DNA of 64,000 nt, from NCBI RefSeq assembly GCF_000526155.1, contig NZ_JAFN01000001.1, positions 1,058,501 through 1,122,500 of the forward strand. Direction: 5' to 3'. Each line of letters begins with the position of its first letter. Within the stretch, counting starts at the first letter, position 1. Source of the DNA: Deferrisoma camini S3R1 (GTDB lineage Bacteria; Desulfobacterota; Deferrisomatia; Deferrisomatales; Deferrisomataceae). This document shows positions 1 through 64,000 of this stretch, piece after piece. Both the position numbers and the translations under genes were made by a program. The notes beneath the pieces are model-generated. The model worked only from the letters and a program-made list of their open reading frames with translations, made no database searches and was not told the origin of the DNA.

Positions 1-155
1 GGCCAGAAGGGCAGCTCCCGAAGCCGACGCCACACCGCTGCCACGGCGACGTCCGGATCGGTGTGGGGCAAGCTGCCGATGCCGGTGGCCAGCCCACCGG
101 GGGACAGAACGTTCCACAGTTCCGTCGCAGAGTTCCGAAGGGAAACCGCAGCCAT
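1..155 (-). CDS. Partial MetE/UROD-like protein, N-terminal part only
   Basis: The minus strand leaves the window inside an open frame. About 20 residues from the N-terminus it reads ATGIGSLPHTDPDVAVAAV and ends at the window edge in RELPFW. The pattern GIGSLPH-x-DP followed by a PFW motif is the usual N-terminus of the uroporphyrinogen decarboxylase / cobalamin-independent methionine synthase-like family that is common in anaerobes. The in-frame ATG is at 155 and overlaps the ATG of the divergent small gene at 154. A start a little further inside is possible, because family members usually have only about 10 residues before the GIGSLPH motif and no Shine-Dalgarno sequence is evident. The substrate cannot be judged from this fragment. 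Confidence 0.6.
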   Translation of the reverse strand, partial: MAAVSLRNSATELWNVLSPGGLATGIGSLPHTDPDVAVAAVWRRLRELPFW

Positions 156-432
156 GGGGAAAACCGTCCTTTCCGTGGGGTTCTGGATCGTAGGGGCCCT
201 GGTGTTGATCGGGAGTTGGCGCGCGGGGGGATGGGGCCTCGGGGTGCCGGTGTGCACGGGACTGGCCCTGGGCGTGGCCGGCCTGGACGTGTTCCGTCAC
301 CGGGAGACGCTGACCTGGGACTGGGCCCTGGTCCGAACCCTGCTCCACCTGGCCGCGGCCGTGGCCCTGGCCTCGGCGGTGTTGTTCGCCCTGGCCCACC
401 TGCTGGTCACCGGCCGGTTCGGGTTCAACTGA
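154..432 (+). CDS. Small hypothetical membrane protein
   Basis: A 92-residue product with about three hydrophobic stretches: residues 4-18 (VLSVGFWIVGALVLI), 24-38 and 62-85. It also has a short RHRETLTWDW loop, so it looks like a small inner-membrane protein. I do not recognise a family. The ATG at 154 was chosen because upstream in-frame residues are not membrane-like and the only other start is a distant GTG at 61. The ribosome-binding site is weak (GAAGGGA about 10 bases upstream). It diverges from the partial MetE-like gene and converges on the thioesterase gene, with a gap of 15 bases. Confidence 0.5.
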   Translation: MGKTVLSVGFWIVGALVLIGSWRAGGWGLGVPVCTGLALGVAGLDVFRHRETLTWDWALVRTLLHLAAAVALASAVLFALAHLLVTGRFGFN

Positions 433-447
433 TCCGCGCGGGCGCCC

Positions 448-954
448 TCAGGATCTCTGCCGAGACAGACCCTCGGCCTTCAGGATCGAGCGGGTGCGCA
501 TGCGCTCCTCGCGGCGGTGGAGGGCCGCCTCCCAGCGCCGGCGGTCCTCGTCGGTCTCCAGCACCAGGGGGGGCACGGGCCGGGGTTTGCCGTGCTCGTC
601 CAGGGCGACGAAGGTGAGATAGGCCGAAGCCGTGTGGCGAACCACCCCGGTCTTGGGGTCCTCGGCCTCCACCCGCACCCCCACCTCCATGCTGGTCCGC
701 CCCACGTAGTTCATGGAAGCCTTCAGCACCACCAGGTTGCCCACGTACACGGGCGCGTGGAAGTCGAGCCGGTCGATGGAGGCGGTGACCGCGTTGCCCC
801 GGCAGTGGCGGAACGCCACCACGCCGGCCGCGTCGTCGATCATCTTCATGATCATGCCGCCGTGCACGTTGCCGGCCAGGTTCGCGTGTTGGGGCAGCAT
901 CATCTCGGCCACCTCCACGCGGGTCTCGGAAACCCTCCGGCCTTCCTCACCCAT
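448..954 (-). CDS. Acyl-CoA thioesterase, hotdog fold
   Basis: A 168-residue protein of the YciA/BFIT-like acyl-CoA thioesterase type, expected to hydrolyse acyl-CoA to free acid and CoA in the cytoplasm. The hotdog signature is visible near residues 24-48: HANLAGNVHGGMIMKMIDDA, with the Asp pair at the start of the long helix. It is followed by VTASIDRLDFHAPVYVGN and the strand GRTSMEVGVRVEAED. The C-terminal 30 residues are rich in Arg and Glu and probably form an extra helix. Its ATG overlaps the stop of the chemoreceptor gene by 8 bases, so it should be co-translated with that gene and hflX. The acyl chain preference cannot be told from sequence. Confidence 0.85.
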   Translation of the reverse strand: MGEEGRRVSETRVEVAEMMLPQHANLAGNVHGGMIMKMIDDAAGVVAFRHCRGNAVTASIDRLDFHAPVYVGNLVVLKASMNYVGRTSMEVGVRVEAEDPKTGVVRHTASAYLTFVALDEHGKPRPVPPLVLETDEDRRRWEAALHRREERMRTRSILKAEGLSRQRS

Positions 955-2563
955 CCGGTTCCTCCTCCGTCGGCTTGGCTCCGCCGTCCCGGGCCGTGTC
1001 GGCCCGCAACCCGTCGGCCTCGGCCACCAGGGTGCGCACGATGTCGTGGAACCCCAGCAGGCTGTCGGACGCGCTCTCCCCGGACTCGGCCACCGCGTTC
1101 AGGTGCCCTTCCAGGGCGGCCGCGGCCCGACGCTGATCCTCGAGCAGGCTGCCGATCTCCTCCACCTCGCGGGCGAAGCTCGCCATGAGCTCCGCGGTCT
1201 CCCGCCCGGTGTCCCGGTGGCTGTCGGCCGCGGCCCGCAGGGACTGGCTCAACGCCGCCAGGGTCTGGTTCAGGGCCTGGACCCGGTCCATCTCCTGCAT
1301 CCCCTGGTCCAGGTTCTCGGCCACCTTATGGAGGCTTGCGTTCACCTCGTCCGCCGCGCTCACCATGGCCCGGGCCTGCTCGTCCTGGGTCTGGGCCGCA
1401 CCGGCGATCCCCCGGGCCTCCTCCACGGCTGCGGTGACCGCCCGCTCGATCTGCTCGATCTCCTCCCCCGCCTTGGCGCCGAGCCCCCTGCCCTCCTCCA
1501 CCGCCTCGAGGCTCTCGGCCAGACCCCGGTTGGCCTCGGAGATGTTGGCCTGCACCCCCCGGATCAGCTCCCCGATCTGGGCCGCGTTCTCCCGGGTCCG
1601 GCGGGCCAGGCTGCGGATCTGGTCCGCCACCACCGCGAAGGCGGCCCCTTTCTCCCCGGCCTGGGCCGCCAGGATCGCCGCGTTCAGCGACAGCAGGCCG
1701 GTCTCCTCGGCCACCTCGGTGATCACGGCCAGGATGCCCTCGATCTCCCGGCTCTGCTCGCCCAGGGCCTGCACCGCCCGGCCCAGGTTCTCTGAGGCCC
1801 CCCGGATCCGATCGATCCCTTCGCCCACCCGCCGAACGGCGTCCTTTCCTCCCCGGGCCGAGCTCTCCACGTCCTGGAACAGGGCCAGGCTGCGGTCGAT
1901 CCGCCGCCGGATCTCACCCATGGCCCGCCCCACCTGGGCCACGAACGCGGTGGTCCGGTCGCTGGCCTCGCTCACCCGGTCCACGTTGCCGTGGATCTCC
2001 CGGAGCGCCCCGTAGATCTGGGCGATGGAGGCCGTGGCCTCCTCCACCGACCGGTTCAGGGTCTCGGCGCCGGAGAAGAGCTCCTCCGTGCTCTGGGACA
2101 GGGTGTCCATGAACGCCAGGCCCTGGCTGCTGGCCTCGCGCACCCGCTCGGCCCGCTCCCAGACCCGCTCCCCGGCCTCGCCCATGGTGCGAAGCCCGTC
2201 CCGGGACCCTCGCACCGACTCGCCGAGGGTGTCGATGACCCACCCCAGGAGGGTCGCGTGCTCCTGGAGCTTGCGCACCACGTCCCGGATCGCGTCCCCG
2301 TGGGTGTCCAGCCGCCGGAACCGCTCCTGCAGCTCGTCCGCCAAGGGGGCCGACGGACCCTCCGGGTCGGCCTCCGCCAGATCCAGCAGCTCCGCCAGGC
2401 TGCCGGGTGGGGTCGCCCCCCGCCCGGGAATCAGCCCCGCCGCGAGGCCGGCCACCGCCAACCCGACCCCCGCCGGGCCGAACCCAGCCCACGCCAACCC
2501 GGCCCCCGCCACCCCGAGTCCGCCCGCCACCCACGCCGCGACGGGCCACCGGCTACGCCCCAT
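947..2563 (-). CDS. Methyl-accepting chemotaxis protein without a periplasmic sensor domain
   Basis: A 538-residue chemoreceptor-type signalling protein. Residues 5-45 are a Gly/Ala/Val-rich hydrophobic hairpin (two membrane helices with almost no periplasmic loop). A soluble stretch follows, then a long coiled coil. The hairpin tip is well conserved: EETGLLSLNAAILAAQAG continuing into FAVVADQIRSLARRTRENA, the region that binds CheA and CheW. No ligand-binding domain is present, so it probably senses a membrane or cytoplasmic signal. No che genes lie in the window. The start at 2563 (MGRSRW) was chosen because upstream in-frame sequence overlaps hflX and is not protein-like. It lies 16 bases after hflX and overlaps the thioesterase gene. 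Confidence 0.85.
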   Translation of the reverse strand: MGRSRWPVAAWVAGGLGVAGAGLAWAGFGPAGVGLAVAGLAAGLIPGRGATPPGSLAELLDLAEADPEGPSAPLADELQERFRRLDTHGDAIRDVVRKLQEHATLLGWVIDTLGESVRGSRDGLRTMGEAGERVWERAERVREASSQGLAFMDTLSQSTEELFSGAETLNRSVEEATASIAQIYGALREIHGNVDRVSEASDRTTAFVAQVGRAMGEIRRRIDRSLALFQDVESSARGGKDAVRRVGEGIDRIRGASENLGRAVQALGEQSREIEGILAVITEVAEETGLLSLNAAILAAQAGEKGAAFAVVADQIRSLARRTRENAAQIGELIRGVQANISEANRGLAESLEAVEEGRGLGAKAGEEIEQIERAVTAAVEEARGIAGAAQTQDEQARAMVSAADEVNASLHKVAENLDQGMQEMDRVQALNQTLAALSQSLRAAADSHRDTGRETAELMASFAREVEEIGSLLEDQRRAAAALEGHLNAVAESGESASDSLLGFHDIVRTLVAEADGLRADTARDGGAKPTEEEPDG

Positions 2564-2579
2564 GGCCGCACTCCCTTCG

Positions 2580-4271
2580 TCAACCGTGCCCACTTCGGTT
2601 TCGGTTCGGCCGTTTGGGGCTTGGGCTTGAGACGAGGGAAGGCTCGGGCCTCCAGAACCGCTCCTCCAACCGGTCCAGAAGCGGCGCAAGGGTGTCGGGC
2701 CGACGGGCGCTGACCGCCACCCCCTCCCAATGGGCCGCCAGCCGCTCGGCCACCCCAGGGGCCAGGAGGTCGGCCTTGTTGAATACCCGCAGCACGGGCT
2801 TGTCGCCCAGGCCCAGGTCGCGCAGCAACCGCTCCACCGCCCGGATCTGCTCCTCGAACCCCGGGTTGGCGGCATCGACCACGTGCAGCAGCAGGTCCGC
2901 GTCCTCCAGCTCTTCCAGGGTCGCCCGGAAGGCCCCCACCAACCCCTCGGGCAGGTCCCGCAGGAACCCCACGGTGTCGGTGATGATCACCTCGCGCTCC
3001 CGGGGGAACCGGAGCCGGCGGGTCGCGGTGTCGAGGGTGGCAAACAACAGGTCCTCGGTCAACACCCGGGAACGGGTCAGGGCGTTGAGCAGGGTGCTCT
3101 TGCCCGCGTTGGTGTACCCCACGATGCTCACGATGGGCACGCCCGCCCGCACCCTTTTGCGCCTGCGCTGGGTCCGGCCGCGGGCCAGGGCCTCGAGGCG
3201 CCTCTCCAGATGCGCGATCCGGTCGCGCACCCGGCGGCGGTCCACCTCCAGCTTTGTCTCGCCGGGGCCCCTGCCGCCGATCCCGCCGGTGAGCCGGCTC
3301 ATGGCCAGCCCCTTGCCCCGGAGCCGCGGCAGGATGTACCGCAGTTGGGCCAGCTCCACCTGCACCTTGCCGTCGGGGGTGTGGGCCCGCCGGGCAAAGA
3401 TGTCGAGGATGAGCTGGGTGCGGTCGATCACCCGGATGTCGGCCAACTCCGCGATGGCCTGGGCCTGGGCCGGCGACAGCTCCTGATCGAACACGAGGAG
3501 GTCCGCCCCCTTCTGCAGGGCCGACGCCACCACGTCCCGCAGCCGCCCCTCGCCCAGGAGGTACCGGGGGTTGATCCGGCGGGGCCGCTGGACCACGGTC
3601 TCCAGGGGCTCGACCCCGGCGGTCCGGCACAGGTCCGTGAGCTCCCTCATCCGGTCCTCCACCTCGTGCCGGGGCAGGGTGGAGACGTGGATCAGGATGG
3701 CCCGGTCCGTGGCCCTGCGCAGGTCCACCCCCCGGGTCTGCTGGCTGGCGATCTCCTCCTCGAGGGCGCGGATGAACTCCCCGAACCGCAGGGACAGGGC
3801 GTAGAAATCCACCGGCGGCAAGACGCGGTGGGTGTCTCCCCGAGGGTTGGGGGGCAGGAGGTGGGCCAGGCGCACCGCGCCGGGCCGGCCCTCCGCCGTG
3901 ACCTCGACCGCGGCCATGACGTCGAGCCTCAGCAGCGTCAGGTCGGCCAGGTCGTCGTCGTTCAGGGGCTCCCCGCGCAGGTGGGTGTGAACGCACCGGA
4001 CCCCCCGGAGCTTTCCCCTGCCCAGGCCGTGGCGGGACAGGTCCGGAATCAGGATGCCCGCCTCGTCCCCCACGACCACGTGGAGCACAGTGCCCTTACG
4101 GTCCACCAGCACCCCCACCTGCCGGCCGGTCTCCCGGCTCAGGTGGGTCATCCGGGCGACCAGCTCGGCGGTGATCAGATCCTCGTCGGGGATCCGTCGC
4201 CGGTACAACCTCTCCAGCGCCCGGATCTGACTGGGTTTGAGACCGGTGAGGTTTCCTTGGACCTGCGGGAT
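2580..4271 (-). CDS. hflX: GTPase HflX, apparently starting at an ATC codon
   Basis: HflX is a ribosome-associated GTPase that splits stalled or stressed 70S ribosomes. The HflX N-terminal domain ends with the glycine-rich GGIGGRGPGETKLE linker. The G domain follows with G1 GYTNAGKST, G3 DTVGF and G4 NKAD. The family N-terminus (NLTGLK...ALERLYRRRIP) is encoded upstream of the first ATG/GTG/TTG-type codon, a TTG at 4208. Between the in-frame stop upstream and that TTG there is no standard start, but ATC at 4271 is preceded at 5 bases by a near-perfect Shine-Dalgarno, GGGAGGAGGT (4286-4277). I therefore start it there, giving 563 residues. Translation from the TTG would remove 21 conserved residues. 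Confidence 0.85.
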   Translation of the reverse strand: MPQVQGNLTGLKPSQIRALERLYRRRIPDEDLITAELVARMTHLSRETGRQVGVLVDRKGTVLHVVVGDEAGILIPDLSRHGLGRGKLRGVRCVHTHLRGEPLNDDDLADLTLLRLDVMAAVEVTAEGRPGAVRLAHLLPPNPRGDTHRVLPPVDFYALSLRFGEFIRALEEEIASQQTRGVDLRRATDRAILIHVSTLPRHEVEDRMRELTDLCRTAGVEPLETVVQRPRRINPRYLLGEGRLRDVVASALQKGADLLVFDQELSPAQAQAIAELADIRVIDRTQLILDIFARRAHTPDGKVQVELAQLRYILPRLRGKGLAMSRLTGGIGGRGPGETKLEVDRRRVRDRIAHLERRLEALARGRTQRRRKRVRAGVPIVSIVGYTNAGKSTLLNALTRSRVLTEDLLFATLDTATRRLRFPREREVIITDTVGFLRDLPEGLVGAFRATLEELEDADLLLHVVDAANPGFEEQIRAVERLLRDLGLGDKPVLRVFNKADLLAPGVAERLAAHWEGVAVSARRPDTLAPLLDRLEERFWRPEPSLVSSPSPKRPNRNRSGHG

Positions 4272-4276
4272 GGAGG

Positions 4277-4286
4277 ACCTCCTCCC
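4277..4286 (-). promoter_or_regulatory. Strong ribosome-binding site before the HflX ATC codon
   Basis: On the minus strand GGGAGGAGGT is followed by five bases and then ATC CCG CAG GTC, in frame with the conserved HflX N-terminus. The spacing is what one expects for a start codon. No ATG, GTG or TTG lies at this distance in the frame. Confidence 0.6.
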
Positions 4287-4356
4287 TGCGGGTGGCTGCG
4301 CTAGGACCCGGCCGGTGCCCTCTCATGCCGGCCGATCTCGTCTCACGGATCCGAGT

Positions 4357-5019
4357 CTAGCACCCTTCCCCGTCTTCCAGGAAGCGGACCCACTCGTCCA
4401 TCCCCTGCCCGGTTCGGGCCGACACCACGAACACCCGAAGCCGGGGGTTCACGGACCTGGCGTTGCGAACCAGCAGGTCCAGGTCGAACTCCAGGTGGGG
4501 CAGCAGGTCGGCCTTGGTGACCACCACCACCGAGGCCGCGTGGAACAGGGCCGGGTACTTGACCGGCTTGTCCTCGCCCTCGGTCACGCTGACCAGGGCC
4601 ACCTTGTCGTCCTCGCCCAGGTCGTAGGAGGCCGGGCACACCAGGTTCCCCACGTTCTCGATCACCAGCAGATCCAAGGGATCCGGGTGGCGCTGCCGAA
4701 GGGCGGCGAACGCCCGGCGCACCATGGCCGCGTCCAGGTGGCAGGCCCCGCCCGTGACCACGGCCTCCACGGGCACCCCCGTGGCGGCCACCCGCACCGC
4801 ATCGTTCTCGGTCTGCACGTCCCCCTCGATCACCCCAACCCGGATCCGGCCGGCCAGCCGGGTCAGGGTGGCCACGAGCAGGGTGGTCTTGCCGGTGCCC
4901 GGGCTCGAGATCAGATTGATCGCCCGCCGGACCCCCGCGTCGCGGAACATCTGTCGATTCGCCATGGCGAGCGCATCATTACGGGCCAAAACCTTCTGTT
5001 CCACCTGAAGTTCGGTCAT
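4357..5019 (-). CDS. hypB: Hydrogenase/urease nickel incorporation GTPase HypB
   Basis: A 220-residue GTPase that, with HypA, delivers nickel to [NiFe]-hydrogenase. Residues 30-50 hold the P-loop SSPGTGKTTLL. Next come EGDVQTENDA (switch region), GGACHLDA (the metal-binding Cys-His at the dimer interface) and VVTKADLLP (guanine specificity). It has no N-terminal Cys-triad or His-rich nickel-storage tail, so it is the short form. Its ATG overlaps the hypA stop by 4 bases (ATGA), and GGAGGACC lies upstream as ribosome-binding site. No hydrogenase structural or other hyp genes are in this window. Confidence 0.93.
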   Translation of the reverse strand: MTELQVEQKVLARNDALAMANRQMFRDAGVRRAINLISSPGTGKTTLLVATLTRLAGRIRVGVIEGDVQTENDAVRVAATGVPVEAVVTGGACHLDAAMVRRAFAALRQRHPDPLDLLVIENVGNLVCPASYDLGEDDKVALVSVTEGEDKPVKYPALFHAASVVVVTKADLLPHLEFDLDLLVRNARSVNPRLRVFVVSARTGQGMDEWVRFLEDGEGC

Positions 5020-5363
5020 GGGTCCTCCACGTCCAACTCCGCCAACAGGAGTTCGTCCCCGGCCACCAGCTCGGCCCCTTCCTGCCCGCACCGGGGGCAG
5101 GGGTCGAAGTACCCGCACGCGCCGAACCGGGTTCCGCAGCCGCTGCACTCGAACTCGGCCTCCCGCACCTCGATCTCGACGGCGGCGGCACCCAGCATCT
5201 CGCCCTCCCGCAGGGTCTCGAGGGCGAACCGAAGCGTCTCGGGCTCCACGCCCGACCACCGGCCCACGACCACCTTCAGCCGGACGATCCGTCGGGCCCC
5301 TTCCCTCTCCGCGGTCTCCCGGGCCAGGCGAAGCACTTCCATGGCGATGCCGGTCTCGTGCAT
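5016..5363 (-). CDS. hypA: Hydrogenase nickel metallochaperone HypA
   Basis: A 115-residue nickel chaperone. The start at 5363 gives MHETGIAMEVLRLARETAE, in which His2 is the conserved nickel ligand of HypA. The C-terminal half has the zinc site with two CxxC motifs (CSGC and CPRC). Length matches the family (about 113-118). It is the first gene of a two-gene operon with hypB. The 475-base region upstream is filled with repeats (a hairpin element and short-word arrays) and has no gene. Confidence 0.93.
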   Translation of the reverse strand: MHETGIAMEVLRLARETAEREGARRIVRLKVVVGRWSGVEPETLRFALETLREGEMLGAAAVEIEVREAEFECSGCGTRFGACGYFDPCPRCGQEGAELVAGDELLLAELDVEDP

Positions 5364-5391
5364 GGGCAAAACCTTGGGCTTTCGGCCCGAT

Positions 5392-5821
5392 GGAGGGCTG
5401 GGAAGCCCCTTTCGGCCGCTGCGCGACCCTACAGACGGAGAAGGGTAACTTGCGCTGGCCCGGGGCCATTGCCGGAGGCGGGCATGGGGTCTGCTTCCGG
5501 CCGCGCGCGGCTCTCCAGCAGACCCCATGCCCCCCGGACCATCCAACGTCCTAACGTCCCAACGTCCTAGCGTCCAATCAACTTCGGTCGTCGGTCGGGA
5601 CGGCTCCCGTGCCGCCCCAAGGCTTCGGGGACATGGGTGCGACAGGGAGGCCCTTATAGGGGCGGAGCGCTCCGGGTGTCAAACGCTCCTCGGGTTTTCC
5701 GCCCGCCGCGGCTTGTGGTACTAATCGCAGCGAGCGCCGGGCCGGGCTCGGCGACGCAAACGGTTCCAGCTTTCCAGCCTTCTAGCCTTTTGGCCTTCCA
5801 GCCCAGCGGGCCGAAGGCCCG
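5392..5821. repeat. Repeat-filled gap: composite element, 16-base-arm hairpin and short-word arrays
   Basis: No gene lies between hypA and the AICAR transformylase gene; the gap is made of repeat modules. Positions 5413-5465 match 44688-44739 in the same orientation (about 85 percent identical by eye). The arms at 5480-5495 (GGGCATGGGGTCTGCT) and 5517-5532 are perfect inverted repeats around a 21-base loop. From 5540 to 5575 the words ACGTCC-(C/T)A repeat. At 5578-5602 are CGGTCGT words. At 5761-5805 are TTCCAGCC/TTCTAGCC words. The stretch ends in a TTCG-type hairpin, GGGCCGAAGGCCC. Confidence 0.8.
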
Positions 5822-5838
5822 TCCTTCGGAGGAATCCC

Positions 5839-7122
5839 ATGGCCGACATCAAGAAGATCTACCGCACCGTGATGGACGACCACTTCCCGGACCGGTTGAC
5901 CATCACCTTCGGCGACCAGACCCTGGTGTACCGGAAGCGCTCCTGGAAGCTCCCCGACGCCTCCGGCCAGGTGGTGGAGAAGGGCCTCCGGTACGGCGAG
6001 AACCCCGGGCAAGAAGCGGCGCTGTACGAGCTGGTGGGGGGGAACCTCGCCCTCGGGGAGTGCCGGCTCATCGAGCCGGGGTGGGGGCTGGTGTCGGCCC
6101 TGGCCGAGGAGCACATGATCCAGGCCGGCAAGCACCCCGGGAAGATCAACCTCACCGACGTGGACAACGGCCTGAACATCCTGCGCTACCTGATGGGCCG
6201 GCCCACCGCGGTGATCCTCAAGCACAACAACCCCTGCGGGGCGGCCGAGGCCGACGACCTGGAGACCGCCTTCCGCCGGGCGTTCCGGGCCGACCGGATC
6301 GCCGCCTTCGGCGGCGCGGTGGTGCTGAACCGCCCGTTGGACCGGGCCACGGCCGAGGCCGTGGTGGAGCAGTACCTGGAGGTGGTGGCCGCGCCCGACT
6401 ATGAAGAGGGGGCGGTCGAGGTGCTGCGGCGCCGCAAGGATCTGCGGATCCTCGCGGTGCCCCGCATGGACCGCCTGGCCGAGTACCGGGACCGCCGGTT
6501 CGTGGACTTCAAGAGCCTGATCGACGGCGGCCTGATCGTGCAGCAGTCCCCCTTGAACGCGGTGCAGAGCCCCTCGGACTTCCAGCCCGCCGTGGCCCAA
6601 CGGGACGGCCGCGAGGTTCGGGTCGTCCGGGTCCCCACGGCCGAGGAGCTCGATGACCTGTTCTTCGGGTGGTGCGTGGAGCAGGGGGTCACCTCCAACT
6701 CGGTGCTGTACGTGAAGGACCGGTGCACGGTGGGCATCGGCACGGGCGAGCAGGACCGGGTCGGGGTGGCCGAGATCGCCGTGTTCAAGGCCTACACCAA
6801 GTATGCGGACGCCCTGTGCTACGACCGCCACGGTCTGCCCCTGAAGGAGCTGGAGCTCCGGGTGGAGCGGGGGCAGGCCGACCCCGCGGCCCTGGAGGAG
6901 ATCCGGGCAGAGACCCGGAAGGCCAAGGGAGGGCTCATCGGGTCCGCCATGATCAGCGACGCGTTCTTCCCGTTTCGCGACGGGGTGGACGTGGGGCTCC
7001 GGGAGGGGGTCACCGCCGTGTGTCAGCCGGGCGGGGCCAACCGGGACTGGGAGGTGATCGAGGCGGTGAACGAGGCCGGCGCCACGATGGTGTTCACCGG
7101 CCAGAGGTGCTTCAAACACTGA
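5839..7122 (+). CDS. purH: Stand-alone AICAR transformylase (PurH C-terminal-type domain)
   Basis: Transfers a formyl group from 10-formyl-THF to AICAR in the penultimate step of IMP synthesis. The 427 residues cover the formyltransferase part only: GLRYGENPGQEAALYE near residue 50, the catalytic KHNNPCGAAEADDLETAF region near residues 132-149 (Lys-His conserved), AFGGAVVLNRP near 158, and the C-terminal SDAFFPFRDGVD and QPGG motifs. The IMP cyclohydrolase domain of the usual bifunctional PurH is absent and is not found elsewhere in the window, so it should be encoded elsewhere. Ribosome-binding site CGGAGGAA lies 7 bases upstream. Not obviously in an operon. Confidence 0.9.
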   Translation: MADIKKIYRTVMDDHFPDRLTITFGDQTLVYRKRSWKLPDASGQVVEKGLRYGENPGQEAALYELVGGNLALGECRLIEPGWGLVSALAEEHMIQAGKHPGKINLTDVDNGLNILRYLMGRPTAVILKHNNPCGAAEADDLETAFRRAFRADRIAAFGGAVVLNRPLDRATAEAVVEQYLEVVAAPDYEEGAVEVLRRRKDLRILAVPRMDRLAEYRDRRFVDFKSLIDGGLIVQQSPLNAVQSPSDFQPAVAQRDGREVRVVRVPTAEELDDLFFGWCVEQGVTSNSVLYVKDRCTVGIGTGEQDRVGVAEIAVFKAYTKYADALCYDRHGLPLKELELRVERGQADPAALEEIRAETRKAKGGLIGSAMISDAFFPFRDGVDVGLREGVTAVCQPGGANRDWEVIEAVNEAGATMVFTGQRCFKH

Positions 7123-7148
7123 GATGCGCAGATGCGGACGCCAGGACG

Positions 7149-7332
7149 CTAGCCCGCATTATTCATGAGCGTTCGTCGCGAAACCGTCGAGTGTGCGTCA
7201 GATCGGGGCAAGCGCAGCGCCGAGGGGCGCAGGCGTACTGGACGGTACGTCGAGCCCCGAGGCGCGAGCACGCCCCGAGATGGCGTGCAATCGGCGGTTG
7301 CAGCAGAAGGCTTCATGAATAATGCGGGCTAG
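7149..7332. mobile_element. 184-base foldback (MITE-like) element with perfect 20-base inverted ends
   Basis: The left end CTAGCCCGCATTATTCATGA (7149-7168) is the exact reverse complement of the right end at 7313-7332. The inner sequence is also self-complementary, imperfectly, with the symmetry centre near GTACTGGACGGTAC at about 7241. The RNA or single strand could therefore form one long hairpin. No open frame of a transposase is present. CTAG at both outer ends could be a 4-base target duplication or part of the ends. I read it as a non-autonomous palindromic element; the mobilising enzyme is unknown. Confidence 0.75.
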
Positions 7333-7412
7333 AACCCGCAGACGTTGGGATGTTTCGCTCTTCCCGTCCGAACGTCCCAGCGTCCCAACGTCCGCACGGC
7401 CTAACGTTCCCA
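7333..7412. repeat. Array of ACGTCCCA-type words upstream of the aminotransferase gene
   Basis: Between the foldback element and the aminotransferase gene, the words CGTCCGAACGTCCC, AGCGTCCCAACGTCC and CTAACGTTCC follow one another with a period of about 8. The same word family occurs at 5540-5572, 36547-36572, 39378-39403 and 62402-62415. Confidence 0.7.
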
Positions 7413-7423
7413 CGGAGACAGGG

Positions 7424-8626
7424 ATGCCTCTTTCCGAAAAGGCCCGGTCGTTCACCGAGTCGGTGATCCGGGAGATGACGCGCCACGCCATGGCCCACGG
7501 GGCCGTAAACCTGGCCCAGGGGTTCCCCGACTTCCCCTGCCCCCAAGAGCTCAAAGACGCGGCCTGCCGGGCCCTGCAGGCCGACGTGAACCAGTACGCG
7601 ATCACGTGGGGGGCCAAGGGGTTCCGGGACGCCCTGGCCGAGAAGACCCGTCGGTTCCTGGGGATCGAGGTGGATCCCGAGACCGAGATCACGGTGACCT
7701 GCGGATCCACCGAGGCCATGATCGCGAGCCTGCTTGCGGTGGTGGATCCGGGGGACGAGGTGATCGTGTTCGAGCCGTTCTACGAGAACTACGGCCCGGA
7801 TGCGGTGCTGTGCGGGGCGGTTCCGCGGTACGTGCCGCTGCGGCCCCTCGAGGAGGGCAGGCAGAGGCGGTGGGGGTTTGACCCGGACGAGCTGGCCCGG
7901 GCGTTCACCCCCAGGACCCGCGCCCTGGTGCTCAACACCCCCCAGAACCCCACGGGCAAGGTGTTCACCCGGGAGGAGCTCGAGGCGATCGCCGAGCTGT
8001 GCGTCCGCCACGACGTGGTGGCCGTGACCGACGAGATCTACGAGCACATCGTGTTCGACGGCCGCACTCACACGGCCATGGCCACCCTTCCCGGCATGCG
8101 GCAGCGCACGATCACGATCAGCGGGCTGAGCAAGACCTACTCCGTGACCGGATGGCGGGTCGGGTACGCCATCGCTCCGGCCCACCTCACGGCCGGCATC
8201 CGCAAGGTCCACGACTTCCTCACGGTGGGTGCGGCCGCTCCCCTCCAAGAGGCCGGGGCGGTGGCCCTGGCTCTTCCCCCCTCGTACTACGAGCGCCTCA
8301 GCGCGTCGTACCAGGCCAAGAGGGACCGGTTCGTCCCCCGGCTCGAGGCGCTGGGGTTCCGGTGCTACCCGCCCGAGGGAGCCTACTACGTCATGGCCGA
8401 CATTCGGGGGTTCGGCGCCGGGGACGACACGGCGTTCGCCCTGGAGCTGGTGAGGGAGGCCGGGGTGGCGGTGGTGCCGGGGTCGAGCTTCTTCTCCGAC
8501 CCCGCCCTCGGCCGCCATCTCGTCCGTTTCTGTTTTTGCAAGCGCGACGACACGCTGGACGAGGCCCTGGACCGGTTGGAGGCGTGGGCCGGGCGGAAAG
8601 GAGGGTCGATCCGGGGCGCCGGGTGA
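7424..8626 (+). CDS. PLP-dependent class I/II aminotransferase
   Basis: A 400-residue fold-type I aminotransferase. The N-terminus has LAQGFPDFPCP. VTCGSTEAM starts the cofactor-binding domain. NTPQNPTGKVF holds the conserved Asn, and VTDEIYEH the Asp and Tyr contacting PLP. SGLSKTYSVTGWRVGY carries the Schiff-base Lys, and VRFCFCK near the C-terminus the carboxylate-binding Arg. This pattern fits the aspartate / kynurenine / methionine aminotransferase (YbdL-KAT) group. The substrate cannot be fixed from sequence. The ATG at 7424 follows GGAGACAGGG. The acyl-CoA dehydrogenase gene starts 23 bases downstream, so the two may be co-transcribed. Confidence 0.88.
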   Translation: MPLSEKARSFTESVIREMTRHAMAHGAVNLAQGFPDFPCPQELKDAACRALQADVNQYAITWGAKGFRDALAEKTRRFLGIEVDPETEITVTCGSTEAMIASLLAVVDPGDEVIVFEPFYENYGPDAVLCGAVPRYVPLRPLEEGRQRRWGFDPDELARAFTPRTRALVLNTPQNPTGKVFTREELEAIAELCVRHDVVAVTDEIYEHIVFDGRTHTAMATLPGMRQRTITISGLSKTYSVTGWRVGYAIAPAHLTAGIRKVHDFLTVGAAAPLQEAGAVALALPPSYYERLSASYQAKRDRFVPRLEALGFRCYPPEGAYYVMADIRGFGAGDDTAFALELVREAGVAVVPGSSFFSDPALGRHLVRFCFCKRDDTLDEALDRLEAWAGRKGGSIRGAG

Positions 8627-8649
8627 ACGCATTACGAGGAGGTGCGGCA

Positions 8650-9825
8650 ATGGACGGAACTCGCGCGTGGGTTCGGGACCGGTTCGGGGAGGTTCTGGAG
8701 CTGGTGGCCCGCCGGGCACCGGAGGTGGACCGGACGGCCGAGTTCCCCGAGGACGTGCTCAGGGCCTATCAGGAGGCGGGCCTCATGGCGGCCCAGGTGC
8801 CCCCCGATCTGGGGGGGCTGGGCCTCACCCACCTTCAGTTCGCAGCGGTCGTGGAGGAGGTGGCCCGCCACTCGGGGGCGCTGTCGTTGCTCCTCATCGT
8901 GCAGGCGGTGGGCCTCCTTCCCATCCTGCTGCGGCCCGAGTTCCCGCGGCGCGACGAGGTGCTCACCCGGGTCACCCGGTCGGGCGCCCTGGTGGGGTTC
9001 GCGCTCACCGAGCCGCCGTCCGGCTCCGACGCCTACAACATGCGCACCGAGGTGGTCCAGCGGGACGGCGCCCACCGGCTCACCGGCGTCAAGTACCTGA
9101 TCACCAACGCCGGAAGGGCCCACGCCTACGTCGTGTTCACCAACTTCCGGGAGCCTGGGCTCAAGCACGTGGCCGCCTACCTGGTCGACGCCGACCGGGA
9201 AGGGGTGCGGGTGGGCCCCGCAAACCGCCTGCTGGGGATGCGGGGGATCCCCACGGCCTCGATCCACTTCGACGACGTGGCCGTGGACGAGGCCGACCGG
9301 ATCGGCGGTAAGAACGAGGGTTACGTGCTGGCCATGGACACCCTGAACATCTCCCGGCCCTGGATCGGGGCCCAGGCCGTGGGGCTGGCCAGGGGGGCCC
9401 TGGACACCGCCATGCAGTTCGCCTGCCAGCGCAAGGTCATGGGCGAGCCCCTGATCGACAAGCAGGCGTTCCGGTTCACCCTGGCGGAGGTGGCGGCGCG
9501 GATCGAGGCGGCCAGCGCCCTGGTGGAGCGGACCTCCCGCATGATCGACGCCGGCCGCGAGGACTACACGGCCCAGTCGGCCATGTGCAAGCTGGTGGCC
9601 ACCGACACGGCCATGTGGGCGTGCGAGCGGGCCCTGCAGATGCTCGGCGGACCCGGGTGCATCGCGGGAAACCGGGCGGAACGGGCGTTCCGGGACGTAA
9701 AGATCACCCAGATCTATGAAGGCACCAACGAGGTCCAGAAGATACTGGTGGCCCGGGAGCTGGTGCAGGCCGCCCGGGCCCGCCGGCCGGCGGCGGCCGG
9801 AACCGCGCCCGAGCTGCTGACCTGA
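8650..9825 (+). CDS. Acyl-CoA dehydrogenase
   Basis: A 391-residue FAD enzyme that introduces the alpha-beta double bond in acyl-CoA. Visible features are an N-terminal helical domain (residues 1-110), the FAD-contact motif FALTEPPSGSDA, and the C-terminal helical domain with QMLGGPGCI. The signature IYEGTNEVQKI carries the Glu that acts as catalytic base in the short- and medium-chain and glutaryl-CoA branches. The chain-length or substrate class is unclear; a glutaryl-CoA or branched-chain role would be worth considering given gcdA in the window. GAGGAGG lies 7 bases upstream of the ATG. The gene converges on the alpha/beta hydrolase gene with a 20-base gap. Confidence 0.9.
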   Translation: MDGTRAWVRDRFGEVLELVARRAPEVDRTAEFPEDVLRAYQEAGLMAAQVPPDLGGLGLTHLQFAAVVEEVARHSGALSLLLIVQAVGLLPILLRPEFPRRDEVLTRVTRSGALVGFALTEPPSGSDAYNMRTEVVQRDGAHRLTGVKYLITNAGRAHAYVVFTNFREPGLKHVAAYLVDADREGVRVGPANRLLGMRGIPTASIHFDDVAVDEADRIGGKNEGYVLAMDTLNISRPWIGAQAVGLARGALDTAMQFACQRKVMGEPLIDKQAFRFTLAEVAARIEAASALVERTSRMIDAGREDYTAQSAMCKLVATDTAMWACERALQMLGGPGCIAGNRAERAFRDVKITQIYEGTNEVQKILVARELVQAARARRPAAAGTAPELLT

Positions 9826-9845
9826 GCCCGCTCCGTTTTCTGCGG

Positions 9846-10499
9846 CTACCCTTCCCCGCCGGGGTCCTGCAACGCCACGGCCAGGAACCCGGCCGCCCGG
9901 CGGGCCACCTCGTCCTCGCGGCCCCACAGGAAGTGGTCGGCCCCTTCCAGGACCGCTCGCTCCTTGGGGGCAGGGAGCCCCTGGAACCAGGACTCCAGAA
10001 GATCCAGAGGGCAGTACTCGTCCCGGTCGCCCACGACGATCAGCTTGGGCCGCCGAATGTTGCGCCACGCATCCAAGGCCATCCTCGCCAGCGGCGGCGC
10101 CACAGCCACCACCGCCTGGATCGCCGGGATCTGTGCGGCGGCCCGCCCTCCCACCCACGCCCCGAACGAGTACCCCACCAGGGCCATCCGGTCCGGGTCC
10201 ACTCCGCGCCGGGAGGCCAGGAAGGCGACGGCTGCCGCCACGTCGTCCACCTCGGCGTCGCCTCCGCCGTGGGCCCCGGTGCTGTCGCCCACCCCCCGGA
10301 AATTGAACCGCAGGGTGGCGAACCCCCGCTCCCCGGCGGCCCGGGCCAGGGCCGCGATCACGGGCACGTCCATGGACCCGCCGTAGAGGGGATGGGGGTG
10401 GCACAGCACCAGGCCTGGCACGCGGCCGGCGGCCGGCAGGAACAGCCGGCCTTCCAGCTCCACGCCCCGGCCGGGAAACCGGACCGGCCGTTCCCTCAC
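9846..10499 (-). CDS. Alpha/beta hydrolase (COG2945-like)
   Basis: A 217-residue cytoplasmic hydrolase of the small dienelactone-hydrolase-like group. HPHPLYGGSMD forms the oxyanion region, GYSFGAWVGG the nucleophile elbow with the catalytic Ser, GDRDEYCP the acid-containing loop, and GADHFLWG the catalytic His. It is presumably an esterase or peptidase-like hydrolase of unknown substrate. The start is the GTG at 10499, which overlaps the stop of the PhzF-like gene (GTGA). This makes the two genes translationally coupled. Confidence 0.8.
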   Translation of the reverse strand: MRERPVRFPGRGVELEGRLFLPAAGRVPGLVLCHPHPLYGGSMDVPVIAALARAAGERGFATLRFNFRGVGDSTGAHGGGDAEVDDVAAAVAFLASRRGVDPDRMALVGYSFGAWVGGRAAAQIPAIQAVVAVAPPLARMALDAWRNIRRPKLIVVGDRDEYCPLDLLESWFQGLPAPKERAVLEGADHFLWGREDEVARRAAGFLAVALQDPGGEG

Positions 10500-11389
10500 C
10501 CCAGGTCGCCCAGTCGCAGGTGTCCGCGCAGGCTCACCACCGCGTGTCCGCCCACCACCACCCGCTCGGGGCGGCCCGGGGTGCCCTGGACCACCACCCG
10601 CACCTCCCCGGGCCGGGCGCAGGCCTCGCCCTGGACCACCCGCAGGGGCGTTGCGGGAGCCGCCGCACGATGGCGCACCAGGTACGCGCCCAGCGCGCCC
10701 GAAGCGGTACCGGTCACCGGATCCTCGTCGATGCCGGCCGCGGGGCTGAAGTCCCGGCAGTGGTACCCGTTTTCCCCTTCCACGAACACGTGCACCGTCA
10801 GTACCCCCAGCTCCTCGCTCAGGGCCGCCAGCGCCCGGAAGTCCGGGAGCAGCCCGTCCAGGGCCTCGGTGGTCGTCAGGGGCACCATCAGGTGCCACAG
10901 CCCGGTGTACGCGAGCTCCAACGGCAGGTCGGTGCGCAGGTCATCCTCGTCCGCGCCCAAGGCCTCCAGCACCCGATCCTCGGCCACCGTGCAGGGCCGG
11001 AACGCCGGGGCGTCCTGGGTCAGGTCCACCCGGATCCCCTCGGGGGTCCGCACCAGGTCTGCCGGCAGCACCCCCACGCCGGTCTCGATCTGGACCCGAG
11101 CAAACTCCCCCGTGACCCGAATCTCGCCCAGGTCCTCGAGCACCGTCAGGGCGGCCACGAGGGCGTGCCCGCACGAGGGCACCTCCTGGGCCGGGGTGAA
11201 GAACCGGATCCGGAAGTCCGCCTCCCGGCTCGGCAGGACGAACGCGGTCTCCGAGGCGTTCACCTCCCGGGCGATCGCCAGCATCTGCTCCTCGTCCAGG
11301 CCCCGGGCGTGGGGCATCACGCCGGCCGGGTTCCCCCGGAGGGCCACCCGCGTGAACGCATCCACCAGGTAGATCGGTCGGGTCTGCAT
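10496..11389 (-). CDS. PhzF-family isomerase
   Basis: A 297-residue member of the PhzF / diaminopimelate-epimerase-like fold. Motifs in order: VDAFTRVALRGNPAGV at the N-terminus, NASETAF with the catalytic Glu, SCGHALVA at the substrate loop, and DEDPVTGTASGALG near the C-terminus. Most relatives outside phenazine clusters have no known substrate. No phenazine genes are nearby, so a phenazine role is unlikely. The ATG at 11389 is preceded by AAGGAGACC. An upstream start at 11428 would add residues translated from a repeat array, so I rejected it. Confidence 0.85.
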   Translation of the reverse strand: MQTRPIYLVDAFTRVALRGNPAGVMPHARGLDEEQMLAIAREVNASETAFVLPSREADFRIRFFTPAQEVPSCGHALVAALTVLEDLGEIRVTGEFARVQIETGVGVLPADLVRTPEGIRVDLTQDAPAFRPCTVAEDRVLEALGADEDDLRTDLPLELAYTGLWHLMVPLTTTEALDGLLPDFRALAALSEELGVLTVHVFVEGENGYHCRDFSPAAGIDEDPVTGTASGALGAYLVRHRAAAPATPLRVVQGEACARPGEVRVVVQGTPGRPERVVVGGHAVVSLRGHLRLGDLG

Positions 11390-11401
11390 GGGTGGTCTCC
11401 T

Positions 11402-11530
11402 TCCCACTAACTTCGGTCGACGGTCCACGGTCTAAGGTCGTCGGTCAGGGGGCCCACCAATGGCACGCCGGTACTCCGCGGTCATGGGTTTCAGGGACCA
11501 AGAGCCGCAGGCCCCATGCCCCCGGCGGCC
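11402..11530. repeat. Repeat-filled gap between the PhzF-like gene and icd
   Basis: From 11408 to 11446 the words CTTCGGTCGACGGTC, CACGGTCTAAGGTC and GTCGG repeat. From 11480 to 11499 lies GTCATGGGTTTCAGGGACC, which resembles 40441-40460. GCCCCATGCCCCC at 11511-11523 is the common CATGGGG arm in reverse. No gene is seen. Confidence 0.6.
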
Positions 11531-11534
11531 CGCG

Positions 11535-12794
<1,260 letters not shown>

Positions 12795-12809
12795 AGCGGT
12801 TCTCCTTTC

Positions 12810-12999
12810 AGGCTGGAAAGCTAGGAGGCTAGGAGGCTAAGAGGCTTGAACCCCCCCGAATTCCCACACGTTCTAGGAATCACCGTATCTCTTCGCCTCC
12901 ACCTCACGGTCCGGGGGCATGGGGTCTGCTGGAGCGCCCGCCCGCCCAACCGGCCGGGATACCCGGAATTTCTCTAGTCTCTAGTTTCTAGCCTCTGCC
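12810..12999. repeat. Composite intergenic element (icd-ahcY gap)
   Basis: A clear copy of the mosaic element. Module order is: AGGCTAGG words (12812-12846); a block with CCCACACGTTCTAGG and CTCTTCGCCTCCACCTCAC (12850-12910); GGTCCGGGGGCATGGGGTC then TGCTGGAGCGCC (12909-12940); GGGATACCCGGAATTTC (12955-12972); and TCTCTAG/TTTCTAG words (12973-12993). The middle block is repeated at 55395-55482 in the same orientation and at 44727-44816 inverted. No gene is seen here. Confidence 0.8.
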
Positions 13000-13002
13000 T
13001 CT

Positions 13003-14262
13003 CTACGTCCCCATCTCCCAGGAGCTCAGGTACTTCTCCTGCTCCTCGGTCAGGGTGTCGATGGCCACGCCCATGGTCTCGAGCTTCAGCCGGGCCACCC
13101 ACGCGTCGATCTCCTGCGGCACCCCGTACACCTTCGCCTCCAGCTTGCCCGCGTTCCGGATCGCCCACTCCGTGGTGAGCGCCTGCACCGCGAAGCTCAT
13201 GTCCATCACGCTCGCCGGGTGCCCCTCCGCCGCCGCCAGGTTGATCAGCCGCCCCTCACCCAGCACGAAGATCCGCCGGCCGTCCGCCAGCACGTACCCG
13301 TCCACGTTCGGCCGCACCCCCTTCTCCACCCGCTCCGCCAGCCCCTCCAACGCCGGAATGTCGATCTCCACGTTGAAGTGACCCGAGTTCGCCACCAGCG
13401 CCCCGTCCTTCATCACCTCGAAGTGCTCGCGCCGCAGCACGTGGATGTCGCCGGTGAGCGTGCAGAACAGGTCCCCCACCTTCGCCGCCTCGGCCATCGG
13501 CATCACCTCGAACCCGTCCATCACCGCCTCGAGCGCCCGCAGCGGCTCCACCTCGGTCACCACCACCCGCGCCCCCAGGCCCCGGGCCCGGTTCGCCACC
13601 CCCCGGCCGCACCACCCGTACCCCGCCACCACGAACACCTTGCCCGCCAACAGCACGTTCGTCGCCCGCAGGATCCCGTCGATCGTCGACTGCCCCGTGC
13701 CGTAGCGGTTGTCGAACAGGTGCTTGCAGTCCGCGTCGTTCACCGCCACCACCGGGAACTTCAAGGCCCCGTCCTTCTCCATCGCCCGCAGCCGGATCAC
13801 CCCCGTGGTGGTCTCCTCCATGCTCGCCACCACCTGGTCGTGCAGCTCCGGGTAGTCGCTGTGGATCACGCTCACCAGGTCCGCCCCGTCGTCCATGGTC
13901 ACGTCCGGCCGGTGCTCCACCGCCGCCCGGATGTGCGCGTAGTACGTGTCCCGGTCCTCGCCGCGGACCGCGTAGGTCGGTATCCCAAACTCCAGCGTCA
14001 GGGCCGCCGCCACGTCGTCCTGGGTCGACAGCGGGTTCGACGCGCACAGCACCAGGTCCGCCCCCCCCGCCTTCAGCGTCCGGGCCAGGTTCGCCGTCTC
14101 GGTGGTCACGTGCAGACACGCGCTCATCCGCCGGCCCTCGAGCGGCCGCTCCTTCTCGAACCGCTCCCGGATCTTCCGGAGCACCGGCATCTGCCGGTCC
14201 GCCCACAAGATCCTCTTGACCCCCAACTCCCTCAGATTCGGATCCTTGATGTCACCTTTCAA
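13003..14262 (-). CDS. ahcY: S-adenosylhomocysteinase, short form
   Basis: Hydrolyses SAH to adenosine and homocysteine, removing the inhibitor left by methyl transfer. Its neighbour metK makes SAM, so the two genes cover the activated-methyl cycle. The 419 residues include [16 protein letters not shown], the NAD-binding [15 protein letters not shown], and [10 protein letters not shown]. The protein ends shortly after [10 protein letters not shown]. It lacks the insertion and the C-terminal Lys-Tyr extension of longer bacterial and eukaryotic enzymes, as in archaeal and thermophile forms. The start is a TTG at 14262 with AAAGGAGC 7-8 bases upstream. Codon use is strongly G- and C-ending, consistent with high expression. 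Confidence 0.94.
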
Positions 14263-14282
14263 CGAAAGCTCCTTTGTGTGGA

Positions 14283-14398
14283 TAGGCTAGAAAGCGGAAA
14301 ACCCGTTCGTCGTAGGTCGCCGGTCGTGGGTCGTTGAAGTTCAACGACGAACGACCCACGACCAACGATTCACGATTCACCATTCACCATTCACGGCC
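14283..14398. repeat. Array of CGACGAACGACC and TTCACGA words between metK and ahcY
   Basis: From 14307 the words CGTAGGTCGCCGGTCGTGGGTCGT run, then CGACGAACGACCCACGACC, then 14358-14395 CACGATTCACCATTCACC-type words with a period of 7-8. The halves GGTCGTTGAA and TTCAACGACGAACGACC are inverted around 14340, so the array is partly palindromic. No SAH or SAM riboswitch is recognisable. Confidence 0.7.
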
Positions 14399-14399
14399 C

Positions 14400-15563
14400 C
14401 TAAATTCCCGCCGCCCGGCGCAGCTCGTCCGCCTTGTCCGTGCGCTCCCAGGTGAACTCCGGCTCGTTGCGGCCGAAATGGCCGTAGGCCGCCGTCTTCT
14501 TGTAGATCGGCCGCAGCAGGTCCAGGTGCTCGATGATCTGCTTCGGCTTCAACGGAAACACCTCCCGCACCAGCCGCGCGATCCGATCCGGCTCCACCTT
14601 CCACGTCCCGAACGTGTCCACCATGATCGACACCGGCTCCGCCACCCCGATCGCGTACGAGATCTGCACCTCGCACTTGTCCGCCAGCCCCGCCGCCACC
14701 ACGTTCTTCGCGATGTAGCGCGCCATGTACGACGCCGACCGGTCCACCTTCGACGGGTCCTTCCCCGAAAACGCCCCACCCCCGTGGCTCCCCTGCCCCC
14801 CGTAGGTGTCCACGATGATCTTCCGGCCCGTCAGCCCGCAGTCCCCCATCGGACCCCCGATCACGAACCGGCCCGTCGGGTTGATGTAGTAGCGCGTGTT
14901 CTGCGTGAGCAGGTGCTCCGGGATCACCGGCTTCACCACCTCCTCCAGCACCGCTTCGCGTACCTGCGCCTGCGTCACCTCCGGCGAGTGCTGCGTGCTC
15001 ACCACGATCGCGTCCACGCTCACCGGCTTCGAGTCCACGTACCGGACCGTCACCTGGCTCTTCCCGTCCGGCCGAAGGAAGTCCACCACCCCCTTCTTTC
15101 GCACCTCCGCCAGCCGCCGCGTCAGCCGGTGCGCGAACACGATCGGCATCGGCATCAGCTCCTGGGTCTCGTTCGTCGCGTACCCGAACATCAGCCCCTG
15201 GTCCCCCGCGCCCTGCTCCCGGTCCTCCTTCTCGTCCACCCCCATCGCGATGTCCGGGCTCTGCTTGTCGATCGAGGTCAGCACCGCGCAGGTCTCCCAG
15301 TCGAACCCCAGGGCCGGGTCCGTGTACCCGATCTCCTTGATCGTGCGGCGCACGATGTCCGGCATGTGCGCGTACGCCTCGGTGGTGATCTCGCCCGCGA
15401 TGATCGCCATGCCCGTGGTCACCAGCGTCTCGCACGCCACCCGGCTGCGCGGATCCTCCGCGATCAGCGCGTCCAGCACCGCGTCGGAGATCTGGTCCGC
15501 CACCTTGTCCGGGTGGCCCTCGGTCACGCTCTCGGATGTGAACAGATAGTCGGTCATGCCCAT
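14400..15563 (-). CDS. metK: S-adenosylmethionine synthetase
   Basis: Makes SAM from methionine and ATP. The 387 residues start [20 protein letters not shown] with the methionine/ATP-binding His. [25 protein letters not shown] and [17 protein letters not shown] are the phosphate- and metal-binding loops. An alternative ATG two codons later is possible. AAGGAGT lies 6 bases before the chosen one. The gene is followed by ahcY after a 137-base repeat array. Confidence 0.96.
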
Positions 15564-15629
15564 GGGATTACTCCTTTTTCGTGGCGTGACGGCCGGACGC
15601 ACCGGCCGAGGTCCGTTCTCGCTTCTATT

Positions 15630-15810
15630 TCGGGGCCTTCGGCCCGCTAGGCGGCCGGGCGGCTTAGAAACCTCCGTGATCTCCCAGCGTTCTGAGCACG
15701 GCCACGCCCCTTTGGCGCCACCTCACCGCCCCCGGAGGGCTAGGGGCCTGGTGGAGCGCCGGGCGTGGCTCGAAAATCTAGTTTCTAGTCTCTAGTTTCT
15801 AGTCTCTAGG
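15630..15810. repeat. Composite intergenic element (ptsI-metK gap)
   Basis: Module order: TTCG hairpin GGGCCTTCGGCCC (15637-15649); GCTAGGCGGCCGGGCGGCTT; a diverged CCTCCGTGATCTCCCAGCG block ending CGCCACCTCACCGCCCCC; AGGGGCCTGGTGGAGCGCC (15741-15759); and TCTAGTT/TCTAGTC words (15777-15808). The same order is seen at 20255-20426 and, inverted, at 44464-44626. Confidence 0.8.
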
Positions 15811-15818
15811 GGGCCCGC

Positions 15819-17603
15819 TCAGGCGTCCCCGGCCCACTCCAGGGGATCCACCAACCACGGGTAGTGGGACCGCATGTACTCCTCCACGAACTCGTGCACC
15901 TCGCTCGCGGTCCGCAGCTCCAGTGCCTTGGCGGCCAGGTCCCGGGCCTCGGCCAGGGTGGTGTGGTGGATGATCCGTTTCACCCGGGGGATCGACAGGG
16001 TGTGCATGGACAGCTCCTGCACGCCGAGCCCCAGGAGAACCAGGGTGTAGATCTCGTCACCCGCCATCTCGCCGCACACGGCCACCGGGATCCCCTCGTT
16101 GGCGCCGGCCTCGCAGGTGGCCCGGATCATCCGCAGCACCGCCGGGTGCAGGGGCTCGTACAGGTAGGCCACGTGCTCGTTCACCCGGTCGATGGCCAGG
16201 GCGTACTGGATCAGGTCGTTCGTGCCGATGGAGAAGAAGTCCACCAGGGGGGCCATCAGGTCCGCGGTGACCGCGGCCGAGGGCACCTCGATCATCGCGC
16301 CCACGGCCACGTTGGGGTCGTAGGGCTGGCCTCGGGCGTCCAGCTCCTTCCGGGCCTCCTCGAGCACCGCCAGCGCGGCCTGCAGCTCCCCCACGCCGGA
16401 GATCATGGGGAACATGATCCGGATCGTGCCGTGGGCGCTGGCCCGGAGGATCGCCCGCAGCTGGGTGCGGAACAGGTCCTTCTCCTTCAGGCACAGCCGG
16501 ATGGATCGCAGGCCCAGGGCGGGGTTGCCCTCCTCCTCGATGGGCACCGCCTGGACCATCTTGTCCCCCCCGATGTCCAGCGTCCGGATCGTCACCGAAA
16601 ACGGCCTGACCGCCTCGACCACCCGGCGGTAGGTCTCGTACTGCTCCTCCTCGTCCGGCGGGGCGGGCCGGTTCATGTAGAGGAACTCGGTGCGGTACAG
16701 GCCGATCCCCTCGGCCCCGTACCGCCGCAGGGAGCGCATCTCCTCCAGCAGCTCGATGTTGGCCCCCACCTTCACCTTGTGGCCGTCGCGGGTGACCGCC
16801 GGCAGCACGGCCAGCGACTCCAGTTCCCGCTGCAGGGCCTCGTACCGGGCCTTCTTCCGGCGATAGGCCTCCAGCTCCTCGGGGGTGGGGTTCAGGACCA
16901 CGTCGCCGGTGAGGCCGTCCACGACGATGGTGTCGCCGCCGTTGGCCACGTCGGTCACGGTCTCCAGCCCCACCACCGCGGGGATGTTCAGGCTGCGGGC
17001 CAGGATCGCGGTGTGGGACGTGCGGCCGCCCAGGTCCGTCACGAACCCCCGGATCCGGGAGACGTCCATCTGGGCGGTGTCCATGGGCGACAGGTCGTGG
17101 GCCACCACCACCACGTCGCCCTGGATGTCGGAGATCCGCTCGTGCCGCCGGCCCGACAGGGTTCGCAGCACCCGGTCGCCCAGGTGCTCCAGATCGGTGC
17201 GGCGGTCCCGGAAGTACTCGTCGTCCATCCCATCGAACGACGCCTTGATGCCTTCGAGCACCTGCCACAGGGCCCAGTCCGCGCTCTCCAGGTTCTCGCG
17301 GATCCGGCGCTCGGTCTCGCCGGCGATCATCCGATCCTGGAGCATCAGCAGGTGCACGTCCACCAGGTAGGAGTGCTCCCCCAGGCCACCGGACTCGTAG
17401 TGGGCCTTGATCTCCTGCAGCTGGGCCTTCGTGTCCTCGAGGGCCCGACGGAACCGGGCCACCTCCGCTTCCACCTCGGAGGGATCGATGAGCTTCTCGG
17501 GGGGGTGGACCTTGCGGCGGTCCACCAAGTAGGCCTTCCCGATCACGATGCCGGGGCTCACAGCGATGCCCCGGAGCCGAGCCTTCTGCCGAATGATCTT
17601 CAC
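15819..17603 (-). CDS. ptsI: PTS Enzyme I
   Basis: PEP-protein phosphotransferase that starts the PTS phosphate relay by autophosphorylating on His and passing phosphate to HPr. The 594 residues are close to the usual 570-590. The N-terminal HPr-binding helical domain comes first. The active-site His lies in GGRTSHTAILARSLNIPAVVG near residue 205. The C-terminal PEP-binding barrel has GIGLYRTEFLYM, FFSIGTNDLIQYALAIDR and the active-site Cys in AVCGEMAGD. The start is a GTG at 17603, overlapping the HPr stop (GTGA). Confidence 0.95.
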   Translation of the reverse strand: MKIIRQKARLRGIAVSPGIVIGKAYLVDRRKVHPPEKLIDPSEVEAEVARFRRALEDTKAQLQEIKAHYESGGLGEHSYLVDVHLLMLQDRMIAGETERRIRENLESADWALWQVLEGIKASFDGMDDEYFRDRRTDLEHLGDRVLRTLSGRRHERISDIQGDVVVVAHDLSPMDTAQMDVSRIRGFVTDLGGRTSHTAILARSLNIPAVVGLETVTDVANGGDTIVVDGLTGDVVLNPTPEELEAYRRKKARYEALQRELESLAVLPAVTRDGHKVKVGANIELLEEMRSLRRYGAEGIGLYRTEFLYMNRPAPPDEEEQYETYRRVVEAVRPFSVTIRTLDIGGDKMVQAVPIEEEGNPALGLRSIRLCLKEKDLFRTQLRAILRASAHGTIRIMFPMISGVGELQAALAVLEEARKELDARGQPYDPNVAVGAMIEVPSAAVTADLMAPLVDFFSIGTNDLIQYALAIDRVNEHVAYLYEPLHPAVLRMIRATCEAGANEGIPVAVCGEMAGDEIYTLVLLGLGVQELSMHTLSIPRVKRIIHHTTLAEARDLAAKALELRTASEVHEFVEEYMRSHYPWLVDPLEWAGDA

Positions 17604-17893
17604 CCAGATCCCTCGCCTTCCCAGAACCCGTTGCGGATCAGCTCGCCCAGTTCGTCCACGGCCTCGGCCGCGTCGTCGCCCTGGGCGCGCACCACGATGT
17701 GGCTGCCCCGCGCCGCGGCCAGCATGAGGAGGCCCATGATGCTCTTGCCGTTCACCACGGTGCCGTCCTTCTCCACCTCGATGTGTGAGCGGAACTTCTG
17801 CGCGGTCTGCACCAGGGCCGCGGCCGCACGGGCGTGCAGGCCCAGGGTGTTGACGATCTCGAACCTCCGCTCCACCACGTCGTCCTCTCTCAC
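17600..17893 (-). CDS. ptsH: PTS phosphocarrier HPr
   Basis: Small phosphocarrier between Enzyme I and EIIA. With the GTG at 17893 (overlapping the EIID stop) it is 97 residues. A GTG about 5 codons later with GAGAGGA upstream is an alternative. LGLHARAAAALV holds the active His; the residue after Arg is Ala where most HPr proteins have Pro. NGKSIMGLLMLAA holds the Ser that HprK phosphorylates, which fits the hprK gene nearby. Confidence 0.92.
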   Translation of the reverse strand: MREDDVVERRFEIVNTLGLHARAAAALVQTAQKFRSHIEVEKDGTVVNGKSIMGLLMLAAARGSHIVVRAQGDDAAEAVDELGELIRNGFWEGEGSG

Positions 17894-18630
17894 CACCACA
17901 TCCCCAGCCCGAGACAAGCGGTCCCGAGGACCACGGCCGCCCACTCCGGCCGCAGCCCCCGGCGAACCCCCTCGGCAAGAACCATGGACACCGACACCGC
18001 CGCGGCGATCCACAACCACCGCGCCGCCCCTTGCGCCCCCAGGGCCCGCCCCACGGCCGCGGCCAGGACCAAGCCGGTCAGGGCGGCCGTGGCGTCCTTG
18101 AGCCGCTGGGCCTTGCCCAGGAACCCGGCCTGGGCCAGGGCCTCGGCCACGGCCGGGCCCAGCCGGTACCCCCGCACCAGCCACACGGCCCGCGTGACCA
18201 GCCCCAGGGTTGCGAACGCAACCAGGAACGCCCAGGGCGCCCACCCCGCCCCGATCCAGGCCAGCGCCGCGGCCGCGGCCACCAGGGCCGGTTTCGCCCC
18301 GGCCCAGAAGAAGCTGTCACCCAGGGCCCCGCAGGGGCCCATCAGGGCGTTCTTGAACCGCCGAATGTCCTCGGCGGGAACCCCTTCCTCCTCCATCCGC
18401 ACCACGGCGCCGACCACGGCCGATGCCAGGAACGGGTGGGTGTTGAAGAACTCCAGGTGCCGCTCGAGGGCCCGGCGCAAGGGGACGCCGGTGCCGTGGA
18501 TCCGCCGCAGGGCCGGTTCCAACACGAAGGCGAACCCCACGGACTGCATGGCGTCGAAACTCCACGCGGCCTGCAGGGCCAGGGAGCGCACGTAGCATCG
18601 GGCCAGGGCGCCCCGGCCTACCCCCGCCAC
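17890..18630 (-). CDS. PTS mannose/sorbose-family EIID membrane component
   Basis: A 246-residue EIID protein, shorter than the typical 270-285. The family segment AWSFDAMQSVGFAFVLEP, FFNTHPFLASAVVGAVVRMEE and FKNALMGPCGALGDSFFWAG are conserved. Several membrane helices follow in the C-terminal half. With EIIC it would form the sugar-translocating channel. The start is a GTG at 18630, overlapping the end of EIIC by 13 bases. An intact transport role is uncertain because PTS proteins of this type in related bacteria are often thought to be regulatory. Confidence 0.88.
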   Translation of the reverse strand: MAGVGRGALARCYVRSLALQAAWSFDAMQSVGFAFVLEPALRRIHGTGVPLRRALERHLEFFNTHPFLASAVVGAVVRMEEEGVPAEDIRRFKNALMGPCGALGDSFFWAGAKPALVAAAAALAWIGAGWAPWAFLVAFATLGLVTRAVWLVRGYRLGPAVAEALAQAGFLGKAQRLKDATAALTGLVLAAAVGRALGAQGAARWLWIAAAVSVSMVLAEGVRRGLRPEWAAVVLGTACLGLGMWW

Positions 18631-19304
18631 GGCCAGGCCCCTTTCCCCGCCCCCGCCCCGACCAGCGCCCCCGCCAGGAACCACCCCTTGGCCCTGCGGG
18701 TGGCCAGCCGCCCCAGGCACACCGACGCGGCCAGCACCACCAACGTCATGCCCAGGAGCCCCAGCCCGCGGAACGTCGGCTCCGGCACCCGGGGGCCCAG
18801 CCACAGCCCGGCCCCCACGAGGGCCAGCCCCGAAGCGGTGCCCGCGGCCCAGAACCTGGCTCCCCCCACGAGCACCAGCCTGCCCAGGCCGGGCTCCTTG
18901 CCGGCCGCCAGGGCCTCCCGAGCCCGCGCCGCCAGGTCGCGGTTCCAGCGCCGCACCGCCACGTCCACCCGGCCGCCCACGTGGCCGGCCGCCAGACCGG
19001 CCATCCCGCCGGCCCCCAGCCGGGCCCACAGGTCCGCGGCGTCGGGCATCGAGGCGGCCACCACCGCGGCCGCCAGGCCGGCCCCGGCCTCGTCCGGCGG
19101 CACGGCCGCGCCCACCGGCAACTCGTACAGCCAGAAGAACTCCAGCAGGGCGCCCACCAGCAGGCCCGCCTCGGGTCTTCCCAGGATCCACCCGGCCACC
19201 GCCCCCGTGACCAGGGGGCGCGACACCATGGACTGGACCGCGGCCGTGCGGTCCAGGAACGCCACCCCCCCCACCAGGGCCAGGAGCAGCCAGTCCTGGA
19301 TCAC
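18618..19304 (-). CDS. PTS mannose/sorbose-family EIIC membrane component
   Basis: A 228-residue, highly hydrophobic protein, shorter than typical EIIC (about 260). ALVGGVAFLDRTAAVQSMVSR and GWILGRPEAGLLVGALLEFF match the family N-terminus. Further helices carry GAGLAAAVVAASMPDAADL and GLGLLGMTLVVLAASV. The GTG at 19304 overlaps the EIIB stop by 4 bases. It forms the membrane part of the PTS with EIID. Confidence 0.85.
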   Translation of the reverse strand: MIQDWLLLALVGGVAFLDRTAAVQSMVSRPLVTGAVAGWILGRPEAGLLVGALLEFFWLYELPVGAAVPPDEAGAGLAAAVVAASMPDAADLWARLGAGGMAGLAAGHVGGRVDVAVRRWNRDLAARAREALAAGKEPGLGRLVLVGGARFWAAGTASGLALVGAGLWLGPRVPEPTFRGLGLLGMTLVVLAASVCLGRLATRRAKGWFLAGALVGAGAGKGAWPWRG

Positions 19305-19789
19305 CGGCCGCAGCCTCCCGGGCCGAGGAACGCGTCCGGGTCGGGGCTCGCATCCGTGGGCAGCGCCCGCACCTCGAGCCGCACCCCACGGGCCCGCAGG
19401 TCCCGCAGCTCTTCCTCGTCCTCGGTGGTCAGGTACACCGTCCGGCTGACCCGGTGCCCGCCCTGCCGGGGGTGGACGTTGCCCAGGTTCAGCCGCTCGA
19501 ACCGAAGCCCCGCTCGGAACGCCTTCCAGGCGGCGTCCACGTCCGGAAACAGCAGAAGGATCCGGTGGGCCCCCTCCCGCTCCACCAGAGTCGGTGCCTC
19601 CTCCGGAGCCACCACCTCCACCTTCACCTGGGGGGTGCTCAGCGCCTGGAACAGGCTTCGTCGAAACGGGTCCCGGCTCTCCTCACCGCCCACCACCACG
19701 ATCAGGTCGGCTTCCAGGTACGGCACCCAGGCCTCGAGCACCTGGCCGTGCACCAGGCGGTTGTCCACCCGGGCGAGCAGCACGCTCAT
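19301..19789 (-). CDS. PTS mannose/sorbose-family EIIB component
   Basis: A 162-residue cytoplasmic phosphotransfer protein. ARVDNRLVHGQVLEAWVPYL carries the active His (RLVHGQV). LIVVVGGEESRDP and RILLLFPDVDAAWKAFRAGL follow, then NLGNVHPRQG, the conserved strand-loop near the active site. The start at 19789 was chosen over an upstream frame extension because it begins at the family N-terminus and overlaps the EIIA stop (ATGA). Confidence 0.92.
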   Translation of the reverse strand: MSVLLARVDNRLVHGQVLEAWVPYLEADLIVVVGGEESRDPFRRSLFQALSTPQVKVEVVAPEEAPTLVEREGAHRILLLFPDVDAAWKAFRAGLRFERLNLGNVHPRQGGHRVSRTVYLTTEDEEELRDLRARGVRLEVRALPTDASPDPDAFLGPGGCGR

Positions 19790-20205
19790 CGCGCCCCCTC
19801 TCCGGGGCGCGCGTTCCACAGCTCGCTGGCCAGCACAAAGCTGCGCAGGCCGTATTCGCGAAGCTGCCGGGCCAGGCCGGCCACGTCGGTGTCGGCCCGG
19901 GCCGAGTGGGCCTTCAGGAGCACCGGCAGGTTGACGCCGGTGAGCACCTCGACCCGGCCGGGCTCCAGGAACGGAAGGCTCAGGTTGGTGGGAGTTCCGC
20001 CGAACATGTCCGTGAGCACCAGAACGCCCTCGCCCGTGTCCGCCCGGCGCACGACCTTCTCGAGCCGCCGCCGGGCGGCGTCGGCCGGGTCCTGGTAGCT
20101 CAACGCCACCGGATACACCCCGGGCAGCGGGCCGGCGATTCCCTCCGCCGCCCTCACCAGGGCCTCGGCCAGATCCTGATGGGCCACCACCACGATCCCG
20201 ATCAT
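19786..20205 (-). CDS. PTS mannose-family EIIA component
   Basis: A 139-residue EIIA that takes phosphate from HPr on His near residue 9 (IVVVAHQDLAEAL). VLVLTDMFGGTPTNLSL is the conserved Asp-containing loop, and LTGVNLPVLLKAHS lies at the dimer interface. It heads the EIIA-EIIB-EIIC-EIID-HPr-EI operon, in which all junctions overlap. The gap upstream to rapZ is a composite repeat element, so promoter placement is uncertain. Confidence 0.93.
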   Translation of the reverse strand: MIGIVVVAHQDLAEALVRAAEGIAGPLPGVYPVALSYQDPADAARRRLEKVVRRADTGEGVLVLTDMFGGTPTNLSLPFLEPGRVEVLTGVNLPVLLKAHSARADTDVAGLARQLREYGLRSFVLASELWNARPGEGAR

Positions 20206-20215
20206 CTTCTCTGTG

Positions 20216-20426
20216 TCATCGGTCGTTGGTCGTTAGTCGTTGGTCGTCGGTTTGGGGCCTTCGGCCCGCTAGGCAGCTGGGCGGCCGGGCGGCTCCGGAG
20301 CCACCGCCAAAGCTCGGGCGGCATGGGGCCTGCTGGAGCGCCGGACGCGGCCCCTATCCGGGACTCACCATGTGAGCGAAGGGCTCTCGGTTTCCAGTCT
20401 CTAGTCTCTAGTCTCTAGTTTCTAGA
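20216..20426. repeat. Composite intergenic element (EIIA-rapZ gap)
   Basis: Module order: GGTCGTTGGTCGTTAGTCG words (20219-20245); TTCG hairpin GGGCCTTCGGCCC (20258-20270); GGCAGCTGGGCGGCCGGGCGG; CCAAAGCTCGGGCGGCATGGGGCC then TGCTGGAGCGCC (20309-20342); and TCTAGTC/TCTAGTT words (20396-20425). The layout is the same as at 15630-15810. Confidence 0.8.
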
Positions 20427-20432
20427 AGCTCC

Positions 20433-21296
20433 TCAACGCTCCACGTCCCGGTGGAGGACCCGCACGGCCCGGCCCTCTGCCCGGAGCCGCCGGCCGATCT
20501 CCTCCACCAGGCTCACCGATCGGTGCTTGCCCCCCGTGCACCCGATGGCCACGGTCAGCGAGGTCTTCCCCTCCTGCTCGTACAGGGGCACCAGGTACCC
20601 CAGCAGGTCCAGGAACCGCCGGAGGAACTCCTGGGCCTGCTCCGAGGAGAGCACGTGATCCTGCACGGCCGCCTCCCGGCCCGTGCGGCCCTTCAGGGCC
20701 GGCACGAAGTAGGGGTTCGGCAGGAACCGCACGTCCAGCAGGATGTCCGCCTCGTGGGGGATGCCGTACCGGTACCCGAAGCTCAGGAGGTTCACCTGGA
20801 GGGTGCGGTCCTCCGGGCCGGCCCGGAAGTAGCTCCACACCGCCCGCTTCAGGTCGTGCACGTTCATGCCCGAGGTGTCGATCACCCGGTCGGCCGCGCC
20901 CTTGATCTCCTCGAACAGGTGGCGCTCCTGCGCGATGCCCTCGGCCAGCGACCCGTCCCGGGCCAGGGGGTGGCGCCGCCGGGTCTCGCTGAACCGGCGC
21001 ACCAACACCTCGTCGGTCGCCTCCAGGTAGAGCACCTCGGTGCGGATCCCCAGACGCTCGGCCTCCTGGAACGCCTGGCGGTAGTCCTCCAGGAAGTGGG
21101 GCTCCCGCAGGTCCATGCCGACGGCCACCTTGTGGATCTCGCCCCCGGCCAGGACGCTGAGCTCCAGGAACCGCACCAAAAGCCGCGCAGGCAGGTTGTC
21201 CACGCAGAAAAAGCCCAGGTCCTCCAGGGCCCGGAGGGCCGAGGACTTGCCGGAACCCGACAGCCCCGTGACCACGACCAGGCGCACCCGGTTCAC
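20433..21296 (-). CDS. rapZ: RNase adapter / nucleotide-binding protein RapZ
   Basis: In E. coli RapZ guides RNase E to the sRNA GlmZ and so controls GlmS and amino-sugar supply; in other bacteria the role is less clear. The 287 residues have a Walker A VTGLSGSGKSSALRALEDLG, FCVDNLPA, IDTSGMNVHDLK, SFGYRYGIPHEAD, DVRFLPNPYF and the C-terminal IGCTGGKHRSV. The start is a GTG at 21296, overlapping the hprK stop. The order ptsN-hprK-rapZ next to PTS genes supports a signalling link with the PTS. Confidence 0.94.
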   Translation of the reverse strand: MNRVRLVVVTGLSGSGKSSALRALEDLGFFCVDNLPARLLVRFLELSVLAGGEIHKVAVGMDLREPHFLEDYRQAFQEAERLGIRTEVLYLEATDEVLVRRFSETRRRHPLARDGSLAEGIAQERHLFEEIKGAADRVIDTSGMNVHDLKRAVWSYFRAGPEDRTLQVNLLSFGYRYGIPHEADILLDVRFLPNPYFVPALKGRTGREAAVQDHVLSSEQAQEFLRRFLDLLGYLVPLYEQEGKTSLTVAIGCTGGKHRSVSLVEEIGRRLRAEGRAVRVLHRDVER

Positions 21297-22258
21297 GGCT
21301 CCTCCCGAAGGGCCGCGTCCAGGCGCTCGGCCAGCCGAATGGCGGAATGCTGCCCCATGCGCCGGAGCAGATGATTCCGGGCGGCCACCTCCACCACCGA
21401 GGCGATGCTCCGGCCCGGCGCCACCGGGATCCGCAGGTACGGCACGTCCACTCCCAGGATCGGCTGGGTCCGCTCCTCCAGCCCGAGCCGCTCGTAGACC
21501 TCGCCTTCGCGCCACGGCACGAGCTCGACCACCAGCTCCACATCCTTCTCGTCGCGCACCGAGGTGATGCCGAACAGCTCGCGGATGTCCAGGATGCCGA
21601 TGCCCCGGATCTCGATGTGGTACCGGATCAGATCGAGCCCGGTGCCGACCAGCCGGAAGGGGGCGTACCTGCGGATCTCCACCACGTCGTCCGCCACCAG
21701 CCGGTGACCTCGCCGCACCAGGTCCAGGGCGCACTCGCTCTTGCCGATGCCGCTCTCGCCCTTGAGCAGGATCCCCACCTCCATGACGTCGATCAGGACG
21801 CCGTGGATCCGGACGCGGGGCGCCAGCCGGTCGGCCAGGAACCGGTCGATCCGGTCGATGAACACCGAGCTGCGCAGGCCGGTGCGGAGCAAGGGGGTGC
21901 GGGTCCGGTCGGCGTGGCCGGCCACGTACTCCGGCGGCTCCAGGCCCTTGGTGACCACGAAGCACGCCGCCCCGGCCTCGAACACCTGGGCCACGTTGGC
22001 CCGGGCCGTGGCCGGGTCGAGGGTGGCCAGGTACGCCAGTTCGGTCTCCCCGAGGATCTGCACGCGGTGGGACCGGATCTGCGCCACGTAGCCGGCAAGC
22101 GCAAGGCCCGGTTTTTGGATCCGGGGCACGCGGATCTCCCGCTCCACGCCCCCGGCCCCGGCCAGAAGCTCCAGGTCGAGCCGGTAGCCCGCGGCGTCGG
22201 CCAGAAGGTCGGACACCGTGAGGGAGGGCTGGATCCCCTCAGTACTTCTCGTCCTCAC
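21293..22258 (-). CDS. hprK: HPr kinase/phosphorylase
   Basis: Phosphorylates and dephosphorylates HPr on the regulatory Ser. The N-terminal domain (residues 1-135) contains LTVSDLLADA. The catalytic domain has the His of IHGVLIDV, the P-loop GESGIGKSECALDL, RLVADD, and the family signature HIEIRGIGILDIRELFG. The GTG at 22258 overlaps ptsN by 20 bases and has no clear ribosome-binding site. A later GTG (TVSDLL) would be an alternative. HPr here has the target Ser, so the pair is consistent. Confidence 0.93.
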   Translation of the reverse strand: MRTRSTEGIQPSLTVSDLLADAAGYRLDLELLAGAGGVEREIRVPRIQKPGLALAGYVAQIRSHRVQILGETELAYLATLDPATARANVAQVFEAGAACFVVTKGLEPPEYVAGHADRTRTPLLRTGLRSSVFIDRIDRFLADRLAPRVRIHGVLIDVMEVGILLKGESGIGKSECALDLVRRGHRLVADDVVEIRRYAPFRLVGTGLDLIRYHIEIRGIGILDIRELFGITSVRDEKDVELVVELVPWREGEVYERLGLEERTQPILGVDVPYLRIPVAPGRSIASVVEVAARNHLLRRMGQHSAIRLAERLDAALREEP

Positions 22259-22700
22259 GGGCGATGATCTCGTAGAGCTCCTCCTGGGAATCCGCCTGGA
22301 GGAGCTCTTCGCGGAAGGACCGGTCCTTGAGGAGCCGGGAGATGCGGGCGAGGGCCTTCAGGTGGGTGCTGGCCGAGTTCTCCGGGGCCATCAGCAGGAA
22401 GAACAGGTGGACCGGGGCTCCGTCCATGCTGTCGAACTCAACCCCCTCGGGGCTGCGGCCGAACACCGCCACCAGCTCGTCCAGGTCCCGCAGCTTGCCG
22501 TGGGGGATGGCGATGCCCTCGCCGATCCCGGTGCTGCCCAGCCTCTCCCGGTCCAGCAGCACCTGGACGGCCTGGCGCCCGTCGCGCACCTTGTGCTCCG
22601 CCACCAGCACCTCCACCAGCTCGGCCAGCACGCCTTCCTTGTCCCGCGCCTTCAGGTGGGGGAGGATGCGCTCCCTGGGCAGAAACTCGAGCAAATTCAT
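22239..22700 (-). CDS. ptsN: PTS IIA-like nitrogen-regulatory protein PtsN
   Basis: A 153-residue EIIA-Ntr protein of the fructose/mannitol EIIA fold, acting as a phosphorylation-dependent regulator. GSTGIGEGIAIPHGKL contains the active His. VHLFFLLMAPENSASTHLKAL is the conserved region before the C-terminal helices. The gene sits in the classical position downstream of rpoN and hpf. Confidence 0.93.
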   Translation of the reverse strand: MNLLEFLPRERILPHLKARDKEGVLAELVEVLVAEHKVRDGRQAVQVLLDRERLGSTGIGEGIAIPHGKLRDLDELVAVFGRSPEGVEFDSMDGAPVHLFFLLMAPENSASTHLKALARISRLLKDRSFREELLQADSQEELYEIIAREDEKY

Positions 22701-22751
22701 TCGAACCGCCTCCCGACTGGGCCCCCCGTGTCCACCCGTCTCCGGCCCGGA

Positions 22752-23306
22752 TCAGGCCGGCTCGATCAGGCCGTAGTTGCCGTCGTCTCGCCGGTAGAGC
22801 ACCTTGACTTGGCCGTCCTCGTCCGTGAACACGAGGAACGCGCGGTCCGTGAGGTCCATCTCCATGACCGCGTCCTCCACGCTCAGGGGCTGGCTGGTGT
22901 AGTGCTCCGTCTGGATCACCCGCGGGCTGGTCGGCTCCTCCCCCTCCTCTTCCCCTTCGGCCGGCACGAACGCGAGCACCTGCTCCTGGATGGCCCGCGC
23001 CTCCCGGGCCCGGATCGGCTTGTGCCTCTTGAGCTTCTCTTTGTAGCGCTTGAGCTGGCGCTCCAGCTTGTCCACCACGTTGTCCACGGCGCTGTAGAAG
23101 TCGGTGCTCTCCTCCTTGGCGTGGATGCGGGTGCCGTTGGCGTGGAGCGTCACCTCGGCCAGGTGCCGGATCTTCTCGGCCGTGAGGACCACGTGGCCGT
23201 CCACGATGCCGTCGAAGTACTTGTGGAGCCGCTGGACCTTCTCGGTGGCGTACTGCTTCAGCGCGTCGGACGGTTCCGCATGGCGAAACGTGATATTGAG
23301 GTTCAT
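22752..23306 (-). CDS. hpf: Long-form ribosome hibernation promoting factor
   Basis: Binds the 30S subunit and stabilises 100S ribosome dimers in stationary phase. The 184 residues comprise an N-terminal S30AE domain (1-105, starting MNLNITFRHAEPSDALKQYA) and a C-terminal dimerisation domain (about 130-184, with DAVMEMDLTDRAFLVFTDE and GNYGLIEP). An acidic linker (EGEEEGEEPT) joins them. AGGAGGATCC lies before the ATG. The gene is 164 bases downstream of rpoN, so it may have its own promoter. Confidence 0.94.
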   Translation of the reverse strand: MNLNITFRHAEPSDALKQYATEKVQRLHKYFDGIVDGHVVLTAEKIRHLAEVTLHANGTRIHAKEESTDFYSAVDNVVDKLERQLKRYKEKLKRHKPIRAREARAIQEQVLAFVPAEGEEEGEEPTSPRVIQTEHYTSQPLSVEDAVMEMDLTDRAFLVFTDEDGQVKVLYRRDDGNYGLIEPA

Positions 23307-23470
23307 TCGGATCCTCCTACAGGGGTCGCGAAAGGCAAGCGCGGGAGCCTAACAAAGGCCCCCGAAGGTGTCAATTTCGGCCAAGCCCGAGGCCCATACC
23401 AAGTTGCACTCGAAGCGATTGGCACCCTGCCCAGCCGCGGGATGCGTATCCGATGGATGGCGACGGGGTA

Positions 23471-24934
23471 TCAGAAGTACCTCTTTCTCGACGACGACGG
23501 CAGGATGCCCATGCTCTCCCGGTACTTGCTCACCGTCCGGCGGGCGATCTTCAGGCCCCACCGCTGGGCCAGCTGCCGCGCGATCTCCAGGTCGCTCAGG
23601 GGCTTTTGGGGGTCCTCCTTGCTGATCAGCTCGCGGATCCGCGCCTTCACGCTCCGGCTGGCCAGGTCCTCGCCGTCGCGGCTCTGGATGCCGCTCGAGA
23701 AGAAGAACTTCAGCTCGAAGGTGCCCTGGGGGGTGTGCATGTACTTCTGGGTCGTGATCCGGCTCACGGTCGACTCGTGCATGCCGATGTCGTCGGCCAC
23801 GTCCCGCAGGATCAACGGCCGCAGGTAGTTCACCCCCTTGTCCAGGAACTCCCGCTGGAACTTCACGATGGACGAGGCCACCTTGTACAGGGTCTGTTGG
23901 CGCTGGTGGATGCTCTTGATCAGCCACACCGCGGCCTGCATCCGCTCCTGGATATACCCCCGGGCCTCCTGGCTCTCCGGCCGGTCGTCCTTCAGGAGCC
24001 GCTGGTAGTAGCGGGAGATCCGGAGCCGCGGCACCCCCTCGTCGTTGAGGCGCACCACGTACTCGTCTCCCTCCTTCACCACGTACACGTCGGGCACCAC
24101 GTAGTCCACGCCGGTGGAGGCGAAGTTCCGGCCGGGCCGGGGCTCGAGCTGAGAGATCTGCCGGGCCGCGTCCACCACGTCCTCGAACTCGACCCCCAGG
24201 CGGGCGGCCAGCCTCTTGTAGTTCTTGTTCTCGAGCTCCTTCATTCCCTCCTGGACCACCCGCTCCACCAGGGGGTCCAGTTCGAGCTCCCGCACCTGCC
24301 GCAGCAGGCACTCCTCCAGGCTGCGGGAGGCCACCCCCAGGGGATCGAACTCCTGCACCGCCGCCAGCACCCGCTCCACGTGCTCCGGGGTCGTGTCCGC
24401 CACCTCGGCGATCTCCTCCACCGTGGCCCGGAGGTACCCGTCCTCGTCCACGTTGCCGATGATCAGCTCGGCCACGGTGCGATCGTCCCGTTCGATGGGG
24501 CTCAGGCGCAGCTGCCACAAGAGGTGGTCCTGCAGGGTGGTCTCGGGGGTGAGGTAGTTCTCGTAGGACGGCCGGTCTTCGGGGAAGTCGATGGGCGCGT
24601 CGGGGGTTGGGTTGACGTCGTAGTGGGCGATGAACTGTTCCCAGTCGATCTCCGGCTCCGCCGGGGCCGCCTCCTCCGGTTCCGGATCCTCCCCCCCGTC
24701 GGCCGGCTCGGGGGTCGGGGTCTCGGCCTCGGGCTGGGCCGTCTCCTCGGAGGCCCCGTCCTCCCGGACCTCCTCCAGGAGCGGGTTCTCCTCGATCTCC
24801 TCGCGGACCCGCTCCATCAACTCGAGCCGGGAGAGCTGAAGAAGCTTGATCGCCTGCTGGAGCTGGGGGGTCATCACCAGCTCCTGGGTCAGGCGCAACT
24901 GCTGGTTCAGGTTCTGCCGTAACTCGAGGGCCAT
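23471..24934 (-). CDS. rpoN: RNA polymerase sigma-54 factor
   Basis: Directs polymerase to -24/-12 promoters that need an AAA+ activator. The 487 residues show region I (QLRLTQELVMTPQLQQAIKL and IEENPLLEE) and an acidic region II of about 60 residues rich in Glu, Ala and Pro. The core-binding region and the C-terminal helix-turn-helix follow, ending in the RpoN box ARRTVSKYRESM and the tail SSRKRYF. No bacterial enhancer-binding activator is encoded in the window. Confidence 0.95.
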   Translation of the reverse strand: MALELRQNLNQQLRLTQELVMTPQLQQAIKLLQLSRLELMERVREEIEENPLLEEVREDGASEETAQPEAETPTPEPADGGEDPEPEEAAPAEPEIDWEQFIAHYDVNPTPDAPIDFPEDRPSYENYLTPETTLQDHLLWQLRLSPIERDDRTVAELIIGNVDEDGYLRATVEEIAEVADTTPEHVERVLAAVQEFDPLGVASRSLEECLLRQVRELELDPLVERVVQEGMKELENKNYKRLAARLGVEFEDVVDAARQISQLEPRPGRNFASTGVDYVVPDVYVVKEGDEYVVRLNDEGVPRLRISRYYQRLLKDDRPESQEARGYIQERMQAAVWLIKSIHQRQQTLYKVASSIVKFQREFLDKGVNYLRPLILRDVADDIGMHESTVSRITTQKYMHTPQGTFELKFFFSSGIQSRDGEDLASRSVKARIRELISKEDPQKPLSDLEIARQLAQRWGLKIARRTVSKYRESMGILPSSSRKRYF

Positions 24935-25022
24935 ATCACCTTCTTGCGCGGATGGGCTGGGCGGCGAGGCCAGACCGTTTCCGGAGAGAGGACCGTGGAG
25001 ACCGCACCGAGGCGTCGCCCGC

Positions 25023-25799
25023 TCACTCGTTGCCCACCGGCGGTTCCTCCGGGCGTCGGCCCCCGGCCCCCAGCTCGAAGTCCTCCCCCAGATAAACGGA
25101 TCGGGCCCGGGGGTCCCGGGCCACCTCGTCGGGCGTCCCGTGCACCAGGAGCTCTCCGCGGTTCACCACGTACGCCCGGTCGCACACGCCCAGGGTTTCG
25201 CGGACGTTGTGGTCCGTGAGTATGACACCGATGCCCCAGGCTTTCAATTGCAATATCCGGTCCCGGATCTCGGCGATGGCAATGGGATCGATGCCGGCGA
25301 ACGGCTCGTCCAGCAACATGAACGCCGGGTTCGTGGCCAGGGCCCGGGCGATCTCCACCCTGCGGCGCTCGCCCCCCGACAGCAGGTGGGCCTTGCGGTC
25401 CTCCAGGTGCCGGATCGACAGGGCCTCGAGCACCGCCTCGGTGCGCTCCTCGGCCTCGGCCCGGGGCACCCCCCGGGCCTCCAGCACCCCGAACACGTTG
25501 TCGCGCACCGTCAGGCCCCGGAACACGCTGGCCTCCTGGGGCAGGTAGCCGACCCCCAGCCGGGCCCGACGGTACATGGGAAGGGCGGTGATCTCCCGGT
25601 CGTCGAGCCACACCGTGCCCTCGTCGGGCCGCACCAGGCCCACGATCATGTAGAACGTGGTGGTCTTGCCGGCGCCGTTGGGACCCAGCAGCCCCACCAC
25701 CTCGCCCCGCTCCACGGCCAGCTGGATGCCCCGGACCACCTCGTGGCCCCGGTAGCGCTTCACGAGGCCCCGGGCCTCCAGGCGGCGGGGGCCGGTCAA
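25023..25799 (-). CDS. lptB: LPS export ATPase LptB
   Basis: Cytoplasmic ATPase that drives LPS transport from the inner membrane through the Lpt bridge. The 258 residues have Walker A GLLGPNGAGKTTTFYM, Q-loop LPQEASVFRGL, ABC signature LSGGERRRVEIARAL, Walker B FMLLDEPFAGIDP and H-loop LTDHNV. The start is a TTG at 25799, overlapping the lptA stop (TTGA), with GGGAGGAGCG upstream. lptF and lptG are not in the window. Confidence 0.94.
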   Translation of the reverse strand: MTGPRRLEARGLVKRYRGHEVVRGIQLAVERGEVVGLLGPNGAGKTTTFYMIVGLVRPDEGTVWLDDREITALPMYRRARLGVGYLPQEASVFRGLTVRDNVFGVLEARGVPRAEAEERTEAVLEALSIRHLEDRKAHLLSGGERRRVEIARALATNPAFMLLDEPFAGIDPIAIAEIRDRILQLKAWGIGVILTDHNVRETLGVCDRAYVVNRGELLVHGTPDEVARDPRARSVYLGEDFELGAGGRRPEEPPVGNE

Positions 25800-26545
25800 C
25801 GCTCCTCCCCCTGGGGGTAGATCACCGCCCGGGCCCCCTCCACCACGGACCGGTCCTCGGCGAGGAACAGGGTGATCCGGTCGCCCGCCACCAGGTTCTT
25901 GCCCCGCCACACCTTGGGGTCGCCCTCCAGCACCACCACGCCCCGGGCGGCGTCGTACCGGGCCGTGCGGCCCGTGGCCAGCACGTCCCCCCGCCGGATC
26001 CGGACGTTGCCCTCGGCGTAGGCGCTTCGGAGCTCCCGGGTCTCCGGGTCCAGGGTCACCTCCAGGCGATCCGCCTCCAGGGTCAGGTCGCCCTGCCGGG
26101 CCCGAACCTGGCCCGAGAACACCACCCGGGCCTCCTCGCCGCGCACCTCCAGGGACTGGGCGTCCACCTGGAGGGGCTCCTTGCCCTGGGCCCAGGTTCC
26201 CAGCGGCGCCTGGGCCGCTCCGGCGGCCGCGGCCAGCACCGTCATGAACCCGGCGACAAGATGGGCGCGCCACCTCAAGGGGCGGGGCAAGGGACTTGCC
26301 TCCGGCCGGGCGCGAAGCCGGGCATTGGGATTCGCCGCGCAGGCACGAAGCCGAAGAGCTGGTTTCCTGACAACCCCGTGGAGTCCGAACCATTTCGCGG
26401 TCCGAGCGTCAGAGGCGCTGCGCGGCGAGCTAAGGGGCCGCGCCCGGCTCTCCGGCAGGTCCCTTGCCCTCCCGGGCAGGGGGCGACAGTGCCCGTCCAT
26501 CCGCCGGGTCAATGGGATGAGCGCCGTTGCGACACGAAGGATCAC
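25796..26545 (-). CDS. lptA: LPS transport periplasmic protein LptA, carrying an in-frame palindromic insertion near its N-terminus
   Basis: LptA forms the periplasmic bridge for LPS. The OstA-like core is clear: PLQVDAQSLEVRGEEARVVF, LEADRLEVTLDPE, YAEGNVRIRRGD and ARYDAARGVVVLEGDPKV. The GTG at 26545 overlaps the lptC stop (GTGA), like the neighbouring junctions, and opens ILRVATALIPL. About 20 codons later the frame crosses a palindromic repeat (26285-26469) for about 62 codons without a stop. Only then does it reach RWRAHLVAGFMTVLAAAAGAAQA, which looks like the real signal peptide with an AQA cleavage site. Either translation restarts at the TTG at 26278 or ATG at 26245, or a long pre-sequence is made. 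No good ribosome-binding site is seen before the inner starts. Confidence 0.82.
   Translation of the reverse strand: MILRVATALIPLTRRMDGHCRPLPGRARDLPESRARPLSSPRSASDARTAKWFGLHGVVRKPALRLRACAANPNARLRARPEASPLPRPLRWRAHLVAGFMTVLAAAAGAAQAPLGTWAQGKEPLQVDAQSLEVRGEEARVVFSGQVRARQGDLTLEADRLEVTLDPETRELRSAYAEGNVRIRRGDVLATGRTARYDAARGVVVLEGDPKVWRGKNLVAGDRITLFLAEDRSVVEGARAVIYPQGEER
26285..26469. repeat. 185-base palindromic element inside the lptA reading frame
   Basis: The outer arms GGGCAAGGGACTTGCC (26285-26300) and 26454-26469 are inverted with one mismatch. Inner arms CCGGGCGCG (26306-26314) and CGCGCCCGG (26439-26447) extend the stem. The joint sequences TCCGGCCG and CGGCTCTCC also occur in the loop of the 5480-5532 hairpin, so the two elements look related. 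The central 120 bases are unrelated to lptA or lptC. Confidence 0.7.
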
Positions 26546-27075
26546 GGTCCTCGTCCTCCCACCCGGGCCCTCACCCCTCCGGAGAGACGCGCGACCCGGG
26601 GTTCCAGCTCCACGATGAGCCCCTGCCCCTCCACCCGGAGCCCCGGCCCCGTCCAGACCACCCGGCCCGGCGACACCACCCGACCCCGGTCCCGCTCGTA
26701 CCGGCCCGAGGCGCCCCGCACCTCGTAGCCCGCCCACCGGATCACCACCCCGCCGGTGAAGGTCACGGTCCGGCCCTCTTCCACCCGGGCCCGGCCGCTC
26801 TCGATCCGCACCGGGCCCTGGCCCGGATCCCGGATCTCGGCGGTCACCCCCATGAGCTCGCCCGAGGCCTCCTCCTCCACACCCTGGGCCCGGTCGGCCC
26901 GGAGGGTCCACACCCGGCCGCCGGGCTCCTGTCCGACCACCTCGATCCCCTCCCCCTCGGACACGGTGCGCGGGTCCCTCGCGGGCTCGGGCGGCGGAGC
27001 GGCCGGCCGCTGCAGGAGCATCCAACCCGCCACCGCCCCCACCACGAGCGCGGCCGTGACCCAGCCGGCCTTCAC
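26542..27075 (-). CDS. lptC: LPS export protein LptC
   Basis: Bitopic inner-membrane protein that links LptBFG to LptA. The 177 residues have one N-terminal membrane helix (GWVTAALVVGAVAGWMLL) and a periplasmic OstA-like beta domain with GVTAEIRDPGQGPVRIESG and VTFTGGVVIRWAGYEVRG. The start is a GTG at 27075 overlapping the kdsC stop. The assignment rests on this fold pattern and its place between kdsC and lptA. Confidence 0.87.
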   Translation of the reverse strand: MKAGWVTAALVVGAVAGWMLLQRPAAPPPEPARDPRTVSEGEGIEVVGQEPGGRVWTLRADRAQGVEEEASGELMGVTAEIRDPGQGPVRIESGRARVEEGRTVTFTGGVVIRWAGYEVRGASGRYERDRGRVVSPGRVVWTGPGLRVEGQGLIVELEPRVARLSGGVRARVGGRGP

Positions 27076-27611
27076 GGCACCAGGGGCTCGGGGTGGAAGT
27101 ACTTGCGGGTGACCTCGGCCCAGGCGCCCCGGGCCCGCAGGATGGCCTCGCACACCTCCCGCACCGCCCCGCGGCCGCCCGGCCGCGAGGTCACCCAGAG
27201 GGCCCGCTCCCGCACGTACTCCGGCGCGTCGGCCACGGTGATCCCCACCCCCACCTGGGTGATCACCGGAAGGTCCACCAGGTCGTCGCCCACGTAGGCC
27301 ACCCGGTCGGGCGCGAGGCACCGGCGGCCCAGGATCTCGCGGACCACCTCGAGCTTGTTGCGCACCCGCTGGTGCACCTCGGTCACCCCCAACTCCCGGG
27401 CCCGGTGCTCCACCACCCGGCTGCGGCGGCCGGTCACGAACCCCACCTCCACCCCGGCCCGCTGCAGCAGCTTCAGCCCGTGGCCGTCGGTCACGTCGAA
27501 GGCCTTGGTCTCCACCCCCTGGTCGTCGATCACCACCCGGCCGTCGGTGAGCACCCCATCCACGTCGAGGAGCAGCAGCTCCACCCGGGCCAGCCGTTCC
27601 GTCAGCGTCAT
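27072..27611 (-). CDS. kdsC: 3-deoxy-D-manno-octulosonate 8-phosphate phosphatase
   Basis: HAD phosphatase that removes the phosphate from Kdo-8-P. The 179 residues have LLLLDVDGVLTDGRV (nucleophile Asp and +2 Asp), FVTGRRSRVVEHRA (motif II Thr), the conserved Lys in VRNKLEV, and VAYVGDDLVDLPVI (motif III-IV). Together with kdsD, kdsA and kdsB it completes Kdo synthesis up to CMP-Kdo. Its ATG overlaps the kdsD stop (ATGA). Confidence 0.94.
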   Translation of the reverse strand: MTLTERLARVELLLLDVDGVLTDGRVVIDDQGVETKAFDVTDGHGLKLLQRAGVEVGFVTGRRSRVVEHRARELGVTEVHQRVRNKLEVVREILGRRCLAPDRVAYVGDDLVDLPVITQVGVGITVADAPEYVRERALWVTSRPGGRGAVREVCEAILRARGAWAEVTRKYFHPEPLVP

Positions 27612-28572
27612 CGCAGCCCTGCCTTCACCAGGTCGTGGATGTGCACCACCCCGCACACCCGATCGGGGTCGTCCGGCTCCGTGACGAACAGGGCCGTGAT
27701 CGCGAACCGCTCCATGGTGCGCAGGGCCTCCACGGCCAGGGTCCCCCGGGCCACCCGCTTGGGGTCGGGGGTCATCACCTCCCCGGCCCGCTTCTCCAGG
27801 AACTCGGGGCCCTGCTCCAGGCCCCGGCGCAGGTCTCCGTCGGTGATCACCCCCACCAGCCGCCCCTCCGGGTCGAACACCCCGGCCAGGCCCAGGCGCT
27901 TCGAGGTCATCTCCAGGAGCACCTCGGGCATGGCCTCGGCCGCGGCCACCCGGGGCACGGCCTCGCCGTCGTGCATCAGGTCGTCCACCTGCAAAACCAG
28001 CTGCCTTCCCAGGGACCCGGCCGGATGGAACCGGGCGAAGTCCTCGGCCGTAAACCCCTTTCGCTCCATCAGGGCCGCGGCCAGGGCGTCGCCCAGGGCC
28101 AGGGTGGCCGTGGTGGAGGCCATGGGCGCCAGGTTCAGGGGGCAGGCCTCCTCCTCCACCGGCACGTGGAGCACCACGTCGGCCCGCCGGGCCAGGGTGG
28201 ATCGGCGGTTGCCGGTGATGGCCACCAGCCCCAGCTCCAGGCGCCGGATCACCGGCAGGATCTCCACCAGCTCCTCGGTCTCGCCCGAGTTGGACACGGC
28301 CACCACCACGTCGCCCCGGGCCAGGATGCCCAGGTCGCCGTGCACCCCCTCGGCCGGATGCAGGAAGAACGCCGGCGTGCCCGTGGAGGCCAGGGTGGCC
28401 GCGATCTTGCGGCACACGATGCCGCTCTTGCCCATGCCGGTCAGGACCACCTTGCCGCGGCACCCCTCCAGCAGTTCCACGGCCGCGTCGAACTCGGCCC
28501 CCAGGTCCCGGGCCAGCCGGGCGATCGCGCCGGCCTCGATCTCCAGAACCCTGCGGGCGGTGGCCAGCAGGC

Positions 28573-28576
<4 letters not shown>
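27608..28576 (-). CDS. kdsD: Arabinose-5-phosphate isomerase KdsD
   Basis: Converts ribulose-5-P to arabinose-5-P, the first committed step of Kdo synthesis. The 322 residues have a SIS domain (about 35-170: [45 protein letters not shown]) and two CBS domains (about 200-322: [26 protein letters not shown]). The GTG at 28576 overlaps the kdsA stop. Length matches E. coli KdsD/GutQ. Confidence 0.95.
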
Positions 28577-31195
<2,619 letters not shown>

Positions 31196-31198
31196 GTC

Positions 31199-31963
31199 TC
31201 AACGTCCTCCCCTCAACATCTCCTCCACCCGAGCCACGTCCTCGGGCCGGTCCACCCCCACCGAGTCGGACCGGGCGGCTACCACCCGGATTCGCCAGCC
31301 GGCCTCCAGGGCCCGCAGCTGCTCCAGGCGCTCGGCCTGCTCCAGCCGGCCCTCGGGCAGGGCCGTGAACGCGAACAGGGCCTCGCGCCGGAACGCGTAC
31401 ACCCCCAGGTGCTTGCAGGCCCGGACCGGGGGCCGGTCGGGCAGCCGAGGCCCGGCGGAGGCCTCGGCCTCGTCCCGAAAGTGCGGGATCGGGGCCCGCG
31501 AGAAGTACAGGGCGTTCCCCCGCCCGTCACACACCACCTTGACCACATCGGGCCGCAGCCACTCGGCCGTGTCCGCGAGCGGCCGGGCCAACGTGGCCAT
31601 GGCCGGCGGATCCTCGCCGGCCATGGCAGCCACCAACCCGGCCAGGTCGTCCGGGTCCACCAGGGGCTCGTCACCCTGCACGTTCACGACCACGTCCGCC
31701 TCCACGGACCGGGCCGCCTCGGCCACCCGGTCCGTGCCCGAGCGGCAGGCCGGCGAGGTCATCACGGCCCGGGCCCCGGCCGCCCGGGCCGCCTCGGCAA
31801 TGCCCGGGTGGTCGGTGGCCACGATCACCTCGGCGAACGCGGGGCACGCCCCGGCCCGTTCCACCACCCAGACGATCAGGGGCTTCTCGAGCAGGGGGAC
31901 CAGGGGCTTGCCGGGAAACCGGGAGGAACCGTACCGGGCAGGGATGACGGCGACGGCGCGCAC
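31199..31963 (-). CDS. kdsB: CMP-Kdo synthetase
   Basis: Activates Kdo with CTP for lipid A-core assembly. The 254 residues show AVIPARYGSSRFPGKPL at the N-terminus, VIVATDHPGIAEA, VVNVQGDEPLVDP, ALYFSRAPIPHFRD and KHLGVYAFRREAL. The start is a GTG at 31963 with AAGGAGG 5 bases upstream. It lies just upstream of pyrG on the same strand but is separated from it by a repeat array. Confidence 0.95.
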   Translation of the reverse strand: MRAVAVIPARYGSSRFPGKPLVPLLEKPLIVWVVERAGACPAFAEVIVATDHPGIAEAARAAGARAVMTSPACRSGTDRVAEAARSVEADVVVNVQGDEPLVDPDDLAGLVAAMAGEDPPAMATLARPLADTAEWLRPDVVKVVCDGRGNALYFSRAPIPHFRDEAEASAGPRLPDRPPVRACKHLGVYAFRREALFAFTALPEGRLEQAERLEQLRALEAGWRIRVVAARSDSVGVDRPEDVARVEEMLRGGR

Positions 31964-31979
31964 GGGGCCTCCTTGGGAA

Positions 31980-32215
31980 GGCTTTCGGGCCTTCGGCCCG
32001 CTGGAAAGCTTGGAGGCTGGGAGGCTGTGAGGCCAAAAACCTCTTTCATCTCCTAGCGCTGCGCCAGCACCTCGCGCCCTGGGGGCCAGGTGGGGCGCCG
32101 GGGGGCTACCGGGCTTATGGGGGCGGTACCTTACCCGCCCGGACCAAAAGGTGTCAATCCGGTGGATCTGTCGTCTTGGCCCGCTAGGCGGCTGGGCAGC
32201 CGGGCAACCGGCCGG
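31980..32215. repeat. Composite element that runs into the 3' end of the RND pump gene
   Basis: GGGCCTTCGGCCCGC (31988-32002), AAGCTTGGAGGCTGGGAGGC words, AACCTCTTTCATCTCCTAGCG (diverged middle block) and GGGGCCAGGTGGGGCGCCG precede the stop codon of the pump gene at 32131. GGCCCGCTAGGCGGCTGGGC and AGCCGGGCAACCGG (32178-32212) are the same repeat inside that coding region. Confidence 0.65.
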
Positions 32216-35200
32216 CTCCCGGTCGCGGCCCGGACCAGGCCCACCAGGTCCTCGACCACCAGGTACAGCGAGGGCACCAGCAGCAAAGTGACCGTGGTCG
32301 ACACCGCCACGCCGAACGCCAGGCTCACGGCCATGGGGATCAGGAACTGGGCCTGCACGCTCTTCTCCACGATCATGGGGATCAGGCCGAAGAAGGTGGT
32401 CAGGGTGGTCAGGAGCACCGGCCGGAACCGCCGGACCCCAGCCTCCACCGCGGCCCGGGCGGCCGGCGCGCCCGCGCGGCGGCTGCGGTTGGCGAAGTCG
32501 ATGAGGACCAGGGCGTCGTTCACCACCACGCCGGATACGGCCACCACCCCGAACAGGGACAGGATCGTCAGGGGCAGCCCCAGGAGCACATGGCCCCAGA
32601 TCGCGCCCACCACGCCGAACGGGATCGCGGTCATCACGATCAGGGGCTGCACGTACGACCGGAACGGGATGGCCAGCAGGGTGAAGATGGCCAGCAGGGC
32701 CACGCCGAACCCCCGGCCCAGGCTCTCGAGCGACTCCCGGCGACCCTTCTCCTGGCCCTCGAACGTGTAGGACAGCCCCGGGAAGTCCGACAGGATCCCG
32801 GGCAGGTGCCGCGCGGCCAGGTCGGTGAGCACCTCCCGGGCGTTGGCCACGTCCTCGTCCACGTCGGCGGTCACATCCACCACCCGCTTGCGGTCCTCTC
32901 GGGAGATGGTGGCGTAGCCGCGGGTCAGCACCACGTCGGCCACCTCGGAGAACGGCACCTCGGCCCCCTGGGGCGTGCGCACCCACATGGCCTCCACGTC
33001 CCCCAGGCTGCGTCGCTGGGCCTCGGGGTAGCGCACCATCACCTTGACCTCGTCCCGGCCCCGCTGCACCCGCAGGGCCTCCTCGCCGTACAGGGCCGCC
33101 CGAACCTGGCGGGCCAGGTCGCTCAGGGTGAGCCCCAACCCCCGCGCGGCGGGTTTGAGCCGAAGCCGCATCTCCAGCTTGCCCTCCTGGAACGAGTCGC
33201 GGATGTCGGTGACGCCCGGGTACGTGGCCAGGGCCTCCTTCACCCGGGCCGCGGCCGCCTCCAGGGTGTCGAACCGGTCCCCGGCCAGCCGCACCACGAT
33301 GGGCTCGCCCGTGGAGAACAGGCTCGAGACGAAGGTGAGGGACTCGGCCCCGGCCACCGGCCCCACCAGCTCCCGCCACCGGGCCGCCACCCGGGACGAC
33401 GGCACCGACCGCTCCTCGGACGGCAAGAGCTGGAGCCGCACCGCGGCCAGGTGAGACCCGCCGGCTCCACCGGCCTGGGGCCCGGCCCCGCCGGCCGACT
33501 GGCCCACCAGGGTGTACACGTGGGTCACCAGGGGCCGGCCGCCGTCCGCCATCTCCCTCTGGAGCCGGCGGGCCGCGGCCTCGATCCGAGCCACGGCGGC
33601 CGCGGTCTCGGCCAGGGAGGTGCCCTCGGGCATGACCAGGCTGGCCGTGACCCGGTCCGACTCCACCTTGGGGAAGAACACGAACTGGATCCGGCCGCCC
33701 GCCACCCACCCCACGGTCACCAGAAACACGGCCGTGAACCCGGCCACCGTGAGGTAGCGCCAGGCCACGGCCCGCTCGAGCACCCAGGCGTAGGGCCCCC
33801 GAACGAACCAGCTGAGCCCCCGGCCGAACCCCCGGCGGAACCGCTCCAGGGGGCCGGCCCGGTCCGTGGGCGGCGGCACCGAGGCTAGGTGAGCCGGCAG
33901 GACGAACAGGGCCTCCAGCAGCGACAGGGCGAACGCCGAGATCACCACGATGGGGATCACCCGCATGAACTTGCCCATGGTGCCCTCCACGAACAGCAGG
34001 GGCACGAACGCCGCGATCGTGGTGAGCACCGAGAAGGTGACCGGCCCGGCCATCTCCCGGGCCCCCAGCACGGCCGCCACCGGGCCGGGCCGGCCCTGCT
34101 CCAGGTGCTGGTACACCCCCTCCCCCACCACGATGGCGTCGTCCACCACGATGCCCAGGGCCAGGATGAACGCGAACAGGGAGATCATGTTGATGGTCAC
34201 GTCCAGGTGGGGCAGCAGGGCCAGGGCGCCCAGGAACGCCACCGGGATCCCCATGGTCACCCAGAACGCCAGCCGGGGCGCCAGGAACAGGAGCAGGCTT
34301 CCGAACACCAGCACCAGGCCCAGCCGCGCGTTGCGAAGCAGCAGGTCCCGCCGGGCCTTCAGGATGTCGGTGCGGTCCCGCCACAGGGTCAGCCGCACGC
34401 CCTCGGGCAGGTCGGCCGCGTGCTCGGCGATGTACCCCCTGACCGCCTCGGCCACCTCGATGGCGTCCTGGGCCCCGGTGCGGTAGATCTCCAGGAGCAC
34501 GGCCGGCTTGCCGTCGAACCGGGTGATCCGCTCGGCGTCCTCGGCAAACCCGTCGCGCACCGTGGCGATGTCGCCCAGGAGCACCCGGCTGCCGTCCGGC
34601 CGCGCCAGCACCACCACCCGCTCGAACTCCCGGCCGGTGTAGCGTTGGCCCTTGGTCCGCACCAGGATCTCTCCGCCCCGGGTGCGCAGGGTTCCGGCCG
34701 GCAGGTCCAGGCTGGAGCGCCGCACCGCCTCGGCCACCTGGGAGAGGGTGAGGCCGTGCTTGCGCAGGTTGGCCTCGGGCACCTCGATGGAGATCTCGTA
34801 GTCCCGGGTGCCCAACACCTCCACCTGGGACAGCTCGGGCAGGGCCGTGAGGTCGTCGCGGACGCGGTCGGCCAGCACCTTGAGGGTGCGCTCGGTCGCA
34901 TCGCCGTAGATCACCAGGTCCACCACCTGCCGGCGGCGGGTCAATCGGGTGACCACGGGCTCCTCGGCATCGTCCGGGAAGGTGGTGATCCGGTCCACCT
35001 CGCTCTCCACGTCCCGGATCACCCGGCCCGCGTCCACGCCCCGCTCCAGCTCCAGCAGCACCGTGCCCACCCCCTCGGCCGCCCGGGAGGCCACGCTCTT
35101 GACCCCGTCCACCGCGGCCACCCGCTCCTCGATCCGGGTGCAGATGGCCTCCTCCACCTCCTCGGGGCTCGCGCCCGGGTAGGCCACCGTGATCGAGATC

Positions 35201-35349
35201 ACGTCCAGGTCGATGTCGGGGAACACCTCCTGCCGGATCGTGCCCAGGGTCAGCGCGCCGGCGGCGAGCACGAACACCATCAGCAGGTTCGCGGCCACGT
35301 GGTTGTCCACGAACCAGGCGATGGGGCCCTTCTTCACCCCGCGGATCAC
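32131..35349 (-). CDS. RND efflux pump permease (AcrB/HAE-type)
   Basis: Inner-membrane proton/drug antiporter of 1072 residues, the usual length. The N-terminus is KGPIAWFVDNHVAANLLMVF with the first helix. Two large periplasmic loops follow. The fourth-helix motif GIVVDDAIVVGEGVYQHLE carries the paired Asp of the proton relay, and AVSGVVVNDALVLIDFANR the later helix. The divergence from AcrB suggests the broader HAE/metal-like clade; the substrate is unknown. The GTG at 35349 overlaps the adaptor gene stop. The last about 30 residues (after LVEDLVGLVRAA) are encoded partly by an intergenic repeat module. Confidence 0.92.
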   Translation of the reverse strand: MIRGVKKGPIAWFVDNHVAANLLMVFVLAAGALTLGTIRQEVFPDIDLDVISITVAYPGASPEEVEEAICTRIEERVAAVDGVKSVASRAAEGVGTVLLELERGVDAGRVIRDVESEVDRITTFPDDAEEPVVTRLTRRRQVVDLVIYGDATERTLKVLADRVRDDLTALPELSQVEVLGTRDYEISIEVPEANLRKHGLTLSQVAEAVRRSSLDLPAGTLRTRGGEILVRTKGQRYTGREFERVVVLARPDGSRVLLGDIATVRDGFAEDAERITRFDGKPAVLLEIYRTGAQDAIEVAEAVRGYIAEHAADLPEGVRLTLWRDRTDILKARRDLLLRNARLGLVLVFGSLLLFLAPRLAFWVTMGIPVAFLGALALLPHLDVTINMISLFAFILALGIVVDDAIVVGEGVYQHLEQGRPGPVAAVLGAREMAGPVTFSVLTTIAAFVPLLFVEGTMGKFMRVIPIVVISAFALSLLEALFVLPAHLASVPPPTDRAGPLERFRRGFGRGLSWFVRGPYAWVLERAVAWRYLTVAGFTAVFLVTVGWVAGGRIQFVFFPKVESDRVTASLVMPEGTSLAETAAAVARIEAAARRLQREMADGGRPLVTHVYTLVGQSAGGAGPQAGGAGGSHLAAVRLQLLPSEERSVPSSRVAARWRELVGPVAGAESLTFVSSLFSTGEPIVVRLAGDRFDTLEAAAARVKEALATYPGVTDIRDSFQEGKLEMRLRLKPAARGLGLTLSDLARQVRAALYGEEALRVQRGRDEVKVMVRYPEAQRRSLGDVEAMWVRTPQGAEVPFSEVADVVLTRGYATISREDRKRVVDVTADVDEDVANAREVLTDLAARHLPGILSDFPGLSYTFEGQEKGRRESLESLGRGFGVALLAIFTLLAIPFRSYVQPLIVMTAIPFGVVGAIWGHVLLGLPLTILSLFGVVAVSGVVVNDALVLIDFANRSRRAGAPAARAAVEAGVRRFRPVLLTTLTTFFGLIPMIVEKSVQAQFLIPMAVSLAFGVAVSTTVTLLLVPSLYLVVEDLVGLVRAATGSRPVARLPSRLAGQDDRSTGLTPFGPGG

Positions 35350-36521
35350 CGCCGGTCCTCCGCCACCCGCACCGCCATGCCGTCGGTGGCCGCGCCCACC
35401 CGGCTCACCACCACCCGGTCCCCGGCCGACAGGCCCCGGGACACCAGGACCCGGTCCCCCTCCACGCGCACCACCTCCACCGGCCGGAACCGTAACCGCC
35501 CGGCGTCGTCCACCACCCACACCACGCCCCCCTCCCGCAGGGCCTCCCGCGGCAGGGGGAACACCCCCCGCAGGACCCGGCCCCGGATCCGGCCGGTCAC
35601 GAACAGCCCCACCGGAAGCGGCACCCGGCCGGGCCGGAACGGGTCCGGCACCCGGACCACCAGCCCCACGGTGCGGGACGCCTCGTCCACCACCGCCTCG
35701 GTGCGCACCACCCGGCCCTGCCACCGGCCCGGCCGGCCGAAGGTCCCCTCCAGCCGGGCCAGGGGCCCGGTCTTCGGGTCGGGCCGACCGATCCAGCCCA
35801 GGTCCTCCGTGGCCACGGGGAACACCACCTCCACCGCGTCAGTGGCGTACAGCCGGGCCACGGCCTTGCCCGGGCTCACGTACTGGCCCAGGTCCACGGC
35901 CTCGGAGCGCACCCGCGCCGCAAACGGGGCCCGCAGCACGGTCCGCGCCAGGGCCAGCTCGGCCGTGGCCACCCGGGCCCGGGCAGCCTCCAGCTCGGCC
36001 CGGGCCTGGCGTAGCTGGGGCCCCCGAAACAGCAGACTGTCGTCGTCCGGGGGCGGGTCCTCGCCGTACACCTGCCGCCACTCCTCCCGGGCCGACTCGG
36101 CCTCGGCCCGGATCCGCTCCAGCTGGTAGGTGGCCCGCTCCACCTCGGCCCGGGCCGCCCGGAGCTGGAGCTCGTAGTCGGCCCGGTCGATCCGCACCAG
36201 CACCTCGCCCTCGGCCACGAACCCGCCGGTCACCAGGTTGGGGGAGACCTCCACCACCTCGCCGGCCACCTGGGGCACCAGGTCGATCTCCGCTGCGGGC
36301 CGCACGGTGCCGTGGGCCGTCACCTCCACCCGCACGTCCTCGGGCTGGGCCTTCCAGACCCGCACCAGGGGGCCCTGCCTCACCCGCTCCTGCCGTGCCG
36401 GGGGCTTGCGGGTCTCCACCAGCGCCTTGAACCCCGCCACCCCCGCGGCCAGGGCCAGGAGGGGAAGCACGACCTTGAGAACGATGACGCCGATCCGACG
36501 TCGTTTTGGTTGGTTTGCCAT
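35346..36521 (-). CDS. RND efflux membrane-fusion (adaptor) protein
   Basis: Periplasmic adaptor of 391 residues. One N-terminal membrane anchor (residues 8-31) is followed by the lipoyl-like half AEIDLVPQVAGEVVEVSPNL. Then comes an alpha hairpin of about 75 residues rich in Glu, Ala and Arg (LRAARAEVERATYQLERI...), the second lipoyl half LRAPFAARVRSEAVDLGQYV, and the beta-barrel and membrane-proximal domains. It connects the RND permease with the outer-membrane channel. The ATG at 36521 follows a repeat array. Its stop overlaps the permease start. Confidence 0.92.
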   Translation of the reverse strand: MANQPKRRRIGVIVLKVVLPLLALAAGVAGFKALVETRKPPARQERVRQGPLVRVWKAQPEDVRVEVTAHGTVRPAAEIDLVPQVAGEVVEVSPNLVTGGFVAEGEVLVRIDRADYELQLRAARAEVERATYQLERIRAEAESAREEWRQVYGEDPPPDDDSLLFRGPQLRQARAELEAARARVATAELALARTVLRAPFAARVRSEAVDLGQYVSPGKAVARLYATDAVEVVFPVATEDLGWIGRPDPKTGPLARLEGTFGRPGRWQGRVVRTEAVVDEASRTVGLVVRVPDPFRPGRVPLPVGLFVTGRIRGRVLRGVFPLPREALREGGVVWVVDDAGRLRFRPVEVVRVEGDRVLVSRGLSAGDRVVVSRVGAATDGMAVRVAEDRR

Positions 36522-36539
36522 GAAAACCTCGTGTGGATT

Positions 36540-36604
36540 ATTGGATAGCTGGGACGTTGGGACGTTGGGACGCCTCCTAGCTTCCCAGCTTCCTAGCCTC
36601 CGCC
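36540..36604. repeat. GACGTTGG and AGGAAGCTGG word arrays; supplies the stop codon of the outer-membrane channel gene
   Basis: GGATAGCTGGGACGTTGGGACG words (36543-36572) are followed by CTCCTAGCTTCCCAGC and TTCCTAGCCTCC (36573-36602). Read on the minus strand, GGAGGCTAGGAAGCTGGG contains the TAG that ends the channel gene at 36593. Confidence 0.7.
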
Positions 36605-38002
36605 GGCCACGTCGTCCTCGTGGCCCCAATCGCCGCCCAGGGCCAGGTACAGGGACACCCTCGCGGTGAGCAGGGCGTGCCGGGCCTCCACCACCCCCAG
36701 CTCGGCCGCCAGCAGGGTGTCCCGGGCCACCAGGGTGCGGGTGATCTCCTCCAGCCCCCGGCGGTACCGGATCTCGGCCGTGCCCACGGCCTGTCGGGCG
36801 TGGGTCAGGCTCTCCTCCAGGGCCGCGAGGCGGCGGCGCTGGGCCTGCTCCACGGTCAGCGCGTCCTCCACCTCCCGCAGGGCCGTGAGCACGGCCTGGC
36901 CCCAGGCCAGCCGGGCCTGCTCGGCCCGGGCCTCGGCCTCGGCCAGGTTCGCCTCGCGCAGCCCGGCGTCGAAGAGCGGCTGGGTCAGGTTGCCGATCAG
37001 GTTCCAGAACGTGTTCGTGCCTAGCGTCAGGTCCCGCAGCACGGCGCTGGTGCGGCCCCCGGAGGCGGTCAGGGCAAGCCGGGGGAACCGGTCCGCGTCG
37101 GCCGCGGCCGCCCGCAGCCGGGCGCCCAGGTATCGGCGCTCCGCCGCTCGCAGGTCGGGCCGGCGCCACAGCAGGTCCGAGGGCAGCCCCGCCGGAACCG
37201 GGTCGGGAACCCCCGGCAGCCTGGGCTCGAGGTCGTCCCCCCCCCCGGGGTACTCGCCCAGCAGCACCCGGAGCCGGTGCCGGGCGAGCTCGGCCTGCTG
37301 CTCCAGGGCGGCCACCCGGGCCCGGGCCTGGGCCACCCGCTGCTGGGCCTGGTGCACGTCGGGAGCCGGCGCCAGCCCCCGCCGGAACCGAATCTCTGCC
37401 ACCTTCTGCCGCTGCCGGTCGGCCTCCAGCACCCGCCGGGCCACCTCGGCCTGCTCCAGAGCCGCGCCCAGGTCCAGCCAGGCCCGCACCACCTCGGCCA
37501 CCATCAGGTGGTAGGCCCGCACCGCGTCCTCCCGGGCCGCGGCCAGGTCCTGGCGGGCCGCCTCCTGCAGGTTTGCGATCCGGCCCCAAAGGTCCACCTC
37601 GTAGCTCACGCCCAGGTCCACTCCGTAGCGGTCGTTGATCCGGTCGCCGAACCACACCTCCCCGGCCGAGCGGCTACGCTGGGCCGAGGCCGAGGCGGTC
37701 ACCGCGGGCAGCCGGGCCGCCCCGGCCCGGGCGGCCGCGGCGCGGGCCTCGGCCACCCGGGCGGCCATGCGCCGCAGGTCCAGGTTGCCGCGGACCGCCC
37801 GCTCCACGAGACGGTCCAGCTCGGGGTCGCCGAAGGCGCGCCACCACCGGGCCGCGAGCACCCGCTCTCCGGCCTGGGCCGGCAGGTCGCCGAAGCTCTG
37901 CTCGGCCAGGGCCACCGGCGGCTCGGGCGGACGGATGCGGGCCGGGCCGGCGCACCCGGCCGCCCCCAAGAGCACGACGATCGCCAGCGCCGTCGGCCTC
38001 AC
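36593..38002 (-). CDS. RND efflux outer-membrane lipoprotein (NodT/TolC family)
   Basis: Outer-membrane channel of 469 residues with a lipoprotein signal: VVLLGAAGCAGP gives a lipobox Cys near residue 17. Two OEP repeats are visible, each with a long helix-rich stretch (AARVAEARAAAARAGAARLP and AEAEARAEQARLAWGQAVL) and strands such as VDLGVSYEVDLWGRI and TQPLFDAGLREANL. It provides the exit duct of the pump. The GTG at 38002 overlaps the tetR stop, and the product ends in DDVAGGG with the TAG drawn from a repeat. Confidence 0.9.
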   Translation of the reverse strand: MRPTALAIVVLLGAAGCAGPARIRPPEPPVALAEQSFGDLPAQAGERVLAARWWRAFGDPELDRLVERAVRGNLDLRRMAARVAEARAAAARAGAARLPAVTASASAQRSRSAGEVWFGDRINDRYGVDLGVSYEVDLWGRIANLQEAARQDLAAAREDAVRAYHLMVAEVVRAWLDLGAALEQAEVARRVLEADRQRQKVAEIRFRRGLAPAPDVHQAQQRVAQARARVAALEQQAELARHRLRVLLGEYPGGGDDLEPRLPGVPDPVPAGLPSDLLWRRPDLRAAERRYLGARLRAAAADADRFPRLALTASGGRTSAVLRDLTLGTNTFWNLIGNLTQPLFDAGLREANLAEAEARAEQARLAWGQAVLTALREVEDALTVEQAQRRRLAALEESLTHARQAVGTAEIRYRRGLEEITRTLVARDTLLAAELGVVEARHALLTARVSLYLALGGDWGHEDDVAGGG

Positions 38003-38652
38003 GGCGTCACCCCCACCCCGCCCAGGGTGAACGACACCACGTGCTCGCAGATCCGCTCCGCCATGGCCTCGTCGCACTCCCGGCCCAGCAGGGTCTCCAG
38101 CACCCGCCGGGCCCGGACGAAGTGGATCACCTGGCCGAGCAGGCTGGCCGCGCACAGGGTGGCCCGGTCGGGCCCCAGGTCGGGGTGGGCCCGGAGGATC
38201 AGCCCCTGGAACATCTCGTGGGTCGGCCGGATCAACCGATCGAGCAGGACCGGATAGGCCGGCCCGGGGTCCCCGATCTCGCGCATCACCAGCGTGGGGA
38301 ACCGACCCCGGCCTTCCCGTTCCTCCCCCAGCATCAGGCCGAACCACGACCGCACGAACGCGGCCGTGACCCTCCGAAGGTCCTCGACCGGGTCCCCGCC
38401 CCGGGCCTGGGCCCGGGCCGCCTGCCGGATCGCGGCCATGCTCTCGATCCGGTCGCGGAACAGCTCCAGGTACAGGTCGTGCTTCCCCCCGAAGTGGTAG
38501 TTCACGGCGGCCACGTTGGCCCCGGCCGCCTCGGTGATCTCCCGCACCGTGGCGGCCCGGTACCCCTTGTCCGCGAACACCCGCTCCGCGGCCCGCAGGA
38601 GCCGCTCGCGGGTGCCCTCCCCCCGGACGCACCGTGCGGAGTGATCGGTCAT
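37999..38652 (-). CDS. TetR-family repressor of the efflux operon (CecR-like)
   Basis: A 217-residue TetR regulator. The N-terminal helix-turn-helix reads GTRERLLRAAERVFADKGY, ATVREITEAAGANVAAVNYHFG. The C-terminal ligand domain resembles the CecR (DUF1956) type. The ATG at 38652 is preceded by AAGGAGC. It is the first gene of the operon that encodes the channel, adaptor and permease, so it likely represses its own operon. A palindromic operator candidate lies about 100 bases upstream. Confidence 0.9.
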   Translation of the reverse strand: MTDHSARCVRGEGTRERLLRAAERVFADKGYRAATVREITEAAGANVAAVNYHFGGKHDLYLELFRDRIESMAAIRQAARAQARGGDPVEDLRRVTAAFVRSWFGLMLGEEREGRGRFPTLVMREIGDPGPAYPVLLDRLIRPTHEMFQGLILRAHPDLGPDRATLCAASLLGQVIHFVRARRVLETLLGRECDEAMAERICEHVVSFTLGGVGVTP

Positions 38653-38659
38653 GACGACG

Positions 38660-38918
38660 CTCCTTGTGTTGGGCCTTCGGCCCGCTGGGCGGCGGGGCGG
38701 CGAGGTGGCTGGGCGGCTGCCGAGTCGCCGCCGCCAACGGCGGGGCTCAAGTGAAACGCCAGTTTCAAGCAGTTGTTTCACGCTGTCAAGGCCGGGCCGT
38801 TGCGGCCGCTTCTTGCCTCTTGGGCCGCGGCCGGGGCACCATAGCCGCCCGGCCGCCTGGCTGCCCAGCCGCCTGGCGGGCCGAAGGCCCCCAACCGAAG
38901 ACCAACGACCGAAGTTAC
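38660..38918. repeat. Inverted pair of TTCG-hairpin/GGGCGGC modules around the tetR operator
   Basis: GGGCCTTCGGCCCGCTGGGC at 38672-38691, with GGCGGC words, faces its inverse at 38838-38890 (GCCGCCCGGCCGCC ... GCGGGCCGAAGGCCC). CCAACCGAAGACCAACGACC (38890-38909) is the usual next word array. The operator and promoter lie between the two arms. Confidence 0.65.
38751..38781. promoter_or_regulatory. Candidate TetR operator (GAAAC-GCCA-GTTTC palindrome)
   Basis: GTGAAACGCCAGTTTCAA (38751-38768) is close to a perfect palindrome with half-site GAAAC/GTTTC around GCCA. A further half-site GTTTCAC follows at 38775-38781. It lies in the gap between the divergent tetR-led operon and the thioredoxin gene, where a CecR-like operator would be expected. 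Binding by the encoded TetR protein is inference. Confidence 0.45.
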
Positions 38919-38930
38919 ATGGAAGGAATC

Positions 38931-39377
38931 ATGGATTCGGGATATCTTCTGCAGTGTGCCGCGTGCGGGCACGAGCACCGGGTGGCCCACGGCCGCACCG
39001 GGCAGGCGGTGCGGTGCGGCGCGTGCGGCGCGCCGCTGATCCGGGGCAACTGCCTGCCCGACGACGTGACCGATGCGGACTGGGAACGGGAGGTTCTGGG
39101 GTCCCGGGCGCCGGTGATCGTGGTGGTGTGGGGTCCGGAGTGCCCGGTGTGCGCGGACTACGAGGTGAGCGTGGGGCAGATGGCCATCCGCCTGTACGGC
39201 GAGGCCCGGGTGCTACGGCTCAACATCGAGGAGAACCCCGAGACGGCCCGGCGTTACGGGATCGAGGGGGTTCCCATGGTGCTTCTGTTCCGGGACGGCC
39301 GGCTCCTGGCCCAGCTCCCCGGCCCCCGGGGCGAGCAGGGGCTGCGCGAGGCGCTGGGGTTGGGGGAGGGGCATTAG
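38931..39377 (+). CDS. Zinc-ribbon thioredoxin-like protein with a CPVC active site
   Basis: A 148-residue protein with the layout of E. coli TrxC (thioredoxin 2). An N-terminal zinc ribbon with two CxxC pairs (CAAC and CGAC, residues 8-37) is followed by a thioredoxin fold (50-140). The latter contains VIVVVWGPECPVCADYE, VLRLNIEENPETARRYGI and the cis-Pro of GVPMVLLFRDGR. The active site is CPVC instead of CGPC, which suggests a different redox potential. The ATG at 38931 was preferred because GGAAGGA precedes it, although closely. An ATG at 38919 is the alternative. Confidence 0.82.
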   Translation: MDSGYLLQCAACGHEHRVAHGRTGQAVRCGACGAPLIRGNCLPDDVTDADWEREVLGSRAPVIVVVWGPECPVCADYEVSVGQMAIRLYGEARVLRLNIEENPETARRYGIEGVPMVLLFRDGRLLAQLPGPRGEQGLREALGLGEGH

Positions 39378-39408
39378 GGCGCTAGGACGTTGGGACGGTG
39401 GGACGTGT

Positions 39409-40341
39409 TCAGGACCGGCCGATCCAACGTTCCAGCCGTTCCTTGCCGGCCCGCAGGGCGTCCTCGGGGGAGCCGGGGTGCACCTCCAGCACCCGGGGGG
39501 CCCCGTCGGGCACCAGGGCCAGCAGGGCCTCGAACGCCAGCTCCCCCTCCCCCGGCGACCGGTGGTCGTCGAGGCCCACGGCGTCGTGGAGGTGGGTTCC
39601 CACCAGACGGTCCTGGAACCGCTCCAAAGGGCCCGTGACCTCGGGCTCGAACCCCAGGCACCACTGGGCCGCCGCGTGGCCGGTGTCGTGCCAGTAGCCC
39701 AGGGGCGCGCCGTCCAACTCCCGGAAGAACAGGTCGAACTCGTCGGAGCTCGGGATCTCGGCCGGGTGGTATCGGTTCTCCAGGGCCAGGGTGAGCCCCC
39801 GCCGCAGGGCCTCGCCCGCGAGCCGGTCCAGGCTCGACAGGGCCGCGTCCCGGAACCGGGGGGCGAACCGCTCCCGGGCCTGGGCCACGGCCCGCCGGAG
39901 CTCCTCGTACTCCGGCTCGTCCCGCCTCCCCTGCCGGAGCCTCCTTTCGAGTTCCAGGGGGTCGGGCTCCCCGGACCACTCCACCGTGCCCACGTGCAGA
40001 ACCACCACCGGCGCCCCCAGGTCCTCGGCCCAGGCCAGGGACTCCACCGCCCGGCGCACGGCGGCCCGGCGCTCGTCCCGGTCCGGGGCGGTGAGCCGGG
40101 GGCCCTCCACGTGGGCGCGGCCGGGATCGGCCCAGGGATCCCGGGGGAACGGGCTGTGCACCGAGACCACCCCGATCCCCTCCCGCTCCAGGGCGGGCCG
40201 CAGGGTGCGCATCTGCTCCGCCGTGACCCGGTAGTCTACCTCCACCGCCCGAAATCCGAGCGCCATCAGGCCCTCGGCGATCTCTGAGCCGCGGGGCTCG
40301 GGAGTACGGAGGGTGAAGTAAGCCGTGGACAACGCGATCAT
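39409..40341 (-). CDS. Xylose isomerase-like TIM-barrel protein
   Basis: A 310-residue AP-endonuclease-2/sugar-phosphate isomerase-like barrel. Motifs typical of the fold are visible: FRAVEVDYR (first strands), VVSVHSPFPRDP, VVVLHVGTVEW, LTLALENRY with a metal-ligand Glu, GYWHDTGHAAAQW with Asp and His, and GTHLHDAVGLDDHRSPGEGEL. Such proteins bind divalent metal and isomerise or epimerise sugars, but the substrate is unknown. The ATG at 40341 was chosen at the start of the first strand (MIALSTAYF). Upstream in-frame sequence derives from the repeat region. Confidence 0.8.
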   Translation of the reverse strand: MIALSTAYFTLRTPEPRGSEIAEGLMALGFRAVEVDYRVTAEQMRTLRPALEREGIGVVSVHSPFPRDPWADPGRAHVEGPRLTAPDRDERRAAVRRAVESLAWAEDLGAPVVVLHVGTVEWSGEPDPLELERRLRQGRRDEPEYEELRRAVAQARERFAPRFRDAALSSLDRLAGEALRRGLTLALENRYHPAEIPSSDEFDLFFRELDGAPLGYWHDTGHAAAQWCLGFEPEVTGPLERFQDRLVGTHLHDAVGLDDHRSPGEGELAFEALLALVPDGAPRVLEVHPGSPEDALRAGKERLERWIGRS

Positions 40342-40842
40342 GGTTTCACACCGGTGACAGGGGCTGCCGCAGGCCCCGTGGAGACCTGTTTGCGGAACAC
40401 AAGCTCCCGCACGAGATCTGAAATCAAACGTTCCCAAGCGGGTCATGGGGTTCAGGAACCGGAATTCAGCGGACAGGAGACAGGAAATCCTGAAAAGCAG
40501 TTTGGGTTCCCGGGGGGACCCTCTCGGGGCACCGAAGAGCCTTCTCCCTGTCCACCGACTTCTGAATTCTGGCCCCTGAAACCCATGCCCCCCGAGGCCT
40601 TGGCGTCAGGGCTCAGGAGCCGCCCGGCCGCCCAGCGGGCCGAAGGCCCCAGACCGACGACCGTAGACCGACGACCGTAGACTGGCGACCGTAGACTGAC
40701 GACCGTAGACCGAAGTTCCTGGGAAGGGTACGGGACCCACGGGGGTTTGGCAACGGGCCGGACGAACAGAAGTGACCGGAGCCTCTGGTTCTGCTAGACT
40801 TTTGGGTTTCGGCCGACCAAACCTTCCGGCGGAGGTGCGCGG
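40342..40842. repeat. Repeat-filled gap: TTCAGG/CCTGAA hairpin, composite modules, GACCGTAGACC array
   Basis: No gene is seen. Arms at 40441-40470 (GGTCATGGGGTTCAGGAACC, then GGAATTCAG) and 40560-40592 (CTGAATTCTGG, then CCCCTGAAACCCATGCCCC) are inverted. The reversed module GCCGCCCGGCCGCCCAGCGG followed by GCCGAAGGCCCC is at 40620-40649. From 40650 to 40715 the 12-base word GACGACCGTAGACC repeats five times with small changes. The promoter of the small membrane protein gene is presumably in 40716-40840. Confidence 0.75.
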
Positions 40843-41160
40843 GTGTTCGACCGTCTGATCGACCTCTGGAACCAGATCGACTGGGGCCCCTTCCTCGAGC
40901 ACGTGACGAACGAGCGCATCATGGCCGCCCTGACCCACCCTTACGGCCTGGCCGCGATCGGGGTGCTCATGCTGCTGTCCCTGTTCATGAAGTGGCGGAT
41001 CACCTTCGCCGTGCTGGCCGGGGGCACGGCCGTGGCGTTCCTGGGCCGGTACGTGACCGCTGGCGAGGGAGGGCCCAACCGCCAGCTGTTCCTGTTCGCC
41101 GGCGGGGCGGTGGCGGTCGGCGCGTTTCTGATCTACTACCTGTTCATCCGCGAGGACTAG
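40843..41160 (+). CDS. Small hypothetical membrane protein
   Basis: A 105-residue product with two or three membrane helices: LAAIGVLMLLSLFMKW near 36-51, ITFAVLAGGTAVAFLGRYV at about 53-71, and LFLFAGGAVAVGAFLIYYLFI at 83-103. No family is recognised. The start is a GTG with GGAGGTG upstream. It ends 4 bases before the HgdB-like gene, so it is probably the first gene of an operon with the HgdB-like protein, ttcA and cls. Confidence 0.7.
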   Translation: MFDRLIDLWNQIDWGPFLEHVTNERIMAALTHPYGLAAIGVLMLLSLFMKWRITFAVLAGGTAVAFLGRYVTAGEGGPNRQLFLFAGGAVAVGAFLIYYLFIRED

Positions 41161-41164
41161 GACC

Positions 41165-42151
41165 GTGGGCCGGATCGGGATCACCACCACGGTGCCGGTG
41201 GAGGTCATCTTTGCCGCCGGCCACGAGCCGGTGGATCTGAACAACGCCTTCATCACCCACCCGGACCGGGCCCGGTTCCTGGAGGAGGCCGAGGCGGCCG
41301 GGTTCCCCACCACCACCTGCTCGTGGATCAAGGGGCTGTACACCGCGGCCCGCCGTCTCGGGGTGGACGCCGTGGTGGGGGTGATGTCGGGGGACTGCTC
41401 CAACACCCAGGCGCTCGTTGAGATCTGGCAGTACGAGGGGGTCGAGACAATCCCGTTCGCCTTCCCCTACGACCGGGACCCCGAGGCCCTTTCCGAGCAG
41501 ATCGACCGGCTGTGCCGCCGGCTGGGCACCACCCGGGAGGCGGCCGAGGCACAGAAGGTCCGGCTCGACCGGGTGCGGGCCCTGGCCGCGGAGGTGGACC
41601 GGCTCACCTGGGCCGAGCACCGGGTCACCGGAGGGGAGAACCACCTGCTGCTGGTGGGGTGCAGCGACTTCGAGGGGCAGCCCGAGCGTTACGCCGAGCG
41701 GCTCGAGCGGTTCCTGGCCGAGGCCCGGGGCCGACCCCCCTCCCCGCCGGAGGTGCGGCTGGGCTACATCGGGGTGCCCCCGATCCTCGACGGGCTGTAC
41801 GAGCTGCTCGAGTCCTTTGGCGCCCGGGTCGTGTTCAACGAGACCCAGCGCCAGTTCTCGCTCCCCTATCCGGGCGCCCCCCTGGCCGAGGCCTACCTCA
41901 GGTACACCTACCCCTACGACGTGTTCAGCCGCCTGACCGACATCCGCGCCGAGGTGGAGCGGCGGGGCATCCAGGGGATCATCCACTACGTGCAGTCGTT
42001 TTGCTTCCGCCAGATGGAGGACGTGATCCTTCGCAAGGAGCTCGGGGTGCCCGTGCTCACCTTGGAGGGAGACCGCCCCGGCCCCGTGGACGCGCGCACC
42101 CGCACCCGGCTCGAGAGCTTCGTCGAGATGATCGAGGGCCTGGGGCTGTGA
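41165..42151 (+). CDS. 2-hydroxyacyl-CoA dehydratase subunit-like (HgdB/FldC-type) protein
   Basis: A 328-residue protein of the 2-hydroxyacyl-CoA dehydratase D-component family. These bind a [4Fe-4S] cluster through three Cys; candidates are TTTCSWIKGLY, SGDCSNTQ and VQSFCFRQMEDVILR. The last is the family signature that precedes the product strand LGVPVLTLEGDRPGPVDART. Classical enzymes need a second homologous subunit and an ASKHA-type ATPase activator. Neither is in the window, so this looks like a single-gene member, possibly with a function other than dehydration. GTG start. Confidence 0.8.
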   Translation: MGRIGITTTVPVEVIFAAGHEPVDLNNAFITHPDRARFLEEAEAAGFPTTTCSWIKGLYTAARRLGVDAVVGVMSGDCSNTQALVEIWQYEGVETIPFAFPYDRDPEALSEQIDRLCRRLGTTREAAEAQKVRLDRVRALAAEVDRLTWAEHRVTGGENHLLLVGCSDFEGQPERYAERLERFLAEARGRPPSPPEVRLGYIGVPPILDGLYELLESFGARVVFNETQRQFSLPYPGAPLAEAYLRYTYPYDVFSRLTDIRAEVERRGIQGIIHYVQSFCFRQMEDVILRKELGVPVLTLEGDRPGPVDARTRTRLESFVEMIEGLGL

Positions 42152-42166
42152 GGGAGGTCACCCATC

Positions 42167-42916
42167 GTGCGCATCGACCTGCTGGAGAAGAAGATCCTGC
42201 GCAAGGCCGGCCAGGCCATCGCCGAGTTCGGCATGATCGCCGACGGCGACCGCGTCCTGGTGGCCCTGTCCGGGGGCAAGGACTCCTGGACCCTGCTCCA
42301 CTGCCTGGAGATCCTGCGCCGCCGGGCGCCGGTCGCGTTCGAGCTCCACGCGGTCACGGTCCACCCGGGATTCCCCGGGTTCCGCACCGAGCCGCTGGAG
42401 GAATACTGCGCGGCCCACGGGTACCGCCACTTCGTGGAGCACTCCCACATCTACGAGATCGTGGAGGCCAAGCGCCACCCGGGCACCAGCTACTGCGCCT
42501 TCTGCTCCCGGCTGCGACGGGGCGTGCTCTACGGCATCGCCCGGCGCGAGGGGTTCACCAAGATCGCCCTGGGCCACCATGCCGACGACCTGATCGAGAC
42601 CCTGCTCCTCAGCCAGTTCTACACGGGCGAGATCAAGAGTATGCCGCCGGTGCTCCGGGCCGAGGACGGGGTGAACGTGGTGATCCGGCCCCTGTGCCGG
42701 GTGTTCGAGGAGGACATCCGGGCCTATGCCGCGGCCATGGGGTTCCCCGTGGTGTGCTGCGGGTGCCCGGTGTGCGGGGTGGAGGACCAGAAACGTAAGC
42801 GGGTCAAGGCCCTGCTGCGGCAGCTCGAGACCGAGCACCCCGGCATCAAGGCCAGCATGCTCTCCAGCCTCGGCCGGGTGCGGCGGGGCTATCTGATGGA
42901 ACCGGCGGCGCCGTGA
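42167..42916 (+). CDS. ttcA: TtcA-type tRNA 2-thiolation ATPase
   Basis: A 249-residue PP-loop ATPase of the TtcA/TtuA family, which thiolates tRNA (2-thiocytidine 32 in E. coli). SGGKDSWTLLHCLE is the PP-loop, SYCAFCSRLRRG the conserved CxxC that binds the Fe-S cluster, and GHHADDLIETLLL the third motif. A further Cys cluster CCGCPVCG follows near residue 205. The GTG at 42167 is preceded by GGAGG. It overlaps cls by 4 bases. Confidence 0.88.
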   Translation: MRIDLLEKKILRKAGQAIAEFGMIADGDRVLVALSGGKDSWTLLHCLEILRRRAPVAFELHAVTVHPGFPGFRTEPLEEYCAAHGYRHFVEHSHIYEIVEAKRHPGTSYCAFCSRLRRGVLYGIARREGFTKIALGHHADDLIETLLLSQFYTGEIKSMPPVLRAEDGVNVVIRPLCRVFEEDIRAYAAAMGFPVVCCGCPVCGVEDQKRKRVKALLRQLETEHPGIKASMLSSLGRVRRGYLMEPAAP

Positions 42917-44340
42917 TCGACCCCACCTTGTTCCTGGTCCTCCACTGCCTGTTCGCGTTCCCGTGCGCCGCCCACCTGGTGCTTCGGCAGCGGGACCCGG
43001 TGGCCACCCTGGCCTGGCTGCAGACCGTGCTGTTCCTGCCCGGGCTCGGGCCGCTGCTCTACCTGCTGTTCGGGGCCGACCGGATCGAGCGCCGGTGGAG
43101 GCGCCGCAGGCGGCGGGCCGGCGAGCTGCTGCCCGACGACTCTCCCGTGGCCCCCCACCTGGTCACCTCGCCGCCCAGCAACCTGCCCCTGAGCGCCTCC
43201 GACACCCTGCGGGTAGCCATCGCCTCGTCCCGCACCCTGCCCACCCGGGGCAACCGGGTGCACGTGTTCGACCGGGTGGCCGACCTGTACGACGACATGC
43301 TGCAAGCCCTGGACCGGGCCGAGCGCTGCATCCACCTGGAGTACTACATTTTTGAACCCGACGACACGGGCCGGGCCTTCTTGGACCTGCTGGCCGCCAA
43401 GGCGGCCCAGGGCGTGGAGGTGCGCCTCCTGCTCGACGCCGTGGGCTCGCGCAAGCTCACCCCGGCCCACCTGGCCTCCCTGACCGAGAACGGGGGCCGG
43501 GTGGCCTGGTTCCTGCCCCTGCGGGGGCTGATGAAGACCCGATCCCTGCACCTCAGGAACCACCGGAAGATCGCGGTGGTGGACGGCCGGGTGGCCTACA
43601 CCGGGGGGGTGAACATCGGCGACGAGTACCGCGGCCGCTGGGCCCGCCAGCCTCCGTGGCGAGACACCCACATGAAGGTGTTGGGGCCGGCCGTGCACCA
43701 GCTGCACCACGTGTTCGCCGAGGACTGGCACTTCGCCACCGGCGAGGACGTGGTCACGCCAGACCGGTTCCCGGTCCAGGAACCGGCGGGGCCGGCCACG
43801 GTTCACGTGGTGGCGAGCGGGCCCGACGACCCGGCCCGGGCGATCCACGCCACCCTGTTCCACGCCATCGTGTCCGCCCGGCGGCGGGTCTGGATCGAGA
43901 CCCCCTACTTCGTGCCCGACGCCCCCATCCTCACGGCCCTGTCCACGGCGGCCCGCCGCGGGGTGGACGTGGAGATCCTGCTTCCCCAGCGCACGGACCA
44001 CCCGCTGGTGGACCGGGCCGGCGAGAGCTTCCTGGCCGACCTGCTGGAGGCCGGGGTGCGGGTGTTCCGGTACGAGCCGGGCATGCTCCACACCAAGCTG
44101 GTGGTGGTGGACGGCCGCTGGGGCATGTTGGGGTCGGCCAACATGGACATCCGCTCGTTCCGGCTCAACTTCGAGGTGAACCTGCTGGTGCTCTCCCCCG
44201 ACCTGGCCGCCCGGATCGAGGGCGTCTACGAGGCCGACCGCTCCCTGGCCCGGCCGTTCACCCGCAGCCACGTGGACTCGGCCTCCCTGCTCCACCGGGT
44301 GGTGACCTCCACCTGCCGCCTGCTCTCGCCGGTGCTGTAG
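42913..44340 (+). CDS. cls: Cardiolipin synthase (phospholipase D family)
   Basis: A 475-residue membrane protein that condenses two phosphatidylglycerols to cardiolipin. Two N-terminal membrane helices (residues 1-55) are followed by two HKD motifs: HLRNHRKIAVVDGRVAYTGG near 210-229 and MLHTKLVVVDGRWGMLGSAN near 395-414. NMDIRSFRLNFEVNLLV is the conserved tail of the second. The GTG at 42913 overlaps the ttcA stop (GTGA). Confidence 0.92.
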   Translation: MIDPTLFLVLHCLFAFPCAAHLVLRQRDPVATLAWLQTVLFLPGLGPLLYLLFGADRIERRWRRRRRRAGELLPDDSPVAPHLVTSPPSNLPLSASDTLRVAIASSRTLPTRGNRVHVFDRVADLYDDMLQALDRAERCIHLEYYIFEPDDTGRAFLDLLAAKAAQGVEVRLLLDAVGSRKLTPAHLASLTENGGRVAWFLPLRGLMKTRSLHLRNHRKIAVVDGRVAYTGGVNIGDEYRGRWARQPPWRDTHMKVLGPAVHQLHHVFAEDWHFATGEDVVTPDRFPVQEPAGPATVHVVASGPDDPARAIHATLFHAIVSARRRVWIETPYFVPDAPILTALSTAARRGVDVEILLPQRTDHPLVDRAGESFLADLLEAGVRVFRYEPGMLHTKLVVVDGRWGMLGSANMDIRSFRLNFEVNLLVLSPDLAARIEGVYEADRSLARPFTRSHVDSASLLHRVVTSTCRLLSPVL

Positions 44341-44463
44341 GGTTCCGCCGGGCCAAGGCCCACCGTCTCGGCCCGGAGCTTTGCGTGGAGGCGGGCCAAA
44401 GGGGTATAGAGGGGGCGCGCGAAGAATTCCACCTGAGAGCGATCAATTTTCACCTATGGGGCA

Positions 44464-44816
44464 GGGACTAGAAACTGGAAACTAGAAACTAGAGACGAGG
44501 GAAATTCCGGGTATCTCGGCCCGTCAGGCGGCCGTCCTACCAGCCCCCATGCCCCCCGAGCTTCGGCGGGGTTCGAGAGCCGCCCGGCCCCTAACCGCCC
44601 AACTGCCCAGCGGGCCGAAGGCCCCAGACCGGCGACCGAAGACCGAGGATCGACGTTCCGGTAAAGAACTTGCATGAAAGCCTCAATCGGCCGCTGCGCG
44701 GCCCTACAACGCAGAAGGGTAACGTGCGTTGGTCCGGGGGGCATGAGGTGGGGGCGAAGAGGCATGACAATGCCTAGAACGTGTGGGAATCCGGGAGATT
44801 TTCAAGCCTCGAAGCC
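44464..44816. repeat. Two inverted composite elements in the cls-gcdA gap
   Basis: No gene is seen between cls and gcdA. In reverse orientation 44464-44626 carries all modules: GGACTAGAAACTGGAAACTAG words, GAAATTCCGGGTATC, CCCCCATGCCCCCCGAGC, GCCGCCCGGCC and GCGGGCCGAAGGCCCC. A second block at 44688-44739 repeats 5413-5465. From 44731 to 44816 lies the inverse of 12843-12925 and 55393-55478, including the small hairpin AGGCATGACAATGCCT (44761-44776). Confidence 0.8.
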
Positions 44817-44862
44817 AAAGTCACGCCGTCCGATGGTTCACGTTCCAAAACGGGAGGAAACG

Positions 44863-46596
44863 ATGAGGCCGTACTTCGAGAAGATGCCCGAGTTTGGTCA
44901 GCCGCTCTCCGAGCGTCAGCTCAAGACCTCGGAGGAGAGCGTCCAGGAGATCCGCAAGGTGGAGGCCGAGCTGGCCAAGGAGGTGGAGCGGGTCCGGAAC
45001 GCCGGGATTCCCCAGAAAAAAGTGAACGACCGGGGTCAACTGACCGTGTGGCAGCGCATCGAGTACCTGGTGGACCCCGGCACCTGGTGCCCCCTGCACA
45101 CCCTGTACAACCCCAAGGAGAACCAGGAGGGCACCACCGGCGTGGTGGACGGCCTGGCCAAGATCTCGGGCCGCTGGGCCGTGGTGATCGGGTTCGACAA
45201 CAAGGTGCTCGCCGGCGCCTGGATCGCCGGCCAGTCCGAGAACATCCTCCGGGTCACCGACCTGGCCAAGCGGCTCAACGTGCCGCTGGTGTGGCTGGTG
45301 AACTGCAGCGGGGTGAAGCTCAACGAGCAGCACCTGGTGTACCCCGACCGCCGGGGCGGCGGCACCACCTTCTTCCGCCACGCCGAGCTCCAGAAGATGG
45401 GCGTGCCGGTGCTGGCGGCCGTGTACGGCACCAACCCGGCCGGCGGCGGGTACCAGGCGATCAGCCCCACCCTGATCGTGGCCCACAAGGACGCCAACAT
45501 GGCCGTGGGCGGGGGCGGCATCGTGAGCGGCATGAGCCCCAAGGGCCAGTTCGACGAGGAGGGGTGTGAGGCCCTGATCGAGGCGACCCGCAAGTTCAAG
45601 GCCGTGCCCCCCGGCCGGGTCGAGATCCACCACGACGCCACCGGGTTCTTCCGGTACGTGGCCGACACCGAGTACGCCGTGCTCGACATCATCAAGGAGC
45701 ACATGCGCGAGATGCCGGCCTACGCCCCCCGGTTCTTCCGGGTGGCCGAGCCCAAGCCGCCCAAATTCTCCCCCGACGAGATCGAGCGGATCATCCCGTT
45801 CAACCAGAAGCGCACCTACAGCTTCGACGACGTGCTCGCCCGGTTGGTGGACGGCAGCGAGCACCTGGAGTTCCGGCCCGACTACGGCCCCGAGATCTAC
45901 TGCGGGCTGGTGAAGGTGGACGGGTTCCTGTGCGGGGTCATCGGCAACCGCCAGGGGTTCCTGCCGCCGGGCTACCCCGAGTACGCCGACTACCCGGGCA
46001 TCGGCGGCAAGCTCTACCGCCAGGGCCTGATCAAGATGAACGAGTTCGTGACCCTGTGCGGCCGCGACCGCATCCCGCTGATCTGGTTCCAGGACACCAC
46101 GGGCATCGACGTGGGCGACATCGCCGAGAAGGCCGAGCTGCTGGGCCTGGGGCAGTCGTTGATCTACTCCATCGAGCAGACCGACGTACCCATGATGCTG
46201 GTGGTGCTCCGGAAGGGCACGGCCGCGGCCCACTACGTGATGGGCGGCCCCACCGCCAACAACCACAACGCCTTCACCCTGGGCACCCCCACCACCGAGA
46301 TCTACGTGATGCACGGCGAGACCGCTGCCGCGGCCACCTACGCCCGCCGCCTGGTCAAGGAGAAGGACGCGGGCAAGCCGATCCAGCCGGTCATCGACAA
46401 GATGAACCAGCTCGTCCAGGACTATTACGACAAGTCCCGGCCGGCCTACTGCGCCAAGATGGGGTTCGTGGACGAGGTGGTGCGGTTCGCGGACATCCGG
46501 CGGTACATGACGGCGTTCGCGGGAGCGGCCTATCAGAACCCCAAGTCCATCTGCGCCCATCACCAGATGATCACCCCGCGGATCATCAAGGGGTAG
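44863..46596 (+). CDS. gcdA: Glutaconyl-CoA decarboxylase alpha-subunit-type carboxyltransferase
   Basis: A 577-residue acyl-CoA carboxyltransferase resembling GcdA (about 587 residues), which moves CO2 from glutaconyl-CoA to biotin on the gamma subunit. The two crotonase-like halves show VLAGAWIAGQSENI, YGTNPAGGGYQAISP and VGGGGIVSGMSPKGQFDEEG (N-terminal half), and GVIGNRQGFLPPGYPEYADY, PLIWFQDTTGIDVGD and KGTAAAHYVMGGPTANNHNA (C-terminal half). GGGAGGAAACG precedes the ATG. The membrane beta subunit and biotin carrier are not nearby, so it may pair with subunits encoded elsewhere. A role in glutarate or aromatic catabolism is inference. Confidence 0.87.
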   Translation: MRPYFEKMPEFGQPLSERQLKTSEESVQEIRKVEAELAKEVERVRNAGIPQKKVNDRGQLTVWQRIEYLVDPGTWCPLHTLYNPKENQEGTTGVVDGLAKISGRWAVVIGFDNKVLAGAWIAGQSENILRVTDLAKRLNVPLVWLVNCSGVKLNEQHLVYPDRRGGGTTFFRHAELQKMGVPVLAAVYGTNPAGGGYQAISPTLIVAHKDANMAVGGGGIVSGMSPKGQFDEEGCEALIEATRKFKAVPPGRVEIHHDATGFFRYVADTEYAVLDIIKEHMREMPAYAPRFFRVAEPKPPKFSPDEIERIIPFNQKRTYSFDDVLARLVDGSEHLEFRPDYGPEIYCGLVKVDGFLCGVIGNRQGFLPPGYPEYADYPGIGGKLYRQGLIKMNEFVTLCGRDRIPLIWFQDTTGIDVGDIAEKAELLGLGQSLIYSIEQTDVPMMLVVLRKGTAAAHYVMGGPTANNHNAFTLGTPTTEIYVMHGETAAAATYARRLVKEKDAGKPIQPVIDKMNQLVQDYYDKSRPAYCAKMGFVDEVVRFADIRRYMTAFAGAAYQNPKSICAHHQMITPRIIKG

Positions 46597-46620
46597 GGGA
46601 CTGCAGCAGCCCCATCGGGG

Positions 46621-46663
46621 AACGCAAACGGGGCGGCCCACGAAGGGCCGCCCCGTTTGCGTT
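46621..46663. terminator. Perfect 19-base-pair hairpin terminator between gcdA and dctP
   Basis: AACGCAAACGGGGCGGCCC (46621-46639) pairs perfectly with 46645-46663 around the loop ACGAA. Read on the plus strand the stem ends in GTTTGCGTTT, and on the minus strand in a run of Ts interrupted by GCG. It lies between convergent genes, so it can stop transcription from both sides. Confidence 0.85.
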
Positions 46664-46680
46664 TGGCGCCGGATTGGAGG

Positions 46681-47766
46681 CTACAGGCGCAGGGCCTCCA
46701 GGTAGGACCGCTCGGAGATGTCGGTCCAGGCCTCGATCTTCTTGCGGAACGCCTTGTAGTGCTCGTAGACCTTCTTGCTCATCGGGTCCGAGGCGGCCAG
46801 CTCCTCCACCACCTCGTTCGCCAGCTTGTGCAGGCCCCGGAGCACGTCGTCCGGGAACCGCCGCAGCTGCACCCCGTGCTTCTCCACCAGCTCCTTGAGG
46901 GAGTCGTTGTTCTTGGCGTCGAACTCGGAGAGCATCCAGATGTTCGAACGCCAGCAGGCGGTCTCCACGATGGCCTGCAGGTCCTTGGGCAGCTTCTCCC
47001 AGGCCCTCTTGTTCACCAGGACCTCGAGCACGGTGCCCGGCTCGTGCCAGCCCGGGTAGTAGTAGTACTTGGCCGCCTTGTAGAAGCCCATCTTCAGGTC
47101 GTGGTACGGCCCCACCCACTCGGTGGCGTCGATCACGCCCCGGTCCAGGTTGGTGTAGATCTCGCCCCCGGCCACCAGCACCGCGTTCCCGCCGGCCTTG
47201 GCCACCACCTTGCCGCCCAGGCCCGGGATCCGCATCTTCAGCCCCTTGTAGTCGTCCAGGGACTTGATCTCCTTGTTGAACCATCCGCCCATCTGCACGC
47301 CGGTGTTCCCGGCCGGGAACGGCACCACGTTGAACGGGGCGTAGAGCTCCTTCCACAGGTCCCAAGCCCCGCCGCCGTACAGCCACGCGTTCATCTGCTG
47401 GGCGTTGAACCCGAACGGAACCGCCGCGAAGAACTGGGACGCCGGCATCTTGCCCGCCCAGTAGTAGGCGGCGCCGTGGCCCATCTCCACCGTGCCCTGG
47501 CTCACCGCGTCGAAGGTCTGCAGGGGGGGCACCAGCTCGCCGCCGCCGTACACGTGGATCTTGAGGCGGCCGTCGCTCATCTCCTCAATCCACTTGGCCA
47601 GCAGGTCGGCCCCCTCGCCCAGCACCGGGAAGTGGGGCGGCCACGTGGTCACCATCTTCCACTTGTACTTCTTGGCGGCCAGGACGGCGGGAGCCTTCCC
47701 GAAGGTGACCGCCCCGGCAGCGGCGGCCGCGACACCAGCCTTCTTCAGAAAACTTCGGCGTTCCAT
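46681..47766 (-). CDS. TRAP transporter substrate-binding protein (DctP family), Tat-exported
   Basis: A 361-residue periplasmic binding protein of the DctP/TakP group. The N-terminus MERRSFLKKAGVAAAAAGAV is a twin-arginine signal with likely cleavage after VLAA. WPPHFPVLGEGADLLAKWI, RLKIHVYGGGELVPP, MRIPGLGGKVVAKAGG and NLDRGVIDATEWVGPYHDL match the family; the Trp-Val-Gly-Pro segment resembles 2-oxoacid/TakP-like binders. AAGGAGG precedes the ATG. No DctQ or DctM membrane subunits lie next to it, so it is an orphan here. Confidence 0.9.
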   Translation of the reverse strand: MERRSFLKKAGVAAAAAGAVTFGKAPAVLAAKKYKWKMVTTWPPHFPVLGEGADLLAKWIEEMSDGRLKIHVYGGGELVPPLQTFDAVSQGTVEMGHGAAYYWAGKMPASQFFAAVPFGFNAQQMNAWLYGGGAWDLWKELYAPFNVVPFPAGNTGVQMGGWFNKEIKSLDDYKGLKMRIPGLGGKVVAKAGGNAVLVAGGEIYTNLDRGVIDATEWVGPYHDLKMGFYKAAKYYYYPGWHEPGTVLEVLVNKRAWEKLPKDLQAIVETACWRSNIWMLSEFDAKNNDSLKELVEKHGVQLRRFPDDVLRGLHKLANEVVEELAASDPMSKKVYEHYKAFRKKIEAWTDISERSYLEALRL

Positions 47767-47847
47767 GGAGACCTCCTTATCGATGGGGGGGACAAGAAAC
47801 GACGTTTTGGAGATACCCGAACGGCCGGTTCGTGTCAAGACAATGTT

Positions 47848-48081
47848 TCACGAAGCCAAACCCTCGGCCGTCACTTCAAACGCCCGGCCCAGGCCCTCGA
47901 CCCGGTCGCCCGGCCGGAGCTTGCGGCCCCGCCGGGTCTCGACCCGGCCGTTCACCCGGATCTCGCCGGCCTGGATCCGGACCTTGGCCTCCCCGCCGCT
48001 CTGGACCCAGTCGGCCGCCTTCAGGGCCTGGTCCAGCCGGATCCAGGGGGTGGAGATCACAAGCTTGGGAAGGTCGGTCAC
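47848..48081 (-). CDS. Small S4-domain RNA-binding protein
   Basis: A 77-residue protein that is essentially one S4 domain: WIRLDQALKAADWVQSGGEA, RIQAGEIRVNGRVE and RRGRKLRPGDRVEG. This is the YbcJ/YaaA/RqcP-like minimal type, which binds structured RNA such as rRNA or tRNA. The start is a GTG at 48081 overlapping the stop of the ferredoxin-type gene by 4 bases. The exact partner is unknown. Confidence 0.85.
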   Translation of the reverse strand: MTDLPKLVISTPWIRLDQALKAADWVQSGGEAKVRIQAGEIRVNGRVETRRGRKLRPGDRVEGLGRAFEVTAEGLAS

Positions 48082-49172
48082 GCCCCGGCTCCTTTCTCGG
48101 CCAGGATCCGGCGGTGGAGTTCGGCGAACCGCAGGGGCACCCCGCTCCGGTCGTCCCGCAGCCGAACCGCGATCGCCTCGGTGGGGCAGACCGTGGCGCA
48201 CACCCCGCACCCGATGCACCAGTCCAGGTCCACCTCCGGCCCCTCGGAGCCCATCTCCACGGCGTCCACCGGGCAGATCTCGGCGCAGGCCCCGCACCCG
48301 GTGCACGCGTCGGCGTCGGTGTGGCGCAGGAAGTACACGGCCATCAGCACGTCCCGGGGGATCTTGCGGCGGCGGATGCTACCCACGTTCCAGCAGGCGC
48401 ACCCGCAGCAGTTGCAGTTGTGCTGGACGCCCTCGCGGGCGTTGTCCACGAAGTGCACGAGCCCGGCCTCGGCCGCCCGCCGCACCAGATCCCGGGCCTC
48501 GTCCCGGGAGATCTCCCGCCCCAGGCCCCGGTCCACCAGGTACTCGGCGAGGGCGTCGAACTTGAGGCACACCTCCTCCGGGTGGGGGCACGGCCGCCCC
48601 CGGAGCCGGGCCGTGACCCGGCAGGGGCAGTGGGCCACGGCGAACCGGCTGGCCCCCTCGATCACGGCGTCCATGGCGTGATGGGGCAGCACGGCCTGGA
48701 TGTCCTTGTGGATCGAGGCGGCCACCGGCACGTACCGGTAGGGCTTGGTGGCCGCCGCGGCGTAGGCCTCGCGGGTCACGTGGCGGTTGAAGTACTTCAC
48801 CACCAGCTCGGCCATGCGGCGGGCGTGGGGGGTGTCGGCGCCGGCCCAGAAGAACGACTGGGGGAACCCGAACCCCACCTGGTGCAGCGCGTACCGCGGG
48901 CCCCCTCCACCCCCCACCCTCCGGTAGATCACGTTCCGCGCGGCCAGCCCCTCGAGAACCTCCCCCACCCGGGCCGGGTCCATGCCGGCCTCCCGGGCCA
49001 CCTCCTCGGCCGGCACGGGGGTCAACGGCGGCACCCCCGTGGGCAGGCACGCGGCCACCCGGGCCTCCTCCTCGGTGAAGTTCTCCTCGAGGATCTCCAG
49101 CAGGACGTCCCGGGGGGGATACCCCATGGCCAGGGTGGCGAGCCGGGCTGCGAGGGCTTCGTAAGGGCTCAT
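48078..49172 (-). CDS. Multi-cluster 4Fe-4S protein
   Basis: A 364-residue redox protein with several Cys clusters. The N-terminal 170 residues contain a winged-helix-like start (PLTPVPAEEVAREAGMDPARV) and an aromatic segment. AHCPCRV and the nearby Cys of GRPCPH and EEVCLK form one possible cluster, and NCNCCGCACWNVG another. Two classical ferredoxin motifs (CTGCGACAEICP and CIGCGVCATVCP) lie near residues 287-330. The architecture is that of the large 4Fe-4S proteins common in sulfate- and iron-reducing bacteria; the electron partners are unknown. The ATG at 49172 has GGAGACG upstream and overlaps the HAD stop. Confidence 0.8.
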   Translation of the reverse strand: MSPYEALAARLATLAMGYPPRDVLLEILEENFTEEEARVAACLPTGVPPLTPVPAEEVAREAGMDPARVGEVLEGLAARNVIYRRVGGGGGPRYALHQVGFGFPQSFFWAGADTPHARRMAELVVKYFNRHVTREAYAAAATKPYRYVPVAASIHKDIQAVLPHHAMDAVIEGASRFAVAHCPCRVTARLRGRPCPHPEEVCLKFDALAEYLVDRGLGREISRDEARDLVRRAAEAGLVHFVDNAREGVQHNCNCCGCACWNVGSIRRRKIPRDVLMAVYFLRHTDADACTGCGACAEICPVDAVEMGSEGPEVDLDWCIGCGVCATVCPTEAIAVRLRDDRSGVPLRFAELHRRILAEKGAGA

Positions 49173-49834
49173 GGCGTCTCCGTGCACGAAGGAAGGAACG
49201 GGGGGCCGGCAGAGTCAAACAGGGCGGGAAGATTCCGAGGATGCCCCACCCGGAGATGTGTCGACGGGGTCCCTCGGGGAGCCACCCTCACGGTCACCAT
49301 ACCCAACGCCCGGCCGGTGTCCAGGTTCTCCTCCAGGTCGTCCACCAGGACGCACCGGTCGGCCGGCACCGCCAGGGCCTCCAGCAGCTTCCGGTAGCCG
49401 TGGGGCCGGGGCTTGGGCACGTAGTCCATGAACGCGATGTCGAAGACGGCCTCGAACAGCGAGCCGACCCCGAGGCGGCCGAGCACCCGCAGGGTGTGCT
49501 CCACGCTGCCGTTGGTGAAAACCACCTTGGGTCCTTGCAGGGCTTCCAACGCGCCCCGCAGCCTCGGGTCGGGCCCCAGGTGCCCGTCCAGGGGCACGTC
49601 GTGCACGTAGCGCAGGTACTCCCGGGGGTCCACCCCGTGGTGGGCCATCAGGCCCCCCAGGGTCACCCCGTACGCCCGCTTGTACCGGGCCCGCAGGCCG
49701 GGGATCTCGTCGGGCGCGAGGCCGAGGCGCTCGGCCATGAACCGGTGGATCCGCCGGTCCACCTCCTGGAACAGGCCGGATGCGGCCGGGTACAGGGTGT
49801 TGTCCAGATCGAACACCCACACCGGCGGGCTCAC
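49169..49834 (-). CDS. HAD-superfamily phosphatase, pyrimidine 5'-nucleotidase-like
   Basis: A 221-residue HAD hydrolase. VFDLDNTLYPAASGLF is motif I with the nucleophile Asp and the NTLYP signature of the SDT1/Phm8-type pyrimidine 5'-nucleotidase group. KVVFTNGSVEHTL is motif II, FMDYVPKPRPHGYRK contains the Lys, and CVLVDDLEENLDTGRALG motif III-IV. The start is a GTG at 49834 overlapping the YihY stop. Its own stop overlaps the next ATG. The physiological substrate is not known. Confidence 0.88.
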   Translation of the reverse strand: MSPPVWVFDLDNTLYPAASGLFQEVDRRIHRFMAERLGLAPDEIPGLRARYKRAYGVTLGGLMAHHGVDPREYLRYVHDVPLDGHLGPDPRLRGALEALQGPKVVFTNGSVEHTLRVLGRLGVGSLFEAVFDIAFMDYVPKPRPHGYRKLLEALAVPADRCVLVDDLEENLDTGRALGMVTVRVAPRGTPSTHLRVGHPRNLPALFDSAGPPFLPSCTETP

Positions 49835-51084
49835 CCGCGACCCTCCGCCGCCAGATCGGCCCAGGTCCGGCCCGCGAACCGGGCCTCCAAGGACTCCCGC
49901 ACGGCCCCGCCCTCTAGCCGCAGGACCCCGGTGACCAGCTCCCCGGCCGGGGTGTGCTCGGGGCACCGGCCGGGCACCAGCCGGGGCGGGTCGTCCTGGG
50001 TCTGCACGATCCAGCCGTCCGCCTGGAGCCGGGCCAACACCCGGGCGGCATCCGGCGGGTCGAACCCAGTGGCGGCCACGGCCTCGCCCTCGGTGGGGCC
50101 GGGCTCCCCAGCCAGGTGGCGCGCGGCCACCGGGATCAGGAACGCCAGGGCCGCCTCGAGCCGCGGCACCCACAGCTCGTGGCGGCTCTTGAGGTAGCGC
50201 CCCCGGCCGGGCAGGTGGTGGACGAACGCGAGTTCCGCCCCCCAAAGCACGATGCACCAGCTCAGGTACAGCCACACGAACAGGAGCGGCAGCTGGGCCA
50301 TGGCCCCGTAGATGGCGTTGTACCGGGTGACCCCGATCTGGAACTCGATGTACCCCCACTCCGCGAACTGCCACAGGGACCCGGCCACCACGCCCCCCAG
50401 CAGGGCCGAGCGCAGGGGCACCCTCCGGTTGGGAAGGATCACGTACAGGGCCGTGAACGCGACCCACACCGCCACGAACGGCAGCAGCCGCACCATCAGC
50501 CGCAGCAGGGGACCCAGCAGCCGCAGCCGCTCGATCACCGCCGGGCTCTGCAGGCTGGTGGTCAGGCTGATCGAGGCCAGCAGTAGGATCGGGCCCACCA
50601 CCAGCATGGACAGGTAGTCGGCCACCTTGCGCACCGGCGACCGTCCCCGGCGCACCTGCCAGATGTCGTTCAGGCTCAGCTCCACGTTCCCAATCACGGC
50701 CACCGCGGTGAGCACCAGCGCCACCAGCCCCACCGCGCCCAGCGACGCGAAGTTGGTGCGCTCCACGTACTCGATGAGCCGGGCGGCCACCTCGGGGTTG
50801 CCGGCGGCCAGGTGCTTGAGGATCAGGGGCTCCAGCCGCTTCTGCACGCCCAGCCCCTTGAGCACCGAGAACGCCAGGGCCAGCAGGGGAACCAGGCTGA
50901 GCAGGGTGGAGTACGTGAGGGCCGAGGCCCGCAGGAACCCCCGGTCGGCCCGAAACTTCCAGCCGGTGATCAGCACCGTGCGCGCCACCCCGGCCCAGCG
51001 GCCCGAGCCCACCGAGTCCCACAGGAACCCCTCGATCCGGTCGGTCAGGCTCCGGCGCCCGCCTCTCTCCGGCCGATCGGCCAT
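49831..51084 (-). CDS. YihY/BrkB-family inner-membrane protein with a C-terminal cytoplasmic domain
   Basis: A 417-residue protein. Residues 40-290 carry about six membrane helices with family motifs ASALTYSTLLSLVPLLALAF, SLGAVGLVALVLTAVAVI, RSALLGGVVAGSLWQFAEWG and YGAMAQLPLLFVWLYLSW. The C-terminal about 130 residues are soluble and resemble a winged-helix-like tail. The family was once called RNase BN but is not a ribonuclease; its role is unclear. The ATG lies 4 bases after the crotonase stop. Confidence 0.88.
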   Translation of the reverse strand: MADRPERGGRRSLTDRIEGFLWDSVGSGRWAGVARTVLITGWKFRADRGFLRASALTYSTLLSLVPLLALAFSVLKGLGVQKRLEPLILKHLAAGNPEVAARLIEYVERTNFASLGAVGLVALVLTAVAVIGNVELSLNDIWQVRRGRSPVRKVADYLSMLVVGPILLLASISLTTSLQSPAVIERLRLLGPLLRLMVRLLPFVAVWVAFTALYVILPNRRVPLRSALLGGVVAGSLWQFAEWGYIEFQIGVTRYNAIYGAMAQLPLLFVWLYLSWCIVLWGAELAFVHHLPGRGRYLKSRHELWVPRLEAALAFLIPVAARHLAGEPGPTEGEAVAATGFDPPDAARVLARLQADGWIVQTQDDPPRLVPGRCPEHTPAGELVTGVLRLEGGAVRESLEARFAGRTWADLAAEGRG

Positions 51085-51088
51085 CGCC

Positions 51089-51856
51089 CTACCCCTTGGC
51101 CCCCCGGCCCAGCCGCTCGAGCACGGCCCGGCGCCGGGCCTTGGCCTCGTCGCCGGTCCACCACCGCAGGAACCGCTCGCCCGCGTCCCGGTCGGCCCGC
51201 TCCATGCGCTGGGCCAGGGGCCGGCGCAGCGCGGCCCGCAGCTCGGCCGCCGCCCGGGGCGGCTTTCGGGCCAGATCCCGGGCCTCCTCCAGAGCGGCCT
51301 CCACGACCTCGCCCGCGGGCACCAGCCGGTGGGCCAGGCCCCGGTCGAACGCCTCGGCCGGCCGAAGCACCCGCCCCAGCACCGCGATCTCGTAGGCGGT
51401 GGCTGCGTCGCACCCCTCGCGCAGCAGCTCGATCACCCCGCCGGGCAGGGGCAGGCCCAGGTCCACCTCGGTCAGGCCGAAGCCCCAGTCCCCCGTGCCG
51501 AACACCCGGCGCTCGCAGGCCAGGGCCAGGATCGCGCCGCCGGCCAAGGCGTGGCCGGCCACCGCCGCCACCACCGGGGCGGGGCCCCAGGCGACGCGGC
51601 GGTACAGCCGGGCGAACGCGCCGAAGAACCCGGCGAACTCGGCGGGCTCCAGCCGGTCGAGCTCCTTCAGGTCGAACCCGGCCGAGAACGCCCTCTCCTG
51701 GGCGCTCGCCAGCACCACGGCCCGGGTGCCGGGGGCGTCCCAGGCCTCGGCCAGGCCCTGGTCCAAGGCCTCCAGGAACGCCGGGGACAGGGCGTTGACC
51801 TTGGGGCGGTCCATCACCACCACGGCCACGGCCTGCTCTCGCTCGACTCGGATCAT
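51089..51856 (-). CDS. Enoyl-CoA hydratase/isomerase family protein
   Basis: A 255-residue crotonase. Fold motifs are MDRPKVNALSPAFLEAL, VVLASAQERAFSAGFDLKEL (oxyanion-hole Ala-Gly), PAPVVAAVAGHALAGGAILAL and LTEVDLGLPLPGG. The second catalytic Glu (TEVDLG) is kept. The position of the first, within the GGGCEL motif of rat hydratase, is Ile here (AGGAIL). It may therefore be an isomerase, hydrolase or other crotonase rather than a classical hydratase. The ATG has GGAGATCC upstream. It heads a chain of genes down to the S4 protein. Confidence 0.88.
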   Translation of the reverse strand: MIRVEREQAVAVVVMDRPKVNALSPAFLEALDQGLAEAWDAPGTRAVVLASAQERAFSAGFDLKELDRLEPAEFAGFFGAFARLYRRVAWGPAPVVAAVAGHALAGGAILALACERRVFGTGDWGFGLTEVDLGLPLPGGVIELLREGCDAATAYEIAVLGRVLRPAEAFDRGLAHRLVPAGEVVEAALEEARDLARKPPRAAAELRAALRRPLAQRMERADRDAGERFLRWWTGDEAKARRRAVLERLGRGAKG

Positions 51857-51859
51857 GGG

Positions 51860-51990
51860 GATCTCCTGGAAACTTCGGTCGTTGGTCGGAACTTCCGTGA
51901 ATCGTAAATCGTGAATGGTAAATCGGACTTCCCGGTAACTTCGGTCTACGGTCGTTGGTCTGGGGCCTTCGGCCCGCTGAAAAGCAGATC
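51860..51990. repeat. Word arrays and TTCG hairpin between ligA and the crotonase gene
   Basis: ACTTCGGTCGTTGGTCGG (51871-51888), GTGAATCGTAAATCGTGAATGG-type words (51897-51926), TAACTTCGGTCTACGGTCG (51938-51956) and GGGGCCTTCGGCCCGCTG (51961-51978) follow one another. No gene is seen. Confidence 0.7.
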
Positions 51991-51994
51991 GCCG

Positions 51995-54145
<2,151 letters not shown>

Positions 54146-54514
54146 TCAGTTCTCCGGCTCGGCCGGGATGGCCGTCTCGGCGGCCTCCTCGGAGAACAGC
54201 TCCCGGATCGCGGCCCGGTGCTCCTCGGGGACCCGCAGGAACTCCACCCCCACCTCGTAACGGCCGGGCTCCAGGGGGCGTTCGTACACGATCCGGCCCA
54301 GGGCCCGTACGGTGTGGCGCTCGAGCCGGAGCACCAGCTCCACGAACCGGCCCACCCCCAGCGGCTCGTCGCTCTCGAACCCGCACCCGCCCAGCCCCAC
54401 GACCCGGGTTCTGGTGAACCCTTCGGCCACCGGCACCCGGTCGCACCGCACCAACGCCGCGCCGCAAAGCGGCTTTCGGGGATAACGCCGTTGAACGGGA
54501 TATGCGCCGGGCAC
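54146..54514 (-). CDS. PilZ-domain protein with a degenerate c-di-GMP motif
   Basis: A 122-residue PilZ-like domain. The Arg-rich entry RRYPRKPL matches RxxxR. The second motif, normally (D/N)xSxxG, reads VGLGGCG, so the Asp/Asn and the Ser are replaced. This suggests weak or lost cyclic di-GMP binding. RYEVGVEFLRVPEEHRAAI is the typical C-terminal strand and helix. GTG start at 54514. It lies downstream of two receiver-domain genes. Confidence 0.8.
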   Translation of the reverse strand: MPGAYPVQRRYPRKPLCGAALVRCDRVPVAEGFTRTRVVGLGGCGFESDEPLGVGRFVELVLRLERHTVRALGRIVYERPLEPGRYEVGVEFLRVPEEHRAAIRELFSEEAAETAIPAEPEN

Positions 54515-54541
54515 GAACCCCTCTCCTCGCGCGCGGAAACG

Positions 54542-54979
54542 TCAGGCTTCCGCGCCGTCGTCCCCCGTGGGCTCTTTCTTCTCCTCTTCTTGTTCCCCGC
54601 AGCCCTCCCCCCCGGACTTGGGCCACAGCTCCCGGACCCGCTGGGCCAGCTCGGTCGGCTCCAGGGGCTTCACGAAGAACCCCTCCACGCCCACCCGGGC
54701 CGTCTCCACCACGTGCTGCCGGGTGCCCGCCCCGCTCACCACCACCACCGGGGTGTGGCCCCCGGTCCGGCGGTCGTGCTGTCGGATGATCCGCAGCAAG
54801 GTGACCCCGTCCACCTCGGGCAGCCCGATGTCCAGGAGCACCACCGCAGGGTGCTTCGTGAAGAACAGCTCCAGGGCCTGGGCCGCGTCCTCGGCCTCCA
54901 CGATGGGGATCGGCGCCAGCCCCTTGGCGATCATCAGCCGGTTCACCCGTACGTCGTCCACCACCAGGACGAAGGACAT
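54542..54979 (-). CDS. Single-domain response regulator with acidic tail
   Basis: A 145-residue receiver domain (residues 1-122) with VLVVDDVRVNR (acidic pair), the phospho-acceptor Asp in VVLLDIGLPEVDGVTLL, VVVVSGAG with the switch Ser, and FFVKPLEP with Lys. A charged tail (EGCGEQEEEKKEPTGDDGAE) follows. It has no output domain, so it is probably a relay or CheY-like protein. Its ATG lies one base after the stop of the upstream response regulator. Confidence 0.9.
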   Translation of the reverse strand: MSFVLVVDDVRVNRLMIAKGLAPIPIVEAEDAAQALELFFTKHPAVVLLDIGLPEVDGVTLLRIIRQHDRRTGGHTPVVVVSGAGTRQHVVETARVGVEGFFVKPLEPTELAQRVRELWPKSGGEGCGEQEEEKKEPTGDDGAEA

Positions 54980-54980
54980 C

Positions 54981-55340
54981 TTACCCCCCCTCCCCCACCC
55001 CGGCCAGCAAAGCGGCGATCTCGTCCCGATCGAACGGCTTGTGCACCGGGGCCTGGGCGCCGGCGCCCAGGCCCTCGGCGAGGTTCTCCTCCCCGTCCCG
55101 GGGGCAGGCGAACCAGATCGGCCGGTCGAACCCGGAGTCCCGCAGGGCCCGGATCAGCTCCCCTCCGCCCATATCCGGCATCACCCAGTCGGTGACGACG
55201 AGGTCCGGAGGGTCCAGCATGGCCTTCTCCAGGCCTTCGAGCCCGCCGGAGGCCACGTCCACCTCGCAGCCCAGGTCTCCGAGGATCTTCGCCAGCAGCT
55301 TCCGGGACACGGCATCGTCGTCCACCACCAGCACCTTCAC
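54981..55340 (-). CDS. Single-domain response regulator with a Cys at the switch position
   Basis: A 119-residue receiver domain: VLVVDDDAVSRKLLAKILG, the Asp of LVVTDWVMPDMGGGELI, and KPFDRDEIAALL with the Lys. The segment that usually carries the switch Thr/Ser reads PIWFACPRDGEE, so Cys (or no hydroxyl) stands there. GTG start with GAGGGAACC upstream. It forms a pair with the downstream regulator and is near an Hpt protein, which suggests a phosphorelay. Confidence 0.88.
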   Translation of the reverse strand: MKVLVVDDDAVSRKLLAKILGDLGCEVDVASGGLEGLEKAMLDPPDLVVTDWVMPDMGGGELIRALRDSGFDRPIWFACPRDGEENLAEGLGAGAQAPVHKPFDRDEIAALLAGVGEGG

Positions 55341-55359
55341 GGTTCCCTCTCTGTTTGGA

Positions 55360-55500
55360 TGGGAGGCTAGGAAGCTCGGAAGCCAGGTGGCTTGGAGGCT
55401 TGAAAACCTCCTTGATTCCCACGCGTTCTAGGCATCACCATGCCTCTTCGACGCCACCCCTATGGTCCGGGGGCATGGGGCCTGCAATGGCCCCGGACCC
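55360..55500. repeat. Composite intergenic element between the response regulator and Hpt genes
   Basis: AGGCTAGGAAGCTCGG words (55366-55398) are followed by a block with CCCACGCGTTCTAGGCATC and ATGCCTCTTCGACGCCACC. AGGCATCACCATGCCT inside it forms a hairpin (55430-55445). Next is GGTCCGGGGGCAT (55463-55475), facing ATGGCCCCGGACC (55487-55499). It is nearly identical to 12843-12925 over the middle block. Confidence 0.8.
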
Positions 55501-55506
55501 CGCCCG

Positions 55507-55851
55507 TTACCCTGCCTGGTTGCCCGGCCCCGCGGGGGATCGGGGGGACTTCCAGTGGGCCACGAGACGTCGGGCCTCCCTCTCCACCGCGGCCACGGCC
55601 TGCTCCTCCCCCGACTCCTCGGCCCGCCGGCAGGCCTCCGCCAGGGCCAACGCCCCCAGGTTCCGGGCCGCCCCCTTGATCCGGTGGGCCGCCGCCCGCC
55701 GACTCTCCGGGTCCGGGGCCTCCCGCAGGTCCGCCAGGTATCCCTCCAGGTCCACTAGAAAGCACCCCACCAGCTCCCCCAGGAACTCCCGGTCGCCCCC
55801 CACCCGCTCCAACGCCTGCTCCCAAGCCAGGATCACATCGCCGTCGCCCAC
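55507..55851 (-). CDS. Hpt-domain phosphotransfer protein
   Basis: A 114-residue single Hpt domain with the phospho-acceptor His in AAAHRIKGAARNLGALALAE. The helix pair FLGELVGCFLVDLEGYLADL precedes it. A GTG start at 55851 has GGAGG exactly 6 bases upstream; an ATG two codons earlier and a GTG at 55896 are less well placed. It likely shuttles phosphate to the receiver proteins downstream. No sensor kinase is in the window. Confidence 0.85.
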   Translation of the reverse strand: MGDGDVILAWEQALERVGGDREFLGELVGCFLVDLEGYLADLREAPDPESRRAAAHRIKGAARNLGALALAEACRRAEESGEEQAVAAVEREARRLVAHWKSPRSPAGPGNQAG

Positions 55852-55914
55852 ATCCATCCTCCACGCCGTCTCGTCGGGGTCTCCCGCTTCCCCCACGGAT
55901 CGGACCGGCTCCCC

Positions 55915-58164
55915 TCAAACTTGACCGGGGGCGGCGGGCAGATTCCAGCTCTGCCCGCTCTGAACCGCGGCCACAATCAGCAATCCGTAGAACAGCAGCG
56001 CTACTCTCGGTGCATCAATCGGACTGGAAGTCAGACCGAGTAAAAGAAAACCACAAATTGACACAAACCCAAGAAGGCATCCCCAAGAATCTCTCATGCC
56101 ACGCGCGCAAGTGAAAAGTGCGACTAGGGCAAGAAGTGCAAACCCTGCCAACCCGACCAGACCGAGATCGAAAAACACATTCAGATAAAGATTTTTGACA
56201 TGCCAGGGCAGGTGATCGTGATCGCTGTACAAGAACCATCCTTCGAGTCCGCGGTCAAACGACCCATTCCGTAGCACATTCCTCCCATCGGGGCCGATCA
56301 AAGCCACGTCGTCCACTTCGATCCATGCCCCTCGCCTGTGGAACCCCAGCTCGAACATGGGCGGCCACTGGGCCCACCATTTCCAGCCGCCGAAATTGCC
56401 CGTATCGATTGTGGACTCGACCCACACCCACGTTCCCGACGTGGTCTCGGCGACCACGTTTCGAGTCCGGTGCGGGTTGTACTCGTCGAGCAATAGATTT
56501 CGGCGCTCGATCTTTACGGGGAGCGTCGCCTTCTTGGCACCGGCGCGAACGCGGGCTCGGAACCGGTACTCCGTGTCGGGAAGAAAACGAACGCGCTGGC
56601 CAAGCAACAGGTACTGGGTGCCCCGCATCCGCAAAAACCGATTGCCTTCCTCCTCACGAATCACGTACGGCGCCGGTTGGGGTTCTTTCTGCACCACCGT
56701 TCGGTAGCGAGAAGGGAACGTGCCGAGCCCTCGGCCCCAGAGACGAGCTCCAGCATCCGGCTCCATGGCGGCGAGCACGTCCTCCCAATGCCCGATGCGT
56801 GTACGGAAGTCTTCCTTGGCCGCCGAAAAACGTGAGCTCATCAAATAGCCGCCCAGCATCGCCGATGCCAAAGCCAGAGCGACTGCGAGCCCAGCCCCGC
56901 CGAGGACGGTCGCCGGCTTCCAGGCTCGCCGAGGGCTCACGCGTACGAAGGCCGCCCCGAGGGTGACAAGCACCAAAGCCCCCCCCGAGGCGACAGCCAA
57001 GGAAAAAAGCAGGGAGTTCTCGACCCATCGGCTCGTCCAGGCTCCGTGGAAAACGACGTAACCGGAGAACAAGAGCAGAAGGATTCCAGCGCCTTGCCGC
57101 ACCCGCGGGGAAAACCGATCCCCGCCGGCGACCAAGACCTCGCCCCCCACGAACGCGAATGTCCCTCCGGCCAGCGCCAGGTATCCACCCTTGCGAAAGA
57201 GAAACGAGTAGGTGATGCCCTGGAGAATCGCCATGAGAGCCCAGCCTGTCAGGGCCCCACCCCCCGCACGGAACCGACCCGACCAAACAGAAGCCAGCAC
57301 GAACGCGACAGACATGAAGGCCACGACCGCATACGTCGTTCGAGTGAAACTGACCGCCACGGCGTATAGCAGCCCCAGCGCAGCCCCACCCGCTGCCGCC
57401 CGCCAAGCCCGTTTCCCGTCGGGACCAAATGCCTCCCCCAGCACGAACGGCCAGGAGAGCACGAGGTAGCCGTCGAACGCCGTGCCTCCGAGGTGCATCT
57501 CGGAGAACCATGCGGTGGCCCGGTACCGGTGCGTCACATCCAGCAGTCCGGAAAACGCCTCCCAGTAGGTGCTGGCCGCGGTCAAGTCGCCAAACACCCC
57601 CCGTTCCCATAACACGGCCACGGACACGACCGCGGCGCCGAGGACGAACCCCCGCGAGAGGGCCGCCCACACCCCGTCCCCCTCTGCCCGGACCGCGACC
57701 AGCCATCCGAGGCTGAACGCATACAGAGCAGCCTTGCCGACCCTCACCGCGTTCCACGCAGTTCCGTACCCGCCCAGGGCGTTTGCGTCCAGCGGAGGAA
57801 GGTCCGCCAGCGGTCGGGCGATTCCGAGCAACCAGATGAGGGCGACGAGCGAGGCCACGACGATGCCCAATCTTCCCCGCCTCGTACGCAACGGGTCCGA
57901 CCATAGAACCCCGCCGAGGACGCACAGGGCGGCTACGTCGAACTCGTCCGCCAGTACCCATCCCGACCAGGGTCCCAGATTCACCAGCGGCGCCACCGCA
58001 GCCAGAACCCCGAAAGACGAAGCTGGGAACCGTGCCGCCATCCCGGCGATACCCGCGCCCACAGCGACGAGCCACACGCCCCCCGCTGGATATCTCCACG
58101 CCAAGAGCAGGGCCGCCCCAACAACCGCCACCGCACCTATGCGCCTAGCCGTACGTAAAATCAC
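55915..58164 (-). CDS. O-antigen ligase/polymerase-like membrane protein with a large extracytoplasmic insert
   Basis: A 749-residue polytopic protein with 12 or more hydrophobic helices in the N-terminal 460 residues, as in Wzy/WaaL-type O-antigen polymerases and ligases. The stretch RIGHWEDVLAAM resembles the periplasmic Arg-containing loop. From about residue 500 to 665 is an insert that looks like a carbohydrate-binding or beta-sandwich domain (VLRNGSFDRGLEGWFLYSD). The membrane part then resumes with YLNVFFDLGLVGLAGFALLA. The GTG at 58164 overlaps the glycosyltransferase stop. Codon use from 56000 to 56200 is clearly less GC-rich than its neighbours, which suggests transfer. Confidence 0.78.
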   Translation of the reverse strand: MILRTARRIGAVAVVGAALLLAWRYPAGGVWLVAVGAGIAGMAARFPASSFGVLAAVAPLVNLGPWSGWVLADEFDVAALCVLGGVLWSDPLRTRRGRLGIVVASLVALIWLLGIARPLADLPPLDANALGGYGTAWNAVRVGKAALYAFSLGWLVAVRAEGDGVWAALSRGFVLGAAVVSVAVLWERGVFGDLTAASTYWEAFSGLLDVTHRYRATAWFSEMHLGGTAFDGYLVLSWPFVLGEAFGPDGKRAWRAAAGGAALGLLYAVAVSFTRTTYAVVAFMSVAFVLASVWSGRFRAGGGALTGWALMAILQGITYSFLFRKGGYLALAGGTFAFVGGEVLVAGGDRFSPRVRQGAGILLLLFSGYVVFHGAWTSRWVENSLLFSLAVASGGALVLVTLGAAFVRVSPRRAWKPATVLGGAGLAVALALASAMLGGYLMSSRFSAAKEDFRTRIGHWEDVLAAMEPDAGARLWGRGLGTFPSRYRTVVQKEPQPAPYVIREEEGNRFLRMRGTQYLLLGQRVRFLPDTEYRFRARVRAGAKKATLPVKIERRNLLLDEYNPHRTRNVVAETTSGTWVWVESTIDTGNFGGWKWWAQWPPMFELGFHRRGAWIEVDDVALIGPDGRNVLRNGSFDRGLEGWFLYSDHDHLPWHVKNLYLNVFFDLGLVGLAGFALLALVALFTCARGMRDSWGCLLGFVSICGFLLLGLTSSPIDAPRVALLFYGLLIVAAVQSGQSWNLPAAPGQV

Positions 58165-59300
58165 GCACCTTCCTCCGCCCCGCAGGAAGACGCTCGCGCC
58201 TTGCCACCGCCCCCCCATATCCGCTTCCACACCCCCTCGTACCCCGCCACCATGGCGGGGATGGAGAACCGCGCCTCCACGAGTTTCCTTCCGGCCCGGC
58301 CGTGGGCCCGGGCCCGGTCCGGGTGGAGGGCGTATCCCGCCAGTCCCTGGCCCAGGGCCTCGGCGTTGCCCGGGGGCATCAGGGTGCCGGTCTGCCCGTC
58401 CTTCACCAGCTCGGGGTTCCCCCCGACGCGGGTGGCCACCACGGGCAGTCCGGTGGCCATGGCCTCGAGGATGGTGTTCGAGATGCCCTCGTTCCGGGAG
58501 CACAGCACGAACACGTCCAGCGCCCGCAGGATCTCGGGCACGTCCGCCCGGTCGCCCAGGAAGATCACCCCCTCACCTGCGACGGATTCGAGCCGCCCCC
58601 TCTCCGGGCCGTCCCCCACCACCACGAGCCGGGCGTCGGGCACCTTGTCCCGCAGCCGGGCGAAGGCCTGGAACAGGGTGGGGTGGTCCTTGATGGGGTC
58701 CAACCGGCCCACGATCCCGGCCACGAACGCCTCGCCAGGAATGCCGAGCTCCGCCCGGACGCGCTCGCCGGAGCCCGGACGAAACACGTCGGTGTCCACC
58801 CCGTTGTAGATCTGGGTCACGGGCCGGCCCACCCGGATCTCCTCCACGAGCCAGCCCTCGATGGCCCGGGAGACGCAGGTGTATTCCCGCACCCAGCGGG
58901 CCAGCAGGCGCCGGATGCGCACCCGCTTGGGGCTTCGGCCGTCGGGGTCGTCCATGCCCCACCCGTGCTCGCCGTGCACCACGTTGCGGATGCCGGCCAA
59001 CCGCGCCGCGATGATCCCGTCCATGCCGGGCCAGTTGCGGGTGTGGACCACGTCGGGCCGGAGCTCCTTCAGAATCCGCCTCAACTTGATGATGCTACGG
59101 ATGGAATTTCCTGGGGGTTTTCTCAGCTCCACCACGTCGGTTCCCGGGGGCAGCAATCGCTCCGACGCCCCGGACACGGTGAGGCACACGATGGAGTGAC
59201 GAAACCCCTCCGACCCGTGCCGCACCACCGTGGCGATCCCCTTCTCAAGGCCACCGGTACCGAAAGAGTAGAGCACGTGCACTACTTTTATATTGGCCAC
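58161..59300 (-). CDS. GT4-family glycosyltransferase
   Basis: A 379-residue retaining GT-B glycosyltransferase. GGLEKGIATVV is the N-terminal Gly loop and QIYNGVDTDVFRP lies in the linker. GIVGRLDPIKDHPTLFQAF starts the C-terminal domain, and RNEGISNTILEAMATGLPVV is the EX7E nucleotide-sugar motif. It probably adds a sugar to an extracellular polysaccharide or O-antigen. The only full-length start is a GTG at 59300, which lies inside a CTGTGGCCAAT repeat unit, with no ribosome-binding site visible. A GTG a few codons further on (HVLYSFGTGG) is an alternative. Confidence 0.88.
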   Translation of the reverse strand: MANIKVVHVLYSFGTGGLEKGIATVVRHGSEGFRHSIVCLTVSGASERLLPPGTDVVELRKPPGNSIRSIIKLRRILKELRPDVVHTRNWPGMDGIIAARLAGIRNVVHGEHGWGMDDPDGRSPKRVRIRRLLARWVREYTCVSRAIEGWLVEEIRVGRPVTQIYNGVDTDVFRPGSGERVRAELGIPGEAFVAGIVGRLDPIKDHPTLFQAFARLRDKVPDARLVVVGDGPERGRLESVAGEGVIFLGDRADVPEILRALDVFVLCSRNEGISNTILEAMATGLPVVATRVGGNPELVKDGQTGTLMPPGNAEALGQGLAGYALHPDRARAHGRAGRKLVEARFSIPAMVAGYEGVWKRIWGGGGKARASSCGAEEGA

Positions 59301-60606
59301 AGATTCACACAGATGAACACAGATAAGCTTTGAGTGTTTTGGTCTTCATACGAAACGATGCGAGCAAAACGCCGGTCTCTACAATCACTGCAGTCAAAGA
59401 CCACTACAAACACAGAAGAACAGATTTCTTTTCAAACCAACACACAATCTGTGTCGATCTGTGCAAACCTGTGGCTAAAACACGATTCTTATATCAGCCA
59501 CAGATCCCCACAGATGGACACAGATCTTCCCCATTGGACAGTCTAGACTGAGCGCACAAATACCAGTAACGGCAAAAATAACCGCAAAAACACCTTGCCG
59601 TTCTCCCAGAACAACGACCCTGCCATTAACATTCAAACTCTTTCAAACACCAAAATCTGTGGGCATCTGTGGAAATCTGTGGCTAAAACACCAACCTCTT
59701 GATCTGCGGCCTCGGGCCGAAGTTGAGTATCAAGCCCACGCGTATCCCCGTCGCCTTCAGGTAGTTCAACAGTTGCGCCTCGTGCTCCGGGGCGATCGTC
59801 TTGACGGCCTTGACCTCCACGATCACGCTGCCATTCACCACAAGGTCTGCGAAGTACTGCCCGACACACGTCCCCTTGTACTCCACCTCTAGAGCCGGTT
59901 GTTGCTCGGCGCTCACCCCTCGTTCCAGCAGTTCTGCCATCAGGGCGTTCTCGTAGACCTTCTCGAGAAAACCGTACCCCAAAGTGTTGTACACTTCATA
60001 GAATGCGGCAATAACCTTATCAGTAAGGTCCACATACATGTACTGCATGGGCATCTTCCACTCTGGCCACAGACCACACAGATAAACACAGATATTTCAG
60101 TTGGCTGCTTCACTCCGCACAGACAAATTATCAGCAACAGCAAGAACGATAACAAGAACTCCCTTGCCGCCTTTCCACAAACAACGGCTCAACCACTCAT
60201 CTTCACAGACACCCATACAAGCTAAACAAAAAAATCTATGGAGAACCGTGCAAACTTGCGACCAAAACACGATCCTTGCATTAGCCACAGATCCACCTAA
60301 ATAGCACAGAAACTGCGTTACGAACCCAAGCACAGATCGGCCGTCGATTGTTGTATACGACAATACAATCGTTCACGACACAATAGGAACAAATACCAGA
60401 AACACAAATCTGTGTTCATCTGTGTCCATCTGTGGCCAAGCAACAAAACATGACCATCAATATTAGCCACAGATCCACACAGATTTGCACTGGTACAACT
60501 CCGCATTTCGCCCCCGCCAGAAACTTGATCTTAATAGTTTACCGAACTTACCAGAAAACAGACCGCCAAACCTAATCTGTGGCCGTCTGTGTTTATCTGT
60601 GGCTAA
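59283..60606. repeat. AT-rich region of inverted CACAGAT arrays around the GxxExxY gene
   Basis: Repeat units CACAGAT-N4 are arranged as inverted pairs. Plus-strand forms (GCCACAGATTCACACAGATG) occur at 59294-59326, 59500-59526, 60064-60093, 60283-60312 and 60464-60486. Reverse forms (ATCTGTGTCGATCTGTGC) occur at 59448-59478, 59655-59688, 60408-60436 and 60572-60604. Their inner edges are mostly TTTTAGCC or GGCTAAAA. The region is strikingly AT-rich next to about 70 percent GC neighbours. Besides the GxxExxY gene I see no credible gene at 59301-59682 or 60049-60592. Confidence 0.85.
59683..60048 (-). CDS. GxxExxY-family protein (PD-(D/E)XK nuclease-like)
   Basis: A 121-residue protein of the GxxExxY family. 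The namesake motif is GFLEKVYENAL near residue 26. The Asp of CVGQYFADLVV and the ExK of VIVEVKAV match the D...ExK active-site pattern of the PD-(D/E)XK fold, so nuclease activity is possible but unproven. NYLKATGIRVGLILNFG is the typical C-terminus. The ATG at 60048 has GGAAG 6 bases upstream; an ATG two codons earlier is possible. Its TAG is the first codon of a TAGCCACAGAT repeat, and another array begins about 15 bases upstream, in inverted orientation. Confidence 0.85.
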   Translation of the reverse strand: MQYMYVDLTDKVIAAFYEVYNTLGYGFLEKVYENALMAELLERGVSAEQQPALEVEYKGTCVGQYFADLVVNGSVIVEVKAVKTIAPEHEAQLLNYLKATGIRVGLILNFGPRPQIKRLVF

Positions 60607-62599
60607 ACCTCCCCGCCCACAAGTTGAGCATCATCACGATCCACAGTTCGGTGGCGTAGTTGCGCAGGCCGTTTTGGTGCTCCTTCCAGATCCGCTCCAG
60701 CCGGTCCTGGCGGAAGTACAGGCGGCTCGCCTCGCCGTCCAGGATCAGACCCCGGGCGTAGTCCTTGAGCTCGCCCCGCAGCCACTCCAGGATCGGCACC
60801 CCGAACCCCATCTTCCTCCGGTACAGGATGTCGTCGGGCAGGTGGCGCTTAAGGGCCTTTTTGAAGATGTGCTTTCCGTCGAGCCCCACGAGCTTCAGGC
60901 GCGAAGGGATCCGGGCCACGTACTCCATGAACTCGTGGTCCAGGATCGGGCAGCGCACCTCCAGCGACACCGCCATGCTGGCCCGGTCCACCTTGGTGAG
61001 GATGTCGCCGCACAGGTAGGTCTGGATGTCCAGGTACTGGATCCTGGATAGGTGGTCCTCGGCCGGGGCCCGGCGGTAGATCTCGTAGAACAGGTCCCGG
61101 GTTTCGTAGCCACCCAGGGCCTCCAGCACCTCCGGCTTGAGCAGCGCCCGTTTCGCGTCCTCGTAAAAGGCGCTCACCGAAAAGAAGTACGCGTCCTCCG
61201 GGTCGCGGGCCACATTCGAAATGAAGGCCTTGCCCCGGAAGATCTGGGGCAGGTAGTCCGCCTTGGGGTAGAGCCTCCCCAGGCCGCCGAACACGGGTCT
61301 TCGCAGGGGCCGGGGCACCAGGTTGCGCACCAGGTTCTCCCGGGCGTCCATGTAGTAGCGCCGGTACCCGGCGAAGTTCTCATCCCCGCCGTCGCCGGAG
61401 AGGGAGACCGTGACGTTCTGCCGGGCGGTGCGCGACACGTAGTACGTGGGCACGGCCGACGAGTCCGCGAACGGCTCGTCGTAGTGCCAGGCCAGCTCCT
61501 CGATGACCGGGATGGCTTCGGGGGTCACGTGGAACTCGTGGTGGTCGGTGCGAAACAGCTCCGCCACCCGCCGCGCGTACTCGGCCTCGTTGTACTGGGC
61601 CACGCTGAACGAGATGGAGTTCGTGAGCACCGGGCGGCCGTCGGAGGCCCGGGCCATCAGGGCCACCACGGCCGAGGAGTCCACGCCTCCCGACAGGAAC
61701 GCCCCGAGCGGCACGTCACTGATCATCCGAAGCCGGGTGGCCTCGTCCAGGATGCCCAGGAGCTCCTCCATCATCCGCTCCTCGGGCAGGTCGTGGCACG
61801 GGGTGAACGCGAGGTCCCAGTACCGGCGGACCTCGAACGCGTCGGCCGTGACCAGGGCGTAGTGGGCCGGGGGGAGCTTTCGGATCGACCGGAAGATGCT
61901 TTTGGGCGAGGGCACGTACAGGAGCGACAGGTAGTCCGACAGCGCGGTCAGGTCCACGTCCCGGTCCACCCCCGGAGCCTCCAAGATCGCCTTGATTTCC
62001 GAGCCGAACACCAGCCGCTCGTCGTCCACCAAGTAATAGAGCGGCTTTTTGCCCACCCGGTCCCGGACGAGCCACAGCACCTGCTTTCGCTCGTCCCACA
62101 GGGCGATCGCAAACATCCCCCGGAACCGCTGCACCGCGCCCTCGCCCCACTCCTCCCAGGCGTGCACGATGGTCTCGGTGTCGGAGTGGGTGCGGAACCG
62201 GTGGCCCTTGGCCTCCAGCTCCTTCTTCAAGGACTGGAAGTTGTAGACCTCGCCGTTGAACGCCACCCAAACCGTGCCGTCCTCGTTGGCGAGGGGCTGC
62301 TGGCCGGTGGAAAGGTCGATGATGGACAGCCGCCGGTGGCCGAGGCCCACGTGGCCCGGTCCGGCCGTTGATCGTAAATCGTGAATCGTGAATCGTGAAT
62401 CGTTGGGACGTTGGTAGGACGCCGGGCTTCCCAGCTTCCCAGCCTCCCAGCCTCCCAGCGCGTCAACGGGCGGACGCCCGTTGACGAAGTACCCCTCCTC
62501 GTCGGGCCCCCGGTGGGTCAGGGTCCGGGTCATCCGGACCAGCACCTCGGGGTCGACGGGCGAGCCGTTGCGATGGAACAGACCTGCAATGCCGCACAT
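60593..62599 (-). CDS. asnB: Glutamine-hydrolysing asparagine synthase-type amidotransferase with an in-frame repeat insertion
   Basis: A 668-residue class II amidotransferase. Cys2 (MCGIAGLFHRNG) is the glutaminase nucleophile. GHRRLSIIDLSTGQQPLANE and FNGEVYN complete the N-terminal domain. The synthetase domain has the PP-loop FLSGGVDSSAV and LSGDGGDENFAGYRRY. About 35 residues between GYFVNG and VGLGHRRLS are unlike any AsnB: their codons are made of repeat words (62370-62460). The C-terminal FSHR and stop come from a TTTAGCCACAGATAA repeat. The neighbouring glycosyltransferase and ligase/polymerase suggest a polysaccharide or peptide-modification role. Confidence 0.9.
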   Translation of the reverse strand: MCGIAGLFHRNGSPVDPEVLVRMTRTLTHRGPDEEGYFVNGRPPVDALGGWEAGKLGSPASYQRPNDSRFTIHDLRSTAGPGHVGLGHRRLSIIDLSTGQQPLANEDGTVWVAFNGEVYNFQSLKKELEAKGHRFRTHSDTETIVHAWEEWGEGAVQRFRGMFAIALWDERKQVLWLVRDRVGKKPLYYLVDDERLVFGSEIKAILEAPGVDRDVDLTALSDYLSLLYVPSPKSIFRSIRKLPPAHYALVTADAFEVRRYWDLAFTPCHDLPEERMMEELLGILDEATRLRMISDVPLGAFLSGGVDSSAVVALMARASDGRPVLTNSISFSVAQYNEAEYARRVAELFRTDHHEFHVTPEAIPVIEELAWHYDEPFADSSAVPTYYVSRTARQNVTVSLSGDGGDENFAGYRRYYMDARENLVRNLVPRPLRRPVFGGLGRLYPKADYLPQIFRGKAFISNVARDPEDAYFFSVSAFYEDAKRALLKPEVLEALGGYETRDLFYEIYRRAPAEDHLSRIQYLDIQTYLCGDILTKVDRASMAVSLEVRCPILDHEFMEYVARIPSRLKLVGLDGKHIFKKALKRHLPDDILYRRKMGFGVPILEWLRGELKDYARGLILDGEASRLYFRQDRLERIWKEHQNGLRNYATELWIVMMLNLWAGRFSHR
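62370..62460. repeat. Mixed word array inside the asnB coding region
   Basis: GATCGTAAATCGTGAATCG-type words (62370-62404), TTGGGACGTTGGTAGGACG (62403-62421) and GCTTCCCAGCTTCCCAGC/CTCCCAGC words (62426-62459) follow one another, as in intergenic arrays elsewhere. They keep the asnB frame open for 30 codons. Confidence 0.85.
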
Positions 62600-62700
62600 G
62601 GAAACTCCGCTTTTAGGCTGGGAAGCTAGAAAGCTAGAAGGCTGGGAGGCGGAACGGCTTTTGGCCTCCTCGCCTCCCAGCCTTCCAACGTCCTAGCCGA
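62600..62700. repeat. AGGCTGGGAAGCTAG word array upstream of asnB
   Basis: TAGGCTGGGAAGCTAGAAAGC words (62613-62650) and the reverse form CTCGCCTCCCAGCCTTCC (62668-62685), then AACGTCCTAGCC. They separate asnB from the toxin-antitoxin pair. Confidence 0.7.
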
Positions 62701-62701
62701 C

Positions 62702-62971
62702 TCACCCTCCGCGATACACCTCTCGGCGGGGACCGATACGGACCACCAGCACGACGAGCCTCTCGTCCTCGATCCTTGCGACGATCCGGTAGGGCCCCAC
62801 ACGGTACCGCCACAGCTCGTGAAGCTTCCCCGTCAGCGGGGCACCCAACGAGCGGGGGTCGTCCAGGGTCGACAGGCGTTCGAGGTACTTCCGAATCCGG
62901 TTCCGGGAGGGCGGATCCAGCCCCCTGACATCCTTCCGGGCGGACGCCAGGTACTCAATCGTCCAGCCCAT
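62702..62971 (-). CDS. RelE/ParE-family toxin
   Basis: An 89-residue toxin-fold protein. WTIEYLASARKDVRGLDP is the first strand and helix, KLHELWRYRVGPYRIVARI the central Arg-rich strand pair, and VVLVVRIGPRREVYR the last strand. RelE-type toxins cut mRNA in the ribosome and ParE types act on gyrase; the conserved Arg-Tyr pattern fits the RelE side better. The ATG at 62971 overlaps the antitoxin gene by 17 bases. Confidence 0.88.
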   Translation of the reverse strand: MGWTIEYLASARKDVRGLDPPSRNRIRKYLERLSTLDDPRSLGAPLTGKLHELWRYRVGPYRIVARIEDERLVVLVVRIGPRREVYRGG

Positions 62972-63179
62972 CCCAGAAGTCCTCGTGCGAGACGATCAAG
63001 TCCTTGCCCGCTCGGAGGTCCTCCAGGCGCTTCTCTGCAAGGTACACGTCTTCCAGATCGTCCAGATACCGCTTCAGGGCCTCGCGCACGTAATACCCCT
63101 TGGGACGGGCGGTCATCTCGGCCAGGCGGTTGAGGCGGGCCTGAAGATCCTCGGGCAGCCGGAGCGAGAGCATTCCCAT
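62955..63179 (-). CDS. Ribbon-helix-helix antitoxin
   Basis: A 74-residue partner of the RelE-like toxin. LSLRLPEDLQARLNRLAEMT is the ribbon and first helix of the DinJ/RelB-CopG-like fold, and KGYYVREALKRYLDDLEDVY the second. The C-terminal acidic stretch would wrap the toxin. The ATG at 63179 has GGAGAACC upstream; earlier in-frame starts fall in non-conserved sequence. Confidence 0.85.
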   Translation of the reverse strand: MGMLSLRLPEDLQARLNRLAEMTARPKGYYVREALKRYLDDLEDVYLAEKRLEDLRAGKDLIVSHEDFWDGLDD

Positions 63180-63245
63180 GGTTCTCCTCCCAGTCGGTTT
63201 TCGGGGGTACCCAGGGAGAATACATGTATTACACCCGCTCGGCAA

Positions 63246-63440
63246 TCAGCCGTCGAACGGAAGGCCGTGCGGACGCTGGGACGCTCGGACGGGGCAAAGG
63301 CCGTGAATCGTGAAGCCGGGAATGGGTCCAACTGCCGCCGGTCGTCGGTCGTCGATCGTGAGCGGCCGGAGCTCAACGACCAACGACCAACGGCCTTTGG
63401 CCTTCCAGCTTTTCAGCCACAGATATACACGGATCGGCAC
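63246..63440. repeat. Word arrays between the two toxin-antitoxin modules
   Basis: GCGGACGCTGGGACGCTCGG (63269-63288), CCGTGAATCGTGAAGCC (63300-63316), GGTCGTCGGTCGTCGATCGTG and CAACGACCAACGACC words (63343-63390), and CAGCCACAGATATACACGG (63414-63432) lie here. No gene is seen. Confidence 0.7.
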
Positions 63441-63456
63441 GGATGGACACCCAAGC

Positions 63457-63921
63457 TCACCGCTCCAGCGCCACCAGCACCTCCGGGCTCAGGGCTTTTC
63501 GCCAGGCGAGGTCGTTCGACAAGAACAGCTCCGCCCCGGCCGCGAGTCCGGCGGCCACGATCAGCGCATCCGTCGCCCGCAGCCTTTCCCACCGGACCGA
63601 CGGGTCCTCCCCAAGGTGGGCGAGAACCCGCTCGTCCACTAGGCGGCACTCCAGGTTCGGGAAAGCGCCCAGCCAGTCGCGCAGGTTTCTTGCCGTATCC
63701 CTCCTACCGGCCCATAACGGGCCCATCATGAGCTCGCCCAGGGTGATCGCTGAGACGACCCCCTCGAATCCGCCGGCCTCCAGGCTACGGAACACGTGTT
63801 GCGCGAGGTTTCCGTACCCCGGAACGTCCTCCACGAGGTAGATGATCACGTTTGTGTCGATCAGTACCTTCCGCCCGTCCAGGCGCCGCAGCAGGGATCC
63901 GGCGGACGCAAGCCTCGTCAC
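63457..63921 (-). CDS. VapC-like PIN-domain toxin
   Basis: A 154-residue PIN-domain ribonuclease. The acidic quartet is visible: KVLIDTNVIIYLVED (Asp), ITLGELMMGP (Glu), RATDALIVAAGL (Asp) and LFLSNDLAWRKA (Asp). VapC toxins cut tRNA or rRNA. The start is a GTG at 63921 overlapping the stop of the upstream partial gene (GTGA), as expected for a VapBC pair. Confidence 0.9.
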   Translation of the reverse strand: MTRLASAGSLLRRLDGRKVLIDTNVIIYLVEDVPGYGNLAQHVFRSLEAGGFEGVVSAITLGELMMGPLWAGRRDTARNLRDWLGAFPNLECRLVDERVLAHLGEDPSVRWERLRATDALIVAAGLAAGAELFLSNDLAWRKALSPEVLVALER

Positions 63922-64000
63922 GGGTCCTCGCGCTCCCGGTCCAGCCACTCCCGGACCTCTGCCGCAGTGCTTCCGAAGCATCCCTTTGCCGAACCCGCCA
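63918..64000 (-). CDS. Partial antitoxin (C-terminal 26 residues)
   Basis: The frame that ends at 63918 reads GSAKGCFGSTAAEVREWLD and then REREDP. Only the end of the gene is in the window. It overlaps vapC by 4 bases. Its short acidic and basic tail and its position suggest the antitoxin of the VapC toxin. The DNA-binding domain type cannot be seen. Confidence 0.55.
   Translation of the reverse strand, partial: AGSAKGCFGSTAAEVREWLDREREDP

Follow-up and report, generated by a model that had tools for sequence, protein, structure and literature searches.

A foldback element of Deferrisoma camini S3R1 is very probably an IS1380-type MITE with a YTAR target duplication

The foldback element described here is, with high probability, a non-autonomous MITE of the IS1380 type, moved in trans by a transposase of the IS1380 family. 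It lies in the window, i.e. the whole stretch of 64,000 nucleotides that was analysed, which corresponds to positions 1058501-1122500 of the one contig (C1, 4,236,551 bases, 4.24 Mb) of its own genome, G000. The arms that the first-pass annotation had described as perfect 20-base inverted ends (7149-7168 and 7313-7332) are indeed 100% complementary over their 20 nt. Its 184-base foldback also stands, but not as the extent of the element: the outer CTAGs are a target duplication, and the element proper (7153-7328) measures 176 bp, with perfect 16-bp terminal inverted repeats (Table 1). The element sits between two + strand genes, one with an AICARFT/IMPCHase domain (5839-7122), whose stop lies 26 nt before the 184-nt foldback, and one coding for an aminotransferase, which starts at approximately 7424, about 91 nt past the foldback. 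As first annotated, it carries no gene; no ORF is confined to it, and the ORFs crossing it are overlapping alternative frames. In an Rfam search of positions 5500-9000, nothing at E ≤ 5 overlapped 7149-7332, the sub-threshold matches all lying elsewhere. The intergenic DNA on both sides (7123-7148 and 7333-7423), like the flanks of many other copies, contains short degenerate word repeats (e.g. cgtcccaacgt, ttccagc/ctagcctt), which provide many CTAG sites. The window copy itself is presumably an inert intergenic insertion.

Table 1. Parts of the element in the window, with the evidence by which each was delimited.
Feature	Position	Strand	Evidence
Left target duplication copy, CTAG	7149..7152	.	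Outer 4-mers covary across copies; single CTAG or TTAA at empty sites
Left 16-bp terminal inverted repeat, CCCGCATTATTCATGA	7153..7168	+	Left end of the resident IS1380-family element differs at 2 positions
Non-coding interior, folding back imperfectly, with mismatch loops of purine-purine type and the apex GCGTACTGGACGGTACGT	7169..7312	+	Similarity to the resident IS confined to the ends
Right 16-bp terminal inverted repeat	7313..7328	-	End matches across copies
Right target duplication copy, CTAG	7329..7332	.	Empty sites and comparison of 4-mers across copies

The first-pass annotation had proposed a search for second copies of the 20-base end, and these are plentiful: 31 matches were found in the genome when up to 3 mismatches were allowed, against 0 for the reversed control. 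Searching with the full-length element yielded 14 copies at 96-100% identity including the window copy (one of the 14 lacks the left end), as well as older copies, one at 93% and one at 85% identity, and fragments. The copy at C1:3190303 is 100% identical to that of the window, and the alignment of family copies took in 18 sequences. Among the 59 relatives searched, six gave matches at E ≤ 0.001, namely the genome itself, two others of the same genus (G001 and G002) and three distant ones (G029, G039 and G051), in which the matches are partial only; the only genome of the same family outside the genus, G003, gave none. A scan of named sequences with the right end returned 32 stretches, 29 of which are in two MAGs (JALUTY and JAADGT) that were taken as G001 and G002. 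The remainder comprises L146, a 184-bp relative in a groundwater Deltaproteobacteria MAG, and matches in Brevibacillus and Hyphomonas, with no visible element around either. A 201-bp foldback in G051 (L074:1399-1599, ends CTAGCCCGCATATTGCACGAA) is a more distant relative with the same end type.

The outer 4-mers were examined for 44 copies in G000, G001 and G002, orthologous pairs included and two copies being cut by contig ends. Both ends are intact (≤3 mismatches) in 31 of the 44, of which 27 have the same outer 4-mer on either side (24 CTAG, 2 TTAA and 1 TTAG); YTAR fits 30 left and 30 right 4-mers of the 31 copies. CTAG and TTAA are palindromic, so equal outer 4-mers alone could mean an extended inverted repeat, and empty sites were therefore tested; only these sites and the TTAG copy settle the choice between a target duplication and a longer inverted repeat. 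For seven G000 copies the flanks were traced in G001 and G002, which gave nine site pairs for alignment to the joined flanks; four of these pairs are too diverged to judge, and two of the seven copies lie on contig ends in G001. The copies at C1:3004741 and C1:2121130 are absent from G001, where the flanks are identical at 595/604 and 600/604 positions, respectively, and enclose a single CTAG. The C1:2551254 copy is also absent from G001 (583/604), with a single TTAA and a 9-base gap just beside it, while the C1:387068 copy is absent from G002 (572/604, TCAG at the site), yet present in G001. Since only one CTAG or TTAA is present where a sister genome lacks the element, the CTAG is a YTAR-type target duplication of 4 bp, which agrees with the first reading of these bases and with its expectation of empty sites containing a single CTAG, one of those found having TTAA instead. 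The empty sites also mean that these copies were inserted after the sister species split; the family was thus active after that split and has been mobile in the genus's recent past. The window copy is an older insertion, because G001 carries a copy at the equivalent place. The foreign origin once proposed from the AT-rich ends is not shown, given this shared copy and the presence of the family in all three genomes of the genus that were searched. No empty site was found for the window copy, its place being occupied in G001 and the intergenic stretch of G002 being unalignable.

These sites also bear on the nature of the repeat. REP, ERIC and BIME palindromes are multicopy intergenic foldbacks as well, and a REP/ERIC-like structural repeat, kept by the host for RNA or chromosome structure (as a terminator or mRNA stabiliser) with no transposon involved, would suit the strong fold, the strand asymmetry and the intergenic position of the window copy just 3' of a gene. 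We regard it as highly improbable, as it is largely refuted by the empty sites together with the precise target duplications, and neither an Rfam family over the window copy nor an orientation bias speaks for it. The orientation test started from 46 loci, less 5 orthologues and 4 lacking a gene call; the remaining copies were oriented like the upstream gene in 20 cases and opposite to it in 17, based on crude gene calls. With gene orientation around the copies being unbiased, there is no support for a role in host transcripts. REPs are RAYT-linked short palindromes not known to have such ends or target duplications, so the comparison with a REP-type palindrome in the first-pass annotation was wrong: the element differs from REP, ERIC and BIME palindromes in its sharp 16-bp ends, its 4-bp duplication and its autonomous partner.

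A transposon with matching ends, which had also been suggested as a check, was found at C1:3805519-3807208. This full-size IS measures 1690 bp including both CTAGs, has the ends CTAGCCCGGATGATTCATGA and CTAGCCCGGATAATTCACGA, and contains one intact ORF of 459 aa matching Pfam DDE_Tnp_1_4 (E 1.1e-156) and, above the family cut-off, NCBIfam transpos_IS1380 (E 6.6e-123). No second transposase of this kind was found in the genome. The ends of the IS differ from those of the MITE by 2 (left) and 3 (right) mismatches of 20. Judging from the sequences, the resident IS is the likely mover of the MITE. The common ends and target could also be those of an internal-deletion derivative of the resident element, i.e. 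a strict type I MITE, but this is improbable, as only the terminal 20-23 bp align and the other matches are weak (E above 1) and no better than chance. Since the shared sequence is limited to those termini, the MITE is not a deletion product of the resident IS, which was ruled out as its parent for the lack of homology to the interior.

Given the mismatches at both ends, the actual partner may be some other IS1380 relative. The family could have been spread by a different relative, now lost here, and be no longer mobile; the same 2-3 mismatches are consistent with this, and so is G002, which contains copies of the MITE but gave no IS1380 transposase match (its assembly is only 81% complete). 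Such a scenario deserves consideration but is on balance unlikely, as the identical copies in the window and at C1:3190303 and the copies that G001 lacks at sites with 96-99% identical flanks point to fairly recent movement. G001 has a relative (47%) at a contig end, the end of which is given as CCCGGATTATTCACGA and also as CTAGCCCGGATTATTCACGA. Both the enzyme that moved the family, probably the resident transposase or one closely related to it, and the chemistry of the movement are inferred.

The ends and target were compared with those of plasmid-borne IS1380-family elements from Rhizobium, Mesorhizobium, Azospirillum and Microvirga, the transposases of which show 43-45% identity. CTAG adjoins CCCG-like ends in all four of the relatives examined, one of the eight ends having TTAA (Azospirillum); the Microvirga ends, starting with CCGC and CCCA, are the weakest match. 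Assignment to this IS1380 end and target group, which was tested by CCCG...TCAYGA ends beside CTAG or YTAR in relatives, is thereby supported, and from these sequences a 4-bp YTAR target looks typical of this branch of the family. For IS1247, which belongs to the IS1380 family, inverted repeats of 16/13 bp and a 5-bp duplication are listed (PMC3281130). The MITE shares its ends with the resident member of the family and differs in having no transposase, in its length of 176 bp and in a 4-bp YTAR duplication rather than one of 5 bp as in IS1247. PiggyBac elements are described with a TTAA target duplication (rarely TTAG and CTAA) and CCC-type end motifs, and IS1380 has served as the outgroup of their tree (PMC10813416). 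The likeness consists in a 4-bp target duplication and CCC-type ends, a relation argued from target and ends only, whereas piggyBac is eukaryotic and the main target of the MITE is CTAG. The YTAR target fits, and supports, the proposed kinship between IS1380 and piggyBac.

The first-pass annotation had also described imperfect self-complementarity over the full length, and the alignment of the element with its own reverse complement agrees, with 138 of 188 columns matching over its whole length. As DNA, the 184 nt fold at -71.1 kcal/mol compared with a mean of -37.6 for shuffled sequences (z -11.1), and 0 of 200 shuffles were as good. The two strands are not equivalent: the mismatch loops of the window + strand hold 29 purines and 6 pyrimidines, and this strand folds better than its complement both as RNA (-130.4 vs -103.0) and as DNA (-71.1 vs -57.7). 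The loops include cGAg/cGAg and aGAt/aGAt, which are of the tandem G-A type, presumably forming sheared pairs. All 11 such elements tested agree in the sign of the purine share, the distant L072 (29/2), L074 (15/3) and L084 (21/1) among them, and 10 of 11 agree in that of the energy difference, which is near zero in L146 and slightly reversed in L078; neither asymmetry was seen in two unrelated foldback families of the genome, X and Y. Of 393 palindromes whose decay was simulated, 3 attained such a purine share (in one direction or the other) and 1 such an energy difference, in a post-hoc comparison under a simple mutation model. For 30 sequences, 14 pairs were found changed on both sides, compared with 5.1 in shuffled alignments, while slid controls reach 13, and compensatory evolution is accordingly taken as unproven. 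In our reading, the strand asymmetry belongs to the element itself. A variable-gap pattern of the apex matched 4 of 395 genomes of the phylum, which are the three of the genus and G039. Cores resembling that of the MITE recur in the distant genomes G029, G039 and G051, in elements whose ends differ. In G039, hairpins of about 100 bp (14 matches; L073, L077, L081, L084, L087 and L090) have an apex nearly identical to that of the MITE, with differing arms. It is conceivable, if rather doubtful, that the interior is no mere filler but a strand-specific folding core, in which purine-purine mismatches of the tandem G-A type render the hairpin of one strand far more stable than that of the other, forming an ssDNA or RNA hairpin that aids copying or transposition and can be swapped between transposon families.

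Foldback families X and Y are much more numerous than the IS1380-type MITE, and several copies of the latter adjoin X or Y copies. Family X (265-270 bp approximately, ends TTAACCCGGCGGATA and TTTTGTCGCCGGGTTAA) has at least 40 scored copies in the genome, with 307 candidates at first look, and one copy in the window (26248-26512, minus strand, 88% identity). Family Y elements are about 240 bp long, flanked by CTAG and with TGT..ACA ends, as in L031:1686-1924 (C1:3190488-3190726); at least 40 copies were scored, with 207 first-look candidates, and a fragment lies at 37705-37748 of the window. At the place of the window MITE, G002 (L157) has a family Y element beginning 28 nt past the stop of the orthologue of the 5839-7122 gene.

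The MITE reading, already put forward in the first-pass annotation, is thus supported by the multiple copies, the IS with matching ends, the target duplication and the empty sites. With its inverted ends, its shortness and its non-coding sequence, the element has the features by which prokaryotic MITEs are recognised, including a matching autonomous element. In the proposed mechanism, the 16-bp ends CCCGCATTATTCATGA would be recognised by an IS1380-family transposase, which would insert the element at a YTAR tetranucleotide (CTAG in most cases, but also TTAA and TTAG); this tetranucleotide would be duplicated and flank the inserted element. Mobilisation in trans would depend on the resident enzyme or one closely related to it, as the sequence similarity of the ends suggests. 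No description of an IS1380-derived MITE was found among the open-access papers searched, and the element represents a new family of a well-known kind of element. Geobacter uraniireducens is another deltaproteobacterium. Its 235-bp MITE Chunjie is likewise multicopy, according to a review (PMC10969869). The present family adds an IS1380-type MITE that is well documented, has a YTAR (CTAG/TTAA) target and includes insertions dated between sister species. The strand-asymmetric core, if it is no accident of descent, would make it a testable question why some MITEs fold back over their full length.

Follow-up and report, generated by a model that had tools for sequence, protein, structure and literature searches.

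The array at the centre of this analysis lies at positions 40651-40713 (forward strand) of the window, a 64,000-nucleotide stretch that corresponds to bases 1058501-1122500 of the single-contig, 4,236,551-base genome of Deferrisoma camini S3R1 (G000, approximately 70% G+C). It comprises 4.5 copies of AGACCGACGACCGT with 91% matches, and at a lag of 14 bases 45 of 49 positions agree, compared with a best value of 32 among 100 dinucleotide shuffles of the entire window, confirming the array that an earlier note had placed at 40650-40715. At a lag of 7, agreement is found at 36 of 56 positions, and the basic unit is the 7-mer GACCGNN, repeated here as a 14-bp doublet. The "12-14 base word" of that note thus does recur every 14 bases, but as 2 x 7, because the true unit is 7. 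The array sits near the 3' end of a larger, dispersed mosaic element made up of an octamer array, the hairpin GGGCCGAAGGCCC, a heptamer array and GAAGTTACNNGGAAG. At this site the element consists of a short AGCCGCCY octamer array (40619-40641, forward strand), the hairpin that separates it from the heptamers (40637-40649, forward strand), the array itself and the conserved 3' end GACCGAAGTTCCTGGGAAG (40708-40726, forward strand), found by genome search with the consensus GACCGAAGTTACNNGGAAG. It is directly preceded by a second, separate dispersed imperfect palindrome of approximately 165 bp (40438-40602), with about 20 long genomic copies, whose arms on direct reading are degenerate heptamers and of which 102 bp are missing in the sister species G001. 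The region around the array has 64 genomic matches and the 27-bp array pattern occurs at 34 sites in the genome. There is no start codon close by, the nearest downstream being at 40843, about 120 bp off.

Similar arrays are scattered throughout the window. All six word families listed in the earlier note were recovered in several places each, along with further families (GTCACNN, AGCCGCCY and ACCTGCG). Upstream of pyrG (CTP synthase), a mosaic at 31017-31198 combines octamers with GTGACNN, AACGACC and CGTRAATC words, and at 14309-14397 a GTCGTNG array, AAGTT, a CAACGAC array and a TCACGAT array stand head-to-head, where G001 carries a AACGTCCC array instead. An AACGACC array lies close upstream of a start codon at 20214-20252 (reverse strand). 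ACTAGAR (TCTAGTY) arrays were found on the reverse strand at 12969-12996, at 15775-15811 (missing from the orthologous G001 gap) and at 20388-20427 (differing in length by whole 7-bp units in G001), and on the forward strand at 44463-44502, upstream of an octamer/hairpin/GACCG element at 44588-44655. A GACGTTGG array is joined to an AGCYTYCY array at 36546-36592, where G001 has one additional 8-bp unit and an extra module, and an AACGTCCY (GACGTTGG) array at 5542-5577 is joined to the end of a GACCG element. The CGTGAATC array at 51895-51923 (forward strand) has a GACCG element adjoining it on the other strand, and the octamer array, hairpin and GACCG element at 38843-38925 (forward strand) stop 5 nt short of the ATG that opens the gene at 38931. 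The CACAGAT family has a period of 10, unlike the 7 and 8 of the others, and sits in a lower-GC stretch; period-10 arrays of CACAGATNNA occur in both orientations at 59297-60610, in a lower-GC stretch. Both examples of directly joined arrays given in the earlier note, 31028-31195 and 62370-62460, are indeed joined, but the latter is not in a gap: the mosaic of CGTGAATC, GACGTTGG and AGGCTGGG words at 62366-62462 (reverse strand) lies in frame within an open gene, assigned by family model to an XrtA/PEP-CTERM amidotransferase (asparagine-synthase-like, TIGR03108; 60593-62599, reverse strand). A KdsB gene in the home DNA points to a Gram-negative organism, and no RNA family match or tRNA was found.

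The period of these arrays was counted in 464 kb of the home genome containing 70.8 kb of gaps, with Markov-resampled gaps as the control. The gaps contained 46 segments of period 7, 42 of period 8 and 30 of period 14, compared with 0.8, 1.5 and 0.4 in the resampled gaps, while periods 4, 5, 6, 9 and 11 yielded 0, 0, 2, 2 and 0 segments. Relative to shuffled sequence, enrichment in intergenic DNA was approximately 50-fold for period 7 and 30-fold for period 8. The window alone gave 13, 14, 3 and 11 segments of periods 7, 8, 10 and 14 against shuffle means of 0.5-0.8; period 10 is only weakly above chance, as its 3 segments compare with a mean of 0.8 and a shuffle maximum of 4. The arrays are intergenic mosaics of short words, strictly 7 or 8 letters long. 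As in STRR-type repeats, the units are degenerate 7-bp tandems belonging to multiple families per genome (with 8-bp units equally frequent), their location is mainly intergenic, the mosaic within open reading frame 60593-62599 being the exception, and copy number shifts by whole units in several gaps.

The commonest composite reads, from 5' to 3' towards the gene, AGCCGCCY octamers, the hairpin GGGCCGAAGGCCC, a GACCGNN or AACGACC array and GAAGTTACNNGGAAG, with ACTAGAR arrays placed farther upstream. Its 3' module (consensus GACCGAAGTTACNNGGAAG) has 160 copies in the home genome at up to 2 mismatches (0 for the reversed control), 120 in the sister genome G002 and 113 in G001; outside the genus, in the rest of the order, no genome has more than 1. 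A start codon with an open reading frame comes within 40 nt in 21 of the 44 copies examined, the start lying 1-34 nt behind the module, compared with 2 of 44 on the opposite strand, and many copies supply a GGAAG(G) 5-11 nt ahead of the start codon. Orientation in tandem gaps is mostly sense, most strongly so for AGCCGCCY (12:1), GACCGNN (31:8) and ACTAGAR (9:2), and the families keep typical distances from the start codon: many AACGACC and GACCGNN arrays lie approximately 20-45 bp away, AGCCGCCY arrays 70-90 bp and ACTAGAR arrays 150-250 bp. A general upstream placement of arrays was considered and rejected, as the arrays in tandem gaps, all taken together, divide into 49 closer to the start downstream and 49 closer to the stop upstream. 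Upstream placement is supported for the terminal module and for some individual families, but not beyond them.

The earlier note had proposed comparing the same gap in sister strains; the orthologous gaps of two sister species show how these arrays change. Coding DNA in the genus is mostly 86-97% identical (86-96% between G001 and the window), and the two sister assemblies are drafts of 130 and 380 contigs, which fail at repeats. Array-bearing gaps fall into three classes in the comparison with G001. Gaps 11390, 12720 and 31017 differ by substitutions or single-base indels only. Gaps 20206, 31964, 36471 and 40342 differ by whole-unit steps, namely 7-bp units in the TCTAGTY array (20206), -8 (31964), +8 (36471) and -28 (40342). 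Arrays or modules are gained, lost or exchanged in gaps 14191, 15564, 36471, 38653, 44341 and 55341; gap 14191, for example, holds AACGACC and CGTGAATC words in D. camini and AACGTCCC words in G001, and gap 38653 holds other modules in G001 and measures 760 bp there versus 278 bp. The pyrG gap differs from that of G001 by 3 substitutions, and in G002, with flanks 96-97% identical, other words and modules stand behind the first octamer array, which is itself longer. Change by point mutation alone is therefore refuted, since sister gaps gain and lose single words and exchange whole arrays, as the earlier note had anticipated. Its statement that the arrays are not simple slippage products found no support in that form, as several differences come to a single unit or a small whole number of units (+7, +8, -8, -28), which is characteristic of slippage or of unequal exchange. 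Equally, these are not microsatellites that keep their word and change only in unit number or by point mutation, because word families are exchanged. A 26-kb sample of G003, from another genus of the same family, contained no period-7 or period-8 arrays. In G004, from another family of the order, the orthologous pyrG gap carries a period-9 array, GTCCGACGG (L032, about position 1440).

Arrays also occur inside genes. Compared with the family model, the amidotransferase at 60593-62599 carries an insertion of approximately 39 residues between residues 42 and 82, and in G001 and G002 this loop keeps its frame with differing word strings; among other arrays within open reading frames of the home genome, judged without homologues, none was convincing. 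Conserved genes of other bacteria contain in-frame CGTGAATC arrays, read in the direction that is free of stops and encodes the peptide HDSRFTI; by family model the hosts are recJ, wecB, topA, mnmA and argH. In gatA, alignment to solved structures shows that a variable stretch has been lengthened by the array, whereas in argH the array fills a variable stretch of almost native length and so may have replaced sequence rather than added to it. In wecB, G077 carries a single clean insertion of 21 bp (3 x 7) relative to G041 (81% protein identity), and the empty site in G041 contains neither a related word nor an obvious target duplication. Insertion in frame into conserved genes, a feature of Rickettsia-type elements, was found for wecB, gatA and the amidotransferase, but the inserted DNA, 21 bp in wecB, is not a palindrome of 100-150 bp with conserved sequence. 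The recJ locus of a Thermodesulfovibrionales metagenome-assembled genome (L153) appears to have received two or three different short-word arrays in frame.

Presence and absence were also compared outside the genus, elsewhere in the phylum. Genome G168 has arrays of up to about 16 CGTRAATC units behind gene ends, and in G192, of the same genus, the same gaps (flanks 80-93% identical) are without arrays. At one empty site in this comparison (L132/L326) a few degenerate word-like units remain, so that growth from a seed, or array decay, is possible there. Three tandem copies of CGTGAATC were found in at least 118 stretches across many phyla; in the home phylum they occur in 15 of 297 genomes (reversed word, 0), patchily over ten or so families. 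Viral contigs held 11 such stretches, compared with 1, 2, 3, 9 and 30 for five other heptamers and with a further 2 for AACGACC; the 30 belong to CGTCAATC (L349-L378), approximately three times the CGTGAATC count. CCAGCAA, the reversed AACGACC chosen as a control, proved to be an array word itself in about eight other genomes, and is abundant in G149, G092, G016 and G121 (families f9 and f13 of the phylum, up to 56 matches). Sharing of CGTGAATC was accordingly rejected as proof of common descent, as other heptamers recur similarly in viral contigs, heptamer arrays of many words span phyla, and the recurrence of a word may be background. No paper on CGTGAATC was found in the literature library searched. 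Among 80 stretches from many phyla there were 40 period-7 arrays other than CGTGAATC and none of periods 4-6; 13 of the 80 foreign loci had inverted pairs with the arrays pointing towards each other, and none had the opposite order. Long nested hairpins at L188, L151, L148 and L168 have arrays as their outer stems, as is seen around GTACTTCGCCCAATC...GATTGGGCGAAGTAC. Of 148 phylum genomes, 5 contained arrays of CACAGATNNA and none matched the reversed control, and the 27-mer CACAGATTCACACAGATGAACACAGAT at window position 59298 is identical, free positions included, in G049 and G081 from other families.

In total, the arrays of this genus keep a strict period of 7 or 8, occupy slots in a preferred order and sense orientation, and turn over rapidly between sister species, including in frame. 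We consider it roughly 55% probable that they are satellites of 7/8-bp units with a rapid turnover, which change by slippage and are spread through the ectopic exchange of modules. Unit steps would result from replication slippage or from unequal exchange inside an array, and whole arrays or modules would be carried to other sites by ectopic exchange, either gene conversion or microhomology-mediated insertion of a patch from a copy in the same genome. Under such exchange, one genome's stock of words would fill many gaps and different words would become joined. We infer the exchange, as no donor locus was matched to any swapped array. Selection would act as a filter that removes only gene-breaking arrays, so that arrays would persist in gaps, in protein loops when in frame, at stop codons and ahead of ribosome-binding sites, and certain elements may have acquired a role as leaders through the GGAAG(G) that the terminal module places before start codons. 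Against the satellite reading, a unit fixed at 7 or 8 follows from neither slippage nor exchange, the wecB site in G041 has no word from which slippage could start, and the orientation and start-codon association could equally well reflect a selected function.

One rival reading takes up the proposal, made in the earlier note, of a common mechanism that writes short iterated sequence. It would be a dedicated process, for instance a polymerase, reverse transcriptase or repair route that would iterate a short template and so write 7/8-bp arrays de novo. The near-exclusive periods of 7 and 8 remain its best argument, joined by the dominance of heptamers in the 80 stretches from many phyla, the clean, seedless wecB insertion and the arrays missing from a close sister (G168 versus G192). 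The joined words on which the proposal had been built, on the other hand, are largely explained by the make-up of the dispersed mosaic elements, in which arrays are slots that follow a preferred order and orientation; in the home genome ordinary recombination could copy these elements. Unit steps resemble slippage, the L132/L326 site holds a possible seed, and no enzyme or template was identified. We regard such a process as unlikely, and its broader form, a process common to many bacteria that would write exact 7 (or 8)-base units without a local copy, taking the word from a cellular template rather than from local slippage, as distinctly doubtful. An improbable alternative is that the arrays are parts of non-autonomous REP/BIME- or MITE-type elements moved by a transposase such as Y1 (RAYT), as the dispersed palindrome and hairpin modules, the mosaic structure and the Y1_Tnp genes in 10 of 10 genomes tested might suggest. 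In the few genomes compared, however, the number of Y1_Tnp genes does not track that of CGTGAATC-array matches (2 versus 27 in G168, 7 versus 0 in G192, 2 versus 0 in G003), which disfavors transposition by a Y1 enzyme; array edges are variable and the single clean insertion, in wecB, shows no obvious target-site duplication. The home genome has four equal-scoring full-length Y1_Tnp genes with open frames of 166 residues (G000:C1:718733, 738564, 789121 and 1513274). Sense orientation, typical start-codon distances, the 21 of 44 terminal modules closely followed by a start and a folding z-score of -2.6 for 40430-40720 (as DNA) would fit a composite element selected as a 5' leader that regulates translation or transcription downstream, with the word arrays as binding or structural units. 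That most of the pyrG leader is replaced by other modules in a sister species, and that arrays overall split evenly between starts and stops (49 each), makes this rather hard to credit. Chance or assembly artefact is a negligible explanation, having nothing in its favor beyond the draft status of the sister genomes; shuffle tests refute chance for the home genome, which is a single contig, and independent genomes behave alike.

The genus of D. camini and the G168/G192 pair provide orthologous sites with, without or with different arrays, from which the birth, growth and exchange of arrays can be followed directly. The conserved enzymes that contain in-frame arrays preserve a record of insertions filtered by selection, and a short repeated peptide in an annotated protein, HDSRFTI for example, may stem from repeat DNA and not from protein design.

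That 7-bp units dominate among bacterial repeats is an earlier observation which, to our knowledge, has no accepted cause. The STRR heptamers of cyanobacteria are degenerate 7-bp word families located in gaps. BIME/REP elements are gap mosaics of palindromes and other motifs, which the present elements resemble, although the arrays described here have no demonstrated REP core or tie to a Y1 transposase. Rickettsia palindromic elements are conserved palindromes of approximately 100-150 bp tolerated in frame in protein genes; the tolerance of repeat DNA within coding genes is shared, whereas the in-gene arrays here are as short as 21 bp and lack constant ends. Small mobile sequences have been reviewed (PMC2229807). 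Among long simple sequence repeats of 5-11 nt, heptamers are the most abundant (summarised in PMC4679880). With these and with STRRs the present arrays share degenerate 7-bp gap families, the predominance of 7 nt and the proposed slippage; unlike in those repeats, 8-bp units are as common here, arrays are joined into ordered mosaics with hairpins, and swaps occur between sister species and in frame. The TAACTGA direct repeats of marine Beggiatoaceae are likewise intergenic heptamers, some right before start codons, and the word is present in unrelated phyla (PMC4679880), but there a single word dominates, compared with at least 7 word families in D. camini. For Geobacter metallireducens, the parts of the source that we consulted describe tandem 7- and 8-mers (GGGACCG x4 in 49 places, GTTGCTYN, TCTCCGTS and MTYCTGA), several paired on opposite strands and read as regulatory elements (PMC2700814); the several dispersed 7/8-bp words per genome and some inverted pairs are shared, the words differ, and those parts do not describe exchange between sister species. 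In the P6b stem of the Nostoc trnL intron, 7-nucleotide units show repeated replacement of the repeat class at the same site and indels of single units, as seen here, but at a single structural-RNA site and with two classes (PMC4476775). The D. camini arrays are a rich variant of these known heptamer-type repeats, with direct evidence of exchange between sister species.
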